Assembly (NCBI GenBank): GCA_021324185.1 | Contig: JAJPJN010000046.1 | Span: 1-64,000, forward strand | DNA: 64,000 nucleotides | Direction of reading: 5' to 3' | Source of the DNA: Terriglobia bacterium | GTDB lineage: Bacteria > Acidobacteriota > Terriglobia > Bryobacterales > Bryobacteraceae | In this document: positions 1 through 64,000 of the stretch, piece by piece | Position numbering within the stretch: position 1 is the stretch's first letter | How the letters are laid out: every line of letters begins with the position of its first letter | Program-made: the position numbers and the translations under genes | The notes under the pieces: model-generated | The model's input: the letters and a program-made list of their open reading frames with translations, nothing else | Told to the model about the DNA's origin: nothing | Database searches by the model: none

Positions 1-162
1 CGCGATTTGCTTTGGGGTTGCCATAAAGATGGCTCCAGTATCGGGCGGGGGTGTGCGGGGTTCGGGGCAACAGAGGAGTTAAGTTGCTGGGGCGGAAGGA
101 AATATATTCCTGGGAACTTTCGTCAATGAAAGGGTTTGATATCTTTTTCCAAAGGGTCTGCT

Positions 163-3100
163 ATGAATTACCACGTTCAGCGAATCATTTCGCGCGTAAT
201 TCCGATGACTTTAGGGCTGTGTGTCTGCCTCTGTGCTCAGGAGTTTCGCGCCACGTTAACCGGGATTGTCACCGATCCTTCGGGGGCTGTGGTTCCGAAG
301 GCCACTGTGGAGGCGGTGAATCGAGACACGCAACAGAAATACACGGTAGCGACGACGAGTAAGGGCGATTACTTCATACCGTACATGCTGCCTGGCACGT
401 ATACGGTGACCGTCACGGCGCCGGGGTTCCAGAAGAAGGTGCAGGACAACGTAGTGCTCGATGCGTCGAAGACGTTCGGGCTGAATATTCAATTGCAGAT
501 TGGGGCCGCGACGCAAACGGTGGAAGTGACGGCGGCGCCGCCGCTGATTGAAACGGCTACGGGTTCGGGCGGCACGATCCTGACGCAAGAGGAGTTGCAG
601 AGCGTGCCGCTGAACGGGCGGCAGGTGTATACGCTGCTGGGTACAACGCCGGGCTCGCAGTTTGCGCAGACGCAGTTCGGCGCAAACGGCTATTCGGGCA
701 CGCGCGGCTGGGACGTTTCGAACAATTACACGCTGGGTGGCGGCGTTCAGAATTACCAGCAGTTCACGTTAAACGGCACCAACATGACAATCCAGTACAG
801 CTATCAAAGCCAGGGGACCGGGACATGGGAAATTGCGCCGAATGTCGATGCACTGCAGGAAGTGAACGTCATGGAGCAAACGTACGATGCGCGCTATGGG
901 CGCACGGGCGGGGGCACCGTGAATATGGTGGTGAAATCGGGCACGAATCAGTTTCATGGCACGGCTTACGATTACCTGGAAAACGGGCACCTGAACGCGA
1001 ACAATTTTGAGAACAACGTGACGGGCATTCCGAAGCAGATGGTGCATCAGAACCAGTTTGGCGGCACGATCGGGGGTCCGGTGAAGAAAGACAAGATCTT
1101 CTTTTTCGGCAGCTATGAAGGGTATCGCGAAGGCATTCCATTTACGGATGTGGCGAGCACGGTTCCGGCGTATCTGCGGCCGAGTTCGAACGGCGTGAAT
1201 TTTGGGAACACGGCGCAGAGCGGCGTGCTTTATCAGGTCTACGATCCGAATACGACGACGTGCCTGACGCCCGGGAATGCGCCGGCGCCGGGTACGGCGA
1301 TCGGGAATTGCCCTTCGCCGAATCACTACGGGCGCACGATGTTTCCGAACGATACGATACCGGCCAGCCGCATCAACCCGATCGGCGCCGCGATTCTGAA
1401 TCTGTATCCGCTGCCGAACAGCGCCGGTGCATCGTTAAGCAGCAACCTGGTGACGTCGGCGCCGGACGTCTATTCTTACGACCAGCCGATGGTGCGGGTG
1501 GATTACGATACGAGCGACAAGACGCGCTGGTACAGCCTGTTTGCGTTCCAGCACGGGACGGAAAATCGAAACACAAACGGGTTGTCGGGCGTAGCGGAGA
1601 CGGGCAACATTGACCACATCCGGCAGGATTTGACTGCGAGCCAGGATATGACGCATATCTTCAGCCCGACCTTGCTGGCGGATTTTAAATTGTCGTACTC
1701 ACGGTTTCTGGATTTTCAGCATAACGGCAACCTGAACCTGGCGGTGAATCCGGCCAGCATTGGTTTGACTATGCCGGCGATTCCGACCAAGCCGGTGATC
1801 GATTTGCCTGAGATCAGCCTGAGCGGGTTCGCTTCGGCGGTAGGGAACCAGGTACAGGACGATGTCTGGAACAACTTCATTTTCGATAACGACTGGACGA
1901 AGACGAAGGGCAACCACACGATCCATTTCGGCGGCGAAATAGCCGAGTATCAGCTTGCCGATCCGAATTATGTGGGCCGGCCGAACGGATATTTCAGCTT
2001 TGGGAGTACGTATTCGCAATACAATCCGACGGCGTCGAACACGTGCCCGGGATGCTCGAGCACGGTGCACGACAACATCAGCGTGGCGGACCTGCTGCTT
2101 GGGAATCCGGGCAGCGGCGGGGTGGACTGGAACTGGACGTTCTTCGATTACTACCCGACATGGGCCGTTTACGTGCAGGACGATTGGAAAGTGTCAAAGC
2201 GGCTGACGGTGAATATCGGGCTGCGGTATGACGTACAGATCGGACTGAAGGAGCGGCACAACTATCTGAACCGGGGCGTGTGCATGACGTGCATCAACCC
2301 GATTACCAATAACCCGCAGTTCCAGGCGAATGTGGCGGCCGATACACCGGCGTGGATTGCGGCGGGAATCAATCCGTCGTTGATCTTTCCGGCCTACGGA
2401 GGACTGGAATTTGCGGGCGCGAACGGGCAGTCGCGCGATGCGTATAACACCGACTGGTCAAACATTGAGCCGCGATTCGGATTCGCGTATCAACTGAATC
2501 CGAAGACAGTGATTCGCGGCGGATATGGCGTGGAGTTTGCGGTTGGGCTGGAAGGCGGGACATTCATCGGCGCGACGCAATCGACCGGGTATCAGGCCTC
2601 ATTGAACGGCAATATCACGCCGAGCGGATACTTTGCGAGCGGCAATCCGTTTCCGAACGGAGCGCTGGCTCCGACCGGCAACACGCTTGGACTGCTGACG
2701 AGTATCGGAAATCAGCTTAATGTCGATTTTCCGCAGCGACGTATTCCACGTTCGCAGATTTTCTCGCTGGGTTTCCAGCGCGAACTGCCGTGGGGAATGG
2801 TTCTGGATGCGAAGTTTGCGGGCAATTATACGGACCGGCTGCGGAACGGGACGGCGGGCGCGCCGGGAAGCATCTGGCTGAACGGAACGATGCCTTTTTC
2901 GCAGTATTATCAAGCGCAGGTCAATCCCAATTACTTCAACAGACAGGTGCCGAATCCGTATTACGGGGTAGAGCCGATCACGTCTTCGCGCGGTTCGTCT
3001 CCCACCATCTCAGCCGAAGCGCTGATGACGCCCTATTCGGATTTCAATCTGATTGGGCAGGCGGACGATCCGCTCGGGAGAGAACGCTACAACGCGCTGG

Positions 3101-3867
3101 AGGTGAAGCTCAACAAGCGGCTGATCGGGCAGGGGGCGGGCGGTTTGAGTTTTCAGATTGCGTACACGTACTCGAAAACGATGGAAGATAGCGGGTACAC
3201 AAACGGCTGGCCGTATCAGGATGCGAAGCTGCTGTACGAACTGGTGCCGACGGATCGAACCCACGTGTTTACGATGACGGCGGAGTGGGCGATTCCGGTC
3301 GGGCATGGAGGACACTGGCAGCCGCATGGCGTGCTGGGGCAGGTTGTGAACGACTGGCATATCAACTGGGTGACGTCGATTCAGACGGGCTTCCCATTGG
3401 GAATCAGCCAGCAGTACCAATACGAATGCAACCATCCGTACCGGCCCGATGGCGGACCGACGAACACGGATTATCTGTACAACGTGTATCCATTTACGTT
3501 CACGAATCCGTTCACGGGCGCGCAGCAGGTTTCGACGGGCGGCTGCTGGGTGCCGAACAACGCGATTTCGCAGTATTTCACGACGAGCTTTCTGCCGCAA
3601 CGGATCGGGCAGGTACGCGCGCCATCGGTGCCGAATCTGGATGTTTCGGTGTTCAAGAATTTTTCGATCTGGGAGTCGCTGAAGCTGCAGTTCCGGGCGG
3701 ATGCGTTCAACCTGACGAATACGGCGCTGCGGCAGGCGGTGAATACGAATCCGACGGCGGGACCGCCGGTTTATTCGGGGGGCGTGTGGAGCGGATTCGG
3801 GACGGTGAGCGATCTGCAGTATAACTTTCCGCGGATTATTCAGCTTTCGTTGAAGGCGATTTTTTGA
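163..3867 (+). CDS. TonB-dependent receptor with N-terminal carboxypeptidase regulatory-like domain (Oar-like)
   Basis: A protein of about 1234 residues that begins with a hydrophobic signal peptide ending near LCVCLCAQ. A carboxypeptidase regulatory-like (Ig-fold) domain follows at about residues 26-106, seen in GIVTDPSGAVVPKATVEA and GTYTVTVTAPGF. Next come a TonB plug-like region (VPLNGRQVYTLL, ARYGRTGGGTVNMVVKSGTNQFHGTAYDYL) and a long beta-barrel ending in aromatic Phe (LSLKAIF), as expected for BamA-dependent outer membrane insertion. Acidobacteria carry many paralogues of this Oar-like family, presumed to import polymers or siderophore-like ligands. The substrate cannot be read here. 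I chose ATG 163, preceded by an AAAGGG stretch. A TTG at 136 is also in frame but would put polar residues ahead of the signal peptide. Confidence 0.9.
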   Translation: MNYHVQRIISRVIPMTLGLCVCLCAQEFRATLTGIVTDPSGAVVPKATVEAVNRDTQQKYTVATTSKGDYFIPYMLPGTYTVTVTAPGFQKKVQDNVVLDASKTFGLNIQLQIGAATQTVEVTAAPPLIETATGSGGTILTQEELQSVPLNGRQVYTLLGTTPGSQFAQTQFGANGYSGTRGWDVSNNYTLGGGVQNYQQFTLNGTNMTIQYSYQSQGTGTWEIAPNVDALQEVNVMEQTYDARYGRTGGGTVNMVVKSGTNQFHGTAYDYLENGHLNANNFENNVTGIPKQMVHQNQFGGTIGGPVKKDKIFFFGSYEGYREGIPFTDVASTVPAYLRPSSNGVNFGNTAQSGVLYQVYDPNTTTCLTPGNAPAPGTAIGNCPSPNHYGRTMFPNDTIPASRINPIGAAILNLYPLPNSAGASLSSNLVTSAPDVYSYDQPMVRVDYDTSDKTRWYSLFAFQHGTENRNTNGLSGVAETGNIDHIRQDLTASQDMTHIFSPTLLADFKLSYSRFLDFQHNGNLNLAVNPASIGLTMPAIPTKPVIDLPEISLSGFASAVGNQVQDDVWNNFIFDNDWTKTKGNHTIHFGGEIAEYQLADPNYVGRPNGYFSFGSTYSQYNPTASNTCPGCSSTVHDNISVADLLLGNPGSGGVDWNWTFFDYYPTWAVYVQDDWKVSKRLTVNIGLRYDVQIGLKERHNYLNRGVCMTCINPITNNPQFQANVAADTPAWIAAGINPSLIFPAYGGLEFAGANGQSRDAYNTDWSNIEPRFGFAYQLNPKTVIRGGYGVEFAVGLEGGTFIGATQSTGYQASLNGNITPSGYFASGNPFPNGALAPTGNTLGLLTSIGNQLNVDFPQRRIPRSQIFSLGFQRELPWGMVLDAKFAGNYTDRLRNGTAGAPGSIWLNGTMPFSQYYQAQVNPNYFNRQVPNPYYGVEPITSSRGSSPTISAEALMTPYSDFNLIGQADDPLGRERYNALEVKLNKRLIGQGAGGLSFQIAYTYSKTMEDSGYTNGWPYQDAKLLYELVPTDRTHVFTMTAEWAIPVGHGGHWQPHGVLGQVVNDWHINWVTSIQTGFPLGISQQYQYECNHPYRPDGGPTNTDYLYNVYPFTFTNPFTGAQQVSTGGCWVPNNAISQYFTTSFLPQRIGQVRAPSVPNLDVSVFKNFSIWESLKLQFRADAFNLTNTALRQAVNTNPTAGPPVYSGGVWSGFGTVSDLQYNFPRIIQLSLKAIF

Positions 3868-3879
3868 AGCGGTCAAAAT

Positions 3880-3934
3880 AGCTTTCAGCAGTCAGCTTCC
3901 AGCGGTCAGCTTTTAAGGAAGAAGGACATTTTTC
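3880..3934 (+). repeat. Direct repeat copy A (TCAGC-rich) upstream of the adenosyltransferase gene
   Basis: About 55 bases built of repeated (T)CAGC units followed by TTTTAAGGAA and GACATTTT. It aligns with a second copy at 4682-4734 in the same orientation with only a few mismatches and two one-base gaps. The two copies flank the cobalamin adenosyltransferase gene. Confidence 0.7.
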
Positions 3935-3974
3935 CTTATTGCTGGTGGCTCGCGGGGCGGGGTGGATATAAGGC

Positions 3975-4010
3975 GCCGCCTGGAAAGGCGGCGGCGGGCT
4001 GGAAAGCCCG
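3975..4010 (+). repeat. Double hairpin element
   Basis: Two perfect adjacent inverted repeats. One is GCCGCC-tggaaa-GGCGGC (3975-3992), the other CGGGCT-ggaa-AGCCCG (3995-4010). Both loops hold GGAA. There is no following T-run, so it is more like a dispersed intergenic palindromic element than an intrinsic terminator. Confidence 0.6.
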
Positions 4011-4056
4011 GCCCCACAAGAGGCTTGCTGTAGCAGAGGCTGAAGGCTGATGAACC

Positions 4057-4683
4057 ATGGCTGAACACACGTTTAACGAACCGCGCATTGCGCTGAACCG
4101 GATCTACACGCGAATGGGCGATGCGGGGGAAACGCGTTTAGCCGGCGGGCAGAAGATCGCGAAACACGATCTGCGCATCGAGTGTTATGGCACGGTAGAT
4201 GAACTGAATGCTTTTATCGGGGTGGCGCGGACGACGGCGGAGGCGCTGAGCGGGGACAGCGCTCCACTGAGCTGGCTGGCAGCGATTCTAAAGCGGGTGC
4301 AGCATGAGCTGTTCAATCTGGGTTCGATTCTGGCGACGCTGCCGGAAGATGTGCATCCGAAGCAGCCACGCGTGACGGATGCGGAGGTTGAGCAACTGGA
4401 ACGCGAGATTGACGCGGCGAACGATCAGTTGCAGCCGTTGCGATCGTTTGTGCTGCCGGGTGGGAGCCGGTTGGATGCGGAACTACACGTCTGCCGGACG
4501 GTGTGCCGGAGAGCGGAACGCATTCTGGTGCGGCTTGCCGGGGAGCAGGAAATTCCGGGGGAGGCGCTGCGTTATGTGAACCGGCTCAGCGATGCGCTGT
4601 TTGTGTGGAGCCGCTGGGCGAACCACGTCCTGGGGACGGCGGAGACGCTGTGGGAGCCGAATGCGGCAGCGAGCGGGAAATAG
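4057..4683 (+). CDS. pduO: PduO-type ATP:cob(I)alamin adenosyltransferase
   Basis: A 208-residue protein of the PduO/MMAB family, which transfers the adenosyl group of ATP to cob(I)alamin to make coenzyme B12 in the cytoplasm. The N-terminal ATP-binding signature is visible as IYTRMGDAGETRLAGG (residues 12-27), close to the family TRtGDdGtT motif. It is followed by YGTVDELNAFIG, and the C-terminal conserved RRAERILVRL and YVNRLSDALFVWSRWAN segments are present. The length is normal for a complete single-domain enzyme. No other cobalamin gene is nearby. The gene sits alone between two direct repeats (3880-3934 and 4682-4734). ATG 4057 is the only good start and has no strong Shine-Dalgarno sequence. 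Confidence 0.93.
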   Translation: MAEHTFNEPRIALNRIYTRMGDAGETRLAGGQKIAKHDLRIECYGTVDELNAFIGVARTTAEALSGDSAPLSWLAAILKRVQHELFNLGSILATLPEDVHPKQPRVTDAEVEQLEREIDAANDQLQPLRSFVLPGGSRLDAELHVCRTVCRRAERILVRLAGEQEIPGEALRYVNRLSDALFVWSRWANHVLGTAETLWEPNAAASGK

Positions 4684-4734
4684 CTATCAGCGGTCAGCTA
4701 TCAGCCGTCAGCTAATAAGGAAAAGACATTTTCC
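4682..4734 (+). repeat. Direct repeat copy B (TCAGC-rich)
   Basis: Second copy of the element at 3880-3934. It holds three TCAGC units, then AATAAGGAA and GACATTTT. It begins inside the stop codon of the adenosyltransferase gene and runs to 33 bases before the four-helix-bundle gene remnant. Confidence 0.7.
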
Positions 4735-4767
4735 AGATGTCTTTAGAATGGAGATCCAGGGGGCGCT

Positions 4768-4958
4768 GTGAAAGATTTCCGCGAGTTAAAGGTCTGGGAG
4801 AAGGCGCACGAGCTAACGCTAGCGATCTACCAGATGACGGCCGCCTTTCCGCGGGAAGAATTATTTGGGCTGACGAGTCAACTGCGGCGATGCAGCGCGC
4901 TACCGAGTTGAAACGGATGCTCACGGTGCTCCTTCAGAAGCTGAGAGCTGATCGCTGA
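4768..4958 (+). pseudogene. Remnant of a four-helix-bundle (23S rRNA-intervening-sequence, S23-like) protein gene
   Basis: Reading from GTG 4768 gives a good N-terminus of this roughly 120-residue family (KDFRELKVWEKAHELTLAIY, then FPREELFGLTSQLRR), but it stops at 4909-4911 after 47 codons. The typical C-terminal end (ELKRMLTVLLQKLRADR) follows at once in another frame and stops at 4956-4958. The middle of the protein, normally with the RRAAVSIPANIAEG region and helices 3 and 4, is missing. I infer an internal deletion of roughly 60 codons with loss of frame, with the join near 4888-4905. The family's function is unclear; relatives include the Avd accessory protein of diversity-generating retroelements. 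Confidence 0.75.
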
Positions 4959-4959
4959 T

Positions 4960-4974
4960 GGCCGCTCAGCGGCC
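4960..4974. repeat. Perfect hairpin at the 3' end of the outer membrane protein gene
   Basis: GGCCGC-tca-GCGGCC, a perfect six-base-pair stem with a three-base loop. The loop contains the stop codon of the minus-strand gene that ends at 4966. No T-run follows on either strand, so terminator function is only possible. Confidence 0.5.
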
Positions 4975-6321
4975 AGCGAGCCGGAATCGGAAGAAAATGT
5001 TTCCACCAATTGGATGCTGGCCGTAGTAGGGTTTGATGGAGGCCGGGAGAGAATAGGTTTCGATGTTAGCGCCCAGGCCGGTTTCTATGTAGCGAAAAAG
5101 GCCGAGGTCGCGGGTATAGCCGATCGTGTATGCGCCGATGCGGAACGTGCTGCCATAGAACGTGTCGAGAAATTGCTCGAGGCCGGGTTGCCCGGCAAAG
5201 AGCTCGTCTTTATCGACGAGCTCCATGCGGCCGGTGATGAAGTTCCTGCGCCGGACGGGCAGCACCGATTCCACCGTGTAGGCGTTCAGATTGCGTTTCG
5301 TGTAAGTACTGTGATTGCGGCCCCAGATGAAACTTGAAGACCAGCTTCCGCCGGGCGTGGGCCTCGAGTATTCAATAGACGCGGTAGTTCGGGTCTGATC
5401 GCCCGGTTCGAGCATTTCCGGGTGAGTGAGATGCCCGATGGAGAATTGAGCCGCCCAATTCCTGCCGGGGAAATACCAGAGCCTGGTGGACCAGGAATTG
5501 ATGGGGCCGGAGTCGATGTCCCATCGAAACTCATCGGGTTCCGCACCGTGGAAGCCGCTCGCTTCGAGCTTGAAGTTTCTATAGGCGAGAGCGGCGGTGA
5601 CGACGTCGTTGGCGATATGGGTTGAGTCCTCCCAGTGGTGGGCGATAGGTGCTTGCGGCAGCTCCATCGCTGAAGCTCGATGGGGGTAGGCGATGGGGCC
5701 GAGAGCGGGATCGCCGACGGGTGCGACATAGAGCTGCAAAGTCGTGTTCTCGTTGAGAGAGAGCGCGTATTGGAAACCGAGGGCCATGATGAAGTCGTGC
5801 GGGTGCTGTCCATCGACGATGGGTTTTCCGAAAGCTGTTTCGCCGGTCTGGAACAGAAGCGGGTAGTGGCGGTCCGTGATGGTGGCGGGCTCCAGACTGA
5901 GCATGAGCTGAACTTCGAATGCGCCGTTCGTTCCGAGCCGGTGTTCAGCGGCCCCCATAAACCAGTTCGATGAATAGAACTTGTCGCCGCCGCGCGGCCC
6001 TGATTGCTGCGTATCGTCGAGGAAGGCTTGGGCCATGTACATGGTGTTCCAGGTTCCAACAGGTCTCATAAGCATGGGAGCGGGCCAAGCCGCTGGATTC
6101 AGCGCAGTGCCGGACATGCTATCCATCAGAAACATGCTGGCCGCGTTCATTTGAACCATGTTCATTGCAGGCATCGACATGTCTTGATGAGCCGGTTGCT
6201 GAGCTGCGGTTGGATCCTGGGCGGAGAGAGTGGCGCCTAAGCCGGCGCAGAGCAGGAGGGGCAGCACGCTTTGGAGAAACCGGACTGGCGCTGCGGGGCA
6301 GACAAGCTGGTTAGGGAACAA
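4966..6321 (-). CDS. Exported outer-membrane-like protein with Met-rich N-terminus (possible metal-related)
   Basis: A 451-residue protein with a signal peptide (SVLPLLLCAGLGATLSAQ). A Met-rich stretch containing DMSMPAMNM follows, and the rest is a beta-strand-rich body with alternating aromatic residues (FQYALSLNENTTLQLYVAP, WSTRLWYFPGRNW) ending in FRFRLAGR, consistent with an outer membrane barrel. Segments such as GQHPHDFIMAL, GPIAYPHRASAMELP and AHHWEDSTHIANDVVTA resemble an uncharacterised family that I recall near copper-handling genes. That link and the metal role are inference. The start is TTG 6321, supported by GAGGAG nine bases upstream. The next gene upstream on the same strand encodes a small Cys/His-rich exported protein, which fits a two-gene unit. 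Confidence 0.7.
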   Translation of the reverse strand: MFPNQLVCPAAPVRFLQSVLPLLLCAGLGATLSAQDPTAAQQPAHQDMSMPAMNMVQMNAASMFLMDSMSGTALNPAAWPAPMLMRPVGTWNTMYMAQAFLDDTQQSGPRGGDKFYSSNWFMGAAEHRLGTNGAFEVQLMLSLEPATITDRHYPLLFQTGETAFGKPIVDGQHPHDFIMALGFQYALSLNENTTLQLYVAPVGDPALGPIAYPHRASAMELPQAPIAHHWEDSTHIANDVVTAALAYRNFKLEASGFHGAEPDEFRWDIDSGPINSWSTRLWYFPGRNWAAQFSIGHLTHPEMLEPGDQTRTTASIEYSRPTPGGSWSSSFIWGRNHSTYTKRNLNAYTVESVLPVRRRNFITGRMELVDKDELFAGQPGLEQFLDTFYGSTFRIGAYTIGYTRDLGLFRYIETGLGANIETYSLPASIKPYYGQHPIGGNIFFRFRLAGR

Positions 6322-6451
6322 TGGGTTGATCTCCTCATCTTGAAAAATCAGCGAGCCTTGTCGCGCGGCGTTTAAGGGCGCTGGCGTGCAGGCTCGTCAT
6401 CTGCTGCCTGAAATTCGCGGCAGCAACAAATGGGCAGAAATCAACCGAAGT

Positions 6452-6814
6452 TCAGACGCGGAGAACGACGGAGGACAGGTCAAGAAATCCGGGCGGGGAC
6501 GCAGACCCCTGCGAAACTTTGGCCTGCGCGGCGGGGAGCGGACGCATGAAAGCCGACGTTGAAACAAGCGTCGCAACAGGCTGTGGCGGGGTGAGGTGCA
6601 CGACCGAAGGTGCTGCAAGCGCGACTGCCATGGGATGCGCACACGCCAACGGAGATTGATCTGCGGGCGCGTGATGATGCCGATGACAGGGCGGGAGATT
6701 GCTGAACGAGGTACTTTCACAAGGAGCAACGGCGCACGCGATGGAACATTTCGCACTGGCGAAGAGGAACAGCAACGCGAGAAACACGGCCGCCAGATGT
6801 GAGGAACCGCGCAT
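6452..6814 (-). CDS. Small exported Cys/His-rich protein
   Basis: About 120 residues from ATG 6814. A hydrophobic signal-like segment (HLAAVFLALLFLFASA) is followed by KCSIACAVAPCE and a metal-ligand-like cluster, LPPCHRHHHAPADQSPLACAHPMA. The Cys and His spacing suggests metal binding, but I recognise no named family. It precedes the Met-rich outer-membrane-like gene on the same strand with a gap of about 130 bases. An upstream in-frame start at 6859 is possible but would place charged residues before the signal peptide. Confidence that it is a real gene is moderate: it is short and Ala/Pro-rich. Confidence 0.5.
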   Translation of the reverse strand: MRGSSHLAAVFLALLFLFASAKCSIACAVAPCESTSFSNLPPCHRHHHAPADQSPLACAHPMAVALAAPSVVHLTPPQPVATLVSTSAFMRPLPAAQAKVSQGSASPPGFLDLSSVVLRV

Positions 6815-6883
6815 TGCCCTTATGCTAGCATCGCAGCGCCTGAGACTGGTTTTGTGCACAATCGGGAGTAAAATTTGTAGCGC

Positions 6884-8038
6884 TCACGAAGATCCTTGGG
6901 CCGCGAAAAACGAGCGGATATCTTGTGCCAGCAGCTCAGGCTCTTCCCATGCTGCAAAATGTCCCCCGCGCGGCATGTCAGACCAGTGCCGGACATTGTA
7001 GCCGCGCTCAATCCACTCACGAGGAGGAAAGGGTTCCTCTTTTGGGAAGCGCGCGACGGCGCAAGGCACCCGAACGAAGTCCGTTTCGCCGAATTGAAGC
7101 GGTGCTTTTCTGCCTTCGTAATACAAACGGAAAGAGGAGTTGATCGTTTCGGTCATCCAGTAGAGCGTCACATTCGCCAACAACTCATCGAGGACAAAGC
7201 GTTGACGAAGCTCTCCGTCGCAGTCGGACCAGTCATGGAACTTCTCGAGTATCCAAGCCGCTAAACCCGCGGGCGAGTCGTTCAGGGCGTAGGCTGCTGT
7301 TTGAGGGCGCGTCCTCTGAATGTGAGCGTAGGCGCCGCTCTGCTCATACCAGCGTTCTGCATCGCTAAGAAATTGTTGTTCCGCGCTCGTCAGTTTCGCT
7401 CCCTGTTTGAGATAGGGCCGGTACGATCCCGGAATATAGTTCAAATGAATGCCGATCATACGATGGGCGTGTCTGAGCCCCAACATCGTGCTTACGCTGG
7501 CGCCAATATCGCCACCTTGGGCGGCGAATCGGCTATATCCCAACTGGCCCATCAGATTCGCCCATAAGGCGGCAATGCGGGCGGTGTTCATACCGGGGCG
7601 GTCCGGCCGATCCGAAAAACCGTACCCGGGCAGGGAGGGAACGACGACGTCAAAAGACGTGGTGAGATTTTCGTCATGAGCGGCAGGGCCGGTCAACAGA
7701 GGAATGAGCCGCAGAAATTCCAGAAAAGATCCGGGCCACCCATGTGTCAGGATTAGCGGGATCGGATGCGGTCCCTTGCCGCGCTCGTAGATAAAATGGA
7801 CTCCGACTCCATCAGCCAGGTACCGGTAGTGATGGAAAGCTGAGAGCCTTTCCACCTGTGCTTTCCAGTCAAACTGATCAATCCAATAGCGGCAAATCTC
7901 CTGGAGGAACCCACGGTCGAATCCGTACTGCCAATCGGCGCCCTGGACCTCATCCGGCCATCTGGTCCGTGCCAGCCGGTCTCGAAAGTCGTCTACGGCC
8001 GACTGGGAAAACGGTATAGCGAACGGTTCAATGGCCAC
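6884..8038 (-). CDS. Epoxide hydrolase (alpha/beta hydrolase with EHN N-terminal domain)
   Basis: A 384-residue protein of the microsomal-type epoxide hydrolase family. The N-terminal EHN domain covers about residues 1-110 (PFAIPFSQSAVDDFRDRLARTRWPDE, with the conserved R-TRWPD pattern). The alpha/beta hydrolase core follows, with oxyanion motif HGWPGS near residue 99, nucleophile Asp in GGDIGAS near residue 176, and catalytic His in PRGGHFAAWE near the C-terminus. The reaction would be hydrolysis of an epoxide to a diol in the cytoplasm; the substrate is unknown. The start is GTG 8038 with an AGAAGAG sequence five bases upstream. It stands divergent from the AI-2E-family transporter and has no operon partner. 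Confidence 0.92.
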   Translation of the reverse strand: MAIEPFAIPFSQSAVDDFRDRLARTRWPDEVQGADWQYGFDRGFLQEICRYWIDQFDWKAQVERLSAFHHYRYLADGVGVHFIYERGKGPHPIPLILTHGWPGSFLEFLRLIPLLTGPAAHDENLTTSFDVVVPSLPGYGFSDRPDRPGMNTARIAALWANLMGQLGYSRFAAQGGDIGASVSTMLGLRHAHRMIGIHLNYIPGSYRPYLKQGAKLTSAEQQFLSDAERWYEQSGAYAHIQRTRPQTAAYALNDSPAGLAAWILEKFHDWSDCDGELRQRFVLDELLANVTLYWMTETINSSFRLYYEGRKAPLQFGETDFVRVPCAVARFPKEEPFPPREWIERGYNVRHWSDMPRGGHFAAWEEPELLAQDIRSFFAAQGSS

Positions 8039-8159
8039 AAGTCTCTTCTAATCTTCACATTCAGGTTTGTGGGAGTTCGTGTGCGCGAGCCATAACCCCG
8101 CGCCTAGCGTGGAACTTCTGTAGATTGTCATTTTGCGTGAGAGCGCGTCCATACTTAAT

Positions 8160-8166
8160 AAGGAGG
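8160..8166 (+). promoter_or_regulatory. Strong Shine-Dalgarno sequence before a non-canonical ATC start
   Basis: AAGGAGG, a full match to the anti-Shine-Dalgarno core, ending eight bases before ATC 8175, which is in frame with the transporter. No ATG, GTG or TTG lies at a usable distance. Confidence 0.6.
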
Positions 8167-8174
8167 AGCTTCCC

Positions 8175-10118
8175 ATCACCGCGCCAAAACGCGCCAACAC
8201 CTCAACGCTGGTTATGGTGGTTTGCACCGCCGGCATTATTGCCGCGCTGCATTACGGTCAGGACCTGATTGTGCCTTTTGCGCTGGCGGTACTGATCAGC
8301 TTTCTGCTGAGTTATCCGGTCACGTGGGTGGAACGGCTGAAGGTCGGGCACACGGCGGCTGTTGTGCTGGTGATGCTGGTGACGTTTTCGCTGGCGGGCA
8401 CGATGATCTGGATCGCCACAAGCGAACTCACGCAGATCGTCATTCGCCTGCCCGAGTACCAGCAAAATATACGGGCAAAGCTGGATCGTATCCAGCACTT
8501 CAGCGGTTCGGGCGGAAACTCGGCGCTGGCGAAGGCGGCGCGGAGCATCACAGAGCTGGGCGATGAATTTTCGCAAAGTAATCAGGCGGTGCAGCAGCAA
8601 AAGACGGCGGCGGCGAAAGCGAACCAGCCTCCGGCTCCTCAGGCGATCCAACCGGTGCCAGTGCGGGTGGTGAAGCAGCCGACGGGATGGTTCGGCACTT
8701 TGGGATCGTTCGGCGCATCGATCGGGCGCTTTGTGGCCACAGCGCTGGCGGTAGTCATTTTGACACTGTTCATTCTGCTCAACCGCAGCGGCCTGCGCAA
8801 CCGCCTCTTCCGGCTTTTCGGCAAAGGCCGCATTACGGCCATGACGACTGCGCTCGACGATGCCGCCCAGCGCGTGAGCCGGTATCTGCTTACGCAGGGG
8901 ATGGTGAACACGACCTACGGGCTTCTGCTGGGCACGGGTCTTTATTTCATTGGGGTTCCTTATGCCGTGTTTTGGGGATCGATAGCGGTATTCCTGCGCT
9001 TCATTCCGTATCTGGGCACATTTGTCGCAGGAATGGCGCCCTTTGTGCTGTCGCTTGCGGTGTTTGATGGCTGGAAGAGGCCGCTGATGACACTGGGCGT
9101 TTTTTTGGCGGTGGAAGGCACGATTTCGGGAGTTGTCGAGCCCTGGCTGTATGCGACACGAACCGGGATTTCATCGCTTGCGATTCTTATTTCGGCCACG
9201 TTCTGGACTTTGCTGTGGGGGCCCATCGGGCTGGTGATGTCGACGCCGCTGACGGTGCTGTTGCTGGTGCTGGGCCGGCACGTGCCGCAGATGGAATTTT
9301 TCTACATACTGCTTGGAGATGAACCGGTGCTGGCGCCGGAGGCGCACTATTATCAACGGCTGCTGGCGCTAGATGAAGATGAAGCGCATGAAGTGGCGGA
9401 GGAGTATCTCAAAAACAAGACGGTGCAGCAACTTTATGACGGCGTTCTGATTCCGGCGCTGGGATTGGCGGAGCAGGACCGGCATGAGAATCAGCTCGAT
9501 GCAGAACGCCAGCGGTTTATCTACCAGAGCACGCGGGACCTGATTGAGGAACTGGGCGAGAGAATTCCGGATGAAAGCAGCACGGCGGCACCGGCATTAG
9601 CAGGCGAAGCAACAGCATTGGACAACGAGGCGGCGTTGGATTCGATTCTTTGCATTCCCGCGCGCGATGAAGCCGATGAACTGGTGGGCATCATGCTTGC
9701 GCAATGCTTGCGGCACGCCGGTTATCGTGCGGAATCGATCTCCATTGGTTTTGTGGAAGAGATGCTGGAACACGTGAAGCAATGCGAGCCCAATGTGCTA
9801 TTCATTTCGGCGCTGCCGCCGTTTGCCGTAACGCATGCACGCTCGCTGTGCCGCAGAGCGCGCAAGCAATGCAAAGACGTAAGAGTAGTGATTGGCCTAT
9901 GGGGCACGACTGCCGACCACAAAACATTGCAGGAGAGATTAGGCGCCGGATGCTCGGATTATCTGGTGCATAGTATTGCCGAAGCGGAGTTGCAACTGCG
10001 GCTGTTTTCAGGCCGTGCGCTGGCGTCGGAAGAGCGCGCGCAGGAGGCAGCGGAAAATGCAAGGGCCGCAGTGCTGGCCGAAGAATCACAGGATGCTAGG
10101 GTAAATACACGCCTGTGA
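8175..10118 (+). CDS. AI-2E-family (PerM-like) transporter with extra C-terminal Rossmann-like domain
   Basis: About 648 residues. The N-terminal 420 residues form a PerM/YdiK-type permease with several hydrophobic helices (SLVMVVCTAGIIAAL, FALAVLISFLLSYPVTWVER, AAVVLVMLVTFSLAGTMIWIA, FGASIGRFVATALAVVIL, GPIGLVMSTPLTVLLLVLGR). A Gln/Ala-rich linker at about residues 140-175 lies within the soluble loop. The C-terminal 240 residues are soluble and end in an alternating strand-helix domain (SILCIPARDEADELVGIMLAQ, VRVVIGLWGTTADHK, LGAGCSDYLVHSIAEAELQL) resembling a receiver or B12-binding fold. Transport substrate is unknown. Start choice is unusual: AAGGAGG at 8160-8166 lies eight bases before an in-frame ATC at 8175. 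TTG 8133 is open but has no Shine-Dalgarno sequence, and ATG 8214 would cut the first helix. Confidence 0.85.
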   Translation: MTAPKRANTSTLVMVVCTAGIIAALHYGQDLIVPFALAVLISFLLSYPVTWVERLKVGHTAAVVLVMLVTFSLAGTMIWIATSELTQIVIRLPEYQQNIRAKLDRIQHFSGSGGNSALAKAARSITELGDEFSQSNQAVQQQKTAAAKANQPPAPQAIQPVPVRVVKQPTGWFGTLGSFGASIGRFVATALAVVILTLFILLNRSGLRNRLFRLFGKGRITAMTTALDDAAQRVSRYLLTQGMVNTTYGLLLGTGLYFIGVPYAVFWGSIAVFLRFIPYLGTFVAGMAPFVLSLAVFDGWKRPLMTLGVFLAVEGTISGVVEPWLYATRTGISSLAILISATFWTLLWGPIGLVMSTPLTVLLLVLGRHVPQMEFFYILLGDEPVLAPEAHYYQRLLALDEDEAHEVAEEYLKNKTVQQLYDGVLIPALGLAEQDRHENQLDAERQRFIYQSTRDLIEELGERIPDESSTAAPALAGEATALDNEAALDSILCIPARDEADELVGIMLAQCLRHAGYRAESISIGFVEEMLEHVKQCEPNVLFISALPPFAVTHARSLCRRARKQCKDVRVVIGLWGTTADHKTLQERLGAGCSDYLVHSIAEAELQLRLFSGRALASEERAQEAAENARAAVLAEESQDARVNTRL

Positions 10119-10127
10119 TTTCGCGGC

Positions 10128-11339
10128 ATGATGCATCTTCGCTGTAACGCCCCAGGGTGTGGCACGACGCTCGAACTGCATGTGCATGCGCTCGCGTGTC
10201 CGAAGTGCGGTGACCTGCTCGAAGTGGTTATGGAGCGGCCGCAGCGGGAGCCGTGTGATCTGAAGAAAATCTGGCGCGAGCGGCGGGCTTCTCATCGTGT
10301 CCTGGATCAGAGCGGAATCTGGCGATTCCGTGAATTGCTTCCATTCGATTACGCGGACTCAGACGTAGTCACGCTGTTTGAAGGCAATGTCGCGCTCGTG
10401 CGTGGTTTTAAATCCGCTGACTGGGCGGGAGTGACGGATTTGCGCTTCAAGCATCTGGGCTGGAATCCTACCGGATCGTTCAAAGATCTGGGAATGACGG
10501 CGGCGATCACGGAGGCCAGATTTACGGGCGCGAAGACCGTTGCTTGCGCTTCGACCGGCAATACGGCGGCATCGCTGGCTGCATATGCGGCGCGCGGGGG
10601 CATTCAGGCGCGGGTCTATCTTCCGGCGGGCCAAGCATCGGCAAACAAGCTGGCGCAGGCGCTCGATTTTGGCGCCGAGGTGGTGCAAGTGGCAGGCAGC
10701 TTCGACCAGGCGCTGGACACATTGCTGGCGCAATCCGAGGCTGACTTGCAGTTTCTGAACTCGATTAATCCGTTTCGCATCGAGGGGCAGAAGACGGCGA
10801 TGCTGGAACTGCTGGAGCAACTCGAGTGGAATGTGCCGGATTATTTGGTTGTGCCCGGGGGGAATCTGGGCAACTCGTCTTCTTTCGGCAAGGCATTTCG
10901 CGAGCTGAAGGAATTCGGTTTCATCGAGCACGTTCCGCGCCTGGTGATCGTACAGGCGGCGGGGGCGAATCCTTTGGCGCAGATGTGGCGGTCAGGGAGC
11001 GGCGAGTTGTGGCCGGTGACATCTCCGGAGACCGTTGCGACTGCGATTCGGATTGGTAATCCGCGCTCCTGGAGAAAAGCGCTGCAGGCGATCCACTATA
11101 CAAACGGTGTGGTGATGGATGTGACGGACGCGGAGATTGGCGAGGCGAAGGCGGTGATCGGCCGCGATGGGATTGGCTGCGAGCCGGCATCGGCGACAAC
11201 GCTGGCGGGCATTCGCAAACTGGCAGCGGCGGGCGAGATGGATCGCGATGCGCGCATTGTGGCGGTGCTCACGGGCCATGCTTTGAAGGACACAGACTAC
11301 ATCATTCATTCACAGGAACAGCGTGCCGGATCAGTTTGA
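10128..11339 (+). CDS. thrC: Threonine synthase
   Basis: A 403-residue PLP enzyme converting O-phospho-L-homoserine to threonine. The N-terminal Cys pairs (CNAPGC and CPKC) resemble the small zinc-ribbon-like region of some class II threonine synthases. The PLP lysine lies in NPTGSFKDLGMTAA, followed by the substrate-binding CASTGNTAASLAAYAARGG region and the glycine-rich PGGNLGNSS phosphate cradle. Length and motif order are normal. The stop overlaps the start of thrB by 17 bases, so the two are probably translationally coupled. ATG 10128 is followed at once by a second ATG at 10131. It begins nine bases after the stop of the AI-2E-type transporter. Confidence 0.96.
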   Translation: MMHLRCNAPGCGTTLELHVHALACPKCGDLLEVVMERPQREPCDLKKIWRERRASHRVLDQSGIWRFRELLPFDYADSDVVTLFEGNVALVRGFKSADWAGVTDLRFKHLGWNPTGSFKDLGMTAAITEARFTGAKTVACASTGNTAASLAAYAARGGIQARVYLPAGQASANKLAQALDFGAEVVQVAGSFDQALDTLLAQSEADLQFLNSINPFRIEGQKTAMLELLEQLEWNVPDYLVVPGGNLGNSSSFGKAFRELKEFGFIEHVPRLVIVQAAGANPLAQMWRSGSGELWPVTSPETVATAIRIGNPRSWRKALQAIHYTNGVVMDVTDAEIGEAKAVIGRDGIGCEPASATTLAGIRKLAAAGEMDRDARIVAVLTGHALKDTDYIIHSQEQRAGSV

Positions 11340-12201
11340 AATAACGGTTCCGGCTTCAATTGCCAATCTGGGGCCGGGATTTGACACGCTTGCCGTGGCG
11401 GTGCAGCTTTATGTGCGCTTGCGCGTGAAGCAGACGGGGGGCAAAAACGAGCTTCATTTTCGCTTCGCCAATGCGTTGATTGATGGCGAGAACTACATCG
11501 AGCGCGCGTTTCTTTTCCTGGCACGGCAGCAAGCGGCGGACTTTCCTTCTCTTGATGTGGAAGTGGAGACGGAGATTCCGCCGAAATCGGGATTGGGGAG
11601 CAGCGCGGCGGCGACGGTGGCGGGGCTGCGGCTGTACGAAGCCATTGCGGGCCCGCTTCCGGCGCAAGGATTGCTGAATGCGGCCTGCGCGCTGGAACAC
11701 CACCCGGACAACGTAGCGGCGGCGCTGCTGGGCGGTTTAACGATCAGTTGCCAATTACCGGACCGATCGGTGATGGCGATGCGTATGGGATGGCCGGCCC
11801 AGTTGAAATTTGTTGTGCTGACGCCGCACATCCCGCTGCCGACGGCGCACAGCCGCAGCGTGCTGCCCGACAAAGTGAGTCTGGAAGACGCGGTGTTTAA
11901 TGTGCAGCGAGTCGCGCTGCTGCTGCGCAGCTTACAAACAGAAGATTTTTCGCTGCTGCGGGAAGCACTTTCAGACCGTCTCCACCAGCCCTACCGGCAG
12001 CACCTGACGCCCGGCCTGGAACGCGCGCTGACGCTGCAGCATCCGGATCTGCTGGGCGTATTTCTGAGCGGCGCGGGGCCTTCGATTGCCGCGCTCGCGA
12101 TGCAACATCTGGATGAGATCGAAGAGCTGTTACGCGACAGCTTTCGCGAAACCGGCTTGACATGTTGCGTGCGGCGGCTGCAGGTACATGAGAATACCTA
12201 G
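11323..12201 (+). CDS. thrB: Homoserine kinase
   Basis: A 292-residue GHMP kinase that phosphorylates homoserine, the step before threonine synthase. The family signature PPKSGLGSSAAATVAGLRL (GHMP phosphate-binding loop) is near residue 86. The N-terminal VPASIANLGPGFDTLAVAV and C-terminal GVFLSGAGPSIAAL motifs are typical. GTG 11323 is the start, with AGGAAC just upstream, inside the end of thrC. The end overlaps the convergent lysC gene by four bases. Together thrC, thrB and the opposite lysC form a compact aspartate-family locus without homoserine dehydrogenase. Confidence 0.96.
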   Translation: MPDQFEITVPASIANLGPGFDTLAVAVQLYVRLRVKQTGGKNELHFRFANALIDGENYIERAFLFLARQQAADFPSLDVEVETEIPPKSGLGSSAAATVAGLRLYEAIAGPLPAQGLLNAACALEHHPDNVAAALLGGLTISCQLPDRSVMAMRMGWPAQLKFVVLTPHIPLPTAHSRSVLPDKVSLEDAVFNVQRVALLLRSLQTEDFSLLREALSDRLHQPYRQHLTPGLERALTLQHPDLLGVFLSGAGPSIAALAMQHLDEIEELLRDSFRETGLTCCVRRLQVHENT

Positions 12202-13697
12202 CTGAGTGTAGCGGCGATGTGCGGCTTGCCTAATTGACACTCTTCGTGCACGGCGCGCACGGCGCGTTCCAAACCGTCGAGGCGGACCACAATGCCGATG
12301 GTGATTTCACTCGAGCCTTGCGCGATGGCGATGATGTTGATCTGCTCGCGTGAGATAGCGGTGAAGACGCGGCCCGCGAGTCCGGGCGTGCCGCGCATGC
12401 CTTCGCCGACAACGGCGAGAAGGCCGACGTTTTCATCGACCTCGATGGGTTTGAGATAGCCGTGCGCGAGCTCAATAGAGAGGTTGGATTCCAAGGCCTC
12501 GAGGGCAGCTTCCAAATCATGCTTGCGCACCAGAAGGCAAAAGCTCTGGCGGTAGCTGGAACTGGTGAAGACCAAAATTTCGACATTCGCCAGCGCGAGA
12601 GCATCGAGCGCACGCGCCATGAGCTTCGTTCCGCTCAGGACGGCATTCACCGGCTCCATGGAGATAAGGGCGACGTTTGACATGGAAGTCACGGCGCGCG
12701 CGCCTTTCGGCTCATCGAAATGCCCTACGATCCTGGTGCCGGGCTTATGCGGGGCGAAACTGTTTTTGCTCCAGACGGGAATTTGCTTTTCGACCAGCGG
12801 AGCGAGGGTGCGGGGGTGCAGCACTTTGGCGCCGTTGTACGCGAGCTCGGCGGCTTCCGCGTAAGTGACCTGATCGAGGACGGCGGCATCGGAGACCAGT
12901 CGCGGATCGGCGGTCATAATGCCGTCGACATCGGTCCAGATCCAAAGCTCGCGCGCATCCAAGCAGGCGGCAAGAATGGATGCAGAAAAGTCGGAGCCGC
13001 CGCGTCCCAAAGTAGTCGGGCGGCCATCGGGCGTGGCGCCGTTGAATCCGGTGACGACTGGGACGATGCCGTCTTCGAGTAATGGAACAATGCGCTCGGT
13101 GCATTTCAATCGCGTGGGGTCCATCTGGGGCGAGGCATTGCCGAATACGGCATCGGTCACGATCACGTCGGCGGCGCTCACGGCGCGCGACGGGATTCCG
13201 GCAGACTCCAGATATCCGGCGAGCAAGGCCGCGGAGAGGCGTTCGCCAACCGCTAAGGCCTCGTCGACGGAACGCGGCGGGCGCTCGCCGAGCATCAGAA
13301 TACCGTTTGCGATGCGCTGAAATTCAGCCACTAACGATTCGACCGATTCTGTCGCTGCGATTTGATGCTGGCGGGCAGAGCCGTTGCTGAAGAGATCGCG
13401 GCAGGCTTCGAGGTGGCGTTCGAGAAGAGTGCGAATGCTGCGATCGACCGAGGAGCGGTCACCCACTTCGGCACGCTTCAATGTTTCAAGCAGCAGATCC
13501 GTCACTTTCGACATTGCGGAAACGACGACGAGTAGCGGGCGCTTCTTTTGTTCGGCTGAAATAATTCCGGCGGCCACGCGCATCCGTTCGGCACTTCCCA
13601 TACTGGTGCCGCCAAACTTCATAACCAGGAGATTTTGCAATGCAGGAGGTCTCTCGAGGGCAGGAAGCCCTATAGGGATCATAGCGGGACGCGTCAT
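12198..13697 (-). CDS. lysC: Aspartate kinase
   Basis: Up to 499 residues. It phosphorylates aspartate, the first step to lysine, threonine and methionine. The kinase domain shows MKFGGTSMGSAERM, VVSAMSKVTDLLL, TLGRGGSDFSAS and ELWIWTDVDGIMTADPRLV. The C-terminal 170 residues form tandem ACT domains (VALISMEPVNAVLSGTK, VGLLAVVGEGMRGTPGLAGRVFTAIS) for feedback control by end products. Other members begin only a few residues before the KFGG motif. ATG 13622 would remove part of strand 1, while ATG 13697, ATG 13682 or TTG 13640 keep it; none has a clear Shine-Dalgarno sequence, so the start is uncertain. It converges on thrB with a four-base overlap. Confidence 0.95.
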   Translation of the reverse strand: MTRPAMIPIGLPALERPPALQNLLVMKFGGTSMGSAERMRVAAGIISAEQKKRPLLVVVSAMSKVTDLLLETLKRAEVGDRSSVDRSIRTLLERHLEACRDLFSNGSARQHQIAATESVESLVAEFQRIANGILMLGERPPRSVDEALAVGERLSAALLAGYLESAGIPSRAVSAADVIVTDAVFGNASPQMDPTRLKCTERIVPLLEDGIVPVVTGFNGATPDGRPTTLGRGGSDFSASILAACLDARELWIWTDVDGIMTADPRLVSDAAVLDQVTYAEAAELAYNGAKVLHPRTLAPLVEKQIPVWSKNSFAPHKPGTRIVGHFDEPKGARAVTSMSNVALISMEPVNAVLSGTKLMARALDALALANVEILVFTSSSYRQSFCLLVRKHDLEAALEALESNLSIELAHGYLKPIEVDENVGLLAVVGEGMRGTPGLAGRVFTAISREQINIIAIAQGSSEITIGIVVRLDGLERAVRAVHEECQLGKPHIAATLS

Positions 13698-13708
13698 TGC
13701 GCCGTTTT

Positions 13709-13714
13709 TATACT
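13709..13714 (+). promoter_or_regulatory. Possible -10 element for the M1 aminopeptidase gene (leaderless mRNA candidate)
   Basis: TATACT lies six bases before ATG 13721, which has no Shine-Dalgarno sequence. If used, transcription would begin at or next to the start codon. No good -35 hexamer is seen, so confidence is low. Confidence 0.35.
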
Positions 13715-13720
13715 CAAAGC

Positions 13721-16372
13721 ATGAACCGCCGCAGCGCGCTGTTTAGTGTGTTTCTGATATCTGCTGTTTTACCGGCGATGGCGCAGGAAGCTCCGAAATT
13801 GCGATTACCGGATGTCGCAGCGCCCCTGAATTACCGCGTTGCGCTGACACTCGATCCGACGAAAACGACATTCAGCGGGAACATCGCGATCCATCTGAGC
13901 ATCAAGCGACCGCTCGAGACACTTTGGTTGAACGCGACGCAAATCGAAGTACAGAGCGCGGAACTCAGCGCAGGCGGCCGGACCTACACGGCCAGGGCGT
14001 TGCCGAGCGGGAACGATTTTCTGGGCCTGCATTTCAGTTCGCAGGTACCGGCCGGGAACGGAGAGCTACGGATTTTTTATACGGGCCATGTGCGCCAGCA
14101 GGATAGTTCGGGCATCTTTGCGATGGAAGACGGCGGCAACAAATATCTGTTCACACAATTCGAATCGACCGATGCGCGCGACGCGTTTCCCTGCTTCGAT
14201 GAGCCTTCCTATAAAACGCCCTGGCAACTTACGTTGACAGTGCCGGAAGAATACACGGCGGTGAGTAACACGCCGGTTTTGAATCAGAGTTCGAAGGGCA
14301 ACCAGAAAGTGATTGCGTTTAAAGAAACGAAGCCGCTGCCGAGTTACTTGATCGCGTTTGCGGTGGGGCAATTCGATTTCGTGCCGGCGGGAACGGCCGG
14401 CCGCAATCACGTACCGGTTCGCATTGTGACGCCGAAAGGCCATGCCGATGAAGCGAAGTATGCAGCGGAAGTAACGGCCACCATCCTGACCAGGCTGGAA
14501 GATTATTTCGGGATTCCTTATCCGTATGAGAAATCGGATCAGGTTGCGATTCCGGTGACGTTCGGTTTCGGCGCGATGGAAAACGCCGGCATGGTGACTT
14601 ACGGGCAGACCATTGTTCTGGCAAATCCGGCGCGAGATACGGAGACGCGGCGGCGCGAATACGCCTCGGTGGCCGCGCATGAACTGGCGCACCAATGGAC
14701 CGGAGATTTGGTGACCACTGCCTGGTGGAACGATATCTGGCTCAACGAGGCGTTTGCGACGTTCATGGAAGAAAAGATTATCGCGGAATGGAAGCCGGAG
14801 TGGAAAACGCGCGTGGAAGACGTCATGAATTCGAAGGTCGCCGCTGAACGCGCCGACAGCCTGGTGAGCGCGCGCAAGATCCGCCAGGAGATCAGGACCA
14901 AAGACGACATTAGCAACGCGTTCGATGAGATCACGTACCAGAAGGGCGCTTCGGTGATTCGCATGTTTGAAACCTGGATCGGCCCGGAGCAGTTTCGCAA
15001 AGGCGTGCATGCTTATCTCGAAAAATACGCCTTCAAGAATGCGACCGCGCCGGAGTTTCTGGCGGTGATGGATTCGGTTACAGGGAAGAACGTGACGCAG
15101 CCTTTCTCTACGTTTTTGGATCAGGCCGGCGTGCCTATGGTCTCGGTAGCGCTCGATTGCAACCGGGGGGCCCCCGTGCTGGTGATGTCGCAGCAACGGT
15201 ATGTGCCGCTGGGTACGAAGGGCTCCGGCCAACAGATCTGGCAGATTCCCGTGTGCGCAGCATTTGGAAGCGGCAATGGGACGGAGAATGCCTGCACATT
15301 GATGGCGCAGCCCAGCATGCGATGGACGCTGAAGAACAAGACCTGCCCTGCCTGGGTGGATGCCAATCAAAACGCGGTGGGTTATTACCTGGTTGATTAC
15401 GACCGCAAACTGCTTGATTCACTGACGAGCGGCGATGTGGAGCACCGGTTGAATGCCCCCGAGCGCGTCGACTTTATGGGAAATGCCGAATTGCTGACGA
15501 ACGGCGGCAAGCTGCCGGCTGCGGATGCGCTGCGGCTGGTAAACGTGTTTCACAGCGATCCCGAGCGTTACGTGGTCATCAGCGCGCTGGACCTGGCATT
15601 GTTCCCGCGAATGCATTTGGTTCCGCAAAACCTGATGCCGAATTACGTGCGGTTCTTGAGAGACAATTTTCAGGCTCGGGCACATGAGATCGGATGGATT
15701 CCGAAGCCGGGCGAATCGGATGATGTGCATCTTTTGCGGCCGCGCTTGCTGCCGGCAATAGCCACGTATGGGGAAGACAAAGAACTGGCGTCGCAGGCGC
15801 GCGAGCTGACGGATAAATGGTTTCAGAATCGAAACGCGATTGATGCCAGCGTGGTGACGGCTGTTTTGGGGACGGCCGCGTATTACGGGGACAAAGCGCT
15901 TTTCGACCGCTTTTTGGCGGAACTCGAGAAGACTCATGATCGCCAGGAGCGCGAACGAATTTTACAAGCGATGGGCCATTTTCGGGACCCCGCGGCGATC
16001 CGGGCGGGCATGGAAGCGGTGCTCTCCGGGAAGATTCCGTTTATGGAAGGCTTGGTGCTGCTGTTTTCCGGACAAGGGCAGGAAGCGACGCGTGGTATGG
16101 CGCTGGAGTTTATGAAGGCGCACTTTGACGAGATCGCGGCGAAGCGGCCGACGGGCGGTGGATTCGATGCCGGCTCGGTTTTCCCGCAAGTGGGCGCGAG
16201 CTATTGTTCGCCGACGCGGAAGGAGGAGTTGCAGCAATTCTTCCAGCCGAGGGCAGGCAAGTTCACGGGCGCTCCACGGGCGCTATCGCAGGTGTTGGAG
16301 AGCATTGACGATTGCATTGCTTTGAAAGCGGCGGAAGAGTCCAGTGTCGAGGCGTTTTTGAAGAAATACTGA
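13721..16372 (+). CDS. Secreted M1-family aminopeptidase
   Basis: About 883 residues with a signal peptide (LFSVFLISAVLPAMAQ). The N-terminal beta domain is followed by the gluzincin catalytic domain: substrate motif GAMENAG near residue 284, zinc motif HELAHQW near 320 and the third zinc ligand in LNEAFATFMEEK. The C-terminal 350 residues match the ERAP1-C-like helical domain. It removes N-terminal amino acids from peptides, presumably in the periplasm. I prefer ATG 13721 over the earlier TTG 13697 because it begins directly before the signal peptide. A TIGR03435-type gene starts three bases after the stop. Confidence 0.94.
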   Translation: MNRRSALFSVFLISAVLPAMAQEAPKLRLPDVAAPLNYRVALTLDPTKTTFSGNIAIHLSIKRPLETLWLNATQIEVQSAELSAGGRTYTARALPSGNDFLGLHFSSQVPAGNGELRIFYTGHVRQQDSSGIFAMEDGGNKYLFTQFESTDARDAFPCFDEPSYKTPWQLTLTVPEEYTAVSNTPVLNQSSKGNQKVIAFKETKPLPSYLIAFAVGQFDFVPAGTAGRNHVPVRIVTPKGHADEAKYAAEVTATILTRLEDYFGIPYPYEKSDQVAIPVTFGFGAMENAGMVTYGQTIVLANPARDTETRRREYASVAAHELAHQWTGDLVTTAWWNDIWLNEAFATFMEEKIIAEWKPEWKTRVEDVMNSKVAAERADSLVSARKIRQEIRTKDDISNAFDEITYQKGASVIRMFETWIGPEQFRKGVHAYLEKYAFKNATAPEFLAVMDSVTGKNVTQPFSTFLDQAGVPMVSVALDCNRGAPVLVMSQQRYVPLGTKGSGQQIWQIPVCAAFGSGNGTENACTLMAQPSMRWTLKNKTCPAWVDANQNAVGYYLVDYDRKLLDSLTSGDVEHRLNAPERVDFMGNAELLTNGGKLPAADALRLVNVFHSDPERYVVISALDLALFPRMHLVPQNLMPNYVRFLRDNFQARAHEIGWIPKPGESDDVHLLRPRLLPAIATYGEDKELASQARELTDKWFQNRNAIDASVVTAVLGTAAYYGDKALFDRFLAELEKTHDRQERERILQAMGHFRDPAAIRAGMEAVLSGKIPFMEGLVLLFSGQGQEATRGMALEFMKAHFDEIAAKRPTGGGFDAGSVFPQVGASYCSPTRKEELQQFFQPRAGKFTGAPRALSQVLESIDDCIALKAAEESSVEAFLKKY

Positions 16373-16375
16373 AGT

Positions 16376-17176
16376 ATGCGGTGGTGGGTTTGTTTGCTGC
16401 TCGCCGGGATCTCCAGGAACCTTTTGTCCGGCGGGACTGCCGGCGTACAAGCACCCGCCGCGCGGCCTAGATTCGAGGTAGTCTCGGTCAAGCCAACGGA
16501 CAGCACCATTCTGCAAACGAAGCCGACGCGTTCCGGCGGGAGGATCACGTGGACGACCGACTTGTGGTACCTGATCGGCTACGCCTATGACTTGCCGCCG
16601 TCTCAAATCTCTGGCGTGTTCCCCAAGAATGCTCCCCTATATAGGATCGATGCTGTAACAGATCCAACGGCTGCGGACGCTGAAGTGAGGCAGATGCTTC
16701 AAACAACACTGGCGGAGAGATTCGGAATGATCGCTCACCAGAGCGTTCGGGAGATGGATGGATATGGTTTGTACCTGAGTAAGGACGGTTCCAAACTCCA
16801 GGAGATCACCGCAGGAGCCAGCCCGCCTCCATTGCCGGAGTGGTACCGGGATGCTTCGGAAGCTAATTTACACGGCCAAGTGACCGCTATCGTGCTGGAG
16901 GCGGGCGTTACAGCAATCACGGGTAGGGCAGCTTCGATGTTGCAACTCAGCGAAGCGTTGCAGAGGGTATTACAGAGGCCGGTCTGGGATCACACCAGTC
17001 TTAAAGGAAATTACTACTTCAGTTTTCGTTTTGCACTCTTGGCGAGTAGCGAGAGTGATGCTCCTGCTCTATCCACTGCACTCCGGGAAGGTCTTGGTCT
17101 GCGGCTGCAAAAGGAGAAGGGACCTGCGGCGATGTTGATCGTGGATCACATTGAAAAAGTGCCGACGCCGAATTGA
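16376..17176 (+). CDS. TIGR03435 family protein
   Basis: A 266-residue protein with an N-terminal hydrophobic leader and the family hallmark RFEVVSVKPTDS. DLWYLIGYAYDLPPSQISG, VRQMLQTTLAERFGMIAHQSVREMDGYGL and TGRAASMLQLSEALQRVLQRPVWDHT follow. TIGR03435 proteins are greatly expanded in soil Acidobacteria and have no established function; they are probably exported. It starts three bases after the M1 aminopeptidase stop and is likely co-transcribed with it. Length and motif order look complete. Confidence 0.88.
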   Translation: MRWWVCLLLAGISRNLLSGGTAGVQAPAARPRFEVVSVKPTDSTILQTKPTRSGGRITWTTDLWYLIGYAYDLPPSQISGVFPKNAPLYRIDAVTDPTAADAEVRQMLQTTLAERFGMIAHQSVREMDGYGLYLSKDGSKLQEITAGASPPPLPEWYRDASEANLHGQVTAIVLEAGVTAITGRAASMLQLSEALQRVLQRPVWDHTSLKGNYYFSFRFALLASSESDAPALSTALREGLGLRLQKEKGPAAMLIVDHIEKVPTPN

Positions 17177-17219
17177 TCCTTTTCACATGAGCCTCTGGAG
17201 AGCCGCCGGAAATGAAACA

Positions 17220-18998
17220 CTACTTCGGGGTCCAGCCGTCTTGGCCTGCGAGGAATGCGGGTGAGGCCCACTTTTCCGCTTCTTTGGCTGTGAGTTGGTG
17301 AGAATAGGGCTCGCGAGTTTGGGGACTGGCGCCGTGGCCGGTGGAGTGGTACTCGGCGAAAAAGGCGGTCGGCAATGTAGAGACGCCGAAGCGAGGCCAA
17401 TCGACCCAACCTTGTGGAATGACAGGGGCGTCGATTTCTGCATTGAGGTAGACAACCGTCGCATAGGGGCGCCAGGCGCGGCCTAGCGCAATAATGCCGG
17501 GCGAGCGCTTGTCGCCCGTCAGCTTGCATTGCTTGAACACATAGCCGCTGTCCTGATCGGGCGTGTGTTTGCTTTGGGCGGTGTACATTACGTTCCCTTC
17601 GGGTATGGCGTGCAGTTCGCAGCGCTCGAATACCGCCTTGGCATCGCCGAAAATGAAATCGACGCCGCCTTCGATGTAGCTATCGGCGAAATACTGGCGA
17701 GCGGCGACGCACGGGCCGTAGTCGCTGTAGCAGTAGCGGGCGGCGGCAAACAAGGTGTCCTGCGCGCCGAGGAAGCGCATGTGCCGGAACGTGGCGCGAT
17801 CTGCCGTAACCGACAGCGCGACGGCTTGCCCGGCGTGCGGACCGGCGTCATTCGCAACCGTGAAGTGATCGAGCGTGGCATCTTTCGCTTCGATGAAAAG
17901 CGTGGCGCTGTTGAATGTTCCTCCATGGGTGGGGCCGGCATTGTTGTAAATGAGCGTGGTTTTCGCGGGGTCGCCCGAAGCATCTCCATGCAGATGAACG
18001 CGGGGCTTACGAATGGTGACGACTTCGCGATAAGTGCCAGGCTTGACGAAAATATCGCCGCCATCTGCCGGGAGCGCGTCTACGGCCGCCTGAATGTTTT
18101 GAAAGTCACCGGCGCCATCCTGCGCAACCGTAAGAGAACGTTTGCTGCCGAAGTGAAGGACGGTATTGAAGTCGATCGCCGGGGCGGAAAGGACGGGCGG
18201 CTTTTCAGCGCCGGCCTCATTTTGCTCGATGGCTTCTGTCGTCACGTCCTGAGCGCCATGCAGCGCGAGTCCAGGACCGCCGAAGAACTGCAGGCGAGTA
18301 ATGCGGATGTGTTGGGTCGGGCCGAGAATGTTGGGCTGTACCGCAATGGCGGGGCCGGGGACATGAATCCAGGCGTCCTGGATGGCGCCGTTCACAACAT
18401 TGCTCAAGATAATGCCCGCTGCCGCGCCGTTGGCAGGAGATTCGAGGTTCACAGCGTCGATTGACAGATCGATCGTCTTTTCGATTGAGGCCAGAGCGCA
18501 CGCAGCGTTCCGCAGCGTGATGTGCGAAATATGAAAGCCCTGTGATTCGTAATCGGCCACAAGCACAGGGCAGTTCTGGCCGTCCAGAATTCCCGGTCCG
18601 GCAAGACCGCTATAGGCTGCCTGGTAGGAAAACAGGAACGGCTTGCAGGCGGGAGTTTTGCCGGGGTGATCCGGTTGGCAACTGCCGGGAGCGATATCGT
18701 AGTCCCGTATATTTTTCGAGGCTGCCAGGGTGACACCCTCCGCTACGACGAGTGTGACGCCGCGGGGCAAGAGAAGCGGCAGCGATTGGAAGCGGCTGCC
18801 GTGTTCGCCGCGCGACAACACAACCGCCATGCCCGGACTGCAGAGATTCAGGGCCTGCTGGATGTTCGATGTGTCGGAGCCGTTTTTTGCGGGCGTGAGA
18901 ACAAAACAGGCTTTTAATGGTTGCGGTTGGCCCAATAACGTGCCCGGGAGAAGCAACAGCAGGATGATTGGAACTCTCATCATGAAAAGCTTTAGCAA
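17220..18998 (-). CDS. Secreted pectinesterase (CE8) with N-terminal GH28-like beta-helix domain
   Basis: About 592 residues with a signal peptide (VPIILLLLLPGTLLGQ). Residues 30-280 read like a pectate-lyase/polygalacturonase right-handed beta-helix (SRGEHGSRFQSLPLLLPRGV, GPGILDGQNCPV), but the GH28 catalytic aspartates and the GHG and RIK motifs are absent. Residues 285-592 are a CE8 pectin methylesterase: GDFQNIQAAVDALP, GTYREVV, a QAVAL glutamine, GAQDTLF, YIEGGVDFIFGDAKAVFE and LGRAWRPYA carry the expected Gln, two Asp, Arg and Trp. It would demethylate pectin outside the cytoplasm and so assist the polygalacturonase at 61988-63424. The start is TTG 18998 or one of the ATGs at 18983 and 18980. 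Confidence 0.88.
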   Translation of the reverse strand: MLKLFMMRVPIILLLLLPGTLLGQPQPLKACFVLTPAKNGSDTSNIQQALNLCSPGMAVVLSRGEHGSRFQSLPLLLPRGVTLVVAEGVTLAASKNIRDYDIAPGSCQPDHPGKTPACKPFLFSYQAAYSGLAGPGILDGQNCPVLVADYESQGFHISHITLRNAACALASIEKTIDLSIDAVNLESPANGAAAGIILSNVVNGAIQDAWIHVPGPAIAVQPNILGPTQHIRITRLQFFGGPGLALHGAQDVTTEAIEQNEAGAEKPPVLSAPAIDFNTVLHFGSKRSLTVAQDGAGDFQNIQAAVDALPADGGDIFVKPGTYREVVTIRKPRVHLHGDASGDPAKTTLIYNNAGPTHGGTFNSATLFIEAKDATLDHFTVANDAGPHAGQAVALSVTADRATFRHMRFLGAQDTLFAAARYCYSDYGPCVAARQYFADSYIEGGVDFIFGDAKAVFERCELHAIPEGNVMYTAQSKHTPDQDSGYVFKQCKLTGDKRSPGIIALGRAWRPYATVVYLNAEIDAPVIPQGWVDWPRFGVSTLPTAFFAEYHSTGHGASPQTREPYSHQLTAKEAEKWASPAFLAGQDGWTPK

Positions 18999-19050
18999 AA
19001 TTTTTGCAGCGAATGGCGAATTTGGCCTGGGAACGGATGGGCAAGGCCAG

Positions 19051-19076
19051 TAAATCAGCGGGGGTGAAGGCGATAA
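19051..19076 (+). promoter_or_regulatory. Sigma-28 (FliA)-like promoter before the FlgM-like gene
   Basis: TAAA (19051-19054), 14 bases, then GGCGATAA (19069-19076). The enterobacterial flagellar sigma-28 consensus is TAAA, about 15 bases, GCCGATAA, so this differs by one base in the -10 element and one base of spacing. The next gene on this strand encodes a FlgM-like anti-sigma-28 protein starting 43 bases on. Promoter activity is an inference. Confidence 0.5.
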
Positions 19077-19119
19077 GTAGCTTAAAATCTGATGCCTACA
19101 ACTCTAATTCCTGCTCCTG

Positions 19120-19413
19120 GTGCAACCGATAAGTGTTTCAAGTAAGCGAAATCTTGGTTTGTCACAGCCGATGATACAGCAGCAAAACAACACTGCTTCG
19201 ACAGGAGTACTGACTCCGGAAGATGTTCTCACTGTACGCGACGGGGCTCAATTATCCAAGTTGAGTTCAGTTCTGAACGGATTGGAAGTTGGGGCGCAAA
19301 GGATACAGCGTCATGTCCAGGAAGCGGTGGTGGCGGTGAAAGCCGGCACGTATCGCGTGGACCCTCTTCAACTCAGCAAGCGAATTGTCGGGGAGGCGCT
19401 CCGGACTCTGTAG
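19120..19413 (+). CDS. flgM: FlgM-like anti-sigma-28 factor
   Basis: A 97-residue protein. The C-terminal half (LSSVLNGLEVGAQRIQRHV, then VAVKAGTYRVDPLQLSKRIVGEAL) matches the FlgM pattern of two helices around an AGTYxVD turn, the part that binds FliA. The N-terminal half is Gln/Asn/Ser-rich and probably disordered, as in FlgM. Its role would be to hold FliA inactive until the flagellar hook is finished. No flagellar structural gene lies in the window, so it is an orphan here. A sigma-28-like promoter is upstream. The start is GTG 19120; ATG 19171 is an alternative. Confidence 0.72.
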   Translation: MQPISVSSKRNLGLSQPMIQQQNNTASTGVLTPEDVLTVRDGAQLSKLSSVLNGLEVGAQRIQRHVQEAVVAVKAGTYRVDPLQLSKRIVGEALRTL

Positions 19414-19440
19414 CACCGGCCCGCCATCTGAACCGGCCTT

Positions 19441-19935
19441 TTAGCTCGCGCTCGGGAGCGCAAGGGCCGTACCCGCTTCTGCATCTGTTCCCAGCAAGTC
19501 TATTTCCCAAACGCCCTGGAAATCGACAAAGTACGCCTGCACGGCAACGCCGGAGACCTGCTCGCGAACGCATCGCGCCGCAACGCTCAATTCTCTTACG
19601 TGATGTTCGGCTTCGGCGCTGGCATCATTTCCGAACGCCGATAATCCTCCATAGCCGCCACAGTCGGAGTGCGTCATCAGGATTACGAGCCCGGTGGCAT
19701 GGAGACGAATGGACTTGCGGATCTGATCGATCACAAATTCCCGATCCGCCGGCCGCTCCGGCGAGGCCAGACACTTGGCGCCTCCTGCGATTTGGATGGA
19801 GTCCGGTTTATCGATGCCGAGGCGTTTCAGAAATTTGCTAAAGCCGAGCCGGAAGCGGTTATCGAAGCACCAGACAACAGCCGCGTCGCACCGGTAGTGC
19901 TCACGCGGAGCATCAAAATGGAAAACCTTGCGCAT
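19441..19935 (-). CDS. Small beta-carbonic-anhydrase-like protein
   Basis: A 164-residue protein with both halves of a beta-carbonic anhydrase zinc site: Cys23-x-Asp25-x-Arg27 in VVWCFDNRF, and His89-x-x-Cys92 in THSDCGGYGG. SIQIAGGAKCL between them resembles the RNAGG segment of the family. In the E. coli enzyme the Cys to His spacing is 56; here it is 66. The protein is shorter than usual and lacks an obvious C-terminal extension. Carbon dioxide hydration is possible but unproven; related short proteins are uncharacterised. It starts 44 bases from a divergent plus-strand gene and is convergent with flgM. Confidence 0.65.
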   Translation of the reverse strand: MRKVFHFDAPREHYRCDAAVVWCFDNRFRLGFSKFLKRLGIDKPDSIQIAGGAKCLASPERPADREFVIDQIRKSIRLHATGLVILMTHSDCGGYGGLSAFGNDASAEAEHHVRELSVAARCVREQVSGVAVQAYFVDFQGVWEIDLLGTDAEAGTALALPSAS

Positions 19936-19979
19936 GCGACACCTCTGCTATACATTCGCACATAGATCGTCTAACTCGT

Positions 19980-20825
19980 ATGCTGACCGGTGCTGCAAGG
20001 TTGAGATCGATCGCACTGCTAGGAGGCTTATTCATTCCGCCGCTATGGCCCGCAGACATCGAGCCTCATTTGGATCAGCAATTGCAAACAGCATACGACC
20101 AGATCTACGATCAGCAGTTCCAAGCTGCGCGGCAGACGCTGGCAGAGTACAAGAGCGCTCATCCGGACGACCCGATGGGGCCTGTGTCAGATGCGGCGAT
20201 GTACATGCTCGAGCAATTCCACCGCCTCGGCATTTTGGAAAAGGATTTTTTTTCGGGTAACGGAAAAATATTTACGAATAAGCCGCAGAGGCCGCCTGAT
20301 CCGCACCTGGCGCAAGCGTTCCATGCCGCTATAGAACAGGCGGAAAAGGAAGCTGCAGCCGCTCTTCACAAATCGCCGCATGATGCGAACGCTTTGCTGG
20401 CTGACGCTCTCGCGGAGACTTTGCAGGCCGACTATGATGCACTCGTGAAGGATCAGGGCTGGCAGGCCTTGAAGGAGATCGAAGACGCAAGCGCCAAATC
20501 CCGCCAACTGCTCTCGTTTTGTTCTCACTGTTACGACGCGTATCTGGCAAAGGGCATGGAAAACTACATACTAGGCCAGCAATCCGGATTTACGCGCTTT
20601 TTGCTGCATCTCGGCGGGGCGGACACCGATGAGCAGAAAGGGCTTCAGCAACTAAAGATCGTTGCCGAAAAAGGCAACTACTTCAAAAGCTATGCCAAAC
20701 TGCTGCTGGCCATCGCCGCTAAGCGGCAAAACGATAAGAGCAAAGCGAAAGAGTTGATGTCGCAGCTTGCCACCGAATATCCGAACAACATGTTTTTCCG
20801 CGAGGCGCTTAAGACGCTGGGTTAG
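19980..20825 (+). CDS. Exported TPR-like helical-repeat protein
   Basis: A 281-residue protein with an N-terminal hydrophobic leader (LRSIALLGGLFIPPLWPAD). Helical pairs typical of degenerate tetratricopeptide repeats follow: QLQTAYDQIYDQQFQAARQTL, AALHKSPHDANALLADALAET, and SYAKLLLAIAAKRQNDKSKAKELM followed by ATEYPNN. Such proteins act as scaffolds; no partner is evident. The ATG at 19980 is preceded by a TATACA sequence at 19950. No named family is recognised. Confidence 0.75.
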   Translation: MLTGAARLRSIALLGGLFIPPLWPADIEPHLDQQLQTAYDQIYDQQFQAARQTLAEYKSAHPDDPMGPVSDAAMYMLEQFHRLGILEKDFFSGNGKIFTNKPQRPPDPHLAQAFHAAIEQAEKEAAAALHKSPHDANALLADALAETLQADYDALVKDQGWQALKEIEDASAKSRQLLSFCSHCYDAYLAKGMENYILGQQSGFTRFLLHLGGADTDEQKGLQQLKIVAEKGNYFKSYAKLLLAIAAKRQNDKSKAKELMSQLATEYPNNMFFREALKTLG

Positions 20826-20863
20826 CGATTTATGACGTACTGTTCCGGGCTCTTCTGGCCGGT

Positions 20864-21616
20864 TTATGCCGATTTCACGATGGCGGCGAAGGAATGCGCA
20901 TCGAGACTGGCGCCGCCGACCAGGACGCCATCGAGTTCCGGCTCGCGCATCAGGCCTTTGATGTTGTCCGGCTTCACACTGCCGCCATATAAGATGCGAA
21001 GCTGCTGAGCGGCTTCGGCGCCGAAACGCTTTTCGGCTTCGCAGCGAATCAATTTATGAGCGGCGGAAGCGATCTCCGGGGTGGCGACATTGCCGGTGCC
21101 GATGGCCCAGATTGGCTCATAGGCGATGCAGACTTTGGCAAACTGCTCTTCGGTAAGGCCGGCGACTCCGGCCGCGAACTGCCGGACAATCACATCGTTC
21201 GTTTTGCCCGCTTTGTGCTCGTCGGGCTTTTCGCCGATGCACACAATGGGAGACAATCCGGCATCCAAAGCGGCCTGAGTTTTTTTCAACACGTCAGAAT
21301 CCGTTTCGTGGAAGTGCTGGCGGCGCTCGCTATGCCCCAGGATGACCCAGGTAGCGCCGGCTGCACGGAGCATTTCGGCGGAGATCTCACCGGTAAATGC
21401 GCCCTCTTTGCCCCAATAACAGTTTTGGCCGCCAATTCGAATCTGAGTTCCTGAGGCGGCGCTGACGGCTGCCGGAATGCTGAGCGCGGGCGGACAAATC
21501 ACGATCCGGCACGCTTCATTGGGATCAAGCAGTGGAATGAACTGCTCAAAGAACGATGTGGTCTGCTCGGCGGTTTTGTACATTTTCCAATTGGCCGCCA
21601 TGATGCGCCGTCTCAT
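20864..21616 (-). CDS. tpiA: Triose-phosphate isomerase
   Basis: A 250-residue TIM-barrel enzyme interconverting dihydroxyacetone phosphate and glyceraldehyde 3-phosphate. Catalytic residues are visible: Lys11 in AANWKM, His in ILGHSERRQHF, and Glu in AYEPIWAIGTG. The phosphate-binding loop YGGSVKPDNI and C-terminal GVLVGGASLDA are also present. ATG 21616 and ATG 21601 are both possible; the second gives the usual MAANWKM beginning. It lies 16 bases downstream of deoB and probably ends the yebC-ruvC-unknown-deoB-tpiA run. Confidence 0.97.
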   Translation of the reverse strand: MRRRIMAANWKMYKTAEQTTSFFEQFIPLLDPNEACRIVICPPALSIPAAVSAASGTQIRIGGQNCYWGKEGAFTGEISAEMLRAAGATWVILGHSERRQHFHETDSDVLKKTQAALDAGLSPIVCIGEKPDEHKAGKTNDVIVRQFAAGVAGLTEEQFAKVCIAYEPIWAIGTGNVATPEIASAAHKLIRCEAEKRFGAEAAQQLRILYGGSVKPDNIKGLMREPELDGVLVGGASLDAHSFAAIVKSA

Positions 21617-21632
21617 AATTCTGCTGAGTACA

Positions 21633-22826
21633 TCAATGTCCTTTCTGAAGGTCGCTCAAAAAGCTGGCGCCCGCTTGAATACGGGCGCCGTAATTTTCCG
21701 CCACGGTTTGTCCCATGTCGGCCAGCGTGGCGCGAGTGCCTAAATTCTTTCCGCCCTTCACGCCGGGTCCATAGACCAGCAGCGGCGTGTATTCGCGGGT
21801 GTGATCGGTTGAAGGCGTGGTCGGGTCGCAGCCATGATCGGCACAGAGCATGACCAGATCGCGATGGTTCAGCGGCAGCGAAGGAATCCAGGCGTCCACG
21901 GCTTCGAGGGCTCGCGCGTAGCCCGCAACATCGTTGCGGTGGCCGAACTGCTGGTCGAAATCGACCAGGTTGACGAAGATAAGGCCCTGGGGCTGTTTGC
22001 GCATGACTTCGATTGTTTTCTGCATTCCGTCGGCATTGTCTTTGGTCTTGATTGCTTCGGCTATGCCGCGATTGAGAAAGACATCGGCGATCTTGCCGAC
22101 GCTGCAGACGCGCACGCCTCGGCGGCACAGTTGATCGAGAAGCATGCCTTCAGGAGGCGGAACCGCGAAATCTTTGCGATTCGGTGTGCGGACGTAATGG
22201 CCGGGCTCGCCTTGAAAGGGCCGGGCAATCACCCGGCCGACTTCGTTTGGGCCGCGCAAAATCTCGCGCGCAATGCGGCACATGCGGTACAGCTCGTCGA
22301 GCGGGATGACTGCTTCATGCGCAGCAATCTGAAAGACGCTGTCCGCGGAGGTGTAAACAATCGGGCGGCCGGTGCGTTGATGTTCGGCTCCAAGTTCCTG
22401 GATGATCTCGGTGCCTGATGCGGGCTTATTGCCGAGAATCTTGCGGCCAATCTGGCTTTCGAAGGCTTCGATTATGTCCGGCGGGAAGCCATGCGGGTAA
22501 ATCGGGAAGGGCTTATCGAGGATGATGCCCGCCATCTCCCAATGGCCGGTTGTGGTGTCTTTGCCTGGCGAGGCAAGCCGGCACTTTCCGTATGCGCCTG
22601 CCGGCTGATCCGCAGGCTGAAGACCGTTCAGTGGCTTGATATTCGCTAGTCCGAGGCGGCAGAGGTTAGGAAGTTTGAGGGATTCGCGTGCGGCGATGTT
22701 GCCGAGCGTATCGGCGCCGGGCGGATCACCAAAAGCGGCTGCATCAGGCATGGCGCCGATGCCGACGCTATCGAGCACAATCCAGATGATTCGTTCGAAC
22801 GGCTGTTGGCCATCAGGGCTACTCAT
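21633..22826 (-). CDS. deoB: Phosphopentomutase
   Basis: About 397 residues of the alkaline-phosphatase superfamily. It interconverts ribose (or deoxyribose) 1-phosphate and 5-phosphate in nucleoside salvage. The N-terminal metal motif [14 protein letters not shown], the phosphorylated Thr region [12 protein letters not shown], and the C-terminal [31 protein letters not shown] motifs are all present. ATG 22826 is chosen because it starts directly before the conserved strand and has AAAGGGCG upstream; the open frame runs 37 codons further into the preceding gene. Placed between an unknown exported protein gene and tpiA. Confidence 0.96.
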
Positions 22827-22857
22827 GAATTCGCGCCCTTTGCGGTCTCGAGGCGGC

Positions 22858-23496
22858 TCATTTTTGTTTGGGATCGGCCGCCGCCTGCGGAGCGGCTTCA
22901 AATTCGTCTTTGAGGCGCGCAGCACGATCGCGCACAAGATGCATTAACGACTCGCGCGTGCTAATTCGCGCGAGCAACGGCACAAACTGCTTAGGAGCAG
23001 CTAGTTGCTTGTGCAGCCATAGGGATTCGATCTCAGCCAGGGCATCGTTGATGCCCAGCCGGTCATATCGCAGCGTACGTTCCAACTCGATATAGGCGCG
23101 CTCTGTTTGCGCGATCTCTTCGAAGCGCTCCTGGAGTTGTTGAGCAGTTTCATCGAGGGAGTAATTGAAGGTGACTTCGCGAGGCGGCGCGCTGCCGTCT
23201 TCATAACGAAAGGTCTTCTTTCCTGTATTTGCCACTTTCAGGCCGGATTCCAGCGGCATCTTGAAATAGTTCAGCTTCTCAGCCATGGTGAACAGCGCGG
23301 CGGCGTCGGCCTCGGGCAGTTGCGCTTTGAGAGGTTTGTCGTCTGCCGGCGCTTCTTTGTATTCGAGCGCGCCGGCGCGATCGACAGTTACGCAAAAATA
23401 CTCCGGCACGCTGCCGGGGAAACTTCGCGTGTAGCTGAGCTTCTGGCTGAAAACCAACAGCGGTGCGCAAATGAGGACGAGAACGGCAAGTTTCAC
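22858..23496 (-). CDS. Exported protein of unknown function
   Basis: A 212-residue protein with a clear signal peptide ([15 protein letters not shown]). The mature part is mixed: a strand-rich first half ([41 protein letters not shown]) and a helical second half ([37 protein letters not shown]). I do not recognise the family. The start overlaps the ruvC stop by four bases (ATGA), implying coupled translation. It lies 31 bases upstream of deoB. Confidence 0.78.
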
Positions 23497-23990
23497 TGGC
23501 GCGCTCCCGCGTGTAAAGGCAAACTGGCGCGCGTGCCGTGACAGATGGCAACGGCAAGCGCATCGGTGGCATCGTGCGATTGAAACGTGGGACCGATGCC
23601 CAGAAGCGAATGGACCATCATTTGCACCTGATGCTTTTCCGCGCGGCCGTAACCGGTCACGCTCATTTTCACCTCGAGCGGCGAGTATTCACTGACTTCC
23701 AGCCCGGCCTCGGCGGCGAGCAAAAGCGCGACCCCGCGCACATGCGCCAGCTTCAACGCCGATTTGGCATTCACGGCGTGGAACACTTCTTCGACCGCGA
23801 ACGAATCGGGCGTAAACTCGCGCAAAACGCGACGCAGCTCAATCGCGATCTGCTGCAGACGCTGTTCTAACGGATCGGAGTTGCGGGTGCGAATCACACC
23901 CGCCGAAATGAGCCGGTGACAGCGGCCATCGGATTCGAGTACGCCATAGCCGGTCTTTTCACTTCCGCAGTCTATTCCAACGATTCTCAT
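23493..23990 (-). CDS. ruvC: Crossover junction endodeoxyribonuclease RuvC
   Basis: A 165-residue Holliday junction resolvase. The RNase H-fold acidic residues are visible: Asp7 in [13 protein letters not shown], Glu in [18 protein letters not shown], and the C-terminal Asp pair in [13 protein letters not shown]. It cuts Holliday junctions with RuvAB in homologous recombination. It lies downstream of yebC, a common pairing, and overlaps the following exported-protein gene by four bases. ruvA and ruvB are not in the window. Confidence 0.97.
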
Positions 23991-24022
23991 CGTACGGCGC
24001 CCGAGCAGGGCGACACCTTGGG

Positions 24023-24766
24023 CTAGGCCAATGCTTCCACTTCGGCAGCTTCGATTTCGTAGTTGCCGTAGACGTTCTGAACGTCGTCGTGCTCTTCGAG
24101 AGCGTCGTACAACTTCAGCATGGCTTGCGCATTCTTGCCTTCGAGCTTGATGGTGTTTTTGGGGATCATGGCTATTTCAGCCGATTCGGTCGGAATCTTG
24201 GCCTTTTCGAGCGCTTGTAAGACCTGCTCATGCGCTTCGGGGGCGGACAGGATTTCCCAAGTGCCTTCGTGTTCCCGAAGATCGTCGGCTCCGGCATCGA
24301 GGACAATGGCCATCAGTTGATCTTCGCTGGCGTTGTTCGCGTCTACAAGGATCTGGCTTTTGCGTTCGAACATCCAGGAGACGCTGCCTTGCTCCCCCAG
24401 ATTGCCACCGTTCTTTGAAAAGATGTGCCGGATTTCGCTGACCGTACGATTGCGATTGTCGGTTGCGACATTCACCAGGACTGCGGCGCCGCCGGGGCCG
24501 TAGCCTTCAAACTGAATTTCATCGATCTGGCCGCCTTCGATTTCACCGGTGCCGCGCATGATGGCGCGCTTGATGTTATCGGCGGGCATACTGACGCCTT
24601 TGGCGGCGGCAATGGCGGTACGCAGGCGGGGGTTGGTGTCGGGGTCGCCGCCATTGCGCGCGGCGATGGTAATTTCTTTGATCAAACGCGTAAACGCCTT
24701 ACCGCGCTTGGCATCCAGGGCCGCTTTCTTGTGTTTGATTGTGGCCCATTTACTATGTCCTGACAT
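24023..24766 (-). CDS. yebC: YebC/PmpR family regulator
   Basis: A 247-residue protein of the YebC/TACO1 family with the invariant N-terminus [22 protein letters not shown] and the conserved [12 protein letters not shown] and [19 protein letters not shown] segments. Family members have been described both as DNA-binding regulators and as factors that relieve ribosome stalling on proline-rich stretches. It is first in the minus-strand run with ruvC, an exported protein gene, deoB and tpiA, and is divergent from the lytS-like gene. Confidence 0.96.
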
Positions 24767-24871
24767 CTAAGACCTCAAATGGCGATCTGCGTGCGGCAAC
24801 AAAAGAGCCCGGCGTGTGCACCGCTCCTTAATCTTCGAGGATAACAGAGAAAATCTCGGTAAGATGGCCTT

Positions 24872-26023
24872 GTGCAAACGCCTGATCGCGGGTACATTCC
24901 TCTGCGGAAGGTCGACTGGCGCATTGTCATTGGGTTTTTCCTTTTTGTCCTGATTTGCCTGTTCTTTTACAGGCAGCTCGATTATGTTGCGAATGGGGAA
25001 ACCAGACCGGCGTTGCTGACTTTTTTGGAAGAACTGGTGGGTTGTTTCGCCGGCTTTTCGGTATTTCCTCTTTTCTACTTAGCGGCCGTTCGGTTCCCGC
25101 TGATTTCCCCACAGTGGCTGCGCAATATTGCTGTCCATCTTGCGACCGTTTGCCTGCTTTCCTCCGTACATACGACGGTGATTGTGGTCCTGCGGCCGCT
25201 GGTTTTTGGGCTGTTCGGATTTCATGAAAGCTATGGATTCATTCTTTGGCGATATCCAATGGAGTTCGCGCATTTTTTCATGTTCTATTGGATCGGCCTG
25301 GGTCTGATCTATCTCTTCCATGAGATTCGTTTCGCGCGCGAGCGGGAGATTCGCCAGGCGAAGCTCGAAGCCAGCCTGGCCGAAACACAACTGCAAAATC
25401 TGCGGCTGCAACTCGAGCCGCATTTTCTCTTCAACGCACTGAATGCGATTTCGGCAGCCATTTACGAGAATCCACGGGCGGCGGACGAGATGATCGGCCG
25501 GCTTGGCGATTTGCTGCGGCAGTTACTGAAAGAAGATCACTCGCAGGAGATAGCGCTGGCGCGCGAAATCGAACTGCTTGAGCTTTATGTGCGGATCATG
25601 CAAGCGCGCTTGGAAGACCGGCTGAACATCACAATCCGTGCTGACGAGGACGCGATGGAGGCTCTGGCGCCGCAGTTCTTATTGCAACCGCTGGTAGAAA
25701 ATGCGATCCGGCACGGCATGGATCCGGTTACGTTTCGAGTGGACGTCCTGGTTCTAGCGCAGCGCGAAGGCAACCGGCTACATATCACAGTTCGTGATCA
25801 CGGGCCGGGCCTCGATCCGGCATCATGCGGGAAAAGCGGGATCGGTCTGAGCAACGTCACAACACGGCTCGCGAGACTTTACGGCGACCAGCAAAGTTTT
25901 CGGATCTGCAACGCCGAAGGGGGCGGTGTTGTGGTGGATGTCTACCTGCCTTATAGGACCGCACCTTCGGAGCAGGCGCTCTCGACTGAGACAGCATCGA
26001 TTGCGGAACCTTCTCTCACATGA
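24872..26023 (+). CDS. LytS/YehU-type sensor histidine kinase
   Basis: A 383-residue membrane kinase. There are four hydrophobic segments in residues 15-160 (VIGFFLFVLICLFFY, FLEELVGCFAGFSVFPLFY, LATVCLLSSVHTTVIVVL, FMFYWIGLGLIYLF). A coiled stretch and the His_kinase domain follow, with phospho-accepting His in LEPHFLFNALNAISA near residue 184. The HATPase domain shows LLQPLVENAIRHG, DHGPGLD and GIGLSNVTTRL. The input domain is only the membrane part, so the stimulus is unknown. GTG 24872 is the start; TAAGAT lies six bases before it. The end overlaps the LytTR regulator by four bases. Confidence 0.93.
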   Translation: MQTPDRGYIPLRKVDWRIVIGFFLFVLICLFFYRQLDYVANGETRPALLTFLEELVGCFAGFSVFPLFYLAAVRFPLISPQWLRNIAVHLATVCLLSSVHTTVIVVLRPLVFGLFGFHESYGFILWRYPMEFAHFFMFYWIGLGLIYLFHEIRFAREREIRQAKLEASLAETQLQNLRLQLEPHFLFNALNAISAAIYENPRAADEMIGRLGDLLRQLLKEDHSQEIALAREIELLELYVRIMQARLEDRLNITIRADEDAMEALAPQFLLQPLVENAIRHGMDPVTFRVDVLVLAQREGNRLHITVRDHGPGLDPASCGKSGIGLSNVTTRLARLYGDQQSFRICNAEGGGVVVDVYLPYRTAPSEQALSTETASIAEPSLT

Positions 26024-26778
26024 TTCGGGTTGTGCTGGTGGATGACGAGCCGCCCGCGCGCCGTAAACTGCGCCGCCTTCTCTCGACGGAAACAGATTTC
26101 AAGATTGTGGGCGAGGCGGGTTCGGGAGCGGAAGCAGTAGAGATTCTGAACAGCCTGCAACCGGATCTGGTCTTTCTGGATATCCAGCTACCCGATTGCT
26201 CAGGGTTTGACGTTATCGAGTCGTTAAACAGCCGCGACTGGCTATCTATTGTTTTCGTTACTGCGCACGATCATTTCGCTCTAAAGGCTTTCGATGTGTA
26301 TGCGATTGATTACATTTTGAAGCCAGTGGAACCTACTCGTTTTGCGCAATCACTAGAACGCGTTCGCGGGCTGATGGAACGCGGCGCGAGCAAACAGTTG
26401 GCGAGCCGCCTGAGCGAGCTTGTGACGACGCTACGTTCGAATCCGGCATACGCGCGACGGCTGCTGGTCCAGGAGAATGGCCGCTGCTTTTTTATTGATG
26501 TGGCAAATATCGACTGGATCGAAGCGGTCCGCAACTATGCCTGCATTCATTCCGGCGATAAGACGCACATTGTGCGCAGCACGTTAGACGCGCTGCAGGC
26601 GAAGCTTGATCCGGGGCTGTTCCGCCGCATCAACCGTTCTGAAATCGTGAATGTGGACCGCATTGCCGAGGTGCGCTCCTGGTTTCATGGCGATCAGAAG
26701 ATTGTATTGAAGAGTGGCGCCGAGTTGAACTGGAGCCGCCGCTATCGCGAGCCGCTGGAAGAGCTGGAAAAAGCGTAG
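26020..26778 (+). CDS. LytTR-family response regulator
   Basis: A 252-residue regulator. The receiver domain (1-120) has the acidic pocket LVDDEPPARR, phospho-acceptor Asp54 in LVFLDIQLPD, and conserved Lys in YILKPVEP. The C-terminal LytTR DNA-binding domain is seen in CFFIDVANIDWIEAVRNYACIH, then TLDALQAKL, FRRINRSEIVNVDRIAEV and VLKSGAELNWSRRYREPL. It is coupled by a four-base overlap to the upstream LytS-like kinase, its likely partner. Targets cannot be read; the next gene on the strand (quinoprotein) starts 86 bases on. Confidence 0.94.
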   Translation: MIRVVLVDDEPPARRKLRRLLSTETDFKIVGEAGSGAEAVEILNSLQPDLVFLDIQLPDCSGFDVIESLNSRDWLSIVFVTAHDHFALKAFDVYAIDYILKPVEPTRFAQSLERVRGLMERGASKQLASRLSELVTTLRSNPAYARRLLVQENGRCFFIDVANIDWIEAVRNYACIHSGDKTHIVRSTLDALQAKLDPGLFRRINRSEIVNVDRIAEVRSWFHGDQKIVLKSGAELNWSRRYREPLEELEKA

Positions 26779-26864
26779 GCCGCGAAGACCCGCTGGTCAC
26801 GCCGGAAATCCCGTTTGTCCCATTTAAGGGGACGCGCCCGGCCAGCGAGCACGAAACTGATCTT

Positions 26865-28787
26865 ATGCAGACTGCGACACGTGCAAGCTTAGCGATTTTC
26901 CTGAGCAGCGTTTTTCTTTTTGCCGGGCAAAATGGGGACTGGCCCGCATACGGCCATGATCCGGGAGGACAGCGATTCTCGCCTCTGAGCGCGATCAACC
27001 GGTCCAATGTTAAATCGCTGAAAGTTGCCTGGATGTACCGGACCGGCGATGCCTATGCGCCAAAGAACGGGTCGAAGCCAACGCAGTTTGAAGCAACGCC
27101 GCTGTATGTGGACGGAGCGCTTTATATCGGAACGCCGTTGGGCCGTGTTATTGCTCTCGATCCGGTGACTGGGAAAGAGCGCTGGTCCTATGACTCGCAC
27201 GTGGACAGAGACAAGGGATATGGCGATTTTGCGACCCGCGGGGTTTCGACCTGGAAGTCTGATGACGGAAAGCGGCGCATTTACATTGCCACCATCGACG
27301 CGCGACTGATTGCGCTGGATGGCGCAACAGGAAAGCCATGCGGGGATTTCGGGGACAACGGCGTAGTGGATCTGCGCAAGGGACTGCGAATTGCTCCGCA
27401 CGAATTCGCTGATTACGAAGAAACATCGCCACCCGCGGTGATCGGCAACACGCTGGTGGTGGGTTCAGGCATTCAAGATAACGGCTGGACGAACGAGCCT
27501 AGTGGCGAAGTGCGTGCGTTTGATGCCCGCACAGGCAGACTGAAATGGACTTGGGATCCGATACCGCAATCACCCAAAGCGGCCGGCGCGGATACGTGGA
27601 AGAACAACAGCGCCGCGCATACGGGTGCGGCGAATGCATGGAGCGTCATCGCGGCGGATACCGAACGCAATCTGGTGTTCGTGCCGACGGGGAGCGCGAG
27701 CCCGGATTTCTATGGCGGAACCCGACTTGGCAATAATTTGTTCGCGAATTCGATTGTTGCGTTGCGAGCCGATACCGGCAAGCTCGTCTGGTACTTCCAA
27801 TTGGTTCACCACGATCTTTGGGATTACGATTTAGCTGCGCCGCCGTTGCTGTTTGATGTTCATCGGAATGGCAAGACGATTCCGGCGATTGCGGTCAGCG
27901 GCAAGACGGGGAACCTCTTCATCCTGAATCGCGAAACCGGCGAACCCATATTCGGAGTGGAAGAACGCGCCGTTCCTAAGAGCGACGTGCCGGGCGAAGA
28001 GACATCGCCGACGCAGCCGTTTCCTATCAAACCGGCTCCGGTGACGCCGCAAAAGATTACGGTAGATGAGGCCTTCGGTATCGACGATGCGGATCGTAAT
28101 TATTGCCGCGCGGAAATGAGCAAGCTTCGCATGGGTAGCATCTTCACACCGCCGTCGCTTCAAGGCTCGCTGTTCCTGCCGGGGAATATCGGCGGTCAAA
28201 ACTGGGGCGGCATGGCATACGATCCGGTACATCAACTGCTGGTTATGCCGTCGAACCATCTGGCCTCGGAAGTCCGCCTGTTTCCGAGCAGCGGCTTTCA
28301 GGAAGTACGCGCCTCCCAGCGGGAGCGAAAGCTGGATGGCGATTGGGAGATCTCACCGCAGCACGGCGCTCCGTACGGGATGATGCGGCGTTTTCTTCTC
28401 AGCCCGAAGCGCGTCCCCTGCACGCCTCCACCATGGGGCACCTTGCTTGCGATTGATACCACGACGGGCGATAAGAAATGGGAAGTTCCGCTGGGACAGT
28501 TCAGCCGGAATGCTCCTGCCGCGTGGGGGTCGATCTCGCTGGGCGGGCCAATCGTCACGGCAGGAGGGCTCGTTTTCACCGGGGGCACGCTTGTGCCGGC
28601 GCTTTATGCGTTCGACGTGGAAACGGGGCAGCAGCTTTGGAAGGCCGATTTGCCTTCGAGCGCAAAGGCCACTCCTATGACTTTTCAAGGTCCAGACGGG
28701 AACCAGTACTTGGTGGTGTGTGCAGGCGGGTTTGGTATTCCAGACCTCTCGCCGCTCGGAGATTATGTAGTGGCGTTCCGGTTGTAA
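26865..28787 (+). CDS. PQQ-dependent quinoprotein dehydrogenase
   Basis: A 640-residue exported protein (signal peptide ending near VFLFAGQ) with a beta-propeller of quinoprotein blades. Six tryptophan-docking-type repeats of the AxDxxTGKxxW form are visible: VIALDPVTGKERW, LIALDGATGKPCG, VRAFDARTGRLKW, IVALRADTGKLVW, LLAIDTTTGDKKW and LYAFDVETGQQLW. The start DWPAYGHDPGGQRFSPLS and HHDLWDYDLAAPPLL are typical of glucose/alcohol-type dehydrogenases. It lacks both N-terminal membrane helices and a heme CxxCH motif, so it should be a soluble periplasmic enzyme passing electrons to an unknown acceptor. The substrate is unresolved. It follows the two-component pair on the same strand. Confidence 0.93.
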   Translation: MQTATRASLAIFLSSVFLFAGQNGDWPAYGHDPGGQRFSPLSAINRSNVKSLKVAWMYRTGDAYAPKNGSKPTQFEATPLYVDGALYIGTPLGRVIALDPVTGKERWSYDSHVDRDKGYGDFATRGVSTWKSDDGKRRIYIATIDARLIALDGATGKPCGDFGDNGVVDLRKGLRIAPHEFADYEETSPPAVIGNTLVVGSGIQDNGWTNEPSGEVRAFDARTGRLKWTWDPIPQSPKAAGADTWKNNSAAHTGAANAWSVIAADTERNLVFVPTGSASPDFYGGTRLGNNLFANSIVALRADTGKLVWYFQLVHHDLWDYDLAAPPLLFDVHRNGKTIPAIAVSGKTGNLFILNRETGEPIFGVEERAVPKSDVPGEETSPTQPFPIKPAPVTPQKITVDEAFGIDDADRNYCRAEMSKLRMGSIFTPPSLQGSLFLPGNIGGQNWGGMAYDPVHQLLVMPSNHLASEVRLFPSSGFQEVRASQRERKLDGDWEISPQHGAPYGMMRRFLLSPKRVPCTPPPWGTLLAIDTTTGDKKWEVPLGQFSRNAPAAWGSISLGGPIVTAGGLVFTGGTLVPALYAFDVETGQQLWKADLPSSAKATPMTFQGPDGNQYLVVCAGGFGIPDLSPLGDYVVAFRL

Positions 28788-28832
28788 AGCCTCAGCGTCG
28801 CGATAGCTTGACTACAATGTAGCGATAAAGCT

Positions 28833-31800
28833 ATGACTCGTCTCGCACGTGTTTTTGTATCCGCCGCTCTGACTCTGGTATCGGCCCCGCTGGTGTTTGC
28901 TCAGGCCGGCACAGCGGAAAAGTTTGCACGGGACCCCAAACAAACGGTCGATCAGTGGTATACCGATCGGATTCAAAAATACACGACGCAATCGACGCTG
29001 AATTCGATGCTGACGAATTATTTGCCTGCATCGCAAACAGTGCCGACACCGGCGAAGGTGCTGGGCGATATTGCAGGCGCGCCGAATATGTTGCCGTATG
29101 CGGAAGACGTGTACAGCTATTTCCGGATGCTGGCGGCGGCAAGCCCGCGCGTGAAAGTGTTCACGATCGGGCACACCGAAGAGGGGCGAGAGATGATTGC
29201 AGCCGCGATTGCGGACGAATCATTGCTCGCGAAAGCGAAAGAGAACGATGAGCGCCTGGCGAAGCTGGGCGATCCGCGAACGATTGCGATGAACGATGCC
29301 GCCGCTGAGAAGCTGGTTGGGCAATCATTTCCGGTTTATTACATCACTGGAACGATTCATTCCACCGAGACCGGCGCTCCGACGGCGCTGATGGAGCTGG
29401 CTTACCGGCTGGTTGTCGACAATGCGCCGTATATCCAATACATCCGCACGCATATGATCACGCTCATCACTCCGGTGGTGGAGGTGGATGGACGTGACCG
29501 CATGGTGGACGTCTATAAGTGGCACCGGGCTCATCCGAACGAAAATTGGCCGCGGCTCGCTTATTGGGGTCACTATGTGGCGCATGACAACAATCGCGAC
29601 GCGATGGCGATGACGCTCGCGCTGACAAACAATGTTTTAAATACGTATTTGAAATGGCACGCGCTGGTGCTGCATGACCTGCACGAATCGGTGCCATTTC
29701 TTTATGACAATACGGTCGGCGACGGGCCGTACAATCCGTGGATCGATCCGATGCTGTCGGATGAATGGGCATCTCTCGCGTGGGACAACGTCGCCCAGAT
29801 GCAGAACTTCGGCATGCCGGGTGTTTTCACGCACGGCAGCTTCGATACCTGGAGCCCCGGTTATCTGATGTTTCTCGCCGGGCTGCACAACGGCATCAGC
29901 CGGCTATATGAGACTTTCGGCAATGGCGGCGCCGATACCGAGAAGCGCATCCTCACTCCGAACGAATATTCGCGCACGTGGTATCGCGAGAATCCGCCGT
30001 ATCCGGTTGTCGAGTGGTCACAGCGCGACAACAACAACTACGAAGAATCGGCGCTGTTATCGACTCTGAGTTACTTTGCACACAATGGCCCGCACTTTCT
30101 ACACAACTACTATTTGAAGAGCAAGCGATCAATTGATAAGCCGAACGAAGCGGGGCCTGCCGCTTATGTGCTGGCTGCTGATGAAGCGGCCGAGAACCGG
30201 CAGATGCAGCTTTTGAAGGTGTTAGAAAAGCAGCATGTCGAGATCAGCCGGCTGACGGATCCCGTGACTGTTACGCTTCCCGCGCCGCCGCATGCACGCC
30301 AATCGGACGACAAGGAAGAAAAAGGCCCTAAGACGCAGACGTTCCCGGCGGGCAGCTTCGTTATCCGTATGGATCAGCCATTCTCGCGGGTTGCAGATGC
30401 TCTGCTCGACCGGCAGTACTGGTCGCCGGACGATCCACAAAAGCATCCATATGATGACACCGGCTGGTCATTCGGCGATCTCTTCAACGCAAATGCCGTG
30501 CGCATTACCGATCACGCCATACTCAGCGCCAAAATGGAACAGGTTGCCGACCTTTCAAAGCTGGTGGCCGGGGCTCCTGAAGGCGGATCGATTTACGCCG
30601 TTGATGACAGCGGGCAAATCAGTCTGGCGGGTCTCGTCTTTGCGCTGAAAGGAGCTGACGTCTCGGTGGCGGAAGCAGCTTTTGATAGCGGCGGGCATCA
30701 CTTTCAGGCGGGATCGCTGATCATCAAGCAGGTCGATTCGAGCCGTTTGCAACCCGCGCTGAAGGATCTGGATCTCAAAGCGTACACATTGACAAGTGCG
30801 CCCACGATTCAGACGCACGCCGCCGCGGCGCCCCGCATCGCTTTCATGCATACTTGGCTATTCACGCAAACAGAGGGCTGGTGGCGCATGGCCTTCGATA
30901 ACGTGCATGTGCCGTACGACTACATCAGCACGCAAACCGCAGCGCAGGAAGTGAACCTGCGTAGTAAATATGACGTGATTATCTTTGCTCCGGTGGGCAA
31001 CACATCCCCGGCGCAGATCATCACCGGGCTGCCGATGTGGGGCAATGCCCTGCCCTGGCAGAAGACGTCGATGACGCCGAACATTGGCAGACTCGATGCC
31101 ACCGAAGATATGCGCCCCGGACTGGGCTTTTCGGGTATTGCCAATCTGAAACGGTTTGTCGAAGATGGCGGCCTGCTGATCACATGTGAAGACACGTCGC
31201 AACTGGCAATTGACGAAGGCCTTGCACCGGGCGTATTCGTAGCGCCACGGCGCAACATACATGTTGTCGGCACGGTACTGAAAGCTGTAACTGTCGATAA
31301 GAATCATCCGGTCGGTTACGGTTACGACGGCAGCCTCGCGGTTTACAGTAAGGACGGCATGGCGTTCACCATCAGCAACACGGTGGTGAATCGGAACGTA
31401 CTTACTGAAAAGGAATACAAGCGGCCTACGGGACGCGGCGGCCCGGATGACGATGATATTCCGGAGGGCCGACCAATTGAGAAGCCGGCGCCACTGCCTT
31501 CGCCCAAGCCATGGCAGGCAACTCCACTGAACGAAGAGCAGACGCGCAATAATCCATATCTGATCCCGCGGGAGTACCGGCCTAACGTGATTATGCGCTA
31601 CTCGGAAAATAATGGATTGCTGATCTCGGGACTACTGGAGGGAGGGGATGCCATTGCGCAACGCCCAATGGTGGTTGATGCACATTTGGGGAAAGGCAAC
31701 GTGCTGCTGTTTGCGAACAACCCGATCTACCGTGGCGAGACCATCGGCAGCTACGCGCTGGTGTTCAACGCGATCGTGAACTTCAATCACTTGAACGTCG

Positions 31801-31835
31801 CATCACATGAAACGCTTACAGCGGATGGCAAGTAA
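28833..31835 (+). CDS. Secreted M14-family zinc carboxypeptidase
   Basis: A 1000-residue protein with a signal peptide (VFVSAALTLVSAPLVFAQ). The M14 catalytic part lies in residues 90-390: zinc motif HxxE in GTIHSTETGAP near 175-178 and the third ligand His in LHDLHES near 283. Residues 640-1000 form a second globular part without a recognised motif (VLLFANNPIYRGETIGSYAL near the end). It is longer than typical 300-450-residue M14 domains but matches large secreted acidobacterial paralogues. Probably degrades peptides or cell-wall material outside the cytoplasm. It starts 45 bases after the quinoprotein stop. Confidence 0.88.
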   Translation: MTRLARVFVSAALTLVSAPLVFAQAGTAEKFARDPKQTVDQWYTDRIQKYTTQSTLNSMLTNYLPASQTVPTPAKVLGDIAGAPNMLPYAEDVYSYFRMLAAASPRVKVFTIGHTEEGREMIAAAIADESLLAKAKENDERLAKLGDPRTIAMNDAAAEKLVGQSFPVYYITGTIHSTETGAPTALMELAYRLVVDNAPYIQYIRTHMITLITPVVEVDGRDRMVDVYKWHRAHPNENWPRLAYWGHYVAHDNNRDAMAMTLALTNNVLNTYLKWHALVLHDLHESVPFLYDNTVGDGPYNPWIDPMLSDEWASLAWDNVAQMQNFGMPGVFTHGSFDTWSPGYLMFLAGLHNGISRLYETFGNGGADTEKRILTPNEYSRTWYRENPPYPVVEWSQRDNNNYEESALLSTLSYFAHNGPHFLHNYYLKSKRSIDKPNEAGPAAYVLAADEAAENRQMQLLKVLEKQHVEISRLTDPVTVTLPAPPHARQSDDKEEKGPKTQTFPAGSFVIRMDQPFSRVADALLDRQYWSPDDPQKHPYDDTGWSFGDLFNANAVRITDHAILSAKMEQVADLSKLVAGAPEGGSIYAVDDSGQISLAGLVFALKGADVSVAEAAFDSGGHHFQAGSLIIKQVDSSRLQPALKDLDLKAYTLTSAPTIQTHAAAAPRIAFMHTWLFTQTEGWWRMAFDNVHVPYDYISTQTAAQEVNLRSKYDVIIFAPVGNTSPAQIITGLPMWGNALPWQKTSMTPNIGRLDATEDMRPGLGFSGIANLKRFVEDGGLLITCEDTSQLAIDEGLAPGVFVAPRRNIHVVGTVLKAVTVDKNHPVGYGYDGSLAVYSKDGMAFTISNTVVNRNVLTEKEYKRPTGRGGPDDDDIPEGRPIEKPAPLPSPKPWQATPLNEEQTRNNPYLIPREYRPNVIMRYSENNGLLISGLLEGGDAIAQRPMVVDAHLGKGNVLLFANNPIYRGETIGSYALVFNAIVNFNHLNVASHETLTADGK

Positions 31836-31991
31836 GCCGTAAAGCGAACAGGTTACGCAGTACTAGAACACGCTGCACGTTCGTGAATCGACTTTAACGT
31901 GACGGCCCTCAACCAAATTTGGAGCTTTTCGTTTCTAGCAGCAGAGAGTGACGAGTAAGTCACCGAAAAGAAACTTAGTTGGAGGAGAGTC

Positions 31992-32540
31992 ATGAAAAAC
32001 GTTGCACTAACATCCATCCTCGCGGGGCTTTTTGCGGTTATGAGTTTCGCGCAGGTTAATCAACGGCGTGAAAATCAACAGGACCGCCTCGCGCAAGGCG
32101 TTCAGTCGGGCCAGTTGACACCAGGGGAGGCGGCAAACCTGGAAAATCAGGAGCGCGCACTGAACGGCGAAATCCGCGCCGATCGCAAAGCCAATGGTGG
32201 CAAGCTGACGGCTGCTGAAAAACAGCAGATCAATGCGCAGCAAAACACGCTTAGCCACGAAATCTACACAGATAAGCACAATGCCAGCGCGGACCATTTC
32301 GGTAACAGCGAAGTGGGACGGCGCGAGGAGAATCAGCAGGACCGCATTGCCCAAGGTATTAAGTCGGGCAAGCTGACTGCGGGAGAAGCAGCCAATCTGG
32401 AAAGCCGCGAGACCGCGCTGAATCAGGAAGTCAGGGCGGATCGCAAAGCGAATGGCGGCCATCTGACGGGCGCCGAAAAACGCCAGATCAACCGGCAGCA
32501 GAATCACCTGAGCCGGGCGATCTATCGCAGCAAACACTAG
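31992..32540 (+). CDS. Secreted protein with two tandem 69-residue helical repeats
   Basis: A 182-residue protein with a signal peptide (SILAGLFAVMSFAQ). Two direct repeats cover residues 28-96 and 114-182 and agree at about 50 of 69 positions (unit core NQQDRxAQGxxSGxLTxGEAANLE, then EIRADRKANGGxLTxAEKxQIN). Charged, Gln/Asn-rich, predicted all-helical. Similar proteins occur in many soil bacteria without known function. GGAGGAG at 31981-31987 gives a strong Shine-Dalgarno sequence for ATG 31992. A terminator-like hairpin follows at 32573-32599, so it is probably a single-gene unit with good expression. Confidence 0.85.
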   Translation: MKNVALTSILAGLFAVMSFAQVNQRRENQQDRLAQGVQSGQLTPGEAANLENQERALNGEIRADRKANGGKLTAAEKQQINAQQNTLSHEIYTDKHNASADHFGNSEVGRREENQQDRIAQGIKSGKLTAGEAANLESRETALNQEVRADRKANGGHLTGAEKRQINRQQNHLSRAIYRSKH

Positions 32541-32572
32541 GAGGGACGTGTAGCGAGTTGCGATAGAAACTT

Positions 32573-32599
32573 GGGGCACAGCCGGCGCGACTGTGCCCC
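32573..32599 (+). terminator. Terminator-like hairpin after the duplicated-repeat protein gene
   Basis: GGGGCACAG, nine-base loop, CTGTGCCCC: a perfect nine-base-pair stem beginning 32 bases after the stop codon. The downstream run (GTTTCTTT) is only partly T-rich and begins seven bases later. Confidence 0.55.
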
Positions 32600-32656
32600 C
32601 CGCCGTTTCTTTGCGCAGCAAAGAACTTCCTGCCAATTACGCTATACTCCTCGCAT

Positions 32657-33265
32657 ATGGGTTTAGCGCAGCGCTCGCGAGTTTCCTACGCTCCGGCGCG
32701 TATTGGTGATCATGCCGCGGATAACCTGCGCTTCATCCGCGACACAATGGAGCGAGCCGCCTCCTTCACGGCGGTGCCTGGTCTGGGAGGCATCCTGATC
32801 GGCGTCACGGCCATGGCGGCCGGCGCCCTGGCGGCAAACCGAGACCCTTCCCGGCAGTTCACTATCTGGTGCGCTGAAGCAATCCTGGCGACACTGATCG
32901 CCTATCTGGCCGTACGCCGCAAATCGAAGCGCCTCACAATGTCATTGCAGACACGGGCGGCCCGGCGCGCGCTGCTGAGCTTTATGCCTCCGTTGCTCGC
33001 GGGAGCGGCACTCACGGCGGCTCTGGTGCGCATTGGCGCATTTTCGGTTTTGCCGCCGCTGTGGCTTCTTTGCTACGGGGCGGCAGTCGTAACGGGCGGC
33101 GCGTTTTCAGTACGAATTGTTCCGGTGATGGGGCTTTGCTTCATGCTGAGCGGCGCATGCGCGGCATTTTGCCCAGCCGCGTGGGGCAACGGATTTTTGA
33201 TGTTCGGCTTTGGCGGCCTGCACATTGTTTTCGGCGCTATTATTTCGAGGAGGCATGGTGGCTAG
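32657..33265 (+). CDS. Integral membrane protein of unknown function
   Basis: A 202-residue protein with an N-terminal soluble part (RIGDHAADNLRFIRDTMERAASF) and about six hydrophobic helices (VPGLGGILIGVTAMAAGALA, AILATLIAYLAV, LLSFMPPLLAGAALTAALV, LPPLWLLCYGAAVVTGG, VPVMGLCFMLSGACAAFC, FLMFGFGGLHIVFGAII). I recognise no family name. It overlaps the following winged-helix regulator gene by 11 bases; such membrane-protein plus one-domain-regulator pairs are common in Acidobacteria. TATACT at 32643-32648 lies eight bases before ATG 32657 and no Shine-Dalgarno sequence is seen. Confidence 0.8.
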   Translation: MGLAQRSRVSYAPARIGDHAADNLRFIRDTMERAASFTAVPGLGGILIGVTAMAAGALAANRDPSRQFTIWCAEAILATLIAYLAVRRKSKRLTMSLQTRAARRALLSFMPPLLAGAALTAALVRIGAFSVLPPLWLLCYGAAVVTGGAFSVRIVPVMGLCFMLSGACAAFCPAAWGNGFLMFGFGGLHIVFGAIISRRHGG

Positions 33266-33656
33266 AACCGCAATCGCACCGCTGCCCGAAAAACCGCAAG
33301 CCGGCGAACCCGCAGCCAAGCTGGCGCGGGCCGGACGCCGGCAGGAGACGGTCGAAAACGCGCTCCCTAATCTGGATCGTGTCATTCATGAGCGCATGCG
33401 CCTTGGGATCGTGAGCGCGCTTGCCGTAAACGATTCACTTACGTTTAACGAACTCAAGAAGCTGCTGCAGACCACGGATGGGAATCTGAGCGTGCATGCG
33501 CGGCGCTTAGAAGAAGCCGAATATGTGGAGTGCACCAAGACCTTCGAAGGCCGCATGCCGCGGACGGAATATCGTCTTACGGATGCCGGGCGCAAAGCAT
33601 TCGAGCGCTATCTGAATCACATGGAAGCGCTGATTCAGGCCATGCGCGAACGCTGA
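33255..33656 (+). CDS. Winged-helix transcriptional regulator (MarR/ArsR-like, single domain)
   Basis: A 133-residue protein. The first 40 residues are Ala/Pro/Arg-rich. The rest is a winged helix: LDRVIHERMRLGIVSALAVNDSLTFNELKKLL, recognition helix TTDGNLSVHARRLEEAEYV, and wing KTFEGRMPRTEYRLTDAGRKAFERYL. This matches the short winged-helix DNA-binding domain family often seen next to membrane proteins. ATG 33255 has GAGGAGG ending two bases earlier in the end of the preceding gene. Likely controls its own operon (inference). Confidence 0.88.
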   Translation: MVARTAIAPLPEKPQAGEPAAKLARAGRRQETVENALPNLDRVIHERMRLGIVSALAVNDSLTFNELKKLLQTTDGNLSVHARRLEEAEYVECTKTFEGRMPRTEYRLTDAGRKAFERYLNHMEALIQAMRER

Positions 33657-33684
33657 GCGGCTGCCTGATTGATACTCTCTTGGA

Positions 33685-34517
33685 ATGCAGCGCAGAAGCG
33701 CAGAGAGCGATAGCGACTCGCTGTACGCGAAAAACCGAAGACAGGTATTGGCGGGGCTGGCGGCTTCGTGGTTAGCCACATCTATTGCTGAGGCGCAGAC
33801 GGACGCGCCTGCGAACACGTATCTCGAACTCAAAACGTGGCGGCTGCACAACAGCCAGGAGGATCAGGCCACTCGCGTTCAGGAGTATTTAAAAACCGGT
33901 TTACTGCCGGCGCTTGCGCGTGCCGGAGCCAGGCTGGCGGGCGCGTTTTCGAATGTAATCGGTGAGGATGGCCCGTATTACGTGACGCTGGCTGAATACG
34001 CGTCGCTCAAAGCCTTTGAAGACGTGCTGGGGGCGATGAGGGCGGATGCGGCACATGAGCGTGCGCTCGAAAGCTTTCCTCCGGCCCAGGTTTGCCCTTC
34101 GTCCACGTGGAAAGCAGTTTGTTGCGCAGCTTCGACGGCATGCCGAGGATCACCTATCCGGATGCTGCCGAAAAGCGCCCGCCGCGGATTTTTGAGCTGC
34201 GGACGTATGAATCGCAGTCGTTCCTCACCTTACGCCGCAAAATCGGCATGTTTAACGGCGGCGAAATGCAGATTTTTGAGCGGCTGAAGATGCGTCCGGT
34301 GTTCTTCGGCGAAACGATTGCGGGCCCTAAGCAGCCGAATCTGCAGTACATGCTCTCCTACGATGACCTCGCGGCACGCGACAGACTGTGGCATGAATTC
34401 GGCAACGATCCGGAGTGGAAAAAGCTTAGTGGCGAGCCACAACTTAAAGACGCTGAGATTGTGGCCAATATCAGCAACGCGATCCTGCGGCCGTTGACGT
34501 TTTCGCCGATACGGTGA
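33685..34517 (+). pseudogene. NIPSNAP-family protein gene broken by a frameshift
   Basis: The first part, from ATG 33685, has a twin-arginine-like leader (NRRQVLAGLAASWLATSIAEAQ) and the first NIPSNAP domain (YLELKTWRLHNSQEDQATRV, LAGAFSNVIGEDGPYYVTL, RADAAHERALESF). After about codon 132 the family sequence continues in the next frame, from about 34083 (GPGLPFVHVESSLLRSFDGMPRI, then RIFELRTYESQSFLTLRRK, MRPVFFGETI, LQYMLSYDDLAARDRLWHEF), to the stop at 34517. One inserted base or two missing bases near 34083-34092 explain it. Without the shift it would be a normal protein of about 277 residues with two NIPSNAP domains. A sequencing error cannot be excluded. Confidence 0.82.
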
Positions 34518-34531
34518 GTTAACTTTAAGAT

Positions 34532-34714
34532 ATGGCCGAAGCGCAATTTGACCGCCCAGTGCCTCAGTTAACTGAGCAGGAAGACGATGAGACTCTGGCG
34601 GCCATTGACCGGGGAAGCGAAGACGCCAAAGCAGGCCGCGTGGTTTCCCTCGAAGAAGCCCGGCGCTATATCGACCAGTGGCATTCAAGATCATCATCAC
34701 CCAAGAAGCCCTAA
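34532..34714 (+). CDS. Antitoxin of a ParE/RelE-type toxin-antitoxin pair
   Basis: A 60-residue acidic protein (DRPVPQLTEQEDDETLAAIDRG, then GRVVSLEEARRYIDQW). The C-terminal VSLEEARRYIDQW resembles the toxin-binding end of short antitoxins preceding RelE/ParE toxins; no N-terminal ribbon-helix-helix is obvious. It overlaps the toxin gene by 37 bases in another frame, which fits coupled expression. Function is assigned mainly from position and size. Confidence 0.7.
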   Translation: MAEAQFDRPVPQLTEQEDDETLAAIDRGSEDAKAGRVVSLEEARRYIDQWHSRSSSPKKP

Positions 34715-34968
34715 AGGACCTGGGTGAGATTCTGGACTACATTGGTGCAGACGATCCGGATGCAGCTGCCCGATTCGGAAAAACTCTTCTGAATCACAGC
34801 GAGATACTTAGTGCATTCCCGCACCTGGGAGTCATCGTGGACAGGCGTGAAAATGTTCGCAGCCTTCTACATACGCCTGTACGCATTTACTACCAAGTTG
34901 ATGAAAGCCGGAAGGCTATACAAATCGTCCACTTTTGGCACACTTCACGCCGGCCGCCGGCACTCTAA
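34678..34968 (+). CDS. RelE/ParE-family toxin
   Basis: A 96-residue protein with the ParE/RelE superfamily layout: FKIIITQEALKDLGEILDYI (strand-helix), DDPDAAARFGKTLL, SAFPHLGVIVDRRENVRSLL, YRIYYQVD-like VRIYYQVDESRKAIQIVHFWHTSR. ParE members inhibit DNA gyrase and RelE members cut mRNA on the ribosome; the sequence alone does not separate them. The start is GTG 34678 within the antitoxin gene. A complete pair. Confidence 0.86.
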   Translation: MAFKIIITQEALKDLGEILDYIGADDPDAAARFGKTLLNHSEILSAFPHLGVIVDRRENVRSLLHTPVRIYYQVDESRKAIQIVHFWHTSRRPPAL

Positions 34969-35132
34969 ATCCAAAACAGGGCGACAGCTCAATTTCATGT
35001 GATGCACAAGGCCGTATTTCTCGCGCTTTCCGCAGCGATAATCTAGCGCCCGCGCCAAACGCACTACCGGACAATACTTGGCCTGAGCCAACGCGCGGCG
35101 CGGCTGAAGCGTCATATCATGTAAATAATCGT

Positions 35133-35654
35133 ATGATTTCAGGTATACCCGAACGCGGTATATTGGTGCGCCTGCTGGAGCGCCGCCGCACTCGCCCCCG
35201 GCAGGCGGGTTTTTCGCTGATCGAGTTACTGATCGTGATTGCGATCATTCTCATCATCCTCTCCATCGCTCTGCCGCAGATGAGCAAGTCGCGTATGAAC
35301 GCGCAAGAGATGGCGGCCATCGAGGAAATGGGGACGATTAACAAAGCCGAGATTCAATACTATTCGCAATTCAATCAATACGCGACCTCGCTGGCGCAAT
35401 TGGGGCCGCCGGCCACTGCAGGCGCGGCGGAAGGACCGGCGAATGCCGGCCTGATACCGGCAAGTTTGGCGAGTGGTTCTGCAGGCGGCTACAACTTCAC
35501 CATCACGGCCACGCCGCAGGGATATGCGGTCAGCGCGGTTCCTAAGTCTTTTGGCAGCACGGGAAGACGGACGTTTTACACCGATCAAACAGGCATCATC
35601 CGGCAGAATTGGAGCCAGGAACCCGCCACAGATAAAAGCGAAGAATTGAAATAA
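35133..35654 (+). CDS. Type IV pilin-like protein
   Basis: About 173 residues from ATG 35133. A basic leader ends at QAG, then the class III prepilin signature FSLIELLIVIAIILIILSIALP with Glu at mature position 5, cut by prepilin peptidase PilD. The rest is a short pilin head (INKAEIQYYSQFNQYATSLAQLG, YNFTITATPQGYAVSAVPK, RRTFYTDQTGIIRQN) typical of acidobacterial PilA/GspG-like minor pilins. The frame is open to 34935, but ATG 35133 or GTG 35166 gives a normal leader. The next gene, an M1 peptidase, begins four bases after the stop. No other pilus gene is in the window. Confidence 0.88.
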   Translation: MISGIPERGILVRLLERRRTRPRQAGFSLIELLIVIAIILIILSIALPQMSKSRMNAQEMAAIEEMGTINKAEIQYYSQFNQYATSLAQLGPPATAGAAEGPANAGLIPASLASGSAGGYNFTITATPQGYAVSAVPKSFGSTGRRTFYTDQTGIIRQNWSQEPATDKSEELK

Positions 35655-35658
35655 TCTC

Positions 35659-37902
35659 GTGAAGCTGTTGTACGCCCTGTGCTTCACACTTCAGCTCGGG
35701 TGGTTCTGCATGGCTGCCGGGCAGCAGCCTACCGCAGCCGGAACTAGCGACGCCTTGTCGCAGATGTCGCCCGATCCAAAACAGACATTCCGGGTGCGTG
35801 ACGTCGAGTTCTTCCGCGGCGATATCAAGATTTATCTCACCGAAGGCGTTCTATCGTTTCTCACTCCGATTGAGGGAAAGACAGTGGGCGCCGTTTGGAC
35901 CACTGAAGGGGTGGAAGCCGGGGATTCGGAAATTATCGTGCTGCCGCCGCAGCGAAACGAACGGGCGTCGCTGGCAGCATTTACGAAGACTCCGAACCTG
36001 GATGAACACTTCGCCTCCGCGCTGTTCCTGTTCACTGACGAGACCGCGCAGGAGTTAACCGCAGCCATCCAGCAGAGGCCGGTTCACATTGCCGCTGATA
36101 TTGCCCCGCAGATGACGGCGGCAGTGCATACGGTGCTGCAGCAAATCGGCGCTGACATGCGCAGCCAACTGGTGGCAGGCCTGTTGGATAGCCATAGCCC
36201 CGAACAGGGGATCTTTTACGCTTTTATCGGCGGGCGAACACTCGGCGCGTTTGATGTTCTATACACGCCCTCGGAATTTGAACAAGTCACCATCGGCCGT
36301 GGCGGACGCCTCACGCCGGGAGGATCGGTATTCGAGCTTTGGACGTCGTTTCGCTCGCGGGGGGCCGCCCCGTACAAACCGCCGGATCCTGCCATTTCGG
36401 ACTATCGGATTAAAGCGGAAATCGGCACCGATCTGAACCTGTCGGCTGACGCAGCATTCAAGTGGCGCGCCACTGCCGCGAACGGGCGAGTAATCCCGCT
36501 GTCGATCGCTGAACAGATCAAAATCGATTCGGCCCAGGTGGACGGCCGTCCAGCGGAGGTCTTTCAGCTTTCTACGGGGCAATCGATCCCGCTGGACAGG
36601 GCGGCGCGGTTTTATTTAATCACCGAAGCCCCATTAGCCGCCGGAAGCGTACACGAAATCGGCGTGCGCTATCAGGGCTCAGTCATTCATCGAACGGAAG
36701 CGGGTAGCTACTTTGTGGACGACCGGAATGCCTGGTATCCGTTTGTGAATCCGACGCTGGCCCGCTTTGACCTGACTTTCATTTGTCCGGAAAATCTGCG
36801 CCTCGTCTCGAGCGGCGAACTGATCTCCGATGATTTGCGTGACGGCAACCGGATTGTCCATCGGGCGACGCGCGTGCCGGAGTCGCTGGCCGGTTTCAAT
36901 CTGGGGGACTATGCCGTGACAGTCGAAGATCACGGCCCGTACCGGGTTGAATGCTACTCGAATCGAGCATCCGAGCCAGGGATTAAAGGCATCGCGGAGG
37001 AGATGAATGCGTTGCTGGATTTTTATACCAGCCGTTGGATACAACTTCCGATTCATAGCATTGCGGTGTCGCCGATTCCCGCCTCGTTCGGCCAAGGTTT
37101 CCCGGGGCTCATTTATCTCTCCAGCGTTTCGTACACGCGCACGGAGGACCGGCCTGCGAGCCTCCGGTCGCCTGAATTTGACCGGTTTTTTTCCGATCTT
37201 CTGTTGCCGCATGAAGTAGCGCATCAGTGGTGGGGCAATATTGTCACAACCGCCGAATACCGCTCAGCCTGGATTACGGAGGCGCTGGCGAACTACTCGG
37301 CTTTGCAATACATGGAAACCCGCCACGGGCAGGTAGAGACAGATTCGTTGCTGGACGGCTACCGCAGCGACTTGCTCGAGGACCACGGGGGTAAGGACGT
37401 GGAATCGTATGGGCCGCTGGAATTCGGAATCCGGCTGATGGATTCAGCGGGCCCCAGCGTATGGCATTCCATCGTCTACGAAAAAGGCACATGGGTGATG
37501 CAGATGCTGCGGAAGCGGCTGGGCGACGACGGCTTTTTGAAACTCGAATTGCGCCTGCTTCATGATTTTGCCGGCCGGCCGCTGACAAATGAAGATTTCC
37601 GCAAAGCAGCCGCGGAGTATGTGCCTGCGGGCCAGCCGGATAAAACTCTCTCGTCTTTCTTTGATACCTGGGTCTACGGGACGGGTATACCGAGACTGGA
37701 AATAAAGAGTAATGAAGTTAACGTTTCCGGGGTGGACGACGACTTCACAGCCGATGTGCCGCTGCACTGCCACTCGCAGGGTTCCGCCGACCGCGTCCGC
37801 TGGGTTCGGGCCAGCTCAGGGGTAAATTCGCTGGAACTCCCGGCCGGAATGGTCTGCGAGCTTCCGCCGCCCGACGAATTTCTTTATCAGCCGGCGCGGT
37901 AA
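35659..37902 (+). CDS. Secreted M1-family metallopeptidase
   Basis: A 747-residue exported protein from GTG 35659 (leader LYALCFTLQLGWFCMAAGQ). The first 400 residues are a long strand-rich region. The gluzincin motif HEVAHQWWGN lies near residue 517 and the third ligand in WITEALANYSALQYME near 540. No GAMEN sequence is visible; the equivalent site reads FGQGFPGLIYLSS, so it belongs to the M1 branch that includes Tricorn-interacting-factor-like or LTA4-hydrolase-like peptidases rather than classical aminopeptidase N. It differs clearly from the M1 enzyme at 13721. It starts four bases after the pilin gene. Confidence 0.9.
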   Translation: MKLLYALCFTLQLGWFCMAAGQQPTAAGTSDALSQMSPDPKQTFRVRDVEFFRGDIKIYLTEGVLSFLTPIEGKTVGAVWTTEGVEAGDSEIIVLPPQRNERASLAAFTKTPNLDEHFASALFLFTDETAQELTAAIQQRPVHIAADIAPQMTAAVHTVLQQIGADMRSQLVAGLLDSHSPEQGIFYAFIGGRTLGAFDVLYTPSEFEQVTIGRGGRLTPGGSVFELWTSFRSRGAAPYKPPDPAISDYRIKAEIGTDLNLSADAAFKWRATAANGRVIPLSIAEQIKIDSAQVDGRPAEVFQLSTGQSIPLDRAARFYLITEAPLAAGSVHEIGVRYQGSVIHRTEAGSYFVDDRNAWYPFVNPTLARFDLTFICPENLRLVSSGELISDDLRDGNRIVHRATRVPESLAGFNLGDYAVTVEDHGPYRVECYSNRASEPGIKGIAEEMNALLDFYTSRWIQLPIHSIAVSPIPASFGQGFPGLIYLSSVSYTRTEDRPASLRSPEFDRFFSDLLLPHEVAHQWWGNIVTTAEYRSAWITEALANYSALQYMETRHGQVETDSLLDGYRSDLLEDHGGKDVESYGPLEFGIRLMDSAGPSVWHSIVYEKGTWVMQMLRKRLGDDGFLKLELRLLHDFAGRPLTNEDFRKAAAEYVPAGQPDKTLSSFFDTWVYGTGIPRLEIKSNEVNVSGVDDDFTADVPLHCHSQGSADRVRWVRASSGVNSLELPAGMVCELPPPDEFLYQPAR

Positions 37903-37973
37903 ACCTTAAGCCTGAACCCGCGTCTTTCTAAGCAGATAGCCCACGGCAGCAGCTTGTATTTATGATAGTCGCG

Positions 37974-38576
37974 ATGGCAGACCAACTGGAAATAGGAATC
38001 CACGTTGGCGCGGATCTGCGTGACTTCGGCAGTTGGATGACGTCAGAACAGAGGCGGATCTATCTGCTCTGCCGGAGAATGCTGCAGGACCCGGACGAGG
38101 CGGATTCGGCAACCCAGGATGTCTTCCTGAAAGCGTACCGGGCGCTCAGCAAGGGCGCGGGCGAGGCGAATGTGCTGGATAATCCCGGCAGATGGGTGAC
38201 CCGCATTGCGGTGAATACCTGTCTGGACCGGCTTCGATCGAGAAGCTGGAAGATCTGGCAACGCCGCCCGGCAGTGGAAGACGAAGAGTTTATTCTTCAG
38301 ACCGTTGCCGGTTCCGGACCGGATGCGGAAAGCCGCATTTTCGCGACGCAAATCCAGCAAAGACTGGAAAAGGCGCTGGCTAAGCTATCGGACCGGCAGC
38401 GAGCCGTTTTTTCGCTGCGGCATTATGATTCGATGGCGTTGGAAGAGATTGCCGAGGTGCTGGCACTCGATGTAGGCACCGTGAAAGCTCATCTTTTTCG
38501 CGCCATCGCAAAGCTGAGGGAAGAACTGAAAGACCTTTACAAACCGAGGGAAGGAGAAACCCGGAGGACGACATGA
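37974..38576 (+). CDS. ECF-type sigma-70 family sigma factor
   Basis: About 200 residues from ATG 37974 (an earlier in-frame ATG is at 37962). Region 2 is seen in RRIYLLCRRMLQDPDEADSATQDVFLKAYRAL and region 4 in LAKLSDRQRAVFSLRHYDSMALEEIAEVLALDVGTVKAHLFRAIAKLREEL. Region 3 is absent, as in ECF factors. TATGAT at 37961-37966 lies seven bases before ATG 37974. Its stop overlaps the next gene, an anti-sigma factor, by four bases (ATGA), so it is probably held inactive by that partner. Confidence 0.92.
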   Translation: MADQLEIGIHVGADLRDFGSWMTSEQRRIYLLCRRMLQDPDEADSATQDVFLKAYRALSKGAGEANVLDNPGRWVTRIAVNTCLDRLRSRSWKIWQRRPAVEDEEFILQTVAGSGPDAESRIFATQIQQRLEKALAKLSDRQRAVFSLRHYDSMALEEIAEVLALDVGTVKAHLFRAIAKLREELKDLYKPREGETRRTT

Positions 38577-39028
38577 ACATCGAGTCCAAGCTGTCAGGAC
38601 ATTGGACAGATGAGCAACTGATTGAGCACCTATACGGCATCGGCCCAGAAGGAAACCACGTTGAGGAGTGCGGCGATTGCCGCGAGCGGCTGTCGCGGAT
38701 GGTGGCGGCGCGGCGCGCAATTGAGGCGGAGTGTGCGCCGCTCGAGCAGGTCCCTTTTGATCTGCTGGCTGCGCAGCGCCGCAGCATCTATGCGCGCCTT
38801 GCGCAGCGGCCCGCAGCACGGCTGGGATTGCGGATGCGCCAGTGGGCGGCAGCGGCGGCAATGATCGCACTGCTCGGTGGCGGCGCATTTCTGTATGAGC
38901 AAAACCAGCGCCAGCAGGCTCTACAAAACAAGGTGACAGATGCTCAGTTGGCGCAGGAAGTCAGCGCGATTGCGCAAGCTTCCGAGCCCAACTCCACTGC
39001 GCCTCTGCAAGAATTGTTTGTAGAGTAG
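38573..39028 (+). CDS. Membrane anti-sigma factor with zinc motif
   Basis: A 151-residue protein. The zinc anti-sigma motif His29-x3-Cys33-x2-Cys36 (HVEECGDC) follows a helix (WTDEQLIEHLYG). A single membrane helix lies at about 91-108 (WAAAAAMIALLGGGAFLY). The periplasmic part (109-151) is short and Gln/Ala-rich. It would bind the sigma factor encoded just upstream in the cytoplasm. It overlaps that gene by four bases, and the next gene begins at the base after its stop. Confidence 0.85.
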   Translation: MNIESKLSGHWTDEQLIEHLYGIGPEGNHVEECGDCRERLSRMVAARRAIEAECAPLEQVPFDLLAAQRRSIYARLAQRPAARLGLRMRQWAAAAAMIALLGGGAFLYEQNQRQQALQNKVTDAQLAQEVSAIAQASEPNSTAPLQELFVE

Positions 39029-39466
39029 ATGCCCAAGTCCTTACGCATTTTCGCGCTGCTGCTGGCAACGTGTGTCGTTGTGTTTGCACAGACCAGGGCG
39101 AATTTTCCCTGGTGGAACAGCCCGATAGTTGACGATCCGCAACTGGGCTTGACGCAGGCGCAAAAGCAACGTATCCGGCAGATCGTCCGCAGTTACCGCA
39201 ATCGCCTTCTGGATGCCCGCAATAACGCGAGCAAAGCGGAACTGGATCTGGACGATCTGTTCAATGACCCGGACGCCTCGACGCAAGGAGCGGAAGGCGT
39301 TATCCAGAGAGCCGCCGAAGCGCGCGCGAACGCCAGCCGCGTGTTTCTGGAGATGAGCTTTCAGATCCGCAGTGTCTTAACTCTGGATCAATGGCGCGAG
39401 CTGGTACGGCGTTGGGATGAGGTCAGGAAAAAGAGGCCGCAGGATACGCAGGTTCCTCCGGAGTAG
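39029..39466 (+). CDS. Spy/CpxP/CnrX-like periplasmic protein
   Basis: A 145-residue exported protein (leader FALLLATCVVVFAQ). The mature part is helical with the LTxxQ-type motif twice (LGLTQAQKQRIRQIV and VLTLDQWREL), the hallmark of the Spy/CpxP and CnrX/ZraP folds. These act as periplasmic chaperones or metal and envelope-stress sensors. Being third in a sigma, anti-sigma, Spy-like operon, it may help sense the signal for the sigma factor (inference). It has only the cleavable leader and no metal-ligand cluster. Confidence 0.75.
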   Translation: MPKSLRIFALLLATCVVVFAQTRANFPWWNSPIVDDPQLGLTQAQKQRIRQIVRSYRNRLLDARNNASKAELDLDDLFNDPDASTQGAEGVIQRAAEARANASRVFLEMSFQIRSVLTLDQWRELVRRWDEVRKKRPQDTQVPPE

Positions 39467-39488
39467 TTCACGGGATCTGCGCCGGTGA

Positions 39489-40478
39489 TTACTTCGCGGC
39501 GGCGAAGCGATAAAACGGTTCCGCTTTATGGCTGCGGCGAAACTGCGCTGGCGGACAATCAAATGCGCGTCGAAACGCTCGGTTGAAGGCCGCTTCTGAG
39601 CCATAACCGACGGCGGCCGCCACTTGTGCGACGCTGTGCTCTGTTGACTGAAGAATGTCCGCAGCTAATTTGAGCCGCCAGTTTGTTAAATAGGCCATGG
39701 GCGAAGCGTGCAACAGTTGCCGAAAACGTTCGGCAAGCCGCGTACGCGATGTACCTACCCGCCTCGCCAAAGTCTCAACTGTCCAGTGGTGCGCAGGCTC
39801 CTTATGCATCAATGCCAGAGCCTTGCCGGCAATGGGATCGCGCGTTCCTGCAAGCCAGCCCGTCTGATCGGCCGGCAAAGCATTGATGTAACGCCGGAGC
39901 GTCTCCACAAACAGGACCTCCGATAACCTCGCGAGCACGAGATCACCGCCGGCAGCAGCACCGTTCGCCTCGTCAACAGAGAATCGGATGGAATCTCGAA
40001 TCCATCGACCGGAAGCTTCATCGGAAATGTGAACTTTGAGGATTGGCGGCAGCGCGCCGAGGACAATATCGCAGAGCCGCGGATCGCAGGCCATAAAGCC
40101 ACAAACAAATCTGGTGATCTCACCGCCTCCGCCAAAATGCACTGCCTTCAGGCCGTCGCTCAAATAGCCGGCAAAGGTTGATAATGCATCGACCGGCCGT
40201 TCCGGCAAGCCATTGCCAAGGTAATGGGCATGCCCGTGCGGAAAAATAACGATATCGCCTGCTACCAGCTCCTCGCGCTGCCCGTCCGGCGTCCGGGCAA
40301 ATGCGCGGCCTTCTGTAAGGAAGTGATAGATGAGCAGATGCTTCGCAGAAGGCGAAAGAAGAGGCGCGAGGGCGCTGGATTGCCCCGTACTGAGGCACCA
40401 GGGTGCGGAAAATTCGGCATTAAAGAATAACGCGCCTTCGAGTTTTACTAAGCGCAGAACTTCAGAAAGCACGTCCAT
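39489..40478 (-). CDS. AraC-family regulator with cupin domain
   Basis: About 329 residues from ATG 40478. The N-terminal cupin_6-type domain covers residues 1-190 (MDVLSEVLRLVKLEGALFF, YHFLTEGRAFARTPDG, GDIVIFPHGHAHYLG). The C-terminal AraC double helix-turn-helix is in residues 225-320 (WTVETLARRVGTSRTRLAERF, DILQSTEHSVAQVAAAVGYGS, FNRAFRRAFDCPPAQFRRSH). A longer frame to 40562 exists but enters the divergent intergenic region. It is divergent from the methyltransferase-DinB gene and may control it. Confidence 0.92.
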   Translation of the reverse strand: MDVLSEVLRLVKLEGALFFNAEFSAPWCLSTGQSSALAPLLSPSAKHLLIYHFLTEGRAFARTPDGQREELVAGDIVIFPHGHAHYLGNGLPERPVDALSTFAGYLSDGLKAVHFGGGGEITRFVCGFMACDPRLCDIVLGALPPILKVHISDEASGRWIRDSIRFSVDEANGAAAGGDLVLARLSEVLFVETLRRYINALPADQTGWLAGTRDPIAGKALALMHKEPAHHWTVETLARRVGTSRTRLAERFRQLLHASPMAYLTNWRLKLAADILQSTEHSVAQVAAAVGYGSEAAFNRAFRRAFDCPPAQFRRSHKAEPFYRFAAAK

Positions 40479-40605
40479 TTTTGGCGCAGCGTGTGGATTG
40501 GTCGTCTCTGCCAAGAATACTGGACGGGCAATCAAGTATTCAACCGCACCGGGCCAGCACACTGGGAACAGATCAAAAGATTACGGGAATAGAAGGGGAA
40601 TTCAC

Positions 40606-41970
40606 ATGGTTTCAACTGCTTCTGCAAAACAGACCACGGATCAACTAACAGACCTGAAAATTCGCCTGAAAGCCACCTGGATGACGGGTGACTATGACGC
40701 CTTTGCACGATACATGGAAGAGGGCGCAAAGGAGTTTTTCAACCGCCTCGAAATTCCGCCAGGCGCCCGGCTGCTTGACGTGGGCTGCGGGGCAGGACAA
40801 CTGGCGCTCATCGCTGCACGAAATGATCTTTCGGTCACAGGCTGCGACATCGCGACGAACTGGTTACAAAAAGCTCGTGCTCGCGCTCACGCAGAGGGCC
40901 TTCCGATCACTTTCGAAGAAGGCGACGCCGAGTCGCTTCCCTACGAAGATGGCCAATTCGACGCAGTTGTGAGCCTGATCGCGGCGATGTTTGCGCCTCG
41001 CCCGGATCTTGTGGCCGCTGAGATGACGCGCGTGTGCCGGCCGGGCGGAACGATTGCTATGGCGAACTGGACAGCGGAAGGATTCGTCGGGCAAATGTTT
41101 AAAGCTATTTCGAAGTATATTGCGCCCTCCGGAATGCCCTCGCCAGTCCTTTGGGGAAATCCCGGTGTCGTACGCGAGCGTTTTCGCGATGGCGTTTCAG
41201 ATCTGAAACTTGCGCGCCAGCAATACCACTTCCGGTATCCCTTCCCGCCGGAAACAGTCGTCGACTTCTTCCGCAGCAACTATGGTCCAACGGCGCGTGC
41301 ATTCGATTCGCTCGATGTGGCTGCCCAAGCGAAATTGCGGAGCGAACTCGTCGCGCTGTGGTCGGCATATAACAAGGCCGCCGACGGTACCACGGAAGTG
41401 GACGGAGAATATCTCGAGCTGATAGCTACTCGAACCCCGAGCGGTATTTCGTCGAAAAATGCGGGAATGCATAAGGTCGAAGGCAGAAGCCGCCGAGCCG
41501 CATCACTCGCCGATCGCATCGAGCAGGGTGCGGCTACGCTGGCGGGATTTGTGGCGGGGCTGTCCGAAATTGAGTGGCGCACGCTCGTATCGGTAAGAGA
41601 TGCACGTTCAGTAGGCACAATCGTCCATCACGTCGCAACCGTGTACCCGATTGAAGTTCAGCTCGCGCGTACAATCAGCGACGGCAAGCCGGTTGAGGAT
41701 GTTACCTGGGACCTGATCGCCGGCCTGAACGCCAAGCATGCTCAGGAACACTCCGCTGTGAGCAAGCCGGAGGCGCTCGACCTGCTCCGGCATAACAGCC
41801 GTGAAGCCGCAGCCGCCGTCCGCGCATTCACAGACGAACAACTCGATCGCGCAGCGCAGTTTTCACTCAGCTTCGGCGCTCCGGTGACGGCGCAATTCGT
41901 CATTGAGGATCACGCCGTCCGCCATAGCTGGCATCACCTCGCGGGCATCAGGAAGGCAATCGGAAGATGA
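40606..41970 (+). CDS. Class I SAM methyltransferase fused to a DinB-like domain
   Basis: A 454-residue protein from ATG 40606 with AGAAGGGG just upstream. Residues 1-270 are a class I methyltransferase: LLDVGCGAGQLALIAA (SAM motif I), VTGCDIATNWLQKARARA, FEEGDAESLPYEDGQFDAVVS, and CRPGGTIAMANWTAEG. Residues 290-454 are a DinB-type four-helix domain (LADRIEQGAATLAGFVAGL, GTIVHHVATVYPIEVQLAR, FVIEDHAVRHSWHHLAGIRKAIGR) with His residues in helices 2 and 4 as potential metal ligands. The methyl acceptor is unknown. It is divergent from an AraC regulator. Confidence 0.9.
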   Translation: MVSTASAKQTTDQLTDLKIRLKATWMTGDYDAFARYMEEGAKEFFNRLEIPPGARLLDVGCGAGQLALIAARNDLSVTGCDIATNWLQKARARAHAEGLPITFEEGDAESLPYEDGQFDAVVSLIAAMFAPRPDLVAAEMTRVCRPGGTIAMANWTAEGFVGQMFKAISKYIAPSGMPSPVLWGNPGVVRERFRDGVSDLKLARQQYHFRYPFPPETVVDFFRSNYGPTARAFDSLDVAAQAKLRSELVALWSAYNKAADGTTEVDGEYLELIATRTPSGISSKNAGMHKVEGRSRRAASLADRIEQGAATLAGFVAGLSEIEWRTLVSVRDARSVGTIVHHVATVYPIEVQLARTISDGKPVEDVTWDLIAGLNAKHAQEHSAVSKPEALDLLRHNSREAAAAVRAFTDEQLDRAAQFSLSFGAPVTAQFVIEDHAVRHSWHHLAGIRKAIGR

Positions 41971-41987
41971 TCTGCTTCACGATGCGC

Positions 41988-43913
41988 CTACGCCGTCGCT
42001 TCAATCTGCTCAGTTAGCTGTTCCCACTCGCTCATTGCGGCGGCCAGTTCAGCGCGTTGCGATTCGAGCAGATTCGATAAGCGCGCCGCCTCTGCAGCTC
42101 CAACGAATTCGGAGAGCGCCAGCTCCGCCTGCTGAATCTCGCTCTCAAGCGCAGCGATGCGCTCTTCCAATTCCTTCGCCCGATCCTGCATCTGTTTCAG
42201 CTTGATGGGATTGATGCGCTTGGCTGGCGGCGTTTTCGTAGTAATTGGAATGGGCTCGGCGGGCGGCACACCAATTAATACGTCGTCCAATGTCGGAGGC
42301 TGTTCGGCGCGGCCTGCTTTGCGCCAGAGATAATCGTCGTAATTGCCGGGGTAGACGGTCACGTTGCCGCCGGCGATTTCGAAGACTCGCGTCGCCAGAT
42401 GCTCGATGAAATAGCGGTCGTGAGAAACGAACACAATTGTGCCGGTGAACTTCTCAAGCGCTTCGAGCAAAACGTCTTTCGCGCGGATGTCGAGGTGATT
42501 CGTCGGCTCATCCAGCAGCAAAAAGTTCGACGGGTGCAGCAGCATGCGCGCCAGCGCATACCGATTGCGCTCGCCGCCCGAGAGAACGCCAATACGCTTG
42601 AACACGTCGTCTTCGCTGAATAGGAAACAGCCCAACAGATTGCGCAGTTCGGTTTCAGTTGTACGCGGCGCGGCGGAACTTAAATCGTCCAGCACGCGCG
42701 CATTCACATCGAGCTCTTTATATTGATCCTGCGCGAAGTAATCCGGCTCGACATTGTGTCCCAATGTGTATTCACCGCTGCTGAGCGGCTCGGTACCGGC
42801 AAGCAGTTTGATGAGAGTCGATTTGCCCGCTCCGTTGACGCCGACCAGCGCGATGCGATCGCCGCGTTCGATCGTAAAATTCACGTTACTGAAGACAAGC
42901 TTTTCGCCATAGCTTTTGGCCACATCTTTGAATTGGGCGACTACGCGGCCGCTCGGCTTGGGCTGCGGAAACGAGAAATGAATTGTCTTTTCTTCGGGCG
43001 GCAATTCGATACGCTCGATCTTTTCCAGTTCTTTGATCCGGCTTTGTACCTGCTTTGCTTTAGTCGCCTGATAGCGAAAGCGATTGATAAAGGCCTCGAG
43101 CTGCTGAATTTTGTCCTGCTGGTTTTTGTAAGCCGCCTCGAGCGCCGCCAGCCGCTCGGCTTTTTGCTGCCGGTATTTTTCGTACCCGCCGGTGTAGAAA
43201 TGAACTTTTTTGTTCCAGATCTCAACAATCTTTTTGACGGTGACATCCAGAAAGTAGCGGTCATGCGAGATCAGCACGTAGGCGTATTCATAGCCAGCCA
43301 GGTACTCTTCCAGCCAATTGCGCGCTTCGAGATCGAGGTGGTTGGTCGGCTCATCGAGCAGCAGAAGATTCGGCTTTTGCAGGAGCAGCTTCGCCAAAGC
43401 GAGACGCATCTGCCAGCCACCGGAGAATTCCTCTGTTTGCCGTGTCCAGGTATCTCTGGTAAATCCGAGACCGGCCAGCACGGCTCCCGCCTGGGCCTCG
43501 ATGGTATAGCCATCGCGCGCGCGGAATTCTGCATCGACGCGCTCGAAGCGTTCGGCGACCGAGCGGTATTCAGCGCCGGCCGGATCGAGTTCGCTCATTC
43601 TGGCGGTTAACGATTCGAGTTCCGACTCCAGATCCTGAACGTCTGCGAAGACGCTCATGCATTCGGCGAAAACCGTGCGCCCGCTGAGCTCCAGGCCATC
43701 CTGCGGAAGATAGCCGGTTCGTATTCCTTTGGTTGCGGAAAGTGAACCGTAATCAAGCTGCTCGATTCCGGCAAGCACTTTGAGCAGCGTCGATTTGCCG
43801 CTTCCATTTGCGCCCACTAAGCCGGTGCGTTCTTTGGGAGTGACGAGCCAATCCAAGCCGTCAAACAAAAGCTTGGGGCCGAAGCGCTTACCGGCTCCTG
43901 TGAGTTGCAGCAT
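41988..43913 (-). CDS. ABC-F family ATPase (Uup-like)
   Basis: A 641-residue protein with two nucleotide-binding domains and no membrane segment. Walker A motifs are GANGSGKST and GVNGAGKST, and the signatures FSGGWQMRLALAKLLL and LSGGERNRYALARMLL are followed by LLLDEPTNHLD twice. A charged linker (PtIM-like, 235-300) lies between them, and a C-terminal coiled coil covers about 570-640 as in Uup. ABC-F proteins act on the ribosome or, for Uup, in genome stability. It converges on the methyltransferase gene with 17 bases between stops, and starts 16 bases after the accD stop. Confidence 0.94.
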   Translation of the reverse strand: MLQLTGAGKRFGPKLLFDGLDWLVTPKERTGLVGANGSGKSTLLKVLAGIEQLDYGSLSATKGIRTGYLPQDGLELSGRTVFAECMSVFADVQDLESELESLTARMSELDPAGAEYRSVAERFERVDAEFRARDGYTIEAQAGAVLAGLGFTRDTWTRQTEEFSGGWQMRLALAKLLLQKPNLLLLDEPTNHLDLEARNWLEEYLAGYEYAYVLISHDRYFLDVTVKKIVEIWNKKVHFYTGGYEKYRQQKAERLAALEAAYKNQQDKIQQLEAFINRFRYQATKAKQVQSRIKELEKIERIELPPEEKTIHFSFPQPKPSGRVVAQFKDVAKSYGEKLVFSNVNFTIERGDRIALVGVNGAGKSTLIKLLAGTEPLSSGEYTLGHNVEPDYFAQDQYKELDVNARVLDDLSSAAPRTTETELRNLLGCFLFSEDDVFKRIGVLSGGERNRYALARMLLHPSNFLLLDEPTNHLDIRAKDVLLEALEKFTGTIVFVSHDRYFIEHLATRVFEIAGGNVTVYPGNYDDYLWRKAGRAEQPPTLDDVLIGVPPAEPIPITTKTPPAKRINPIKLKQMQDRAKELEERIAALESEIQQAELALSEFVGAAEAARLSNLLESQRAELAAAMSEWEQLTEQIEATA

Positions 43914-43929
43914 CTACTACTTATTTTGA

Positions 43930-44784
43930 TTAACCGGCAAGAAAATTCAGTGCGTTGGCGATGTATTGCTTCAACTGCGGGCGTTTGACGACTGCATCCA
44001 GAAATCCGTGCTCCAGAAGAAACTCGCTGCGCTGAAAACCTTCCGGCAATTTCTGGCGAATGGTCTGCTCAATAACGCGCGGGCCGGCGAAGCCGATCAG
44101 CGCGCCCGGTTCTGCGATATTGAGATCGCCTAACATCGCGAAACTTGCGGTGACGCCGCCGGTCGTCGGATCAGTCAACACGCTGATGTAAGGAAGGCGC
44201 GCTTCATCCAAGCGCATCAAGGCAGCGGATAACTTGGCAAGCTGCATGAGGCTGATGGCGCCTTCCTGCATACGGGCTCCGCCGGACGCCGAAACGATAA
44301 TCAGCGGATCCTTCTCTTTCAGACAGCGCTCAATGGCGCGGGTGATCTTTTCGCCCACAACGGAGCCCATGCTGCCGCCGATAAACTTCAACTCCAGCGC
44401 GCAAATTTGTACTTGGCGGCCATTCAGCGCACCGGCAGCGCATACCACCGCATCGGGCAAGTTCGTCGATTGCTGCATCTCCTGCAAGCGCTGGGAATAG
44501 GGTTTGGAATCGACGAAGCGCAGAGGGTCGGACGAGCGAAGGTTTGCGTCATAGGTGACGTATTGGCCATCATCGAAGAGCTGCTGCAGGCGTTCGATGG
44601 CGCTAATGCGAAAGTGATGGCCGCATTTGGGACAGACATGCAGACTATCTTCGGCGGCTTTTCGCCAGATAATCTGTCCGCATGCTTCACATTTCTGCCA
44701 GAGCCCCTCAGTGCGGACGTTTTTTTCGCCCTCTTTGGGCGGTTCGCCTTCGAGAGACGGCTTCTGTCGAGTGAACCAGGCCAT
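43930..44784 (-). CDS. accD: Acetyl-CoA carboxylase carboxyltransferase subunit beta
   Basis: A 284-residue protein. The N-terminal four-Cys zinc ribbon is complete (CEAC near 33 and CPKC near 54), and the carboxyltransferase core follows (QICALELKFIGGSMGSVVGE, IVSASGGARMQEGAISLMQ, VLTDPTTGGVTASFAMLGD, GFAGPRVIEQTIRQKLPEGFQ). It acts with AccA to carboxylate acetyl-CoA for fatty acid synthesis. It precedes the ABC-F gene on the same strand with a 16-base gap. accA is not in the window. Confidence 0.97.
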   Translation of the reverse strand: MAWFTRQKPSLEGEPPKEGEKNVRTEGLWQKCEACGQIIWRKAAEDSLHVCPKCGHHFRISAIERLQQLFDDGQYVTYDANLRSSDPLRFVDSKPYSQRLQEMQQSTNLPDAVVCAAGALNGRQVQICALELKFIGGSMGSVVGEKITRAIERCLKEKDPLIIVSASGGARMQEGAISLMQLAKLSAALMRLDEARLPYISVLTDPTTGGVTASFAMLGDLNIAEPGALIGFAGPRVIEQTIRQKLPEGFQRSEFLLEHGFLDAVVKRPQLKQYIANALNFLAG

Positions 44785-44890
44785 GCGAGTACGTCACTAA
44801 CGTAGCATGCGACACGCGCATTCGTTCCTCAATCTCTGGTCAGACGGCGTGCGAAGACGGGCTATTCAAGTAAAAGACGCGGCCCTGATC

Positions 44891-45547
44891 TCAGCAGGCC
44901 GACCTGAGGCGCCGCAGAATCGCCAAGCCTAATAACCCGCTTGCCAGCAGCAGTCCCGCCGAGGGTTCCGGAATGAGCGTACCGTTCACCTGAAGAGCCG
45001 AAGGCGTCATGCCGGACGGGGAGAGCCAAGTGGCGCCGCCGTCGGTCGAGGAGGCCTGTGGAGACATGTCGCCGGTAGAATTCAGATTCCACGCGATGGC
45101 ATAATTCGGCGTCGACTTCACGATCACCCAGTACTCTGTTCCGTGCTGCAGGATAGGATCCAGAACGGAGGTCGCAATGATGGAAGCGTTGTTGCTCCCG
45201 AGAGATCCCAACAGTGTGCTGGTGAAGACGAAATTTTCAATTGCCGCGCCCGGTGAGCCGCCGTTATTTGCGGCGAGCGTGATGGTGAAGTTATCGGAAG
45301 CCGGACAACTTACGACACAACTCAGCGCGAGTGCCAACGATTGGACCCTCGCGTTCGTAGTTGGTATGAATGAGTCGGCCTCGGCTACATTATCACCTGC
45401 GAAGTCGTTGCCCACCGGATTACCTAATCCAGTGTTGTAAGACATTCCGGCTCCGAAGTTTGTGAAGATAACGTCGGCCGACGCACCTCCCGCCAACGCC
45501 GCTGCCAGCACCGACGCCAGCACAATATTTCGTTTTATGTGGATCAT
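44891..45547 (-). CDS. PEP-CTERM sorting domain protein
   Basis: A 218-residue exported protein (leader VLASVLAAALAGGASA). The middle is a strand-rich, choice-anchor-like domain (IFTNFGAGMSYNTGLGNPVG, EYWVIVKSTPNYAIAWNL). The C-terminus carries the PEP-CTERM signal: IPEPSAGLLLASGLLGLAILRRLR, that is PEP, membrane helix and Arg-rich tail, recognised by exosortase. It probably ends up on the surface or in an exopolysaccharide matrix. The start overlaps the stop of the upstream propeller-protein gene by four bases. Confidence 0.88.
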   Translation of the reverse strand: MIHIKRNIVLASVLAAALAGGASADVIFTNFGAGMSYNTGLGNPVGNDFAGDNVAEADSFIPTTNARVQSLALALSCVVSCPASDNFTITLAANNGGSPGAAIENFVFTSTLLGSLGSNNASIIATSVLDPILQHGTEYWVIVKSTPNYAIAWNLNSTGDMSPQASSTDGGATWLSPSGMTPSALQVNGTLIPEPSAGLLLASGLLGLAILRRLRSAC

Positions 45548-47580
45548 TGCTTGTTGATCTCCGCCTGCGTGATATTTACAAACATTGGAAGCGATGCGAT
45601 TCCTGCGCCTATAACGGTCATTGCATAAGTGCCCGGAGTAGTTAGCGCGGGATTCAGAGTCACGTTCACGGTCTGTGTGCTACTGAGACCGCCTCCTACA
45701 GCCAGCGAGCTCCAGTTTGTAGTTTTGCCGTAGTACACTTTCCCTGACCCGTCCGTTGCTGTGAAGCGGACCAGGGGATAATTCGTGTCCATCTGATCAT
45801 CGTCGCCGTAGGCTGCGCCGGCCGATTGCCCGTTGAGCTGCTTGCCCGTAAGAGTGAAATTTCCTCCACCGCTATAGGTCAGCCCATTTATGGCCGGCCG
45901 CAACGATGCGTTTGCAGGACCATCCGGAGTATAGACCCAGGGCTGCGTGCCGCCGTCTGTGAACATCACTTGACCCGTAGGAAGCGTAAGCATACGAGTG
46001 GGGTAGACGGCCATATTGGGAAGGTTAGCGTCTGGAATTGCGGGAGTTAGAGCGCTGATGGAGTTGGTTGTGGGATTGAAATCGAACAACTGCGTCGGTT
46101 TACTAAATGTGCCACCGAAACGGATTGGGTCGCTCGCGATAGTAGAAGTCGCATTCGCGCTCAGCGTCACCTGACTAGGCGAGTCGACGCTTTTGATCGT
46201 GGTGTTACTGGGGATGCCGGTGCCGCTTACGCCCCAACCGACCTGCAGGCCGGCAGTGGAAGGAATGTTAGTGACGATGGCGGAACCTGCAGTTATGTTC
46301 CCCGTTGTACTAACAGCCGCTGGAGCTGCATCGGCCGCGAAAATAACATGGCCGTTCGGCACAATCGCCGCTGGTGCATCGTCGGCGCCGAAGGGAGCTG
46401 CCACCGTGCCTTGGCTGTTCGTAAGTGTTCCGATGATATCGGGACCTCCGGCCCACGTGTTTGTGGAGGGATTGTAAATGCCGGTATGTTGATTTGCTCC
46501 GATGACTAGAATCCGTCCATCCTGGAGGCGAATTACAGGCCCAAGCTCATAACCGACTTGGGGGCTGCTCAGTTGCGGAATGGTTCCGAAAGCAGTACCG
46601 TCGGAAGGGCTAATGCCGGACCACGTACCGGACCCCGGATTGTAAACCTCAGCGTACGCGCCATTTTCGAGATTACTGCCGTCTTGAGCGGGATCGATGC
46701 TCTTAAACAGATCGTAATTCACAATGTTCCCGCTGGGCAGTTTGGCCCACCCTTCTTCGTCGCTGCGGTCGTTCGTATAGACCTTAGATCCACTTTGAGT
46801 CCAGGAATCGGTGGCGACGTTATAGAGCCAGCTCCCGTTATCGATGAGAGATCCAAGCAGGATATTTCCACCCGGCACTAACGCCGAGGGTTCGTCGCCT
46901 ACGCAGGACGTCAGCCGGTAGGAGTGATTGAAATTCACTGTGCTGGCCGTGCGCGTCGCTGTGGCCGGGGCGCTCATGGTGATTGTAGTCGCAGTCGTGC
47001 TCAAAACAGTGGCGCCGGCCGGAATGCCGGTGCCGCTGACAGTCCAGCCAACCGTGATCCCGGCCGTTTGCGGGTAAACGGTATCGATGACCGCGGATCC
47101 GCTGGTCAGATTGCCGCTGACATAGCTTAATGTGGGGCATCTGTTCGGGGTTCGAGCGGGAAACGGCGTAATGGAAATCCACGTATTTGTGACGGGATCA
47201 TAGATTTCTCCGGTCGCGCCCCAATTTGCCTGCAAAGCCGGCCCTGTGTACTCACCCCCTACCAGCCAGAATCTGCCGTCGGGGAGAACCTGTGATGCAA
47301 AGTAGAGCCGTCTCACTGGTCCTGAAGCAAGGATCGTCCAGGTTCCATTAACGTAACTGCCACTCGCATCCGGCGTCAGCTTCATCCAGGTCTGACCGTC
47401 GTAACCCTGCGCCAGCAGCGTGCCGTCGGTCATTTGAACCATAAGCTGTATGGTCTTTGGCGCTGGGGTCATTTGCGCCCACGTGGCAGCCAAGGCCTCT
47501 GTTTGGAAAGCCTGCAGAAATACAAAGCCGAGGATATACGCGAGGCAACCTCTCCGATTCGAGTGTCTGAATAACCGCAT
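45544..47580 (-). CDS. Galactose-oxidase-like/kelch beta-propeller exported protein with two inserted repeats
   Basis: A 678-residue exported protein (leader LAYILGFVFLQAFQTEALA). The propeller blades read as kelch-type motifs (MTDGTLLAQGYDGQTWMKL, LPDGRFWLVGGEYTGP, LQDGRILVIGANQHTG, LPTGQVMFTDGGTQPWVYTPDG). The C-terminal domain (about 575-675) resembles the DUF1929/galactose-oxidase-like Ig domain (LRPAINGLTYSGGGNFTLTG, YPLVRFTATDGSGKVYYG). Catalytic Tyr-Cys of true galactose oxidase cannot be confirmed. Two homologous inserts of about 55 residues split the propeller. The stop overlaps the PEP-CTERM gene start by four bases; the two probably work together at the surface. Confidence 0.82.
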   Translation of the reverse strand: MRLFRHSNRRGCLAYILGFVFLQAFQTEALAATWAQMTPAPKTIQLMVQMTDGTLLAQGYDGQTWMKLTPDASGSYVNGTWTILASGPVRRLYFASQVLPDGRFWLVGGEYTGPALQANWGATGEIYDPVTNTWISITPFPARTPNRCPTLSYVSGNLTSGSAVIDTVYPQTAGITVGWTVSGTGIPAGATVLSTTATTITMSAPATATRTASTVNFNHSYRLTSCVGDEPSALVPGGNILLGSLIDNGSWLYNVATDSWTQSGSKVYTNDRSDEEGWAKLPSGNIVNYDLFKSIDPAQDGSNLENGAYAEVYNPGSGTWSGISPSDGTAFGTIPQLSSPQVGYELGPVIRLQDGRILVIGANQHTGIYNPSTNTWAGGPDIIGTLTNSQGTVAAPFGADDAPAAIVPNGHVIFAADAAPAAVSTTGNITAGSAIVTNIPSTAGLQVGWGVSGTGIPSNTTIKSVDSPSQVTLSANATSTIASDPIRFGGTFSKPTQLFDFNPTTNSISALTPAIPDANLPNMAVYPTRMLTLPTGQVMFTDGGTQPWVYTPDGPANASLRPAINGLTYSGGGNFTLTGKQLNGQSAGAAYGDDDQMDTNYPLVRFTATDGSGKVYYGKTTNWSSLAVGGGLSSTQTVNVTLNPALTTPGTYAMTVIGAGIASLPMFVNITQAEINKQ
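46142..46312 (-). repeat. Inserted repeat 2 within the propeller protein
   Basis: Encodes GNITAGSAIVTNIPSTAGLQ, VGWGVSGTGIPSNTT and SANATST. Matches insert 1 (46945-47122) in the same gene at the GSAxI, TAGxxVGWxVSGTGIP and SAxATxT positions. Similar units occur in tail-fibre and adhesin-like proteins. Confidence 0.65.
46945..47122 (-). repeat. Inserted repeat 1 within the propeller protein
   Basis: Encodes GNLTSGSAVIDTVYPQTAGI, VGWTVSGTGIPAGAT and SAPATAT, homologous to insert 2 at 46142-46312. The flanking sequence on both sides (ARTPNRCPTLS before, STVNFNHSYRLTSCVG after) continues the propeller fold. Confidence 0.65.
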
Positions 47581-47787
47581 AGGCTTCCTTTCGAGGATGA
47601 GGGACAGGTGGTGTCACTCTACACTGGATGCCCTAATATTGTCAATCGAAATCTATCAACGCTGCGTAACAGATATACTCACAATACGAACACAACCAAC
47701 TCGGGCTCCTGTCTCCTGGCCTGAATGGGTCTTGAATGTCGCTCCGGTTGTCATGCTGGTGTAATAGACTAGCGATGAACTAAAGCT

Positions 47788-50700
47788 TTGGGGGTGTATG
47801 TGTGCAAAGTTAGTTGTGCAGTTACGGGCATTTTATTTTTTGCCATTTCGTTATTTGCGCAGTTTGAAACGGCCGAAGTATTGGGCACCGTTCGCGATCC
47901 GAGCGGGTCGGTAATTAAAGGCGCTTCGGTCACGCTGATCAATGAGAGTACGGGGGTCGAAAGGAAAACGGCTTCCGACGACAGCGGCATTTACGATTTT
48001 TTCAACGTCCCGCCGGGACGCTATACGGTAACGGCTGAGCTTTCCGGCTTTCAAACGTTCAAGACAACCGGAGTGCTGGTGGACGTCAACGCACGGCAGC
48101 GCGTAGATATCACGCTACAGGTGGGGGCGGTAAATCAAGTGGTGAATGTCAGCGGCGCGGCTGAAACGCTTGAAACCGATACCAGCCAGCACGATCAGGT
48201 CATCAACACGCAACAGATTGTGGAGCTTCCGCTGAACGGGCGAAATTATTCCGATCTGGCGCTGCTTTCCACCAACGTGCACCGGTCGCCGATGTCGGTG
48301 CTTTTTGCGGCGAACGGGACGCCACGCGAAGGCGCCTTTAACATCAATGGAATACGCAGCACGTACAACAACTTTCTACTTGACGGTCTGGACAACAATG
48401 CATATTCGCCAAGCAACCAGGGCTATTCGAGCCAGGTTGTTCAGCCTTCGCCGGACGCACTCGCTGAATTTCGTGTCATCACCAGCAATTTCAGCGCCGA
48501 ATATGGACGGGTGGGCGGAGGCGTGATCAATGCCGCCATGCGCTCGGGCACAAACCAGTTTCACGGCACGTTATACGAGTTTCTGCGCAATACGGATCTC
48601 AACGCAGTGGGGTTCACATTCAGCCCGGCGGTATTTCAGAAGCCGACATTACAGCGCAACCAGTTTGGATTGACGATCGGCGGGCCGTTTATAAAGAACA
48701 AGCTGTTCTTTTTTGCCGACTACGAAGGCTTTCGGCAACTGCAGCGCTATCTAAATTTCGATTCGATCCCGAGCATGAACGATCGCAGCGGCGTTCTTCC
48801 GGTCAATGTATACGACCCGCTGAACCACACCGTTTATCCGGCAAACACGCCGATTCCGGTTTCGGCGTTGAACCCGTTTGCCGCGGCAGTGCTGGGCGGC
48901 CTGCCTGCCCCCAACGGTCCGGGACGTTCCAGCAACTATGAAGCGTTATTGCTGGTTCGTGATTACAGCGATAAATACGACGCCAAGCTGGACTATACGT
49001 TTAACGACAAGATGACCGGCTTTCTGCGTTGGAGCCAGCGGAAAGATTTGCAATATTATCAGCCGGATATTCCGGGGCCGTCCGGCGGAAACGGCAACGG
49101 CTACATCCATGCCATTCAACAGGACGCAGCCGCGGGCTACACGTGGAGCATCACGCCGGCTTCGCTGCTGGATTTGCGCTTCGGCTTTACCCATGTGCTG
49201 GCCGGAAAAGTTCCACCTTACCTGGGCGGCCCCAGCATGTTGCAGCTTTATGGAATTCCCGGTTTGCCTACTTCGCCGAATCTAACCGGCGGATTGAATT
49301 CTCAATCAATCAGCGGTTTTTCGCAGTTAGGCCGTCAAACCAGCAATCCGCAGTTTCAGAACCCGACTACATTCAATCCGAAACTGGATTACTCACTGCT
49401 TAAGCGCGGCCACGCCATGAAGATGGGCTACGAGTTTGTGGATATCCGCACTGAAGTTCTGGACATTAATCCGCTGTATGGCGCTGATACTTACGCGGGG
49501 CAATTCAGCAAACCGACCTGCGCCGTGTTGGGACTGCCTAGCGGCTGCTCGATTCCATCGGATGCGACCAGTTACAATCTGGCCGATTTTATTTTCGGTT
49601 TGCCGAGCACAATCCAGCTTGGAAACAATCTCGTGACCAATCTGAGGCAGCATGTCCACGCGCTCTATTTTCAGGATGACTGGCGCGTGAATTCGAAGCT
49701 GACGCTGAATCTGGGTGTGCGCTGGGAGTTTGCCACGCCCATTTGGGAACGCGACAATCTTTGGTCGAACTTCGATCCCGCAACCAACACGCTCATCCGA
49801 GCGAGTAACGGCAGCCTGTATAACCGGGCGCTTGTGCACCCGGATTATCACGATTTTGGGCCGCGCGTGGGCTTCGCCTACAGCGCCACGCCGAAGACAG
49901 TGATTCGCGGCGGCTACGGGATCAGTTATTCTTTTTTCAACCGGCCCGGCAGCGCACAGGAAGGAATTAACGCGCCGCTGGCACTCTTTGGATTGCTGAC
50001 GCAATCGATTCCGGCGGGCGGTTCCGTGCCACCTGGGTTCCTGACGACGCAGAACAGCTTCACCACAGGAATCGATCTGCCGTCCAACTTCAACCCGATC
50101 GTTTCAAACATCGATTACATTCCGGCAAACACGAAGTGGCCCTACATTCAATCGTGGCTCTTCTCCGTGCAGCAGGAACTGACGCACGATACGTTTCTGG
50201 AAGTGGCTTACAACGGAAACCACAGTTTGCGGCTGCCGATTATCGCCGACTACAATCAGGCGTACCCGAATCAACTCACAGCCACTTGTAACAACACGAT
50301 CACGTCAGGTTGTTTGGGTGTTCAGGCGCGGCGCCCGATTCAAAGCTTTGGTGCAATTACCTGGCTCGATCCGGCCGGAGACAACGATTACAACGGTTTC
50401 TCGGCGCGCCTGGAGCATCGATTCGGCGGTGGGCTGTATTTCCTGAATTCCTTTACGTGGTCGAAGGCGCTGGGCGATTCGGAACAGGCCTTAGAATATT
50501 TCGCGGGCTATTACGAGGCCAATCCGCAGAACATCCGCGATCTGCATGACGAACGCGGGCCATCGAGCTTCGACATTGAATTCATGAATGTGACCAGTGT
50601 TGTGTATCAGCTTCCGTTCGGCAAAGGCCGCAAATACGGATCCAGCACGAATGCATTTTTTGATGCCTTCGTTGGCGGCTGGGAACTGAACACGATTAAT

Positions 50701-51147
50701 ACAGTGAATAGCGGGCCGCCGATTGACGTTTCGTATTCACCTTCCACTTTCAACGACGTGACGGGCTTGACGAACGATTATCGCGGCGAAGCGATTCTAC
50801 GCCCGAACGTAAGCGGGCAGGCCGCAACCGGGCTCAGCAAAGGACAAATGGTCAACACCTATTTCGCGGGCTACACGTTCACTACGCCGCCGGCGTATTC
50901 GCCATTCGGCAACGAGGGCCGCAACTCGTTCCGCGCGCCTGGTTTGTGGCAATGGGATCTGGCTGCGGATAAGAATTTCCGCATTTTTGAGAGCACGCAG
51001 CTACAGTTCCGCTCCGAGTTCTTCAACGTGCTGAATCACACGAATTTTGGACTACCGAACGCAATCTCGACGAGCGCTTCATTCGGGCAGATCCGGAATA
51101 CGTATCCGGCGCGGCAGATTCAATTTGCCTTGAAGCTGATTTTCTGA
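47788..51147 (+). CDS. TonB-dependent receptor with carboxypeptidase regulatory-like domain (Oar-like), second copy
   Basis: Up to 1119 residues. A leader (CAVTGILFFAISLFAQ) is followed by the regulatory-like domain (VLGTVRDPSGSVIKGASVTL, PPGRYTVTAELSGF), a plug-like region (IVELPLNGRNYSDLALLS, AEYGRVGGGVINAAMRSGTN) and a barrel ending in FALKLIF. It is about 115 residues shorter than the paralogue at 163-3867. There is no ATG; TTG 47788, GTG 47794 and GTG 47800 are in frame, with a G-run (GGGGG) between. It lies divergent from the propeller/PEP-CTERM genes with 207 bases between, which show no clear promoter by eye. Confidence 0.9.
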   Translation: MGVYVCKVSCAVTGILFFAISLFAQFETAEVLGTVRDPSGSVIKGASVTLINESTGVERKTASDDSGIYDFFNVPPGRYTVTAELSGFQTFKTTGVLVDVNARQRVDITLQVGAVNQVVNVSGAAETLETDTSQHDQVINTQQIVELPLNGRNYSDLALLSTNVHRSPMSVLFAANGTPREGAFNINGIRSTYNNFLLDGLDNNAYSPSNQGYSSQVVQPSPDALAEFRVITSNFSAEYGRVGGGVINAAMRSGTNQFHGTLYEFLRNTDLNAVGFTFSPAVFQKPTLQRNQFGLTIGGPFIKNKLFFFADYEGFRQLQRYLNFDSIPSMNDRSGVLPVNVYDPLNHTVYPANTPIPVSALNPFAAAVLGGLPAPNGPGRSSNYEALLLVRDYSDKYDAKLDYTFNDKMTGFLRWSQRKDLQYYQPDIPGPSGGNGNGYIHAIQQDAAAGYTWSITPASLLDLRFGFTHVLAGKVPPYLGGPSMLQLYGIPGLPTSPNLTGGLNSQSISGFSQLGRQTSNPQFQNPTTFNPKLDYSLLKRGHAMKMGYEFVDIRTEVLDINPLYGADTYAGQFSKPTCAVLGLPSGCSIPSDATSYNLADFIFGLPSTIQLGNNLVTNLRQHVHALYFQDDWRVNSKLTLNLGVRWEFATPIWERDNLWSNFDPATNTLIRASNGSLYNRALVHPDYHDFGPRVGFAYSATPKTVIRGGYGISYSFFNRPGSAQEGINAPLALFGLLTQSIPAGGSVPPGFLTTQNSFTTGIDLPSNFNPIVSNIDYIPANTKWPYIQSWLFSVQQELTHDTFLEVAYNGNHSLRLPIIADYNQAYPNQLTATCNNTITSGCLGVQARRPIQSFGAITWLDPAGDNDYNGFSARLEHRFGGGLYFLNSFTWSKALGDSEQALEYFAGYYEANPQNIRDLHDERGPSSFDIEFMNVTSVVYQLPFGKGRKYGSSTNAFFDAFVGGWELNTINTVNSGPPIDVSYSPSTFNDVTGLTNDYRGEAILRPNVSGQAATGLSKGQMVNTYFAGYTFTTPPAYSPFGNEGRNSFRAPGLWQWDLAADKNFRIFESTQLQFRSEFFNVLNHTNFGLPNAISTSASFGQIRNTYPARQIQFALKLIF

Positions 51148-51151
51148 GCTG

Positions 51152-51949
51152 TTAGCGCGGTGGTGGCAGAGGCGCCATGGTGGTGCCGCCGACGTTCGCG
51201 TACGACTCGGAAACCTTGACAACTTTGCCTTCATCGAAGCGCACGAAGACGATCTTTCCCGGAGGATCGCCATAGACCCAGTCTTCGATTTCATCCCCAT
51301 CGCTGTTGGTTTCGCGGCTTTTGTTTCGCGGCTTGCCGAGCGCGAGCAGCACCTGATCCTTATTCATGCCTTCGACGGCGCGCTGCTCTTTGATGGCTTT
51401 CTTAATTGGCTCAGGCAGCGTGTCCACGTACTGTTGGGCGGCGGAATGCTTTTCAAAATCGAAGATGGGCGCGAGCATCTGGCGAAGGTCCGCCGTTTTG
51501 AGCGATGGCACGCTGCCAGGAAACACAATGGCGAGATAGGTTCCGTTTGCGGCTACCTGCCGGTTCTGTTGGGTACCGATTGGTGAGACGGTACCGCCCA
51601 TGCCGACTTGCACATGGTCATACCAATGGCCGTGCCCCTTGGTCCCGCCGTTGATCTCGAGAACGATTCTCTTGTCCTCGATATCCACGTGCGTAATCTG
51701 CACTTCATCGCCGAGCCGCGCGGCCGGCCCGCCTTCGAACAATGCCTTCTGCCAGGCGTTCTTGTCGTAGGTACCGTCGCTGCTGAAGACAAGAGGTTTT
51801 TTCGAGCGCGGCAGAATCACTTTCACAGTTGCGAACTCGGCATCGAGGCCGCGCGTGATCTCCATGCGCTCATCGAAGCTGAGCTTGTCGGCGCGCAAAG
51901 CAGGCACGGCGCCAAGCAGAAGCACAACTGCGCTGACAGTGGTTAGAAT
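51152..51949 (-). CDS. Exported protein with BamE/SmpA-like C-terminal domain
   Basis: About 266 residues if it begins at ATT 51949. A signal peptide is visible (LTTVSAVVLLLGAVPALRAD), then an unrecognised strand-rich domain, and a C-terminal BamE-like module (EGMNKDQVLLALGKPRNKS, DWVYGDPPGKIVFVRFDEGKVVKV). The open frame runs to 52114, but the upstream residues are basic and overlap the CPBP protease gene. The ATT lies one base upstream of that gene's TAA stop, so translation may be coupled. GTG codons further in would cut the signal peptide. Start confidence is low, gene confidence good. It converges with the TonB receptor gene (four-base gap). Confidence 0.75.
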   Translation of the reverse strand: MLTTVSAVVLLLGAVPALRADKLSFDERMEITRGLDAEFATVKVILPRSKKPLVFSSDGTYDKNAWQKALFEGGPAARLGDEVQITHVDIEDKRIVLEINGGTKGHGHWYDHVQVGMGGTVSPIGTQQNRQVAANGTYLAIVFPGSVPSLKTADLRQMLAPIFDFEKHSAAQQYVDTLPEPIKKAIKEQRAVEGMNKDQVLLALGKPRNKSRETNSDGDEIEDWVYGDPPGKIVFVRFDEGKVVKVSESYANVGGTTMAPLPPPR

Positions 51950-52839
51950 CCGCCGTCCAGAAGTCCTTCGTTCAAAACCTGGGCTATGCGGGCGGTCTGA
52001 ACTTTTACGGGGGCGCGCGCGATCGCAAAAAAGAGAGCAATTGCGAAGATCGTGGTCAGCAGGCCGCCTTCCGGCCCGTAACTGCCACCGCTCCAGAGGG
52101 GAGTCAGGTCCCATCGGTAGGAATACCTCGTTACATCGATTGTAAGCCCGCTGAGGTTGACACCGAACAGCGGCAGCACTGCATTCCAGGCATAATGCAA
52201 GCCGATCGGGAGCCAGAGATCATGACTGCGCAGAAAGGCATAGCCGAGCAGGATTCCCCAAATCATCGTATTCAATACGCCCAGCACGGTGGCATTGGGG
52301 TTGGAGGAGTGCGCCAATCCGAAGATGACGCCCACCGGGAGCACGGTTGCAAACGGACCTATTTTTTCAATCAGCAATTGAAACGCATAACCGCGGAAGA
52401 TCATCTCTTCGCCCATGGCCGCAATGAGAAGCGCGAAAAGATAGGTGACGAGGGATGCCCAGTTGAAGACCGAATGCGGGCGAATGACCAGGTGGCCGGT
52501 TCCGGCAAGCAAAGGCGCGAGCAGCATGAGCGCGGCCGATCCTCCGCCGAATAGCGCGCCTAAAAGGAAGTTGATGAGCGCCCGGTGGCCCACTTGCAGC
52601 CCAATGTCCTGCAGCGGCCGGCGGTCAAAGATGCGCATGGTAAGGAGATTCGCCAGCAGGCCCGTGGCGCACAGGCCGATGCTTCCGGCAACTACAACTC
52701 CAAAAACCGCCACCAGCAGGCTGCTGATGAATGCCAAGCCGATAACCACCAAAGCCACAAAGAAAGACACGCGAATCGCGACGCCGATCCGCGTATCGCG
52801 AGGGGAAGGCGGACTAGCGACTTGAAATTGGGAGTCCAT
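51943..52839 (-). CDS. CPBP-family intramembrane glutamic protease
   Basis: A 298-residue membrane protein with about seven hydrophobic helices. The CPBP (Rce1-like) motifs are present: GEEMIFRGYAFQLL with the paired glutamates near residue 143, FGLAHSSNPNA with His near 174, and GLHYAWNAVLP with His near 213. Bacterial members cleave or modify membrane-bound peptides, often in immunity or protein secretion contexts. Its substrate is unknown. The end overlaps the likely start region of the BamE-like gene. It is divergent from the PilZ-like gene. Confidence 0.9.
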   Translation of the reverse strand: MDSQFQVASPPSPRDTRIGVAIRVSFFVALVVIGLAFISSLLVAVFGVVVAGSIGLCATGLLANLLTMRIFDRRPLQDIGLQVGHRALINFLLGALFGGGSAALMLLAPLLAGTGHLVIRPHSVFNWASLVTYLFALLIAAMGEEMIFRGYAFQLLIEKIGPFATVLPVGVIFGLAHSSNPNATVLGVLNTMIWGILLGYAFLRSHDLWLPIGLHYAWNAVLPLFGVNLSGLTIDVTRYSYRWDLTPLWSGGSYGPEGGLLTTIFAIALFFAIARAPVKVQTARIAQVLNEGLLDGGF

Positions 52840-52926
52840 CCAAAGATCTGGCTTCAGGGTCAGCCGCGAAGCGGGGCGTACTTGCCGTACTATTATTCAT
52901 CCTAACTTCCGGCTAGTACCCTCAGC

Positions 52927-53337
52927 ATGCAGTTTCCCAGGGGGACGTCCGATGAGAGCAATATGCTGCAAGAGAAAAGAACCGAAAATCGATTGTTATG
53001 TGCTGAACTGATTGAGCTGGTTTGGGAAACCGAATCAGGAAGAGAACGCCGGACGGTTGCGAACCTGGAGGACATCTCGCTTTGCGGGGCCTGCGTACAA
53101 CTGGAGCGGGAGATCCGTCCGGGAACGCCCGTTGCCATTAACTATGGAGATGGCGAGCTGATCGGGACTGTGCGCTATTGCTTATACCGCGAGGCCGGCT
53201 ACTTCCTGGGAATTGAGCTGAGTGAAGGCTGCCGCTGGTCGAGCCAGCATTACAAACCTCAGCATCTTCTGGACCCGCGCGAGCTGGTGGAACAGGCCGT
53301 ACTGCGCTGTGCCGGCGAACCCCTGCCGGCCGCCTAG
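52927..53337 (+). CDS. PilZ-domain protein
   Basis: A 136-residue (or 124 from ATG 52963) protein. EKRTENRLLCAELIEL contains an Arg-rich N-terminal motif, followed by DISLCGACVQLEREIRPGTPVAI in the place of the PilZ D/NxSxxG motif. Here the motif reads DISLCG, so the c-di-GMP-binding RxxxR...DxSxxG pattern is present. Barrel strands follow (GELIGTVRYCLYREAGYFLGIEL). It may be a c-di-GMP-binding protein controlling motility or exopolysaccharide. No neighbour points to a target. Confidence 0.8.
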   Translation: MQFPRGTSDESNMLQEKRTENRLLCAELIELVWETESGRERRTVANLEDISLCGACVQLEREIRPGTPVAINYGDGELIGTVRYCLYREAGYFLGIELSEGCRWSSQHYKPQHLLDPRELVEQAVLRCAGEPLPAA

Positions 53338-53435
53338 GCGAGCCGGCCTGGCATTGACGAGCGACGCTGTAAAATCAAAACTCTCGGGGCGCGACTAACG
53401 ATTCGCGCTGGAGAAATGCCGATTTCATCAGCGCA

Positions 53436-54380
53436 ATGCCCACGCCGAAATCTCCTAAACCCATTCGCGGCGTATTTGCGGCATTAGCCACCCCGCGCCG
53501 CAGCGAATCCAACGAGATCGATACAGCAGCATTTTTCGATTATCAGGATGCGATTATGCGGGCGGAAGTGGATGGGCTGGTATTGTTCGGCGCCACGGGC
53601 GAATTCGTTCACTTCGACATCTCCGATCGCATGCAGGCTGTTTCGCTTATGACGAAACGCAGCCGAGTACCGGTTCTGGTAAACATTTCGCATTCGACCC
53701 TGGACGGCGCACTGGCGCTGGCGGAAAGCACGATGAATAGCGATATTGCGGGGCTGCTGGTCATGCCGCCTTACTTCTATCGCTATTCAGACGAACAGAT
53801 ACTGGCATTTTTCGAGCAGTTCGCCAGAGCAATCGACGGCAGGACAAGCTTGTTTCTATACAACCTTCCGCTTTTTACCAATCCGATTTCCTATCGCGTC
53901 ATCGAAGCCCTGCTCGGCTCCGGAGCGTATGCGGGCATCAAAGATTCAAGCGGCGACCGCGAGTTGCTCCGGCAGCTACACGCGTTGCATGCAAGAAATC
54001 CCTTTGTGTGGCTGGCGGGAAATGAATGCCTGTATGTCAAAGCGCGCCAGGCCGGGGCGGAGGGCACCATTTCGGGCGTGGCAGGCGCGGTTCCTGAATT
54101 GATTGTGGCCATCGATCGCGCAGTGGCGGCGGGCGCACCGGAACAAACGGCCCGGCTAAACGGCCTTTTGATGGAGTTTTTGGACTGGTTGAATCGATTT
54201 CCGGCGACCGTTGCCATCAAGCAGACAGCGGTGGCCCGCGGCTGGAAACTCAACCATTCCGCCTTTCCGTTTGATACCGGCACGGCTCGCGATGTGGAAG
54301 CATTTCGCCGCTGGCTTAACGAATGGCTGCCGCGAGTACTGGCGGAGTGCGAGCGAATAGGAGCAGCACGGGTGCAATAG
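53436..54380 (+). CDS. DapA-family (dihydrodipicolinate synthase-like) aldolase
   Basis: A 314-residue TIM-barrel class I aldolase. Motifs: GLVLFGATGEFVHFD, the family Tyr in LFLYNLPLF, and the Schiff-base lysine in YAGIKDSSGD near residue 170. GVAGAVPELIVAI is also typical. The family includes DapA, N-acetylneuraminate lyase and 2-keto-3-deoxygluconate aldolase; the substrate cannot be told here. It might serve sugar-acid catabolism, but it is separated from the uronate locus by several genes. ATG 53436 has no strong Shine-Dalgarno sequence. Confidence 0.9.
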   Translation: MPTPKSPKPIRGVFAALATPRRSESNEIDTAAFFDYQDAIMRAEVDGLVLFGATGEFVHFDISDRMQAVSLMTKRSRVPVLVNISHSTLDGALALAESTMNSDIAGLLVMPPYFYRYSDEQILAFFEQFARAIDGRTSLFLYNLPLFTNPISYRVIEALLGSGAYAGIKDSSGDRELLRQLHALHARNPFVWLAGNECLYVKARQAGAEGTISGVAGAVPELIVAIDRAVAAGAPEQTARLNGLLMEFLDWLNRFPATVAIKQTAVARGWKLNHSAFPFDTGTARDVEAFRRWLNEWLPRVLAECERIGAARVQ

Positions 54381-54407
54381 CTGGCTTTCGAGAAGAGCGG
54401 CGGCCGG

Positions 54408-54971
54408 CTATTTGCCGAGCAGCCCCACATAGACGTCCACTTTTGATTTCGCGGGATCTTCCGCTAATCCATAGTGGACTTCGAAATCTGTGTTGTACGC
54501 TCGCTGCAAGCCGCCCGGTTTTTCAAGCGACCAGATGTGCTTCCACAGATCGACAACCATCTGTGGCGGCGGGCCGCCCTGCTCCGTGAACATGGCGTAT
54601 TGTCCCGAGGCAACTTTGTGCGATACAAACTGAGCGGGCAGATTCTTGGTGGAGGAGACCTTAGCGCCGAGAATGTAGGTGTACATTCCGTCCTTGCCAT
54701 TTTCATAATCGGTGTACATAGCGTAGACGCGATCGTCCACGCGATTCGGTATGTCGGCCAGCAGGTTCTGGTTGCTGAATCGTTGCCACATGCCGGGGAT
54801 GCGCGCATCGGATGTACTCTCAATGGCATTGCTGGTTCGAGTGGAAATGCCCGCGATCGTGAAGGAGTCGACGTGAAGTTTCACCAGATTCATTTCCTGG
54901 GCAAGCAGATAGCCGGCCATCAGCAGCGCGCTGACGGCCGCGAAGAGGGGAAGCCGGCGGTTCAGCATCAT
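54408..54971 (-). CDS. Exported effector-binding (GyrI/Cass2-like) domain protein
   Basis: A 187-residue protein with a signal peptide (LPLFAAVSALLMAGYLLAQ). The mature part is a GyrI-like effector-binding domain of the integron-associated type: VDSFTIAGISTRTSNAIEST, IPGMWQRFSNQNLLADIPNR, VYAMYTDYENGKDGMYTYIL, LPAQFVSHKVASGQYAMFT. These domains usually sit in the cytoplasm, alone or attached to AraC/MerR regulators, and bind small molecules. An exported version is unusual. It is four bases from the downstream end of the SDR gene, on the same strand. Confidence 0.8.
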   Translation of the reverse strand: MMLNRRLPLFAAVSALLMAGYLLAQEMNLVKLHVDSFTIAGISTRTSNAIESTSDARIPGMWQRFSNQNLLADIPNRVDDRVYAMYTDYENGKDGMYTYILGAKVSSTKNLPAQFVSHKVASGQYAMFTEQGGPPPQMVVDLWKHIWSLEKPGGLQRAYNTDFEVHYGLAEDPAKSKVDVYVGLLGK

Positions 54972-54975
54972 ACTT

Positions 54976-55818
54976 TCATTTTGCCCCTGAAATTTGCTTG
55001 TCCGGCGGCCTTTCAGCCTTCAACGCGTGCTGCCGCCTTCGGCTAACCGCGCCTTCGACGGACAGACGAAGCGCCGCCGGCATCTTGCTGAACAATGCCG
55101 CAATGATTCGATAGCGCCAGCCGGGAATCACGAATAGCTTGCGGCGATGCAGACCCGCTATCGACGCATCGACAACTTCCTCCGCCGTCATCCAGAAGCC
55201 CGATCCGGCCAGACGGTGCCGGCTCACGGGCAGGTTGTCGTGGAATTCCGAATAGGTGAAACCGGGACAGAGCGCCTGTACGGTCACGTTTGAGCCTGCT
55301 GCTTGCAGATCCAGATACAGACCTTCCGTAAACGAGGTCATCCAATTTTTGGTGGCGGAATAGCTGGCATTGCCGGCGTTCCGCACAAAGGCAGCGATAG
55401 ATGCCACATTAATAATGCCACCGGTATTGCGGTGCACCAGATTGCGCAAAGCCGCGTGCGTCAGCCGGACAGTAGCCAGGACGTGCAGCCGGTGCATATT
55501 TTCGTGCACCTGAAGCGGCAACTCCCAGAATGGTCCAGGAGTTCCGAATCCCGCGTTGTTGATCAAGAGAACAAGATCCGGGGCATCCGCGATTCGCTTT
55601 ACTGCGCGATCGACGTCTTCTTCCTGCGTGAGATCGGCCACCAAAACCTCGCTCGCGGCGCCGTATTTTTCGTTCAGTTCAGCGGCGAGCTGTTCAAGTC
55701 TCTCCTTGCGCCGCGCAATCAGCAGCAGATTGTAGTGAGGCGCGAGCTTGCGCGCGAATGCTGCACCGATACCGCTGGAGGCGCCGGTAATTGCAACTAG
55801 TGTTCGGGGCTGTGCCAC
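54976..55818 (-). CDS. Short-chain dehydrogenase/reductase
   Basis: A 280-residue classical SDR. NAD(P) motif TGASSGIGAAFA with ARRKE after strand 2 (suggesting NADPH), NNAGFGTPGPF, IINVASIAAF, and catalytic YSATK. LCPGFTYSEFH follows the active site. The C-terminal 60 residues (RYRIIAALFSKMPAALRLSVEG) are typical of the SDR group with a membrane-associated tail (DltE-like). Substrate unknown. It is just upstream of the exported effector-binding protein gene. Confidence 0.9.
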   Translation of the reverse strand: MAQPRTLVAITGASSGIGAAFARKLAPHYNLLLIARRKERLEQLAAELNEKYGAASEVLVADLTQEEDVDRAVKRIADAPDLVLLINNAGFGTPGPFWELPLQVHENMHRLHVLATVRLTHAALRNLVHRNTGGIINVASIAAFVRNAGNASYSATKNWMTSFTEGLYLDLQAAGSNVTVQALCPGFTYSEFHDNLPVSRHRLAGSGFWMTAEEVVDASIAGLHRRKLFVIPGWRYRIIAALFSKMPAALRLSVEGAVSRRRQHALKAERPPDKQISGAK

Positions 55819-55862
55819 AATTGCATTCTTGCAATTGAAGGCAGCGGGAAAGGTGTAAATCC

Positions 55863-56231
55863 TTAACGGTCCGGAGCAGCAGTGCCAGCCGTGCTTGCCG
55901 GCTCAGCCGCGTTTGGCCTTGGCAGCCGGATGCGCCGGAGTTCCCCGTATAACCCATTTGCGGGGTCCAGGAATACGCGTTGGGCGGAGCCATCATTTGC
56001 TACTGCGCAAGTGCGAATCGGTTCCAAGCTGCCCAGGCTCGGGCAGATCTGGTAGACGCGGCCTTTTGGGAGCTTGCCGCTGAGAACCTCCCGGTAGAGT
56101 TTTTTTTCGGCCGCATCTGCCGAGTCTTCGTAGAAAGACAGAGGCATGCTCAGAGGCCGAACTACGGTTCCCGGTGCCGTGGCGCCGTTATCTTCCTGAT
56201 CGGCGAACACACGAACGATGTAACGGCCCAT
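55863..56231 (-). CDS. Unknown small protein divergent from the uronate isomerase gene
   Basis: A 122-residue protein with no signal peptide or membrane helix. It begins MGRYIVRVFADQEDNG and has VVRPLSMPLSFYEDSADAAE, GKLPKGRVYQICPSLGSL and FLDPANGLYGELRRIRLPRP. I recognise no family. The length and clean start (ATG 56231) favour a real gene. It starts 168 bases from uxaC on the opposite strand. Confidence 0.6.
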   Translation of the reverse strand: MGRYIVRVFADQEDNGATAPGTVVRPLSMPLSFYEDSADAAEKKLYREVLSGKLPKGRVYQICPSLGSLEPIRTCAVANDGSAQRVFLDPANGLYGELRRIRLPRPNAAEPASTAGTAAPDR

Positions 56232-56357
56232 AATCGGACTTCCGGCAAGAGTGTCTATTCAATATATCGGCGAACTACATTCGGGCTAGAGTGTTTCGGT
56301 GACTTTCACGGCCAGCTCCGTCTAGTCTGTTTCAAGAAACCGTTTAGTTTTTCTGAA

Positions 56358-56386
56358 TTGACACGCCCGGACCTCATCACTAACTT
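56358..56386 (+). promoter_or_regulatory. Sigma-70-like promoter for uxaC and the hexuronate transporter
   Basis: TTGACA (56358-56363, exact -35 consensus), 17 bases, TAACTT (56381-56386, three of six matches including the first T, A and last T). It lies 13 bases before ATG 56400, so the leader would be very short. Confidence 0.5.
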
Positions 56387-56399
56387 GAGGTTAGGTCTT

Positions 56400-57716
56400 A
56401 TGGCTACGATTACTGAGGCGCCCGCGCCGGAATTAGGATCCGCTGTCCCCGTGGCGGCAGAACAGCTTGATCGCATCGTTCGCGATGAGCTGCAAGACAC
56501 GCCCATTATCGACATGCACACCCATCTCTTCATGCCTTCCCTCGGGAAGCTGGGGCTGTGGGGCATTGACGAATTGTTGACGTATCATTACCTCGAAGCC
56601 GAACTATTCCGCTTCTCTTCGGTGAAACCGGCCGAATATTGGACGCTGAACAAACAGCAACAGGCCGATCTCATCTGGCGAACGCTGTTTGTGGAAAATA
56701 CGCCTGTTTCCGAAGCTGCGCGCGGGGTGATTGCGGTGCTTTCCGCGTTGGGGCTCGAGACCGCCAGAACAGATTTGAGCCAAGCCCGCGAATATTTCCG
56801 CAACCAGAAGCTCGAGCCGCACATCCGGCACGTTTTCGAGCTGGCCGGTATCAGCGAAGTGGTCATGACGAACGATCCACTGGATCCGGAGGAGGCGCCG
56901 CTGTGGATGAAAGGAGCTGCGCCCGACCGCCAATTCCATCCCGTTCTGCGGCTGGATCGCATTTTGAACAAGTGGCCGCAGCATTGGCAGATTCTGGCGG
57001 GCCAGGGCTACCGAGTGGAGGAGAATCTGGGAGGCAACAGCGTAGCCGAAGTGCGCCGCTTTCTTGCCGACTGGTATGGCCGCATGAAGCCGGTCTACAT
57101 GGCCTGTTCCTTGCCGGATACCTTCGAATATCCGGAGGACAGTCTGCGGGGCCGCCTGCTGAAAGAGGCGGTTATTCCCTCTTGTGGCGAGTTCAACATT
57201 CCGTTGTCGCTGATGATCGGGGTGCGCTACCAGGTGAACCCGGCGATACGGCTTGCCGGCGATGCGGTCGGCAAGGCCAATCTTCGCGCAGTGGAACACA
57301 TTTGCGTTGAGTTTCCGGAGAACCGCTTTTTGATCAGCGTACTGAGCCGCGAAAACCAGCATGAGCTCTGCGTTTATTCGCGGAAATTCGGCAACCTGCT
57401 GCCGTTCGGTTGTTGGTGGTTTCTCAACCAGCCGTCCATAGTAGAGGAGATGACCCGCGAACGCATCGAGATGATCGGGTTCAGCTTCATTCCACAGCAT
57501 TCGGATGCGCGCGTGCTCGAGCAGGTGATTTATAAATGGAGAAATACGCGCCGCACCATGGCTCCGATCCTGACGAACGCCTACCGGCTTCTGGCTGAGG
57601 ACGGGCGCACGGTGAGCAGAGATGAGATCCGGCGCGGGATTCACCGGCTCTTCCGAACAAACTTCGAGCGCTTCGTCAACCTCCGAGGCGGGCATGAGCG
57701 CCACAGCGCCGTTTAA
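56400..57716 (+). CDS. uxaC: UxaC-type uronate isomerase (amidohydrolase fold)
   Basis: A 438-residue protein from ATG 56400, with GAGG and AGG upstream. It matches the glucuronate/galacturonate isomerase group: IIDMHTHLFMPSLGKLGLWG with the His-x-His metal pair, DELLTYHYLEAELFR, LRLDRILNKW, LPDTFEYPEDS, and CGEFNIPLSLMIGVRYQVNPA. It would convert galacturonate to tagaturonate (or glucuronate to fructuronate) in the cytoplasm. This divergent subgroup is shorter than E. coli UxaC (470). The end overlaps the MFS transporter by 23 bases, and a UxaE gene lies nearby, supporting galacturonate use. Confidence 0.88.
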   Translation: MATITEAPAPELGSAVPVAAEQLDRIVRDELQDTPIIDMHTHLFMPSLGKLGLWGIDELLTYHYLEAELFRFSSVKPAEYWTLNKQQQADLIWRTLFVENTPVSEAARGVIAVLSALGLETARTDLSQAREYFRNQKLEPHIRHVFELAGISEVVMTNDPLDPEEAPLWMKGAAPDRQFHPVLRLDRILNKWPQHWQILAGQGYRVEENLGGNSVAEVRRFLADWYGRMKPVYMACSLPDTFEYPEDSLRGRLLKEAVIPSCGEFNIPLSLMIGVRYQVNPAIRLAGDAVGKANLRAVEHICVEFPENRFLISVLSRENQHELCVYSRKFGNLLPFGCWWFLNQPSIVEEMTRERIEMIGFSFIPQHSDARVLEQVIYKWRNTRRTMAPILTNAYRLLAEDGRTVSRDEIRRGIHRLFRTNFERFVNLRGGHERHSAV

Positions 57717-59013
57717 ATATCAAGTTACGCAGCCGCCCCACACCATACGCAACTTCCGCTGGGTGATCTGCGGATTATTGCTCTACGCCACCACGGTCAA
57801 CTACATGGACCGCGCGGTTCTGGGTATTTTGGAACCCACGATTGCCGCCGATCTCCATTGGAGCGATACCGAATACGGCGTCATCAGCATGGTTTTCCAA
57901 ATTGGCTACGCGATTATGATGCCGCTGGCCGGGCGAGTCATTGATTCGATCGGGCTGCGCATCGGCTATGCTTTGGCCACGCTGTTGTGGAGCATCTCGT
58001 CGCTGGCTCACTCGCTGGCCGGTTCCGGTTTTCAGTTTGGAATCGCCAGGCTCGGATTAGGCTTAGGTGAAGCAGCCAATTTCCCGGCGTGCATTAAAGC
58101 GGTCGCAGATTGGTTTCCCAAGCGCGAGAGGGCATTCGCGACCGGTATCTTCAATGGCGGCTCCAATTTAGGCGCGATTCTGGCGCCGTTATTGGTCCCG
58201 GCTGTGTATGCGCATTTCGGCTGGCGCGCGGCATTTCTTTTTACCGGCTCCCTTAGCTTTACTTTCGTCGTACTCTGGCTGATCATCTACCGTGAGCCGG
58301 AAAAGCATCCGCGGCTTTCGGCGCAGGAACTGGCGCTTATCCGGTCCGATCAGGAAGGCACTTCTACCGATACCGTTCCTTATCGTGAGGTGCTGGAACA
58401 TCGCGCAGCCTGGGCATTCCTGATCGGGAAATTTTTGACGGACCCCGTCTGGTGGTTTTATCTTTTTTGGCTGCCCAATTTTCTGCACAACGCCTACCAT
58501 GTCGAGCTGGCGCACATCGGCGCGCCGTTGATTACCGTCTATGCTGCATCAGCGGTAGGCTCGATTGGAGGCGGCTGGCTTTCGTCGTTCCTGATTGAGC
58601 ATGGTTCGCCCGTGCAAAAAGCTCGTAAGGTGGCGATGTTGGTCTGCGCGCTGGCGGTGACGGCAGTTATTTTTGTGCCGGAGGTATCATCCAGCCTTTG
58701 GTGGACAGTTGCTCTGATCGGCATTGCTGCGGCTGCGCATCAAGGCTGGTCCGCAAATCTTTTTACCGTAGCGTCCGATAATTTCCCGCGAGCCGCGGTC
58801 GGTTCCGTTGTCGGCTTGGGGGGATTGGGCGGCGCAGTTGGCGGCGCGCTGGTACAGCTATCGGTTGGCAAATGGCTCGACTACTCACACGGTGCTTATG
58901 GCCCCATCTTTATCATCTGCGGGTGCATCTACCTGGTCGCGCTGCTGATCATTCATCTATTGCTGCCAAAGCGGCGGGAAACAGCAACACCGAGCGGATT
59001 CTCTCCGGCCTGA
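57694..59013 (+). CDS. exuT: MFS hexuronate transporter (ExuT-like)
   Basis: A 439-residue major facilitator with about 12 membrane helices. The family pattern YMDRAVLGILEPTIAADLHW, GRVIDSIGLRIGYALATLLW, and RLGLGLGEAANFPACIKAVADWFPKRERAFATGIFNGGSNLGA in pieces match the ACS group that includes ExuT and other sugar-acid importers. It should carry galacturonate or glucuronate in symport with protons. ATG 57694 lies within the end of uxaC (23-base overlap, CGAGGCG upstream). Its stop abuts the stop of the convergent LysR gene. Confidence 0.9.
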   Translation: MSATAPFKYQVTQPPHTIRNFRWVICGLLLYATTVNYMDRAVLGILEPTIAADLHWSDTEYGVISMVFQIGYAIMMPLAGRVIDSIGLRIGYALATLLWSISSLAHSLAGSGFQFGIARLGLGLGEAANFPACIKAVADWFPKRERAFATGIFNGGSNLGAILAPLLVPAVYAHFGWRAAFLFTGSLSFTFVVLWLIIYREPEKHPRLSAQELALIRSDQEGTSTDTVPYREVLEHRAAWAFLIGKFLTDPVWWFYLFWLPNFLHNAYHVELAHIGAPLITVYAASAVGSIGGGWLSSFLIEHGSPVQKARKVAMLVCALAVTAVIFVPEVSSSLWWTVALIGIAAAAHQGWSANLFTVASDNFPRAAVGSVVGLGGLGGAVGGALVQLSVGKWLDYSHGAYGPIFIICGCIYLVALLIIHLLLPKRRETATPSGFSPA

Positions 59014-59916
59014 TTACTCGTTTTGCAAATTGCCACTCAGGGCCGCGCGCAGAAACTCAGCGATGGATACCGTAAGAGCGCGTGGATACTCGGACTTCAT
59101 CATGGCCAGCGCCTGCCGGCGGATGATCTTACGATCGCGAACACGGAAGGTGTGAAAGAACCTGGGAGTGCTGTGCAGCGCCGATTCGGGCAGGATGCCG
59201 TAACCAAAGCCGCTTTCTACCAGTTTTTTCATCACCTCGGTGTCGTCAGCTTCCATCGCCACCTGCGGAACAACGTTGATATCGCGGAAAAATGTTTCGA
59301 TGATGGCGCGCATGTTGCTCCGGTGCGGGTACAGCAGGAATTTCGCGGAAGCTAACTCGTCCGGCGAAATGTTGCGAACCCTCGCGCTTCGCACCGGTGT
59401 ACTCGATGGCCGCAGAATCAGCAACTCTTCGTCAAATAGCGGGATGATGGTGAGGTTCGTCTCATCATACGGGAGAGAGATGATGGCCAGATCGAAGCGC
59501 CGTTCGAAGAGCCCTGCAACCATTTCCTCCGTAGCCGAAACAGTCACCTGGATCTGCGTCTGCGGGTAACGCTGGCGAAGCATGCGCAAGGGCTTGGGTA
59601 ACCGGTGAATCAGCGTGCTTGCGCCGGTCGCGAGATGCAACGGGCGCGTGTCGATGGCCGGGTCATTCGAAAATTCGTGCTCGATCCTGCGCACATGACG
59701 CACGACACTCTTCGCCAGATCCGCCAGGCGCACAGCGGCAGGCGTGGGCACGAAGCGTTTGCCCGTTCGAACGAACAGCTCAGTCTGAAGTTCCGTTGCC
59801 AGGCTGTGTAGTTGCAAGCTGACGGCGCCAGGCGACAGGTAGACACGTTCGGCGGCTCTGGTGACGCTGCCGTATTCCATGACCGCCAGAAACAGCTCTA
59901 GCTGCCGAACGTCCAT
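59014..59916 (-). CDS. LysR-family transcriptional regulator
   Basis: About 300 residues from ATG 59916. The N-terminal winged helix (MDVRQLELFLAVMEYGSVTRAAERVYLSPGAVSLQLHSLATEL in parts) is classical. The effector-binding domain follows (LHLATGASTLIHRLPKPL, RRFDLAIISLPYD, KLVESGFGYGILPESAL). A longer frame to 60000 would run into the SDR gene. It is the last gene of the polygalacturonase-uxaE-SDR run (35-base gap), so it probably controls the locus with an uronate-related ligand (inference). Confidence 0.93.
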   Translation of the reverse strand: MDVRQLELFLAVMEYGSVTRAAERVYLSPGAVSLQLHSLATELQTELFVRTGKRFVPTPAAVRLADLAKSVVRHVRRIEHEFSNDPAIDTRPLHLATGASTLIHRLPKPLRMLRQRYPQTQIQVTVSATEEMVAGLFERRFDLAIISLPYDETNLTIIPLFDEELLILRPSSTPVRSARVRNISPDELASAKFLLYPHRSNMRAIIETFFRDINVVPQVAMEADDTEVMKKLVESGFGYGILPESALHSTPRFFHTFRVRDRKIIRRQALAMMKSEYPRALTVSIAEFLRAALSGNLQNE

Positions 59917-59951
59917 GTCATTTAAGGTAGTACGACGTTCGGCGGGTTGTT

Positions 59952-60728
59952 TTATTGGTTCACGCCCGACGCAAGAAAGCCGCCATCCACGGCAATGCAT
60001 TGACCGGTGATGAAACTGGCGGCATCGGAAGCAAGAAAAACGGCTGTGCCCACCAGTTCGGGGATTTTGCCAAAGCGCTTCATAGGCGTTCGCAGCAGCA
60101 GCTCGCGGCCGCGTTCGGTGCCGTCCAGGAGTCCGGAATTGAGTTCGGTGCGGAAGACGCCAGGGGCAATGGCGTTCACAATAATGCCCTTAGTGGCCCA
60201 CTCGACAGCCAGGCTTCTAGTAAGGCCCAGCACGCCGGCCTTCGAAGCCGCGTAAGCCGCCACTTCGAAAAAGCTGACGAACGAATTCAAGGACGCAATA
60301 TTTATAACGCGGGCACGGCCGCTTTCAAGAAGCGGCTGATAAAAGCTTTGGCAGGCCCGCAGAGTGCCGGTGAGGTTCACATCGATCAGCGCGTTCCATT
60401 CGGATTCGCTGATGTTGATCGACGGCTTGCGAAAGATCTGCCCGAATGAGTTGACCAGAATGTCGACCCGGCCAAATTCATTCAGAATCGCTTCGCGCAG
60501 CGCATCGATCGATTCGCGGCTGGAGACGTCCACAGTTTTTGACAGGCTCTTACGCCCGGTCTTCTCAATCTCTCGGGCAACCTCCTGCACTTTGTCCTCG
60601 CGGCGTCCGGTGGCGACCACGTCGGCGCCTGCTTCAGCCAGTCCGGTAGCGATCGCCCGGCCGATGCCGGATGTGCCGCCCATCACGACTGCTACCCGGC
60701 CCGAGAGATCGAACAGGTTTTTCGGCAT
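59952..60728 (-). CDS. SDR dehydrogenase in the galacturonate locus (KduD/UxuB-like)
   Basis: A 258-residue classical SDR: GRVAVVMGGTSGIGRAIA, NSFGQIFRKPS (an NSFG in place of NNAG), INIASLNSF, and active-site YAASKAG. The C-terminus IAVDGGFLASGV is typical of the KduD-type gluconate/uronate group. By context it may reduce fructuronate to mannonate, as the SDR-type UxuB of Bacillus does, or act as a 2-keto-3-deoxygluconate 5-dehydrogenase. The start is four bases after the uxaE stop, with GGGAGCG inside that gene as Shine-Dalgarno sequence. Confidence 0.88.
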   Translation of the reverse strand: MPKNLFDLSGRVAVVMGGTSGIGRAIATGLAEAGADVVATGRREDKVQEVAREIEKTGRKSLSKTVDVSSRESIDALREAILNEFGRVDILVNSFGQIFRKPSINISESEWNALIDVNLTGTLRACQSFYQPLLESGRARVINIASLNSFVSFFEVAAYAASKAGVLGLTRSLAVEWATKGIIVNAIAPGVFRTELNSGLLDGTERGRELLLRTPMKRFGKIPELVGTAVFLASDAASFITGQCIAVDGGFLASGVNQ

Positions 60729-60732
60729 GTGA

Positions 60733-61995
60733 TTACGCTCCCAGGAACAAAGGCTTGATATGGCGGTCGAAGAGATTCGTTGTCACATTTTTGCCGACCG
60801 TGTCTTCCATTTGCTTCAGCAGCTTCAGATAGCGGTCGCCCATTTTGGCGGCCACTTTAAAACCAACATGCAAAAGCTGCCGCATGCTGCTGTTGTATTT
60901 CGGCGATTTTGGATCATGCCGCAGCGCAGAGACGAATTGCTCCGAGGACCACTTATTGACCTCAGCAGGCGATGGCAATTTGGCCGGATCGATATCGATC
61001 ACGGCTGCATAAGGCCCAGTCAATTCGTCTTGATGCGCATACGCGTCGGCATAGATCTCTTTCGCCAGTTGCAGGCCATCTCCACCGGCTTCAGCGAGGC
61101 CGATGATCTCTTCCAGCCACGTTGTACCTGCTGTTTTCAAATGCACGCCGGCATCGAATTTTTTCATGGCTTCGCGAATCGGCTTGTAAATCGAAAATTT
61201 ATCGCTGCCCGAATGAACGCTGAGCTTCAGATTTTTGGGCAGGCCATACTGCTCGATTGCATAGGCGATCACCGCAACATCGTTTGAGAACTCTTGGGCG
61301 AATTTCTTGAGGTCGCCCGAATAGTCAACGCCTTTATTGAAGCGGCCGGTGAATTTAGGCGCGATGGTCTGAATCGGAATGCCTTCATCGGCGATGGCCG
61401 CCAGAGTGATCAATAACTCCACCGGCGTCTGCGGCGAATCCGTTTCATCCATCGAAACTTCTGCAATGAAATTGCCCCTTCCCTTCATCTGCTCGATGTG
61501 GCGATAAATGCGTCCGGCTTCCTGGATAGCGGCCAGGTACTTATTTGCGACGTCAACGACGAAATTCCGATCCGTCGTGAACGAGCGTTCTACGCCGGGA
61601 ATCCGTAACTCGCCCAGCAACTCAGAATGTTTGTCGACAAAACTCCGGACCGAAGCATCATCTGCCGCCTTGCCGATGAGATCGGCGACGTCAATGGTGA
61701 AGAAATCGCATGGACCAGCAAAACGGTCCACCGTTTTCAGATTGATGTGGTCTGCATCGACATAGTAGGGTTTCTTCCAGCCGAGCGTTCTGACGGCTTC
61801 ATCCGCGGCGGCTCGCGTAGCACTGGGCTCGGAGCCGATAATCGTGTGTTCCCGGTTCGACTTATTCCAAACCGGGATGACCTCGACACCCTGCTCGGCC
61901 GACAGAATGCAGGCACGCAATTGCGCTTTGGCTTGATGAGCGAACCGGTCTCCTACACCGACTGAATACTTGGGCAGTTGTATTTCCTTACTCAT
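60733..61995 (-). CDS. uxaE: Tagaturonate/fructuronate epimerase
   Basis: A 420-residue protein matching the UxaE family (tagaturonate epimerase), first described in Thermotoga. Recognisable segments: YSVGVGDRFAHQAKAQLRA, PYYVDADHINLKTVDRF, FIAEVSMDETDSPQTPVELL, PKFTGRFNKGVDYSGD, and LKLSVHSGSDKFSIYKPIRE. It epimerises tagaturonate to fructuronate, so galacturonate can enter the mannonate branch without UxaB/UxaA. ATG 61995 overlaps the GH28 gene by eight bases; an upstream in-frame codon at 62043 lies inside that gene and is unlikely. Confidence 0.88.
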   Translation of the reverse strand: MSKEIQLPKYSVGVGDRFAHQAKAQLRACILSAEQGVEVIPVWNKSNREHTIIGSEPSATRAAADEAVRTLGWKKPYYVDADHINLKTVDRFAGPCDFFTIDVADLIGKAADDASVRSFVDKHSELLGELRIPGVERSFTTDRNFVVDVANKYLAAIQEAGRIYRHIEQMKGRGNFIAEVSMDETDSPQTPVELLITLAAIADEGIPIQTIAPKFTGRFNKGVDYSGDLKKFAQEFSNDVAVIAYAIEQYGLPKNLKLSVHSGSDKFSIYKPIREAMKKFDAGVHLKTAGTTWLEEIIGLAEAGGDGLQLAKEIYADAYAHQDELTGPYAAVIDIDPAKLPSPAEVNKWSSEQFVSALRHDPKSPKYNSSMRQLLHVGFKVAAKMGDRYLKLLKQMEDTVGKNVTTNLFDRHIKPLFLGA

Positions 61996-63424
61996 ACTTT
62001 TTTTCTTTTCCCATGATTTCCGCGGCACTAACCAGCTTGCCATTTACTCTCACGTTGGAAACCTTTACGTCTTCCACATTCTGGAAGTTATTGCCTTTGG
62101 ATGCGTTGTTAAACATGCAGTTTGAGATGGTGACGCCGCTGATGGGATCGTCCGGATAACCTTGTAAGTCGAGCCCGTATTGGCTTTTCTCGCAAGTTAC
62201 ATCGGCAATAACGATATTCTTGACCGTTGGTTTAAACGGACCACCGGGACCTTCTTCGTAGTAGAAGGTCACCTGGATCACCGCGTCGGCGACTTGACCC
62301 ACGTTTACGTTCGTAAACCAGATATTTTGAATATCGCCCCCGCGATAGGAATTCGTTTTGATGCGCAGCGCGCGCTGCAGATGCGGGCTGCTCATCCGGC
62401 AACGGCGCACCCAGATATTTTTCATGCCTCCTGAAACTTCGCTACCGATGGAAACCCCGCCGTGTCCATCGTTCATGACGCAGTCCTGCACGATCACGTT
62501 CGATGTAGGAACTCCGACGCGGCGCCCATCCCGATTGCGGCCGGACTTGATCGCGATGCAATCATCACCCGTAGTAAACGTGCATTTTTCAATCAGGACG
62601 TCCGTGCAGGCATCCGGATCGCAGCCGTCGTTGTTCGGACCGTTCGGACAATCGATATTAACGCCGCGCACCGTGACGTTCTGGCAAAGCGTCGGATTCA
62701 GCTCCCACATGGGCGAGCGCTTAACGGTAAATCCTTCGAGCAGCACGTTCTTGCAGCGATACGGCTGCACGAAGTTGGGCCTCAGATAGTGGCCAGTGCC
62801 GAAGACGCGGTCTTTCACGGGGACGTCTTTATTGCCCATCTCCTCTACGAGCGTCTGGACATCGTTCTTTGTGCTGGTCTTCTGGTCGCGCGTTGCACCC
62901 GCGCGAGCTTTTCGCGTCCAATCCCACCAATGGGTTGCATCGGCTTGGCCGTCCAGCGTTCCAGGACCGGTCACCGCCACATTTTCTTTTTCGAAAGCGT
63001 AGATGAGCGGCGAATAGTTCATGCATTCCGTGCTTTCAAAGCGCGTGTAGACCACCGGCAAGTAGTCGTTTGGGTCGGTGCTGAAGAGCAGGGTGGCGCC
63101 TTCGTCTACGTAGAGATCTATGTTGCTTTCGAGATGAATCGCGCCGGTCAGGAAAATTCCTTTCGGGACCACGACTCTACCGCCGCCTGCGGCATGACAC
63201 GCCTGAATGGCCTTTTTAATTGCTTCGGTGCACTTGGTTTGGCCGTCGCCGGTTGCGCCGTATTTTGTGATGTCAAAATCCCGCTTGGGGAAAACGGGCG
63301 GTTGGATGCGCGCAAGCACCGCCTCTATTTCACCAGCAGGTTCTGCAGCGGCCGCGCGGCTGCCGAGCGCGGTTATGGTTGGAACAAATGCCGCTGTATA
63401 CTGCAACAGCTCTCGTCTGGTCAT
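61988..63424 (-). CDS. Tat-exported polygalacturonase (GH28)
   Basis: A 478-residue enzyme with a twin-arginine leader (MTRRELLQYTAAF). The GH28 motifs are all visible: PNNDGCDPDAC near residue 266, TGDDCIAIKSG near 286, GHGGVSIGSE near 318, and RIKT near 352. It carries the three catalytic aspartates and hydrolyses polygalacturonate, probably in an exo fashion as in other long periplasmic members (inference). It is the first gene of the minus-strand uronate run, with a promoter-like sequence just upstream, and overlaps uxaE by eight bases. Confidence 0.95.
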   Translation of the reverse strand: MTRRELLQYTAAFVPTITALGSRAAAAEPAGEIEAVLARIQPPVFPKRDFDITKYGATGDGQTKCTEAIKKAIQACHAAGGGRVVVPKGIFLTGAIHLESNIDLYVDEGATLLFSTDPNDYLPVVYTRFESTECMNYSPLIYAFEKENVAVTGPGTLDGQADATHWWDWTRKARAGATRDQKTSTKNDVQTLVEEMGNKDVPVKDRVFGTGHYLRPNFVQPYRCKNVLLEGFTVKRSPMWELNPTLCQNVTVRGVNIDCPNGPNNDGCDPDACTDVLIEKCTFTTGDDCIAIKSGRNRDGRRVGVPTSNVIVQDCVMNDGHGGVSIGSEVSGGMKNIWVRRCRMSSPHLQRALRIKTNSYRGGDIQNIWFTNVNVGQVADAVIQVTFYYEEGPGGPFKPTVKNIVIADVTCEKSQYGLDLQGYPDDPISGVTISNCMFNNASKGNNFQNVEDVKVSNVRVNGKLVSAAEIMGKEKKYE

Positions 63425-63466
63425 CTTGATGTTTGTAGCGGCGCAAAAAGGCGCGGTACTGTTCGC

Positions 63467-63495
63467 AGCATATGTACCTCTTTCGCTCTAGTCAA
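63467..63495 (-). promoter_or_regulatory. Sigma-70-like promoter for the polygalacturonase operon
   Basis: On the minus strand: TTGACT (63495-63490), 17 bases, TATGCT (63472-63467). The -10 ends 42 bases before ATG 63424. Five of six and four of six matches with ideal spacing. An AT-rich palindrome (AATTAATT) sits just upstream of the -35, a possible operator. Confidence 0.6.
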
Positions 63496-63524
63496 ACCAA
63501 ATTAATTGAACTCTGTGTTTAGCG

Positions 63525-63546
63525 AAATAAAAGGCGGGCCGGCCGC
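63525..63546 (-). terminator. Possible weak terminator after the receiver-like gene
   Basis: On the minus strand a GC-rich short hairpin (GCGG-CCGGC-CCGC) is followed by CTTTTATTT. It begins just after the stop of the receiver-like gene at 63551. The stem is only four to five base pairs. Confidence 0.35.
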
Positions 63547-63550
63547 GAGT

Positions 63551-63919
63551 TCAGGCAGCGTAGCGGCTTAAAATGCGCGGCAGGTTTTGCGAAAACGCCG
63601 AGCGCGCCATGACGCTATCGCAGCCCTTTTCCTGCGCGGCGTGCTTTAGGTCCGTCTGAACGTGTGACACATAGCCCAGCAGCGAGATTCTGCTGCTTTC
63701 CTGATCCGCTTTCAGCTTTTCGATGGTTTCCAGAGGGGCCGCTTCCGCATAATTCAAATCCAGAATAATAACGGCGGGCTTCTCTTTGGCCTCCTCCAGC
63801 GCCCGCTGCTGTGATTTCACGAACACGGGCTCGAGCCCTGCTCTCTTTGCAGCTTCCTGTATTTTTACAGTGAACATCAGGTCGTTCAGTACAGCCAGTA
63901 TCTTCTTTTTGCCGGACAT
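63551..63919 (-). CDS. Receiver-like single-domain protein
   Basis: A 122-residue protein with the alternating layout of a response-regulator receiver (ILAVLNDLMFTVKIQEAAKRAGL, AVIILDLNYAEAAPLETIEKL, RISLLGYVSHVQTDLKHAAQEKG, DSVMARSAFSQNLPRIL). An Asp in ILDLN sits where the phosphate acceptor should be. The acidic N-terminal pair is replaced by ND, and the conserved Lys is replaced by ARS, so it may be a degenerate or phosphorylation-independent receiver. No output domain. ATG 63919 with GAGAAG upstream. Divergent from the gene at 63962. Confidence 0.8.
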   Translation of the reverse strand: MSGKKKILAVLNDLMFTVKIQEAAKRAGLEPVFVKSQQRALEEAKEKPAVIILDLNYAEAAPLETIEKLKADQESSRISLLGYVSHVQTDLKHAAQEKGCDSVMARSAFSQNLPRILSRYAA

Positions 63920-63961
63920 CTGCTTCTCGTTTTTAATTTTCGCCTATCATCGTTAGTGACT

Positions 63962-64000
63962 ATGAGCGTGCTGGTTCAGGCCCCTCCCGAAGTGAATCCG
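63962..64000 (+). CDS. Start of a gene cut by the window end
   Basis: ATG 63962 opens a frame of 13 codons (MSVLVQAPPEVNP) to the window end. Its 5' side is the 42-base divergent region shared with the receiver-like gene; TATCAT lies 11 bases before the ATG. Too short to identify. Confidence 0.5.
   Translation, partial: MSVLVQAPPEVNP

What the first reader, a model, noticed from the sequence alone, without database searches (positions are those of the whole stretch)
37974..39466. Sigma / zinc anti-sigma / Spy-like triad resembling CnrYXH logic
Three genes are tightly packed (four-base overlap, then zero gap). The third is a Spy/CnrX-type periplasmic helical protein, like the sensor in the Cupriavidus cobalt-nickel CnrYXH system, but without evident metal ligands and with a separate ZAS anti-sigma. 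It may be an envelope-stress switch of its own type.
Basis: partly seen in the sequence, partly recalled or inferred. Interest (0 to 1): 0.55.

Follow-up and report, generated by a model that had tools for sequence, protein, structure and literature searches.

The report
Sigma switch with Spy-like periplasmic partner
This soil bacterium carries a three-gene stress switch (a transcription factor, its membrane-bound inhibitor and a small Spy-like protein outside the inner membrane) that is inherited as a unit and whose inhibitor and Spy-like protein seem to have evolved in step, so the chaperone-like protein probably helps hold the switch off; similar gene trios are known, but this one lacks the metal-sensing residues of its best-known cousin.

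Summary
An ECF sigma factor (37962/37974-38576), a single-TM anti-sigma with HxxxCxxC (38573-39028) and a secreted Spy/CnrX-fold protein (39029-39466) overlap by 4 nt and abut at 0 nt. The unit is real: in 150 family genomes the sigma and the Spy-like gene occur in the same 50. Of 89 of the best-scoring phylum loci, 60 have an ECF sigma within 1.6 kb. A promoter-like pair GTAA[ACT]C/CGT[CT] precedes the sigma in 41 of 52 loci (shuffles: at most 3), implying autoregulation. The mature protein has no His or Cys, so CnrX-type metal sensing is unlikely. New here: the anti-sigma's short periplasmic tail holds its only invariant residue (F149), and tail and Spy-like protein co-vary beyond shared ancestry in two locus sets, while the cytoplasmic domain hardly does; the signal fades when few distant loci are kept. 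Best reading: a metal-free, chaperone-titrated brake docked on that tail. Binding, sign and signal are inferred. Closest known: Phocaeicola cirYZ-spy (2026), Acinetobacter SigAb-AabAB, CnrYXH.

The parts
37899..37924 (+). Predicted ECF promoter GTAAACC-N15-CGTC; overlaps the stop codon of the upstream M1-type peptidase gene
   Evidence: GTAA[ACT]C-N15-18-CGT[CT] lies within 300 nt upstream (or the first 80 nt) of the sigma ORF in 41 of 52 group-A loci, window included; 200 mononucleotide shuffles: mean 0.36, max 3 (looser pattern 41 of 52, mean 2.66, max 7). Pattern found and tested on the same loci; no transcript data.
37962..38576 (+). ECF sigma factor (regions 2 and 4); alternative in-frame start 37974
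38573..39028 (+). Anti-sigma factor: cytoplasmic ZAS-type domain, one TM, short periplasmic tail
38657..38680 (+). HxxxCxxC zinc motif (H29, C33, C36)
   Evidence: Intact in 43 of 47 family members
38840..38896 (+). Transmembrane helix of the anti-sigma (about residues 90-108)
   Evidence: Hydropathy, read from the sequence; no dedicated predictor was run
38939..39019 (+). Periplasmic tail motif D123...EP139...P144...L148-F149, predicted docking site
   Evidence: F149 invariant in 47 of 47; D123, P139, P144, L148 at 90% or more; tail helix in the model, pLDDT about 78
39029..39466 (+). Secreted Spy/CnrX-fold protein (PF13801)
39029..39088 (+). Signal peptide of the Spy-like protein, cleavage near A20-Q21
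   Evidence: Read from the sequence; A20 and Q21 at 90% or more in 47 sequences; no predictor was run
39104..39115 (+). FPWW element at the N-terminus of the mature protein
   Evidence: W29 invariant, W28 at 90% or more in 47 sequences

Best explanation
An autoregulated envelope-stress switch. The anti-sigma holds the ECF sigma at the inner membrane through its cytoplasmic ZAS-type domain, where zinc is probably structural. In the periplasm the secreted Spy-like protein docks on the anti-sigma's short acidic tail (D...EP...P...LF) and stabilises the 'off' state. When unfolded or damaged envelope proteins occupy the Spy-like protein, the tail is left free, the anti-sigma is inactivated (probably by proteolysis or a conformational change), and the sigma transcribes its own operon. 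That makes more Spy-like chaperone, which clears clients and re-caps the tail, closing a negative feedback loop. Supported by computation: gene unit, fold, shared promoter-like motif, co-inheritance, tail conservation, tail/Spy-like co-variation. Inferred: physical binding, the sign (brake), the signal (unfolded protein) and the release step.
For: Sigma and third gene occur in the same 50 of 150 genomes; two same-genus genomes (G050, G101) lack both. Promoter-like motif before the sigma in 41 of 52 loci against at most 3 in shuffles. Fold: the first 21 Foldseek rows of one model and the first 16 of the other are CnrX, Spy or CpxP; the family profile matches E. coli Spy at 1.3e-10. Tail: five of the 13 anti-sigma positions at 90% or more are in the tail, with the only invariant one, F149. 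Co-variation (partial rank correlation given sigma and cytoplasmic-domain distances): group A, 52 loci, tail-P3 0.36, permutation p 0.001, against cytoplasmic domain-P3 0.006 and TM-P3 0.10; 58 other loci, 0.42, p 0.001, against 0.012. Tail net charge averages -4.4. Precedent: AlphaFold-multimer wraps AabB round the periplasmic end of AabA, and AabB expressed alone lowers sigma activity in an E. coli reporter (PMC12153292, passages).
Against: No binding data; the fold tool returned no coordinates or PAE for the tail-plus-partner model (pTM 0.58), so docking could not be judged. Averaged over columns the tail is no more conserved than the cytoplasmic domain (mean top-residue frequency 0.46 against 0.47; motif part 0.53). 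Co-variation weakens on thinning: group A motif-only p 0.062 at 22 loci and 0.084 at 9, whole tail p 0.059 at 9; second set p 0.067 at 18 loci, where the cytoplasmic control reaches 0.155 (p 0.10) against 0.216 for the tail; group B alone (13 loci) 0.336, p 0.037, control 0.177. Tail and Spy-like gene are DNA neighbours, so local co-inheritance is not excluded. In the published cirYZ-spy case Spy is read as an output. The promoter motif is near chance elsewhere in the own genome (24 hits against 18 control), so no wider regulon is shown. 26 of 89 phylum loci lack a sigma within 1.6 kb, and in one group-B locus (L057) the sigma adjoins the Spy-like gene with no room for an anti-sigma.
Confidence: 0.5

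Rival explanations
1. Output only: the Spy-like protein is a periplasmic chaperone made on demand by the operon and never touches the anti-sigma, whose own tail senses stress or is cut by proteases.
For: This is how the P. vulgatus cirYZ-spy operon is interpreted; co-transcription from the promoter-like motif suffices for it; Spy homology at E 1.3e-10.
Against: Tail/Spy-like co-variation with little or none for the cytoplasmic domain, in two locus sets; conserved tail positions that would otherwise need another partner.
Confidence: 0.27
2. Client-loaded activator: the Spy-like protein binds the tail only when loaded with clients or modified, and that contact switches the sigma on.
For: Fits the same co-variation data, which do not give the sign; CnrX activates on binding its ligand (PMC7689651, passages).
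Against: Nothing direct; CpxP (recalled) and AabB act as negative regulators.
Confidence: 0.13
3. Metal sensor of the CnrX kind.
For: Same fold; Pfam family named Metal_resist; Met109 is conserved in 83% of the family.
Against: Mature P0003 has 0 His, 0 Cys and 1 Met; the family averages 0.77 His and 0 Cys in the core. In the hhalign alignment CnrX H119 falls on M109 and M123 on I113 (gapless, but probability only 4.4%). No efflux genes seen beside the triad at 34-44 kb (read by eye).
Confidence: 0.05
4. Zinc or redox sensor: the HxxxCxxC domain senses thiol stress in the cytoplasm and the periplasmic partner is incidental.
For: Motif intact in 43 of 47; best PDB match of the family is ChrR, E 0.025.
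Against: Lost in 4 of 47 members that keep F149 (47 of 47); published analysis finds Zn and non-Zn members mixed within groups and suggests a structural role there (PMC7406223, passages).
Confidence: 0.05

Closest known systems
Phocaeicola vulgatus cirY/cirZ/spy operon and its second sigma/anti-sigma/spy region (PMC13114119, passages read)
   Same: Gene order sigma, anti-sigma, spy; co-transcribed; [quoted passage not shown] two distinct sigma/anti-sigma/spy sets, as with groups A and B here.
   Different: Bacteroidales; Spy read as output only; no anti-sigma tail motif in the passages read; two further genes (hydrolase; glucosaminidase/LysM) in the regulon. Sequences were not compared here.
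Acinetobacter SigAb-AabA-AabB (PMC12153292, passages read)
   Same: ECF sigma, small TM anti-sigma, periplasmic third protein modelled round the anti-sigma's periplasmic end; anti-sigma activity.
   Different: AabA is 107 aa and its modelled sigma contact resembles CnrY; linked to copper stress. Sequences were not compared here.
CnrYXH/NccYXH, Cupriavidus metallidurans (pMOL28 genes fetched; PMC7689651 passages)
   Same: Three-part logic; CnrX has the fold of the third protein; overlapping genes.
   Different: Order Y-X-H; CnrY is 95 aa, class II, without HxxxCxxC (class from PMC7406223); [quoted passage not shown] next to RND efflux genes.
E. coli Spy and CpxP
   Same: Spy profile match E 1.3e-10 over profile positions 30-136; LTxxQ motifs; CpxP also a regulator docked on a membrane sensor (recalled).
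   Different: Controlled by two-component systems (stated for spy in PMC13114119), no sigma/anti-sigma pair beside them (recalled). Whether Spy has a counterpart of FPWW was not tested; the printed alignment starts after it.
Azospirillum RpoE8 / hypothetical / periplasmic heavy metal sensor operon (PMC12826043, passages read)
   Same: Same three-gene layout.
   Different: Only listed as up-regulated when RpoE6 is overexpressed; not characterised.

Membership tests
CnrYXH-type system | Metal-liganding residues (H42, H46, E63, H119 recalled; M123 in PMC7689651) in the periplasmic protein | tested here: not met
   0 His, 0 Cys, 1 Met in mature P0003; H119 aligns to M109 and M123 to I113; H42, H46 and E63 lie outside the aligned part
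CnrYXH-type system | Class II (CnrY-like) anti-sigma | tested here: not met
   hhalign of the anti-sigma family against CnrY: probability 0.3%; HxxxCxxC present in 43 of 47
CnrYXH-type system | Periplasmic protein of CnrX fold | tested here: met
   Foldseek probability 1.00 for the best CnrX rows, though E 0.04-0.07 and none at 0.001 or below; VIA Z 10.7 over 108 residues, while unrelated helical chains reach 10.1
CnrYXH-type system | Adjacent RND metal efflux genes | tested here: not met
   ORFs at 34-44 kb: M1-type peptidase upstream, AraC-type regulator downstream on the other strand, no efflux genes seen (names by eye)
CnrYXH-type system | N-terminal membrane anchor on the sensor | tested here: inconclusive
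   N-terminal hydrophobic stretch with a conserved A-Q junction looks cleavable; no signal-peptide predictor was available
Spy/CpxP/ZraP/CnrX fold superfamily | LTxxQ-type motifs and the helical hairpin fold | tested here: met
   LTQAQ and LTLDQ in P0003; PF13801 in 47 of 47 and PF07813 in 36 of 47 members at E 0.01; Spy E 1.3e-10; models and fold search
Spy/CpxP/ZraP/CnrX fold superfamily | Chaperone activity | not testable with these tools
   Needs a bench assay
Class I ZAS anti-sigma factor (ASDI) | Hx3Cx2C signature, as used in PMC7406223 | tested here: met
   43 of 47 members, the window's included
Class I ZAS anti-sigma factor (ASDI) | Recognised by a curated profile | tested here: inconclusive
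   P0002: no Pfam family above cut-off, NF052375 E 7e-5 below cut-off; zf-HC2 weakly in 5 of 47 members; ChrR E 0.025
ECF sigma factor | Regions 2 and 4 | tested here: met
   PF04542, PF08281, TIGR02937 above cut-off
cirYZ-spy type operon | Sigma, anti-sigma, spy in this order | tested here: met
   Gene order and overlaps
cirYZ-spy type operon | Autoregulation by the sigma | tested here: inconclusive
   Promoter-like motif upstream of the sigma in 41 of 52 loci; no expression data
cirYZ-spy type operon | Homology of the anti-sigma with CirZ | not tested
   CirZ sequence was not fetched

The most novel reading that the evidence does not exclude
A phylum-wide class of chaperone-titrated ECF switches: a metal-free Spy-like chaperone is itself the sensor, capping a short conserved peptide at the end of a ZAS anti-sigma, so the cell reads envelope damage as loss of free chaperone and the same operon supplies the cure. 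Tail and chaperone have diversified together into paralogous, possibly mutually insulated pairs (groups A and B and further clades).
Probability: 0.4. Interest if true: 0.65.

Novelty: new variant of a known kind. Interest (0 to 1): 0.42.

Why it matters
If right, it gives a simple logic for envelope stress sensing in Acidobacteriota, where chaperone occupancy is the signal, and names residues (tail D123, P139, P144, L148, F149; partner FPWW and LTxxQ) that make it testable by peptide binding. It would also recast the recently described sigma/anti-sigma/spy operon, where Spy is taken as output, and warn that 'periplasmic heavy metal sensor' (PF13801) labels beside ECF sigmas may be wrong about metal.

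Tried and rejected
Wider regulon: own-genome search for the promoter motif gave 24 hits against 18 in the reversed control. By eye only two other hits had a clean downstream gene (an OPT-type transporter, L183, and a secreted protein, L175). The upstream regions of the OPT relatives scanned carry no such motif (0 of 28 loci, triad-bearing or not, some cut short by contig ends), so that lead was dropped. L175 was not followed.

Docking by fold: a single-chain tail-plus-partner model was made, but no coordinates or PAE are returned, so nothing is claimed about the interface; only the tail helix and the partner fold are used. Three earlier alignments for it were not used because the aligner put pieces in the wrong columns.

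Fold lists: a SipB fragment (3tul) stands at rank 22 and rank 17 among the CnrX/Spy/CpxP rows; ZraP and NccX come lower in Foldseek; nothing rests on their rank.

Metal sensing and zinc sensing were considered and set low (see rivals).

Co-variation limits: group A is 52 loci including the window (L028 is not in it, its sigma being off the contig; G058 gives two). The second set is the 58 loci of L057-L077 and L083-L167 that had a sigma, an HxxxCxxC anti-sigma and a tail of 20 or more residues; the rest were dropped. The 89 phylum loci are L079-L167, chosen from the best-scoring matches, not at random; L079 is the same place as L056. The sigma distance there is end to end. Genome counts were typed from the listings; the cut between group A and B was set after seeing the gap between 4.5e-15 and 4e-12. 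G012 (sigma cut at a contig end, E 9e-33) and G035 (E 3e-26) were not counted as carrying this sigma. G127 has sigma and partner at the ends of two contigs; in G016 the partner is cut by a contig end and matches at 1.4e-11, and it was counted as present (49 without it).

Literature: among the papers listed by the searches (for the broad ones only the top 10-15 rows were seen) none was about this triad in Acidobacteriota or a conserved anti-sigma tail for Spy-like proteins; the large ECF reclassification paper was not held.

Full report
What is there. Three genes on the + strand: an ECF sigma factor (37962 or 37974 to 38576), an anti-sigma (38573-39028) and a small secreted helical protein (39029-39466). 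The sigma has regions 2 and 4; the third protein is PF13801 above cut-off. The anti-sigma has HxxxCxxC, one transmembrane stretch and a periplasmic tail of about 44 residues; it reaches no Pfam cut-off, and ChrR (E 0.025) and RsiW (E 0.36) are the nearest solved relatives by profile. The upstream gene looks like an M1-type peptidase, the downstream neighbour like an AraC-type regulator on the other strand (names are my reading of the sequences).

The third protein. Two models, one of the tail plus the protein (mean pLDDT 82.7) and one of the protein alone (88.3), give a long helical hairpin. Foldseek puts CnrX, Spy and CpxP in the first 21 rows for one model and CnrX and Spy in the first 16 for the other, at probabilities near 1.00 but E-values of 0.04 and up, none at 0.001 or below; VIA-align gives CnrX Z 10.7 over 108 residues, with unrelated helical proteins at 10.1 just below. 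By sequence the family profile matches E. coli Spy at 1.3e-10; CnrX is not among its 13 matches. The mature protein has no His, no Cys and one Met; the family averages 0.77 His in the core. Aligned with CnrX from pMOL28, H119 falls on Met109 and the signalling Met123 on Ile113; the alignment is gapless but its probability is only 4.4%.

A unit, not a neighbourhood accident. In a sample of 150 genomes of the family the sigma (E<1e-50) and the group-A Spy-like gene occur in the same 50 genomes; in G127 they lie at the ends of two contigs and in G016 the Spy-like gene is cut by a contig end. Two other genomes of the same genus lack both. In 51 relatives the third gene starts -4 to +9 nt from the anti-sigma stop. 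A second, more distant lineage (group B) repeats the layout: of 20 fetched loci outside the own genome, 18 have a sigma upstream and the other two (L069, L077) are cut by contig ends; in one of the 18 (L057) there is no room for an anti-sigma. Across the phylum 228 of 396 genomes hold a relative of the third gene at E 1e-6; of 89 of the best-scoring loci, 60 have an ECF sigma within 1.6 kb, 3 are cut by contig ends and 26 have none that close, seven of these with the sigma about 2.2-2.5 kb away.

Autoregulation. 41 of 52 group-A loci carry GTAA[ACT]C and CGT[CT] boxes 15-18 nt apart upstream of the sigma, against a shuffle mean of 0.36 and maximum of 3 in 200; the pattern was found on the same loci. 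In the window it is at 37899-37924. This is the usual shape of an ECF promoter (recalled). Elsewhere in the genome the motif is near chance, and the best other candidate is not conserved; the regulon may be little more than the operon.

Does the third protein touch the switch? Of 13 anti-sigma positions at 90% or more in 47 members, five are in the tail, including the only invariant one, F149; averaged over columns, though, the tail is only as conserved as the cytoplasmic domain (0.46 against 0.47). HxxxCxxC is lost in 4 of 47 that keep F149. Distances between tails follow distances between Spy-like proteins after sigma and cytoplasmic-domain distances are removed: partial rank correlation 0.36, permutation p 0.001, 52 loci; the cytoplasmic domain of the same protein gives 0.006 and the TM segment 0.10. 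A separate set of 58 loci outside group A gives 0.42 (p 0.001) against 0.012. Thinning by distance keeps the whole-tail signal at p 0.001-0.004 down to 22 loci in group A and 34 in the second set; with 9 and 18 loci it falls to p 0.059 and 0.067, the motif-only version is at p 0.062 already with 22, and in the thinned second set the cytoplasmic control rises to 0.09-0.16 (p 0.10-0.13). Local co-inheritance of adjacent DNA is a remaining confound.

Mechanism. I think the Spy-like protein caps the tail and keeps the switch off, is drawn away by unfolded envelope proteins, and is replenished by the operon it controls (0.5). The output-only reading (0.27) is the one given in the Phocaeicola study (PMC13114119, passages). 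The sign of the action, the signal and the release step are inferences.

Relation to the known. The layout is in print for Phocaeicola vulgatus (two sets), and similar trios for Acinetobacter (PMC12153292) and Azospirillum (PMC12826043); CnrYXH shares the fold and the logic but not the order, the anti-sigma class, the ligands or the efflux genes. The triad is therefore a variant of a known kind, with a ZAS anti-sigma and a partner without the known metal ligands. The element I did not find in the papers listed is the conserved, co-varying tail. Papers were seen only as listings and as passages found by search terms; none was read whole.

Noticed in passing
window 35659-37902: An M1-type aminopeptidase gene lies directly upstream of the triad, and relatives of it were found beside the triad in L005, L035, L036 and L049, with a weaker match in L028 (5 of the 52 loci L005-L056 searched, many with short flanks); the predicted sigma promoter overlaps its stop codon.
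   Followed up: partly
G000:C98:5719-6048 (L064): The own genome holds a group-B Spy-like gene with no sigma gene found in the 8 kb fetched, an orphan of the second lineage.
   Followed up: partly
L130, L135, L143, L146, L148, L153, L157, L158, L161, L163: In some other clades a gene that looks like IspH (name recalled from the sequence) sits before the Spy-like gene, in several cases with sigma and anti-sigma further upstream.
   Followed up: no
window 37962-37976: The stretch from one in-frame ATG of the sigma to the next is conserved in the closest relatives (about TATGATxGGCGxxATGGC), so the true start is uncertain and the stretch may matter for translation.
   Followed up: no
L253:3311-3595 (CnrY, pMOL28): CnrY also ends in a short tail with a Pro-hydrophobic end (SPFGLL), loosely like the P-x-x-x-LF end of the tail described here; a lead only.
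   Followed up: no
window 41988-43913: An ABC-F type ATPase gene lies downstream on the other strand, and its relatives lie directly after the triad in L034, L036 and L037.
   Followed up: no
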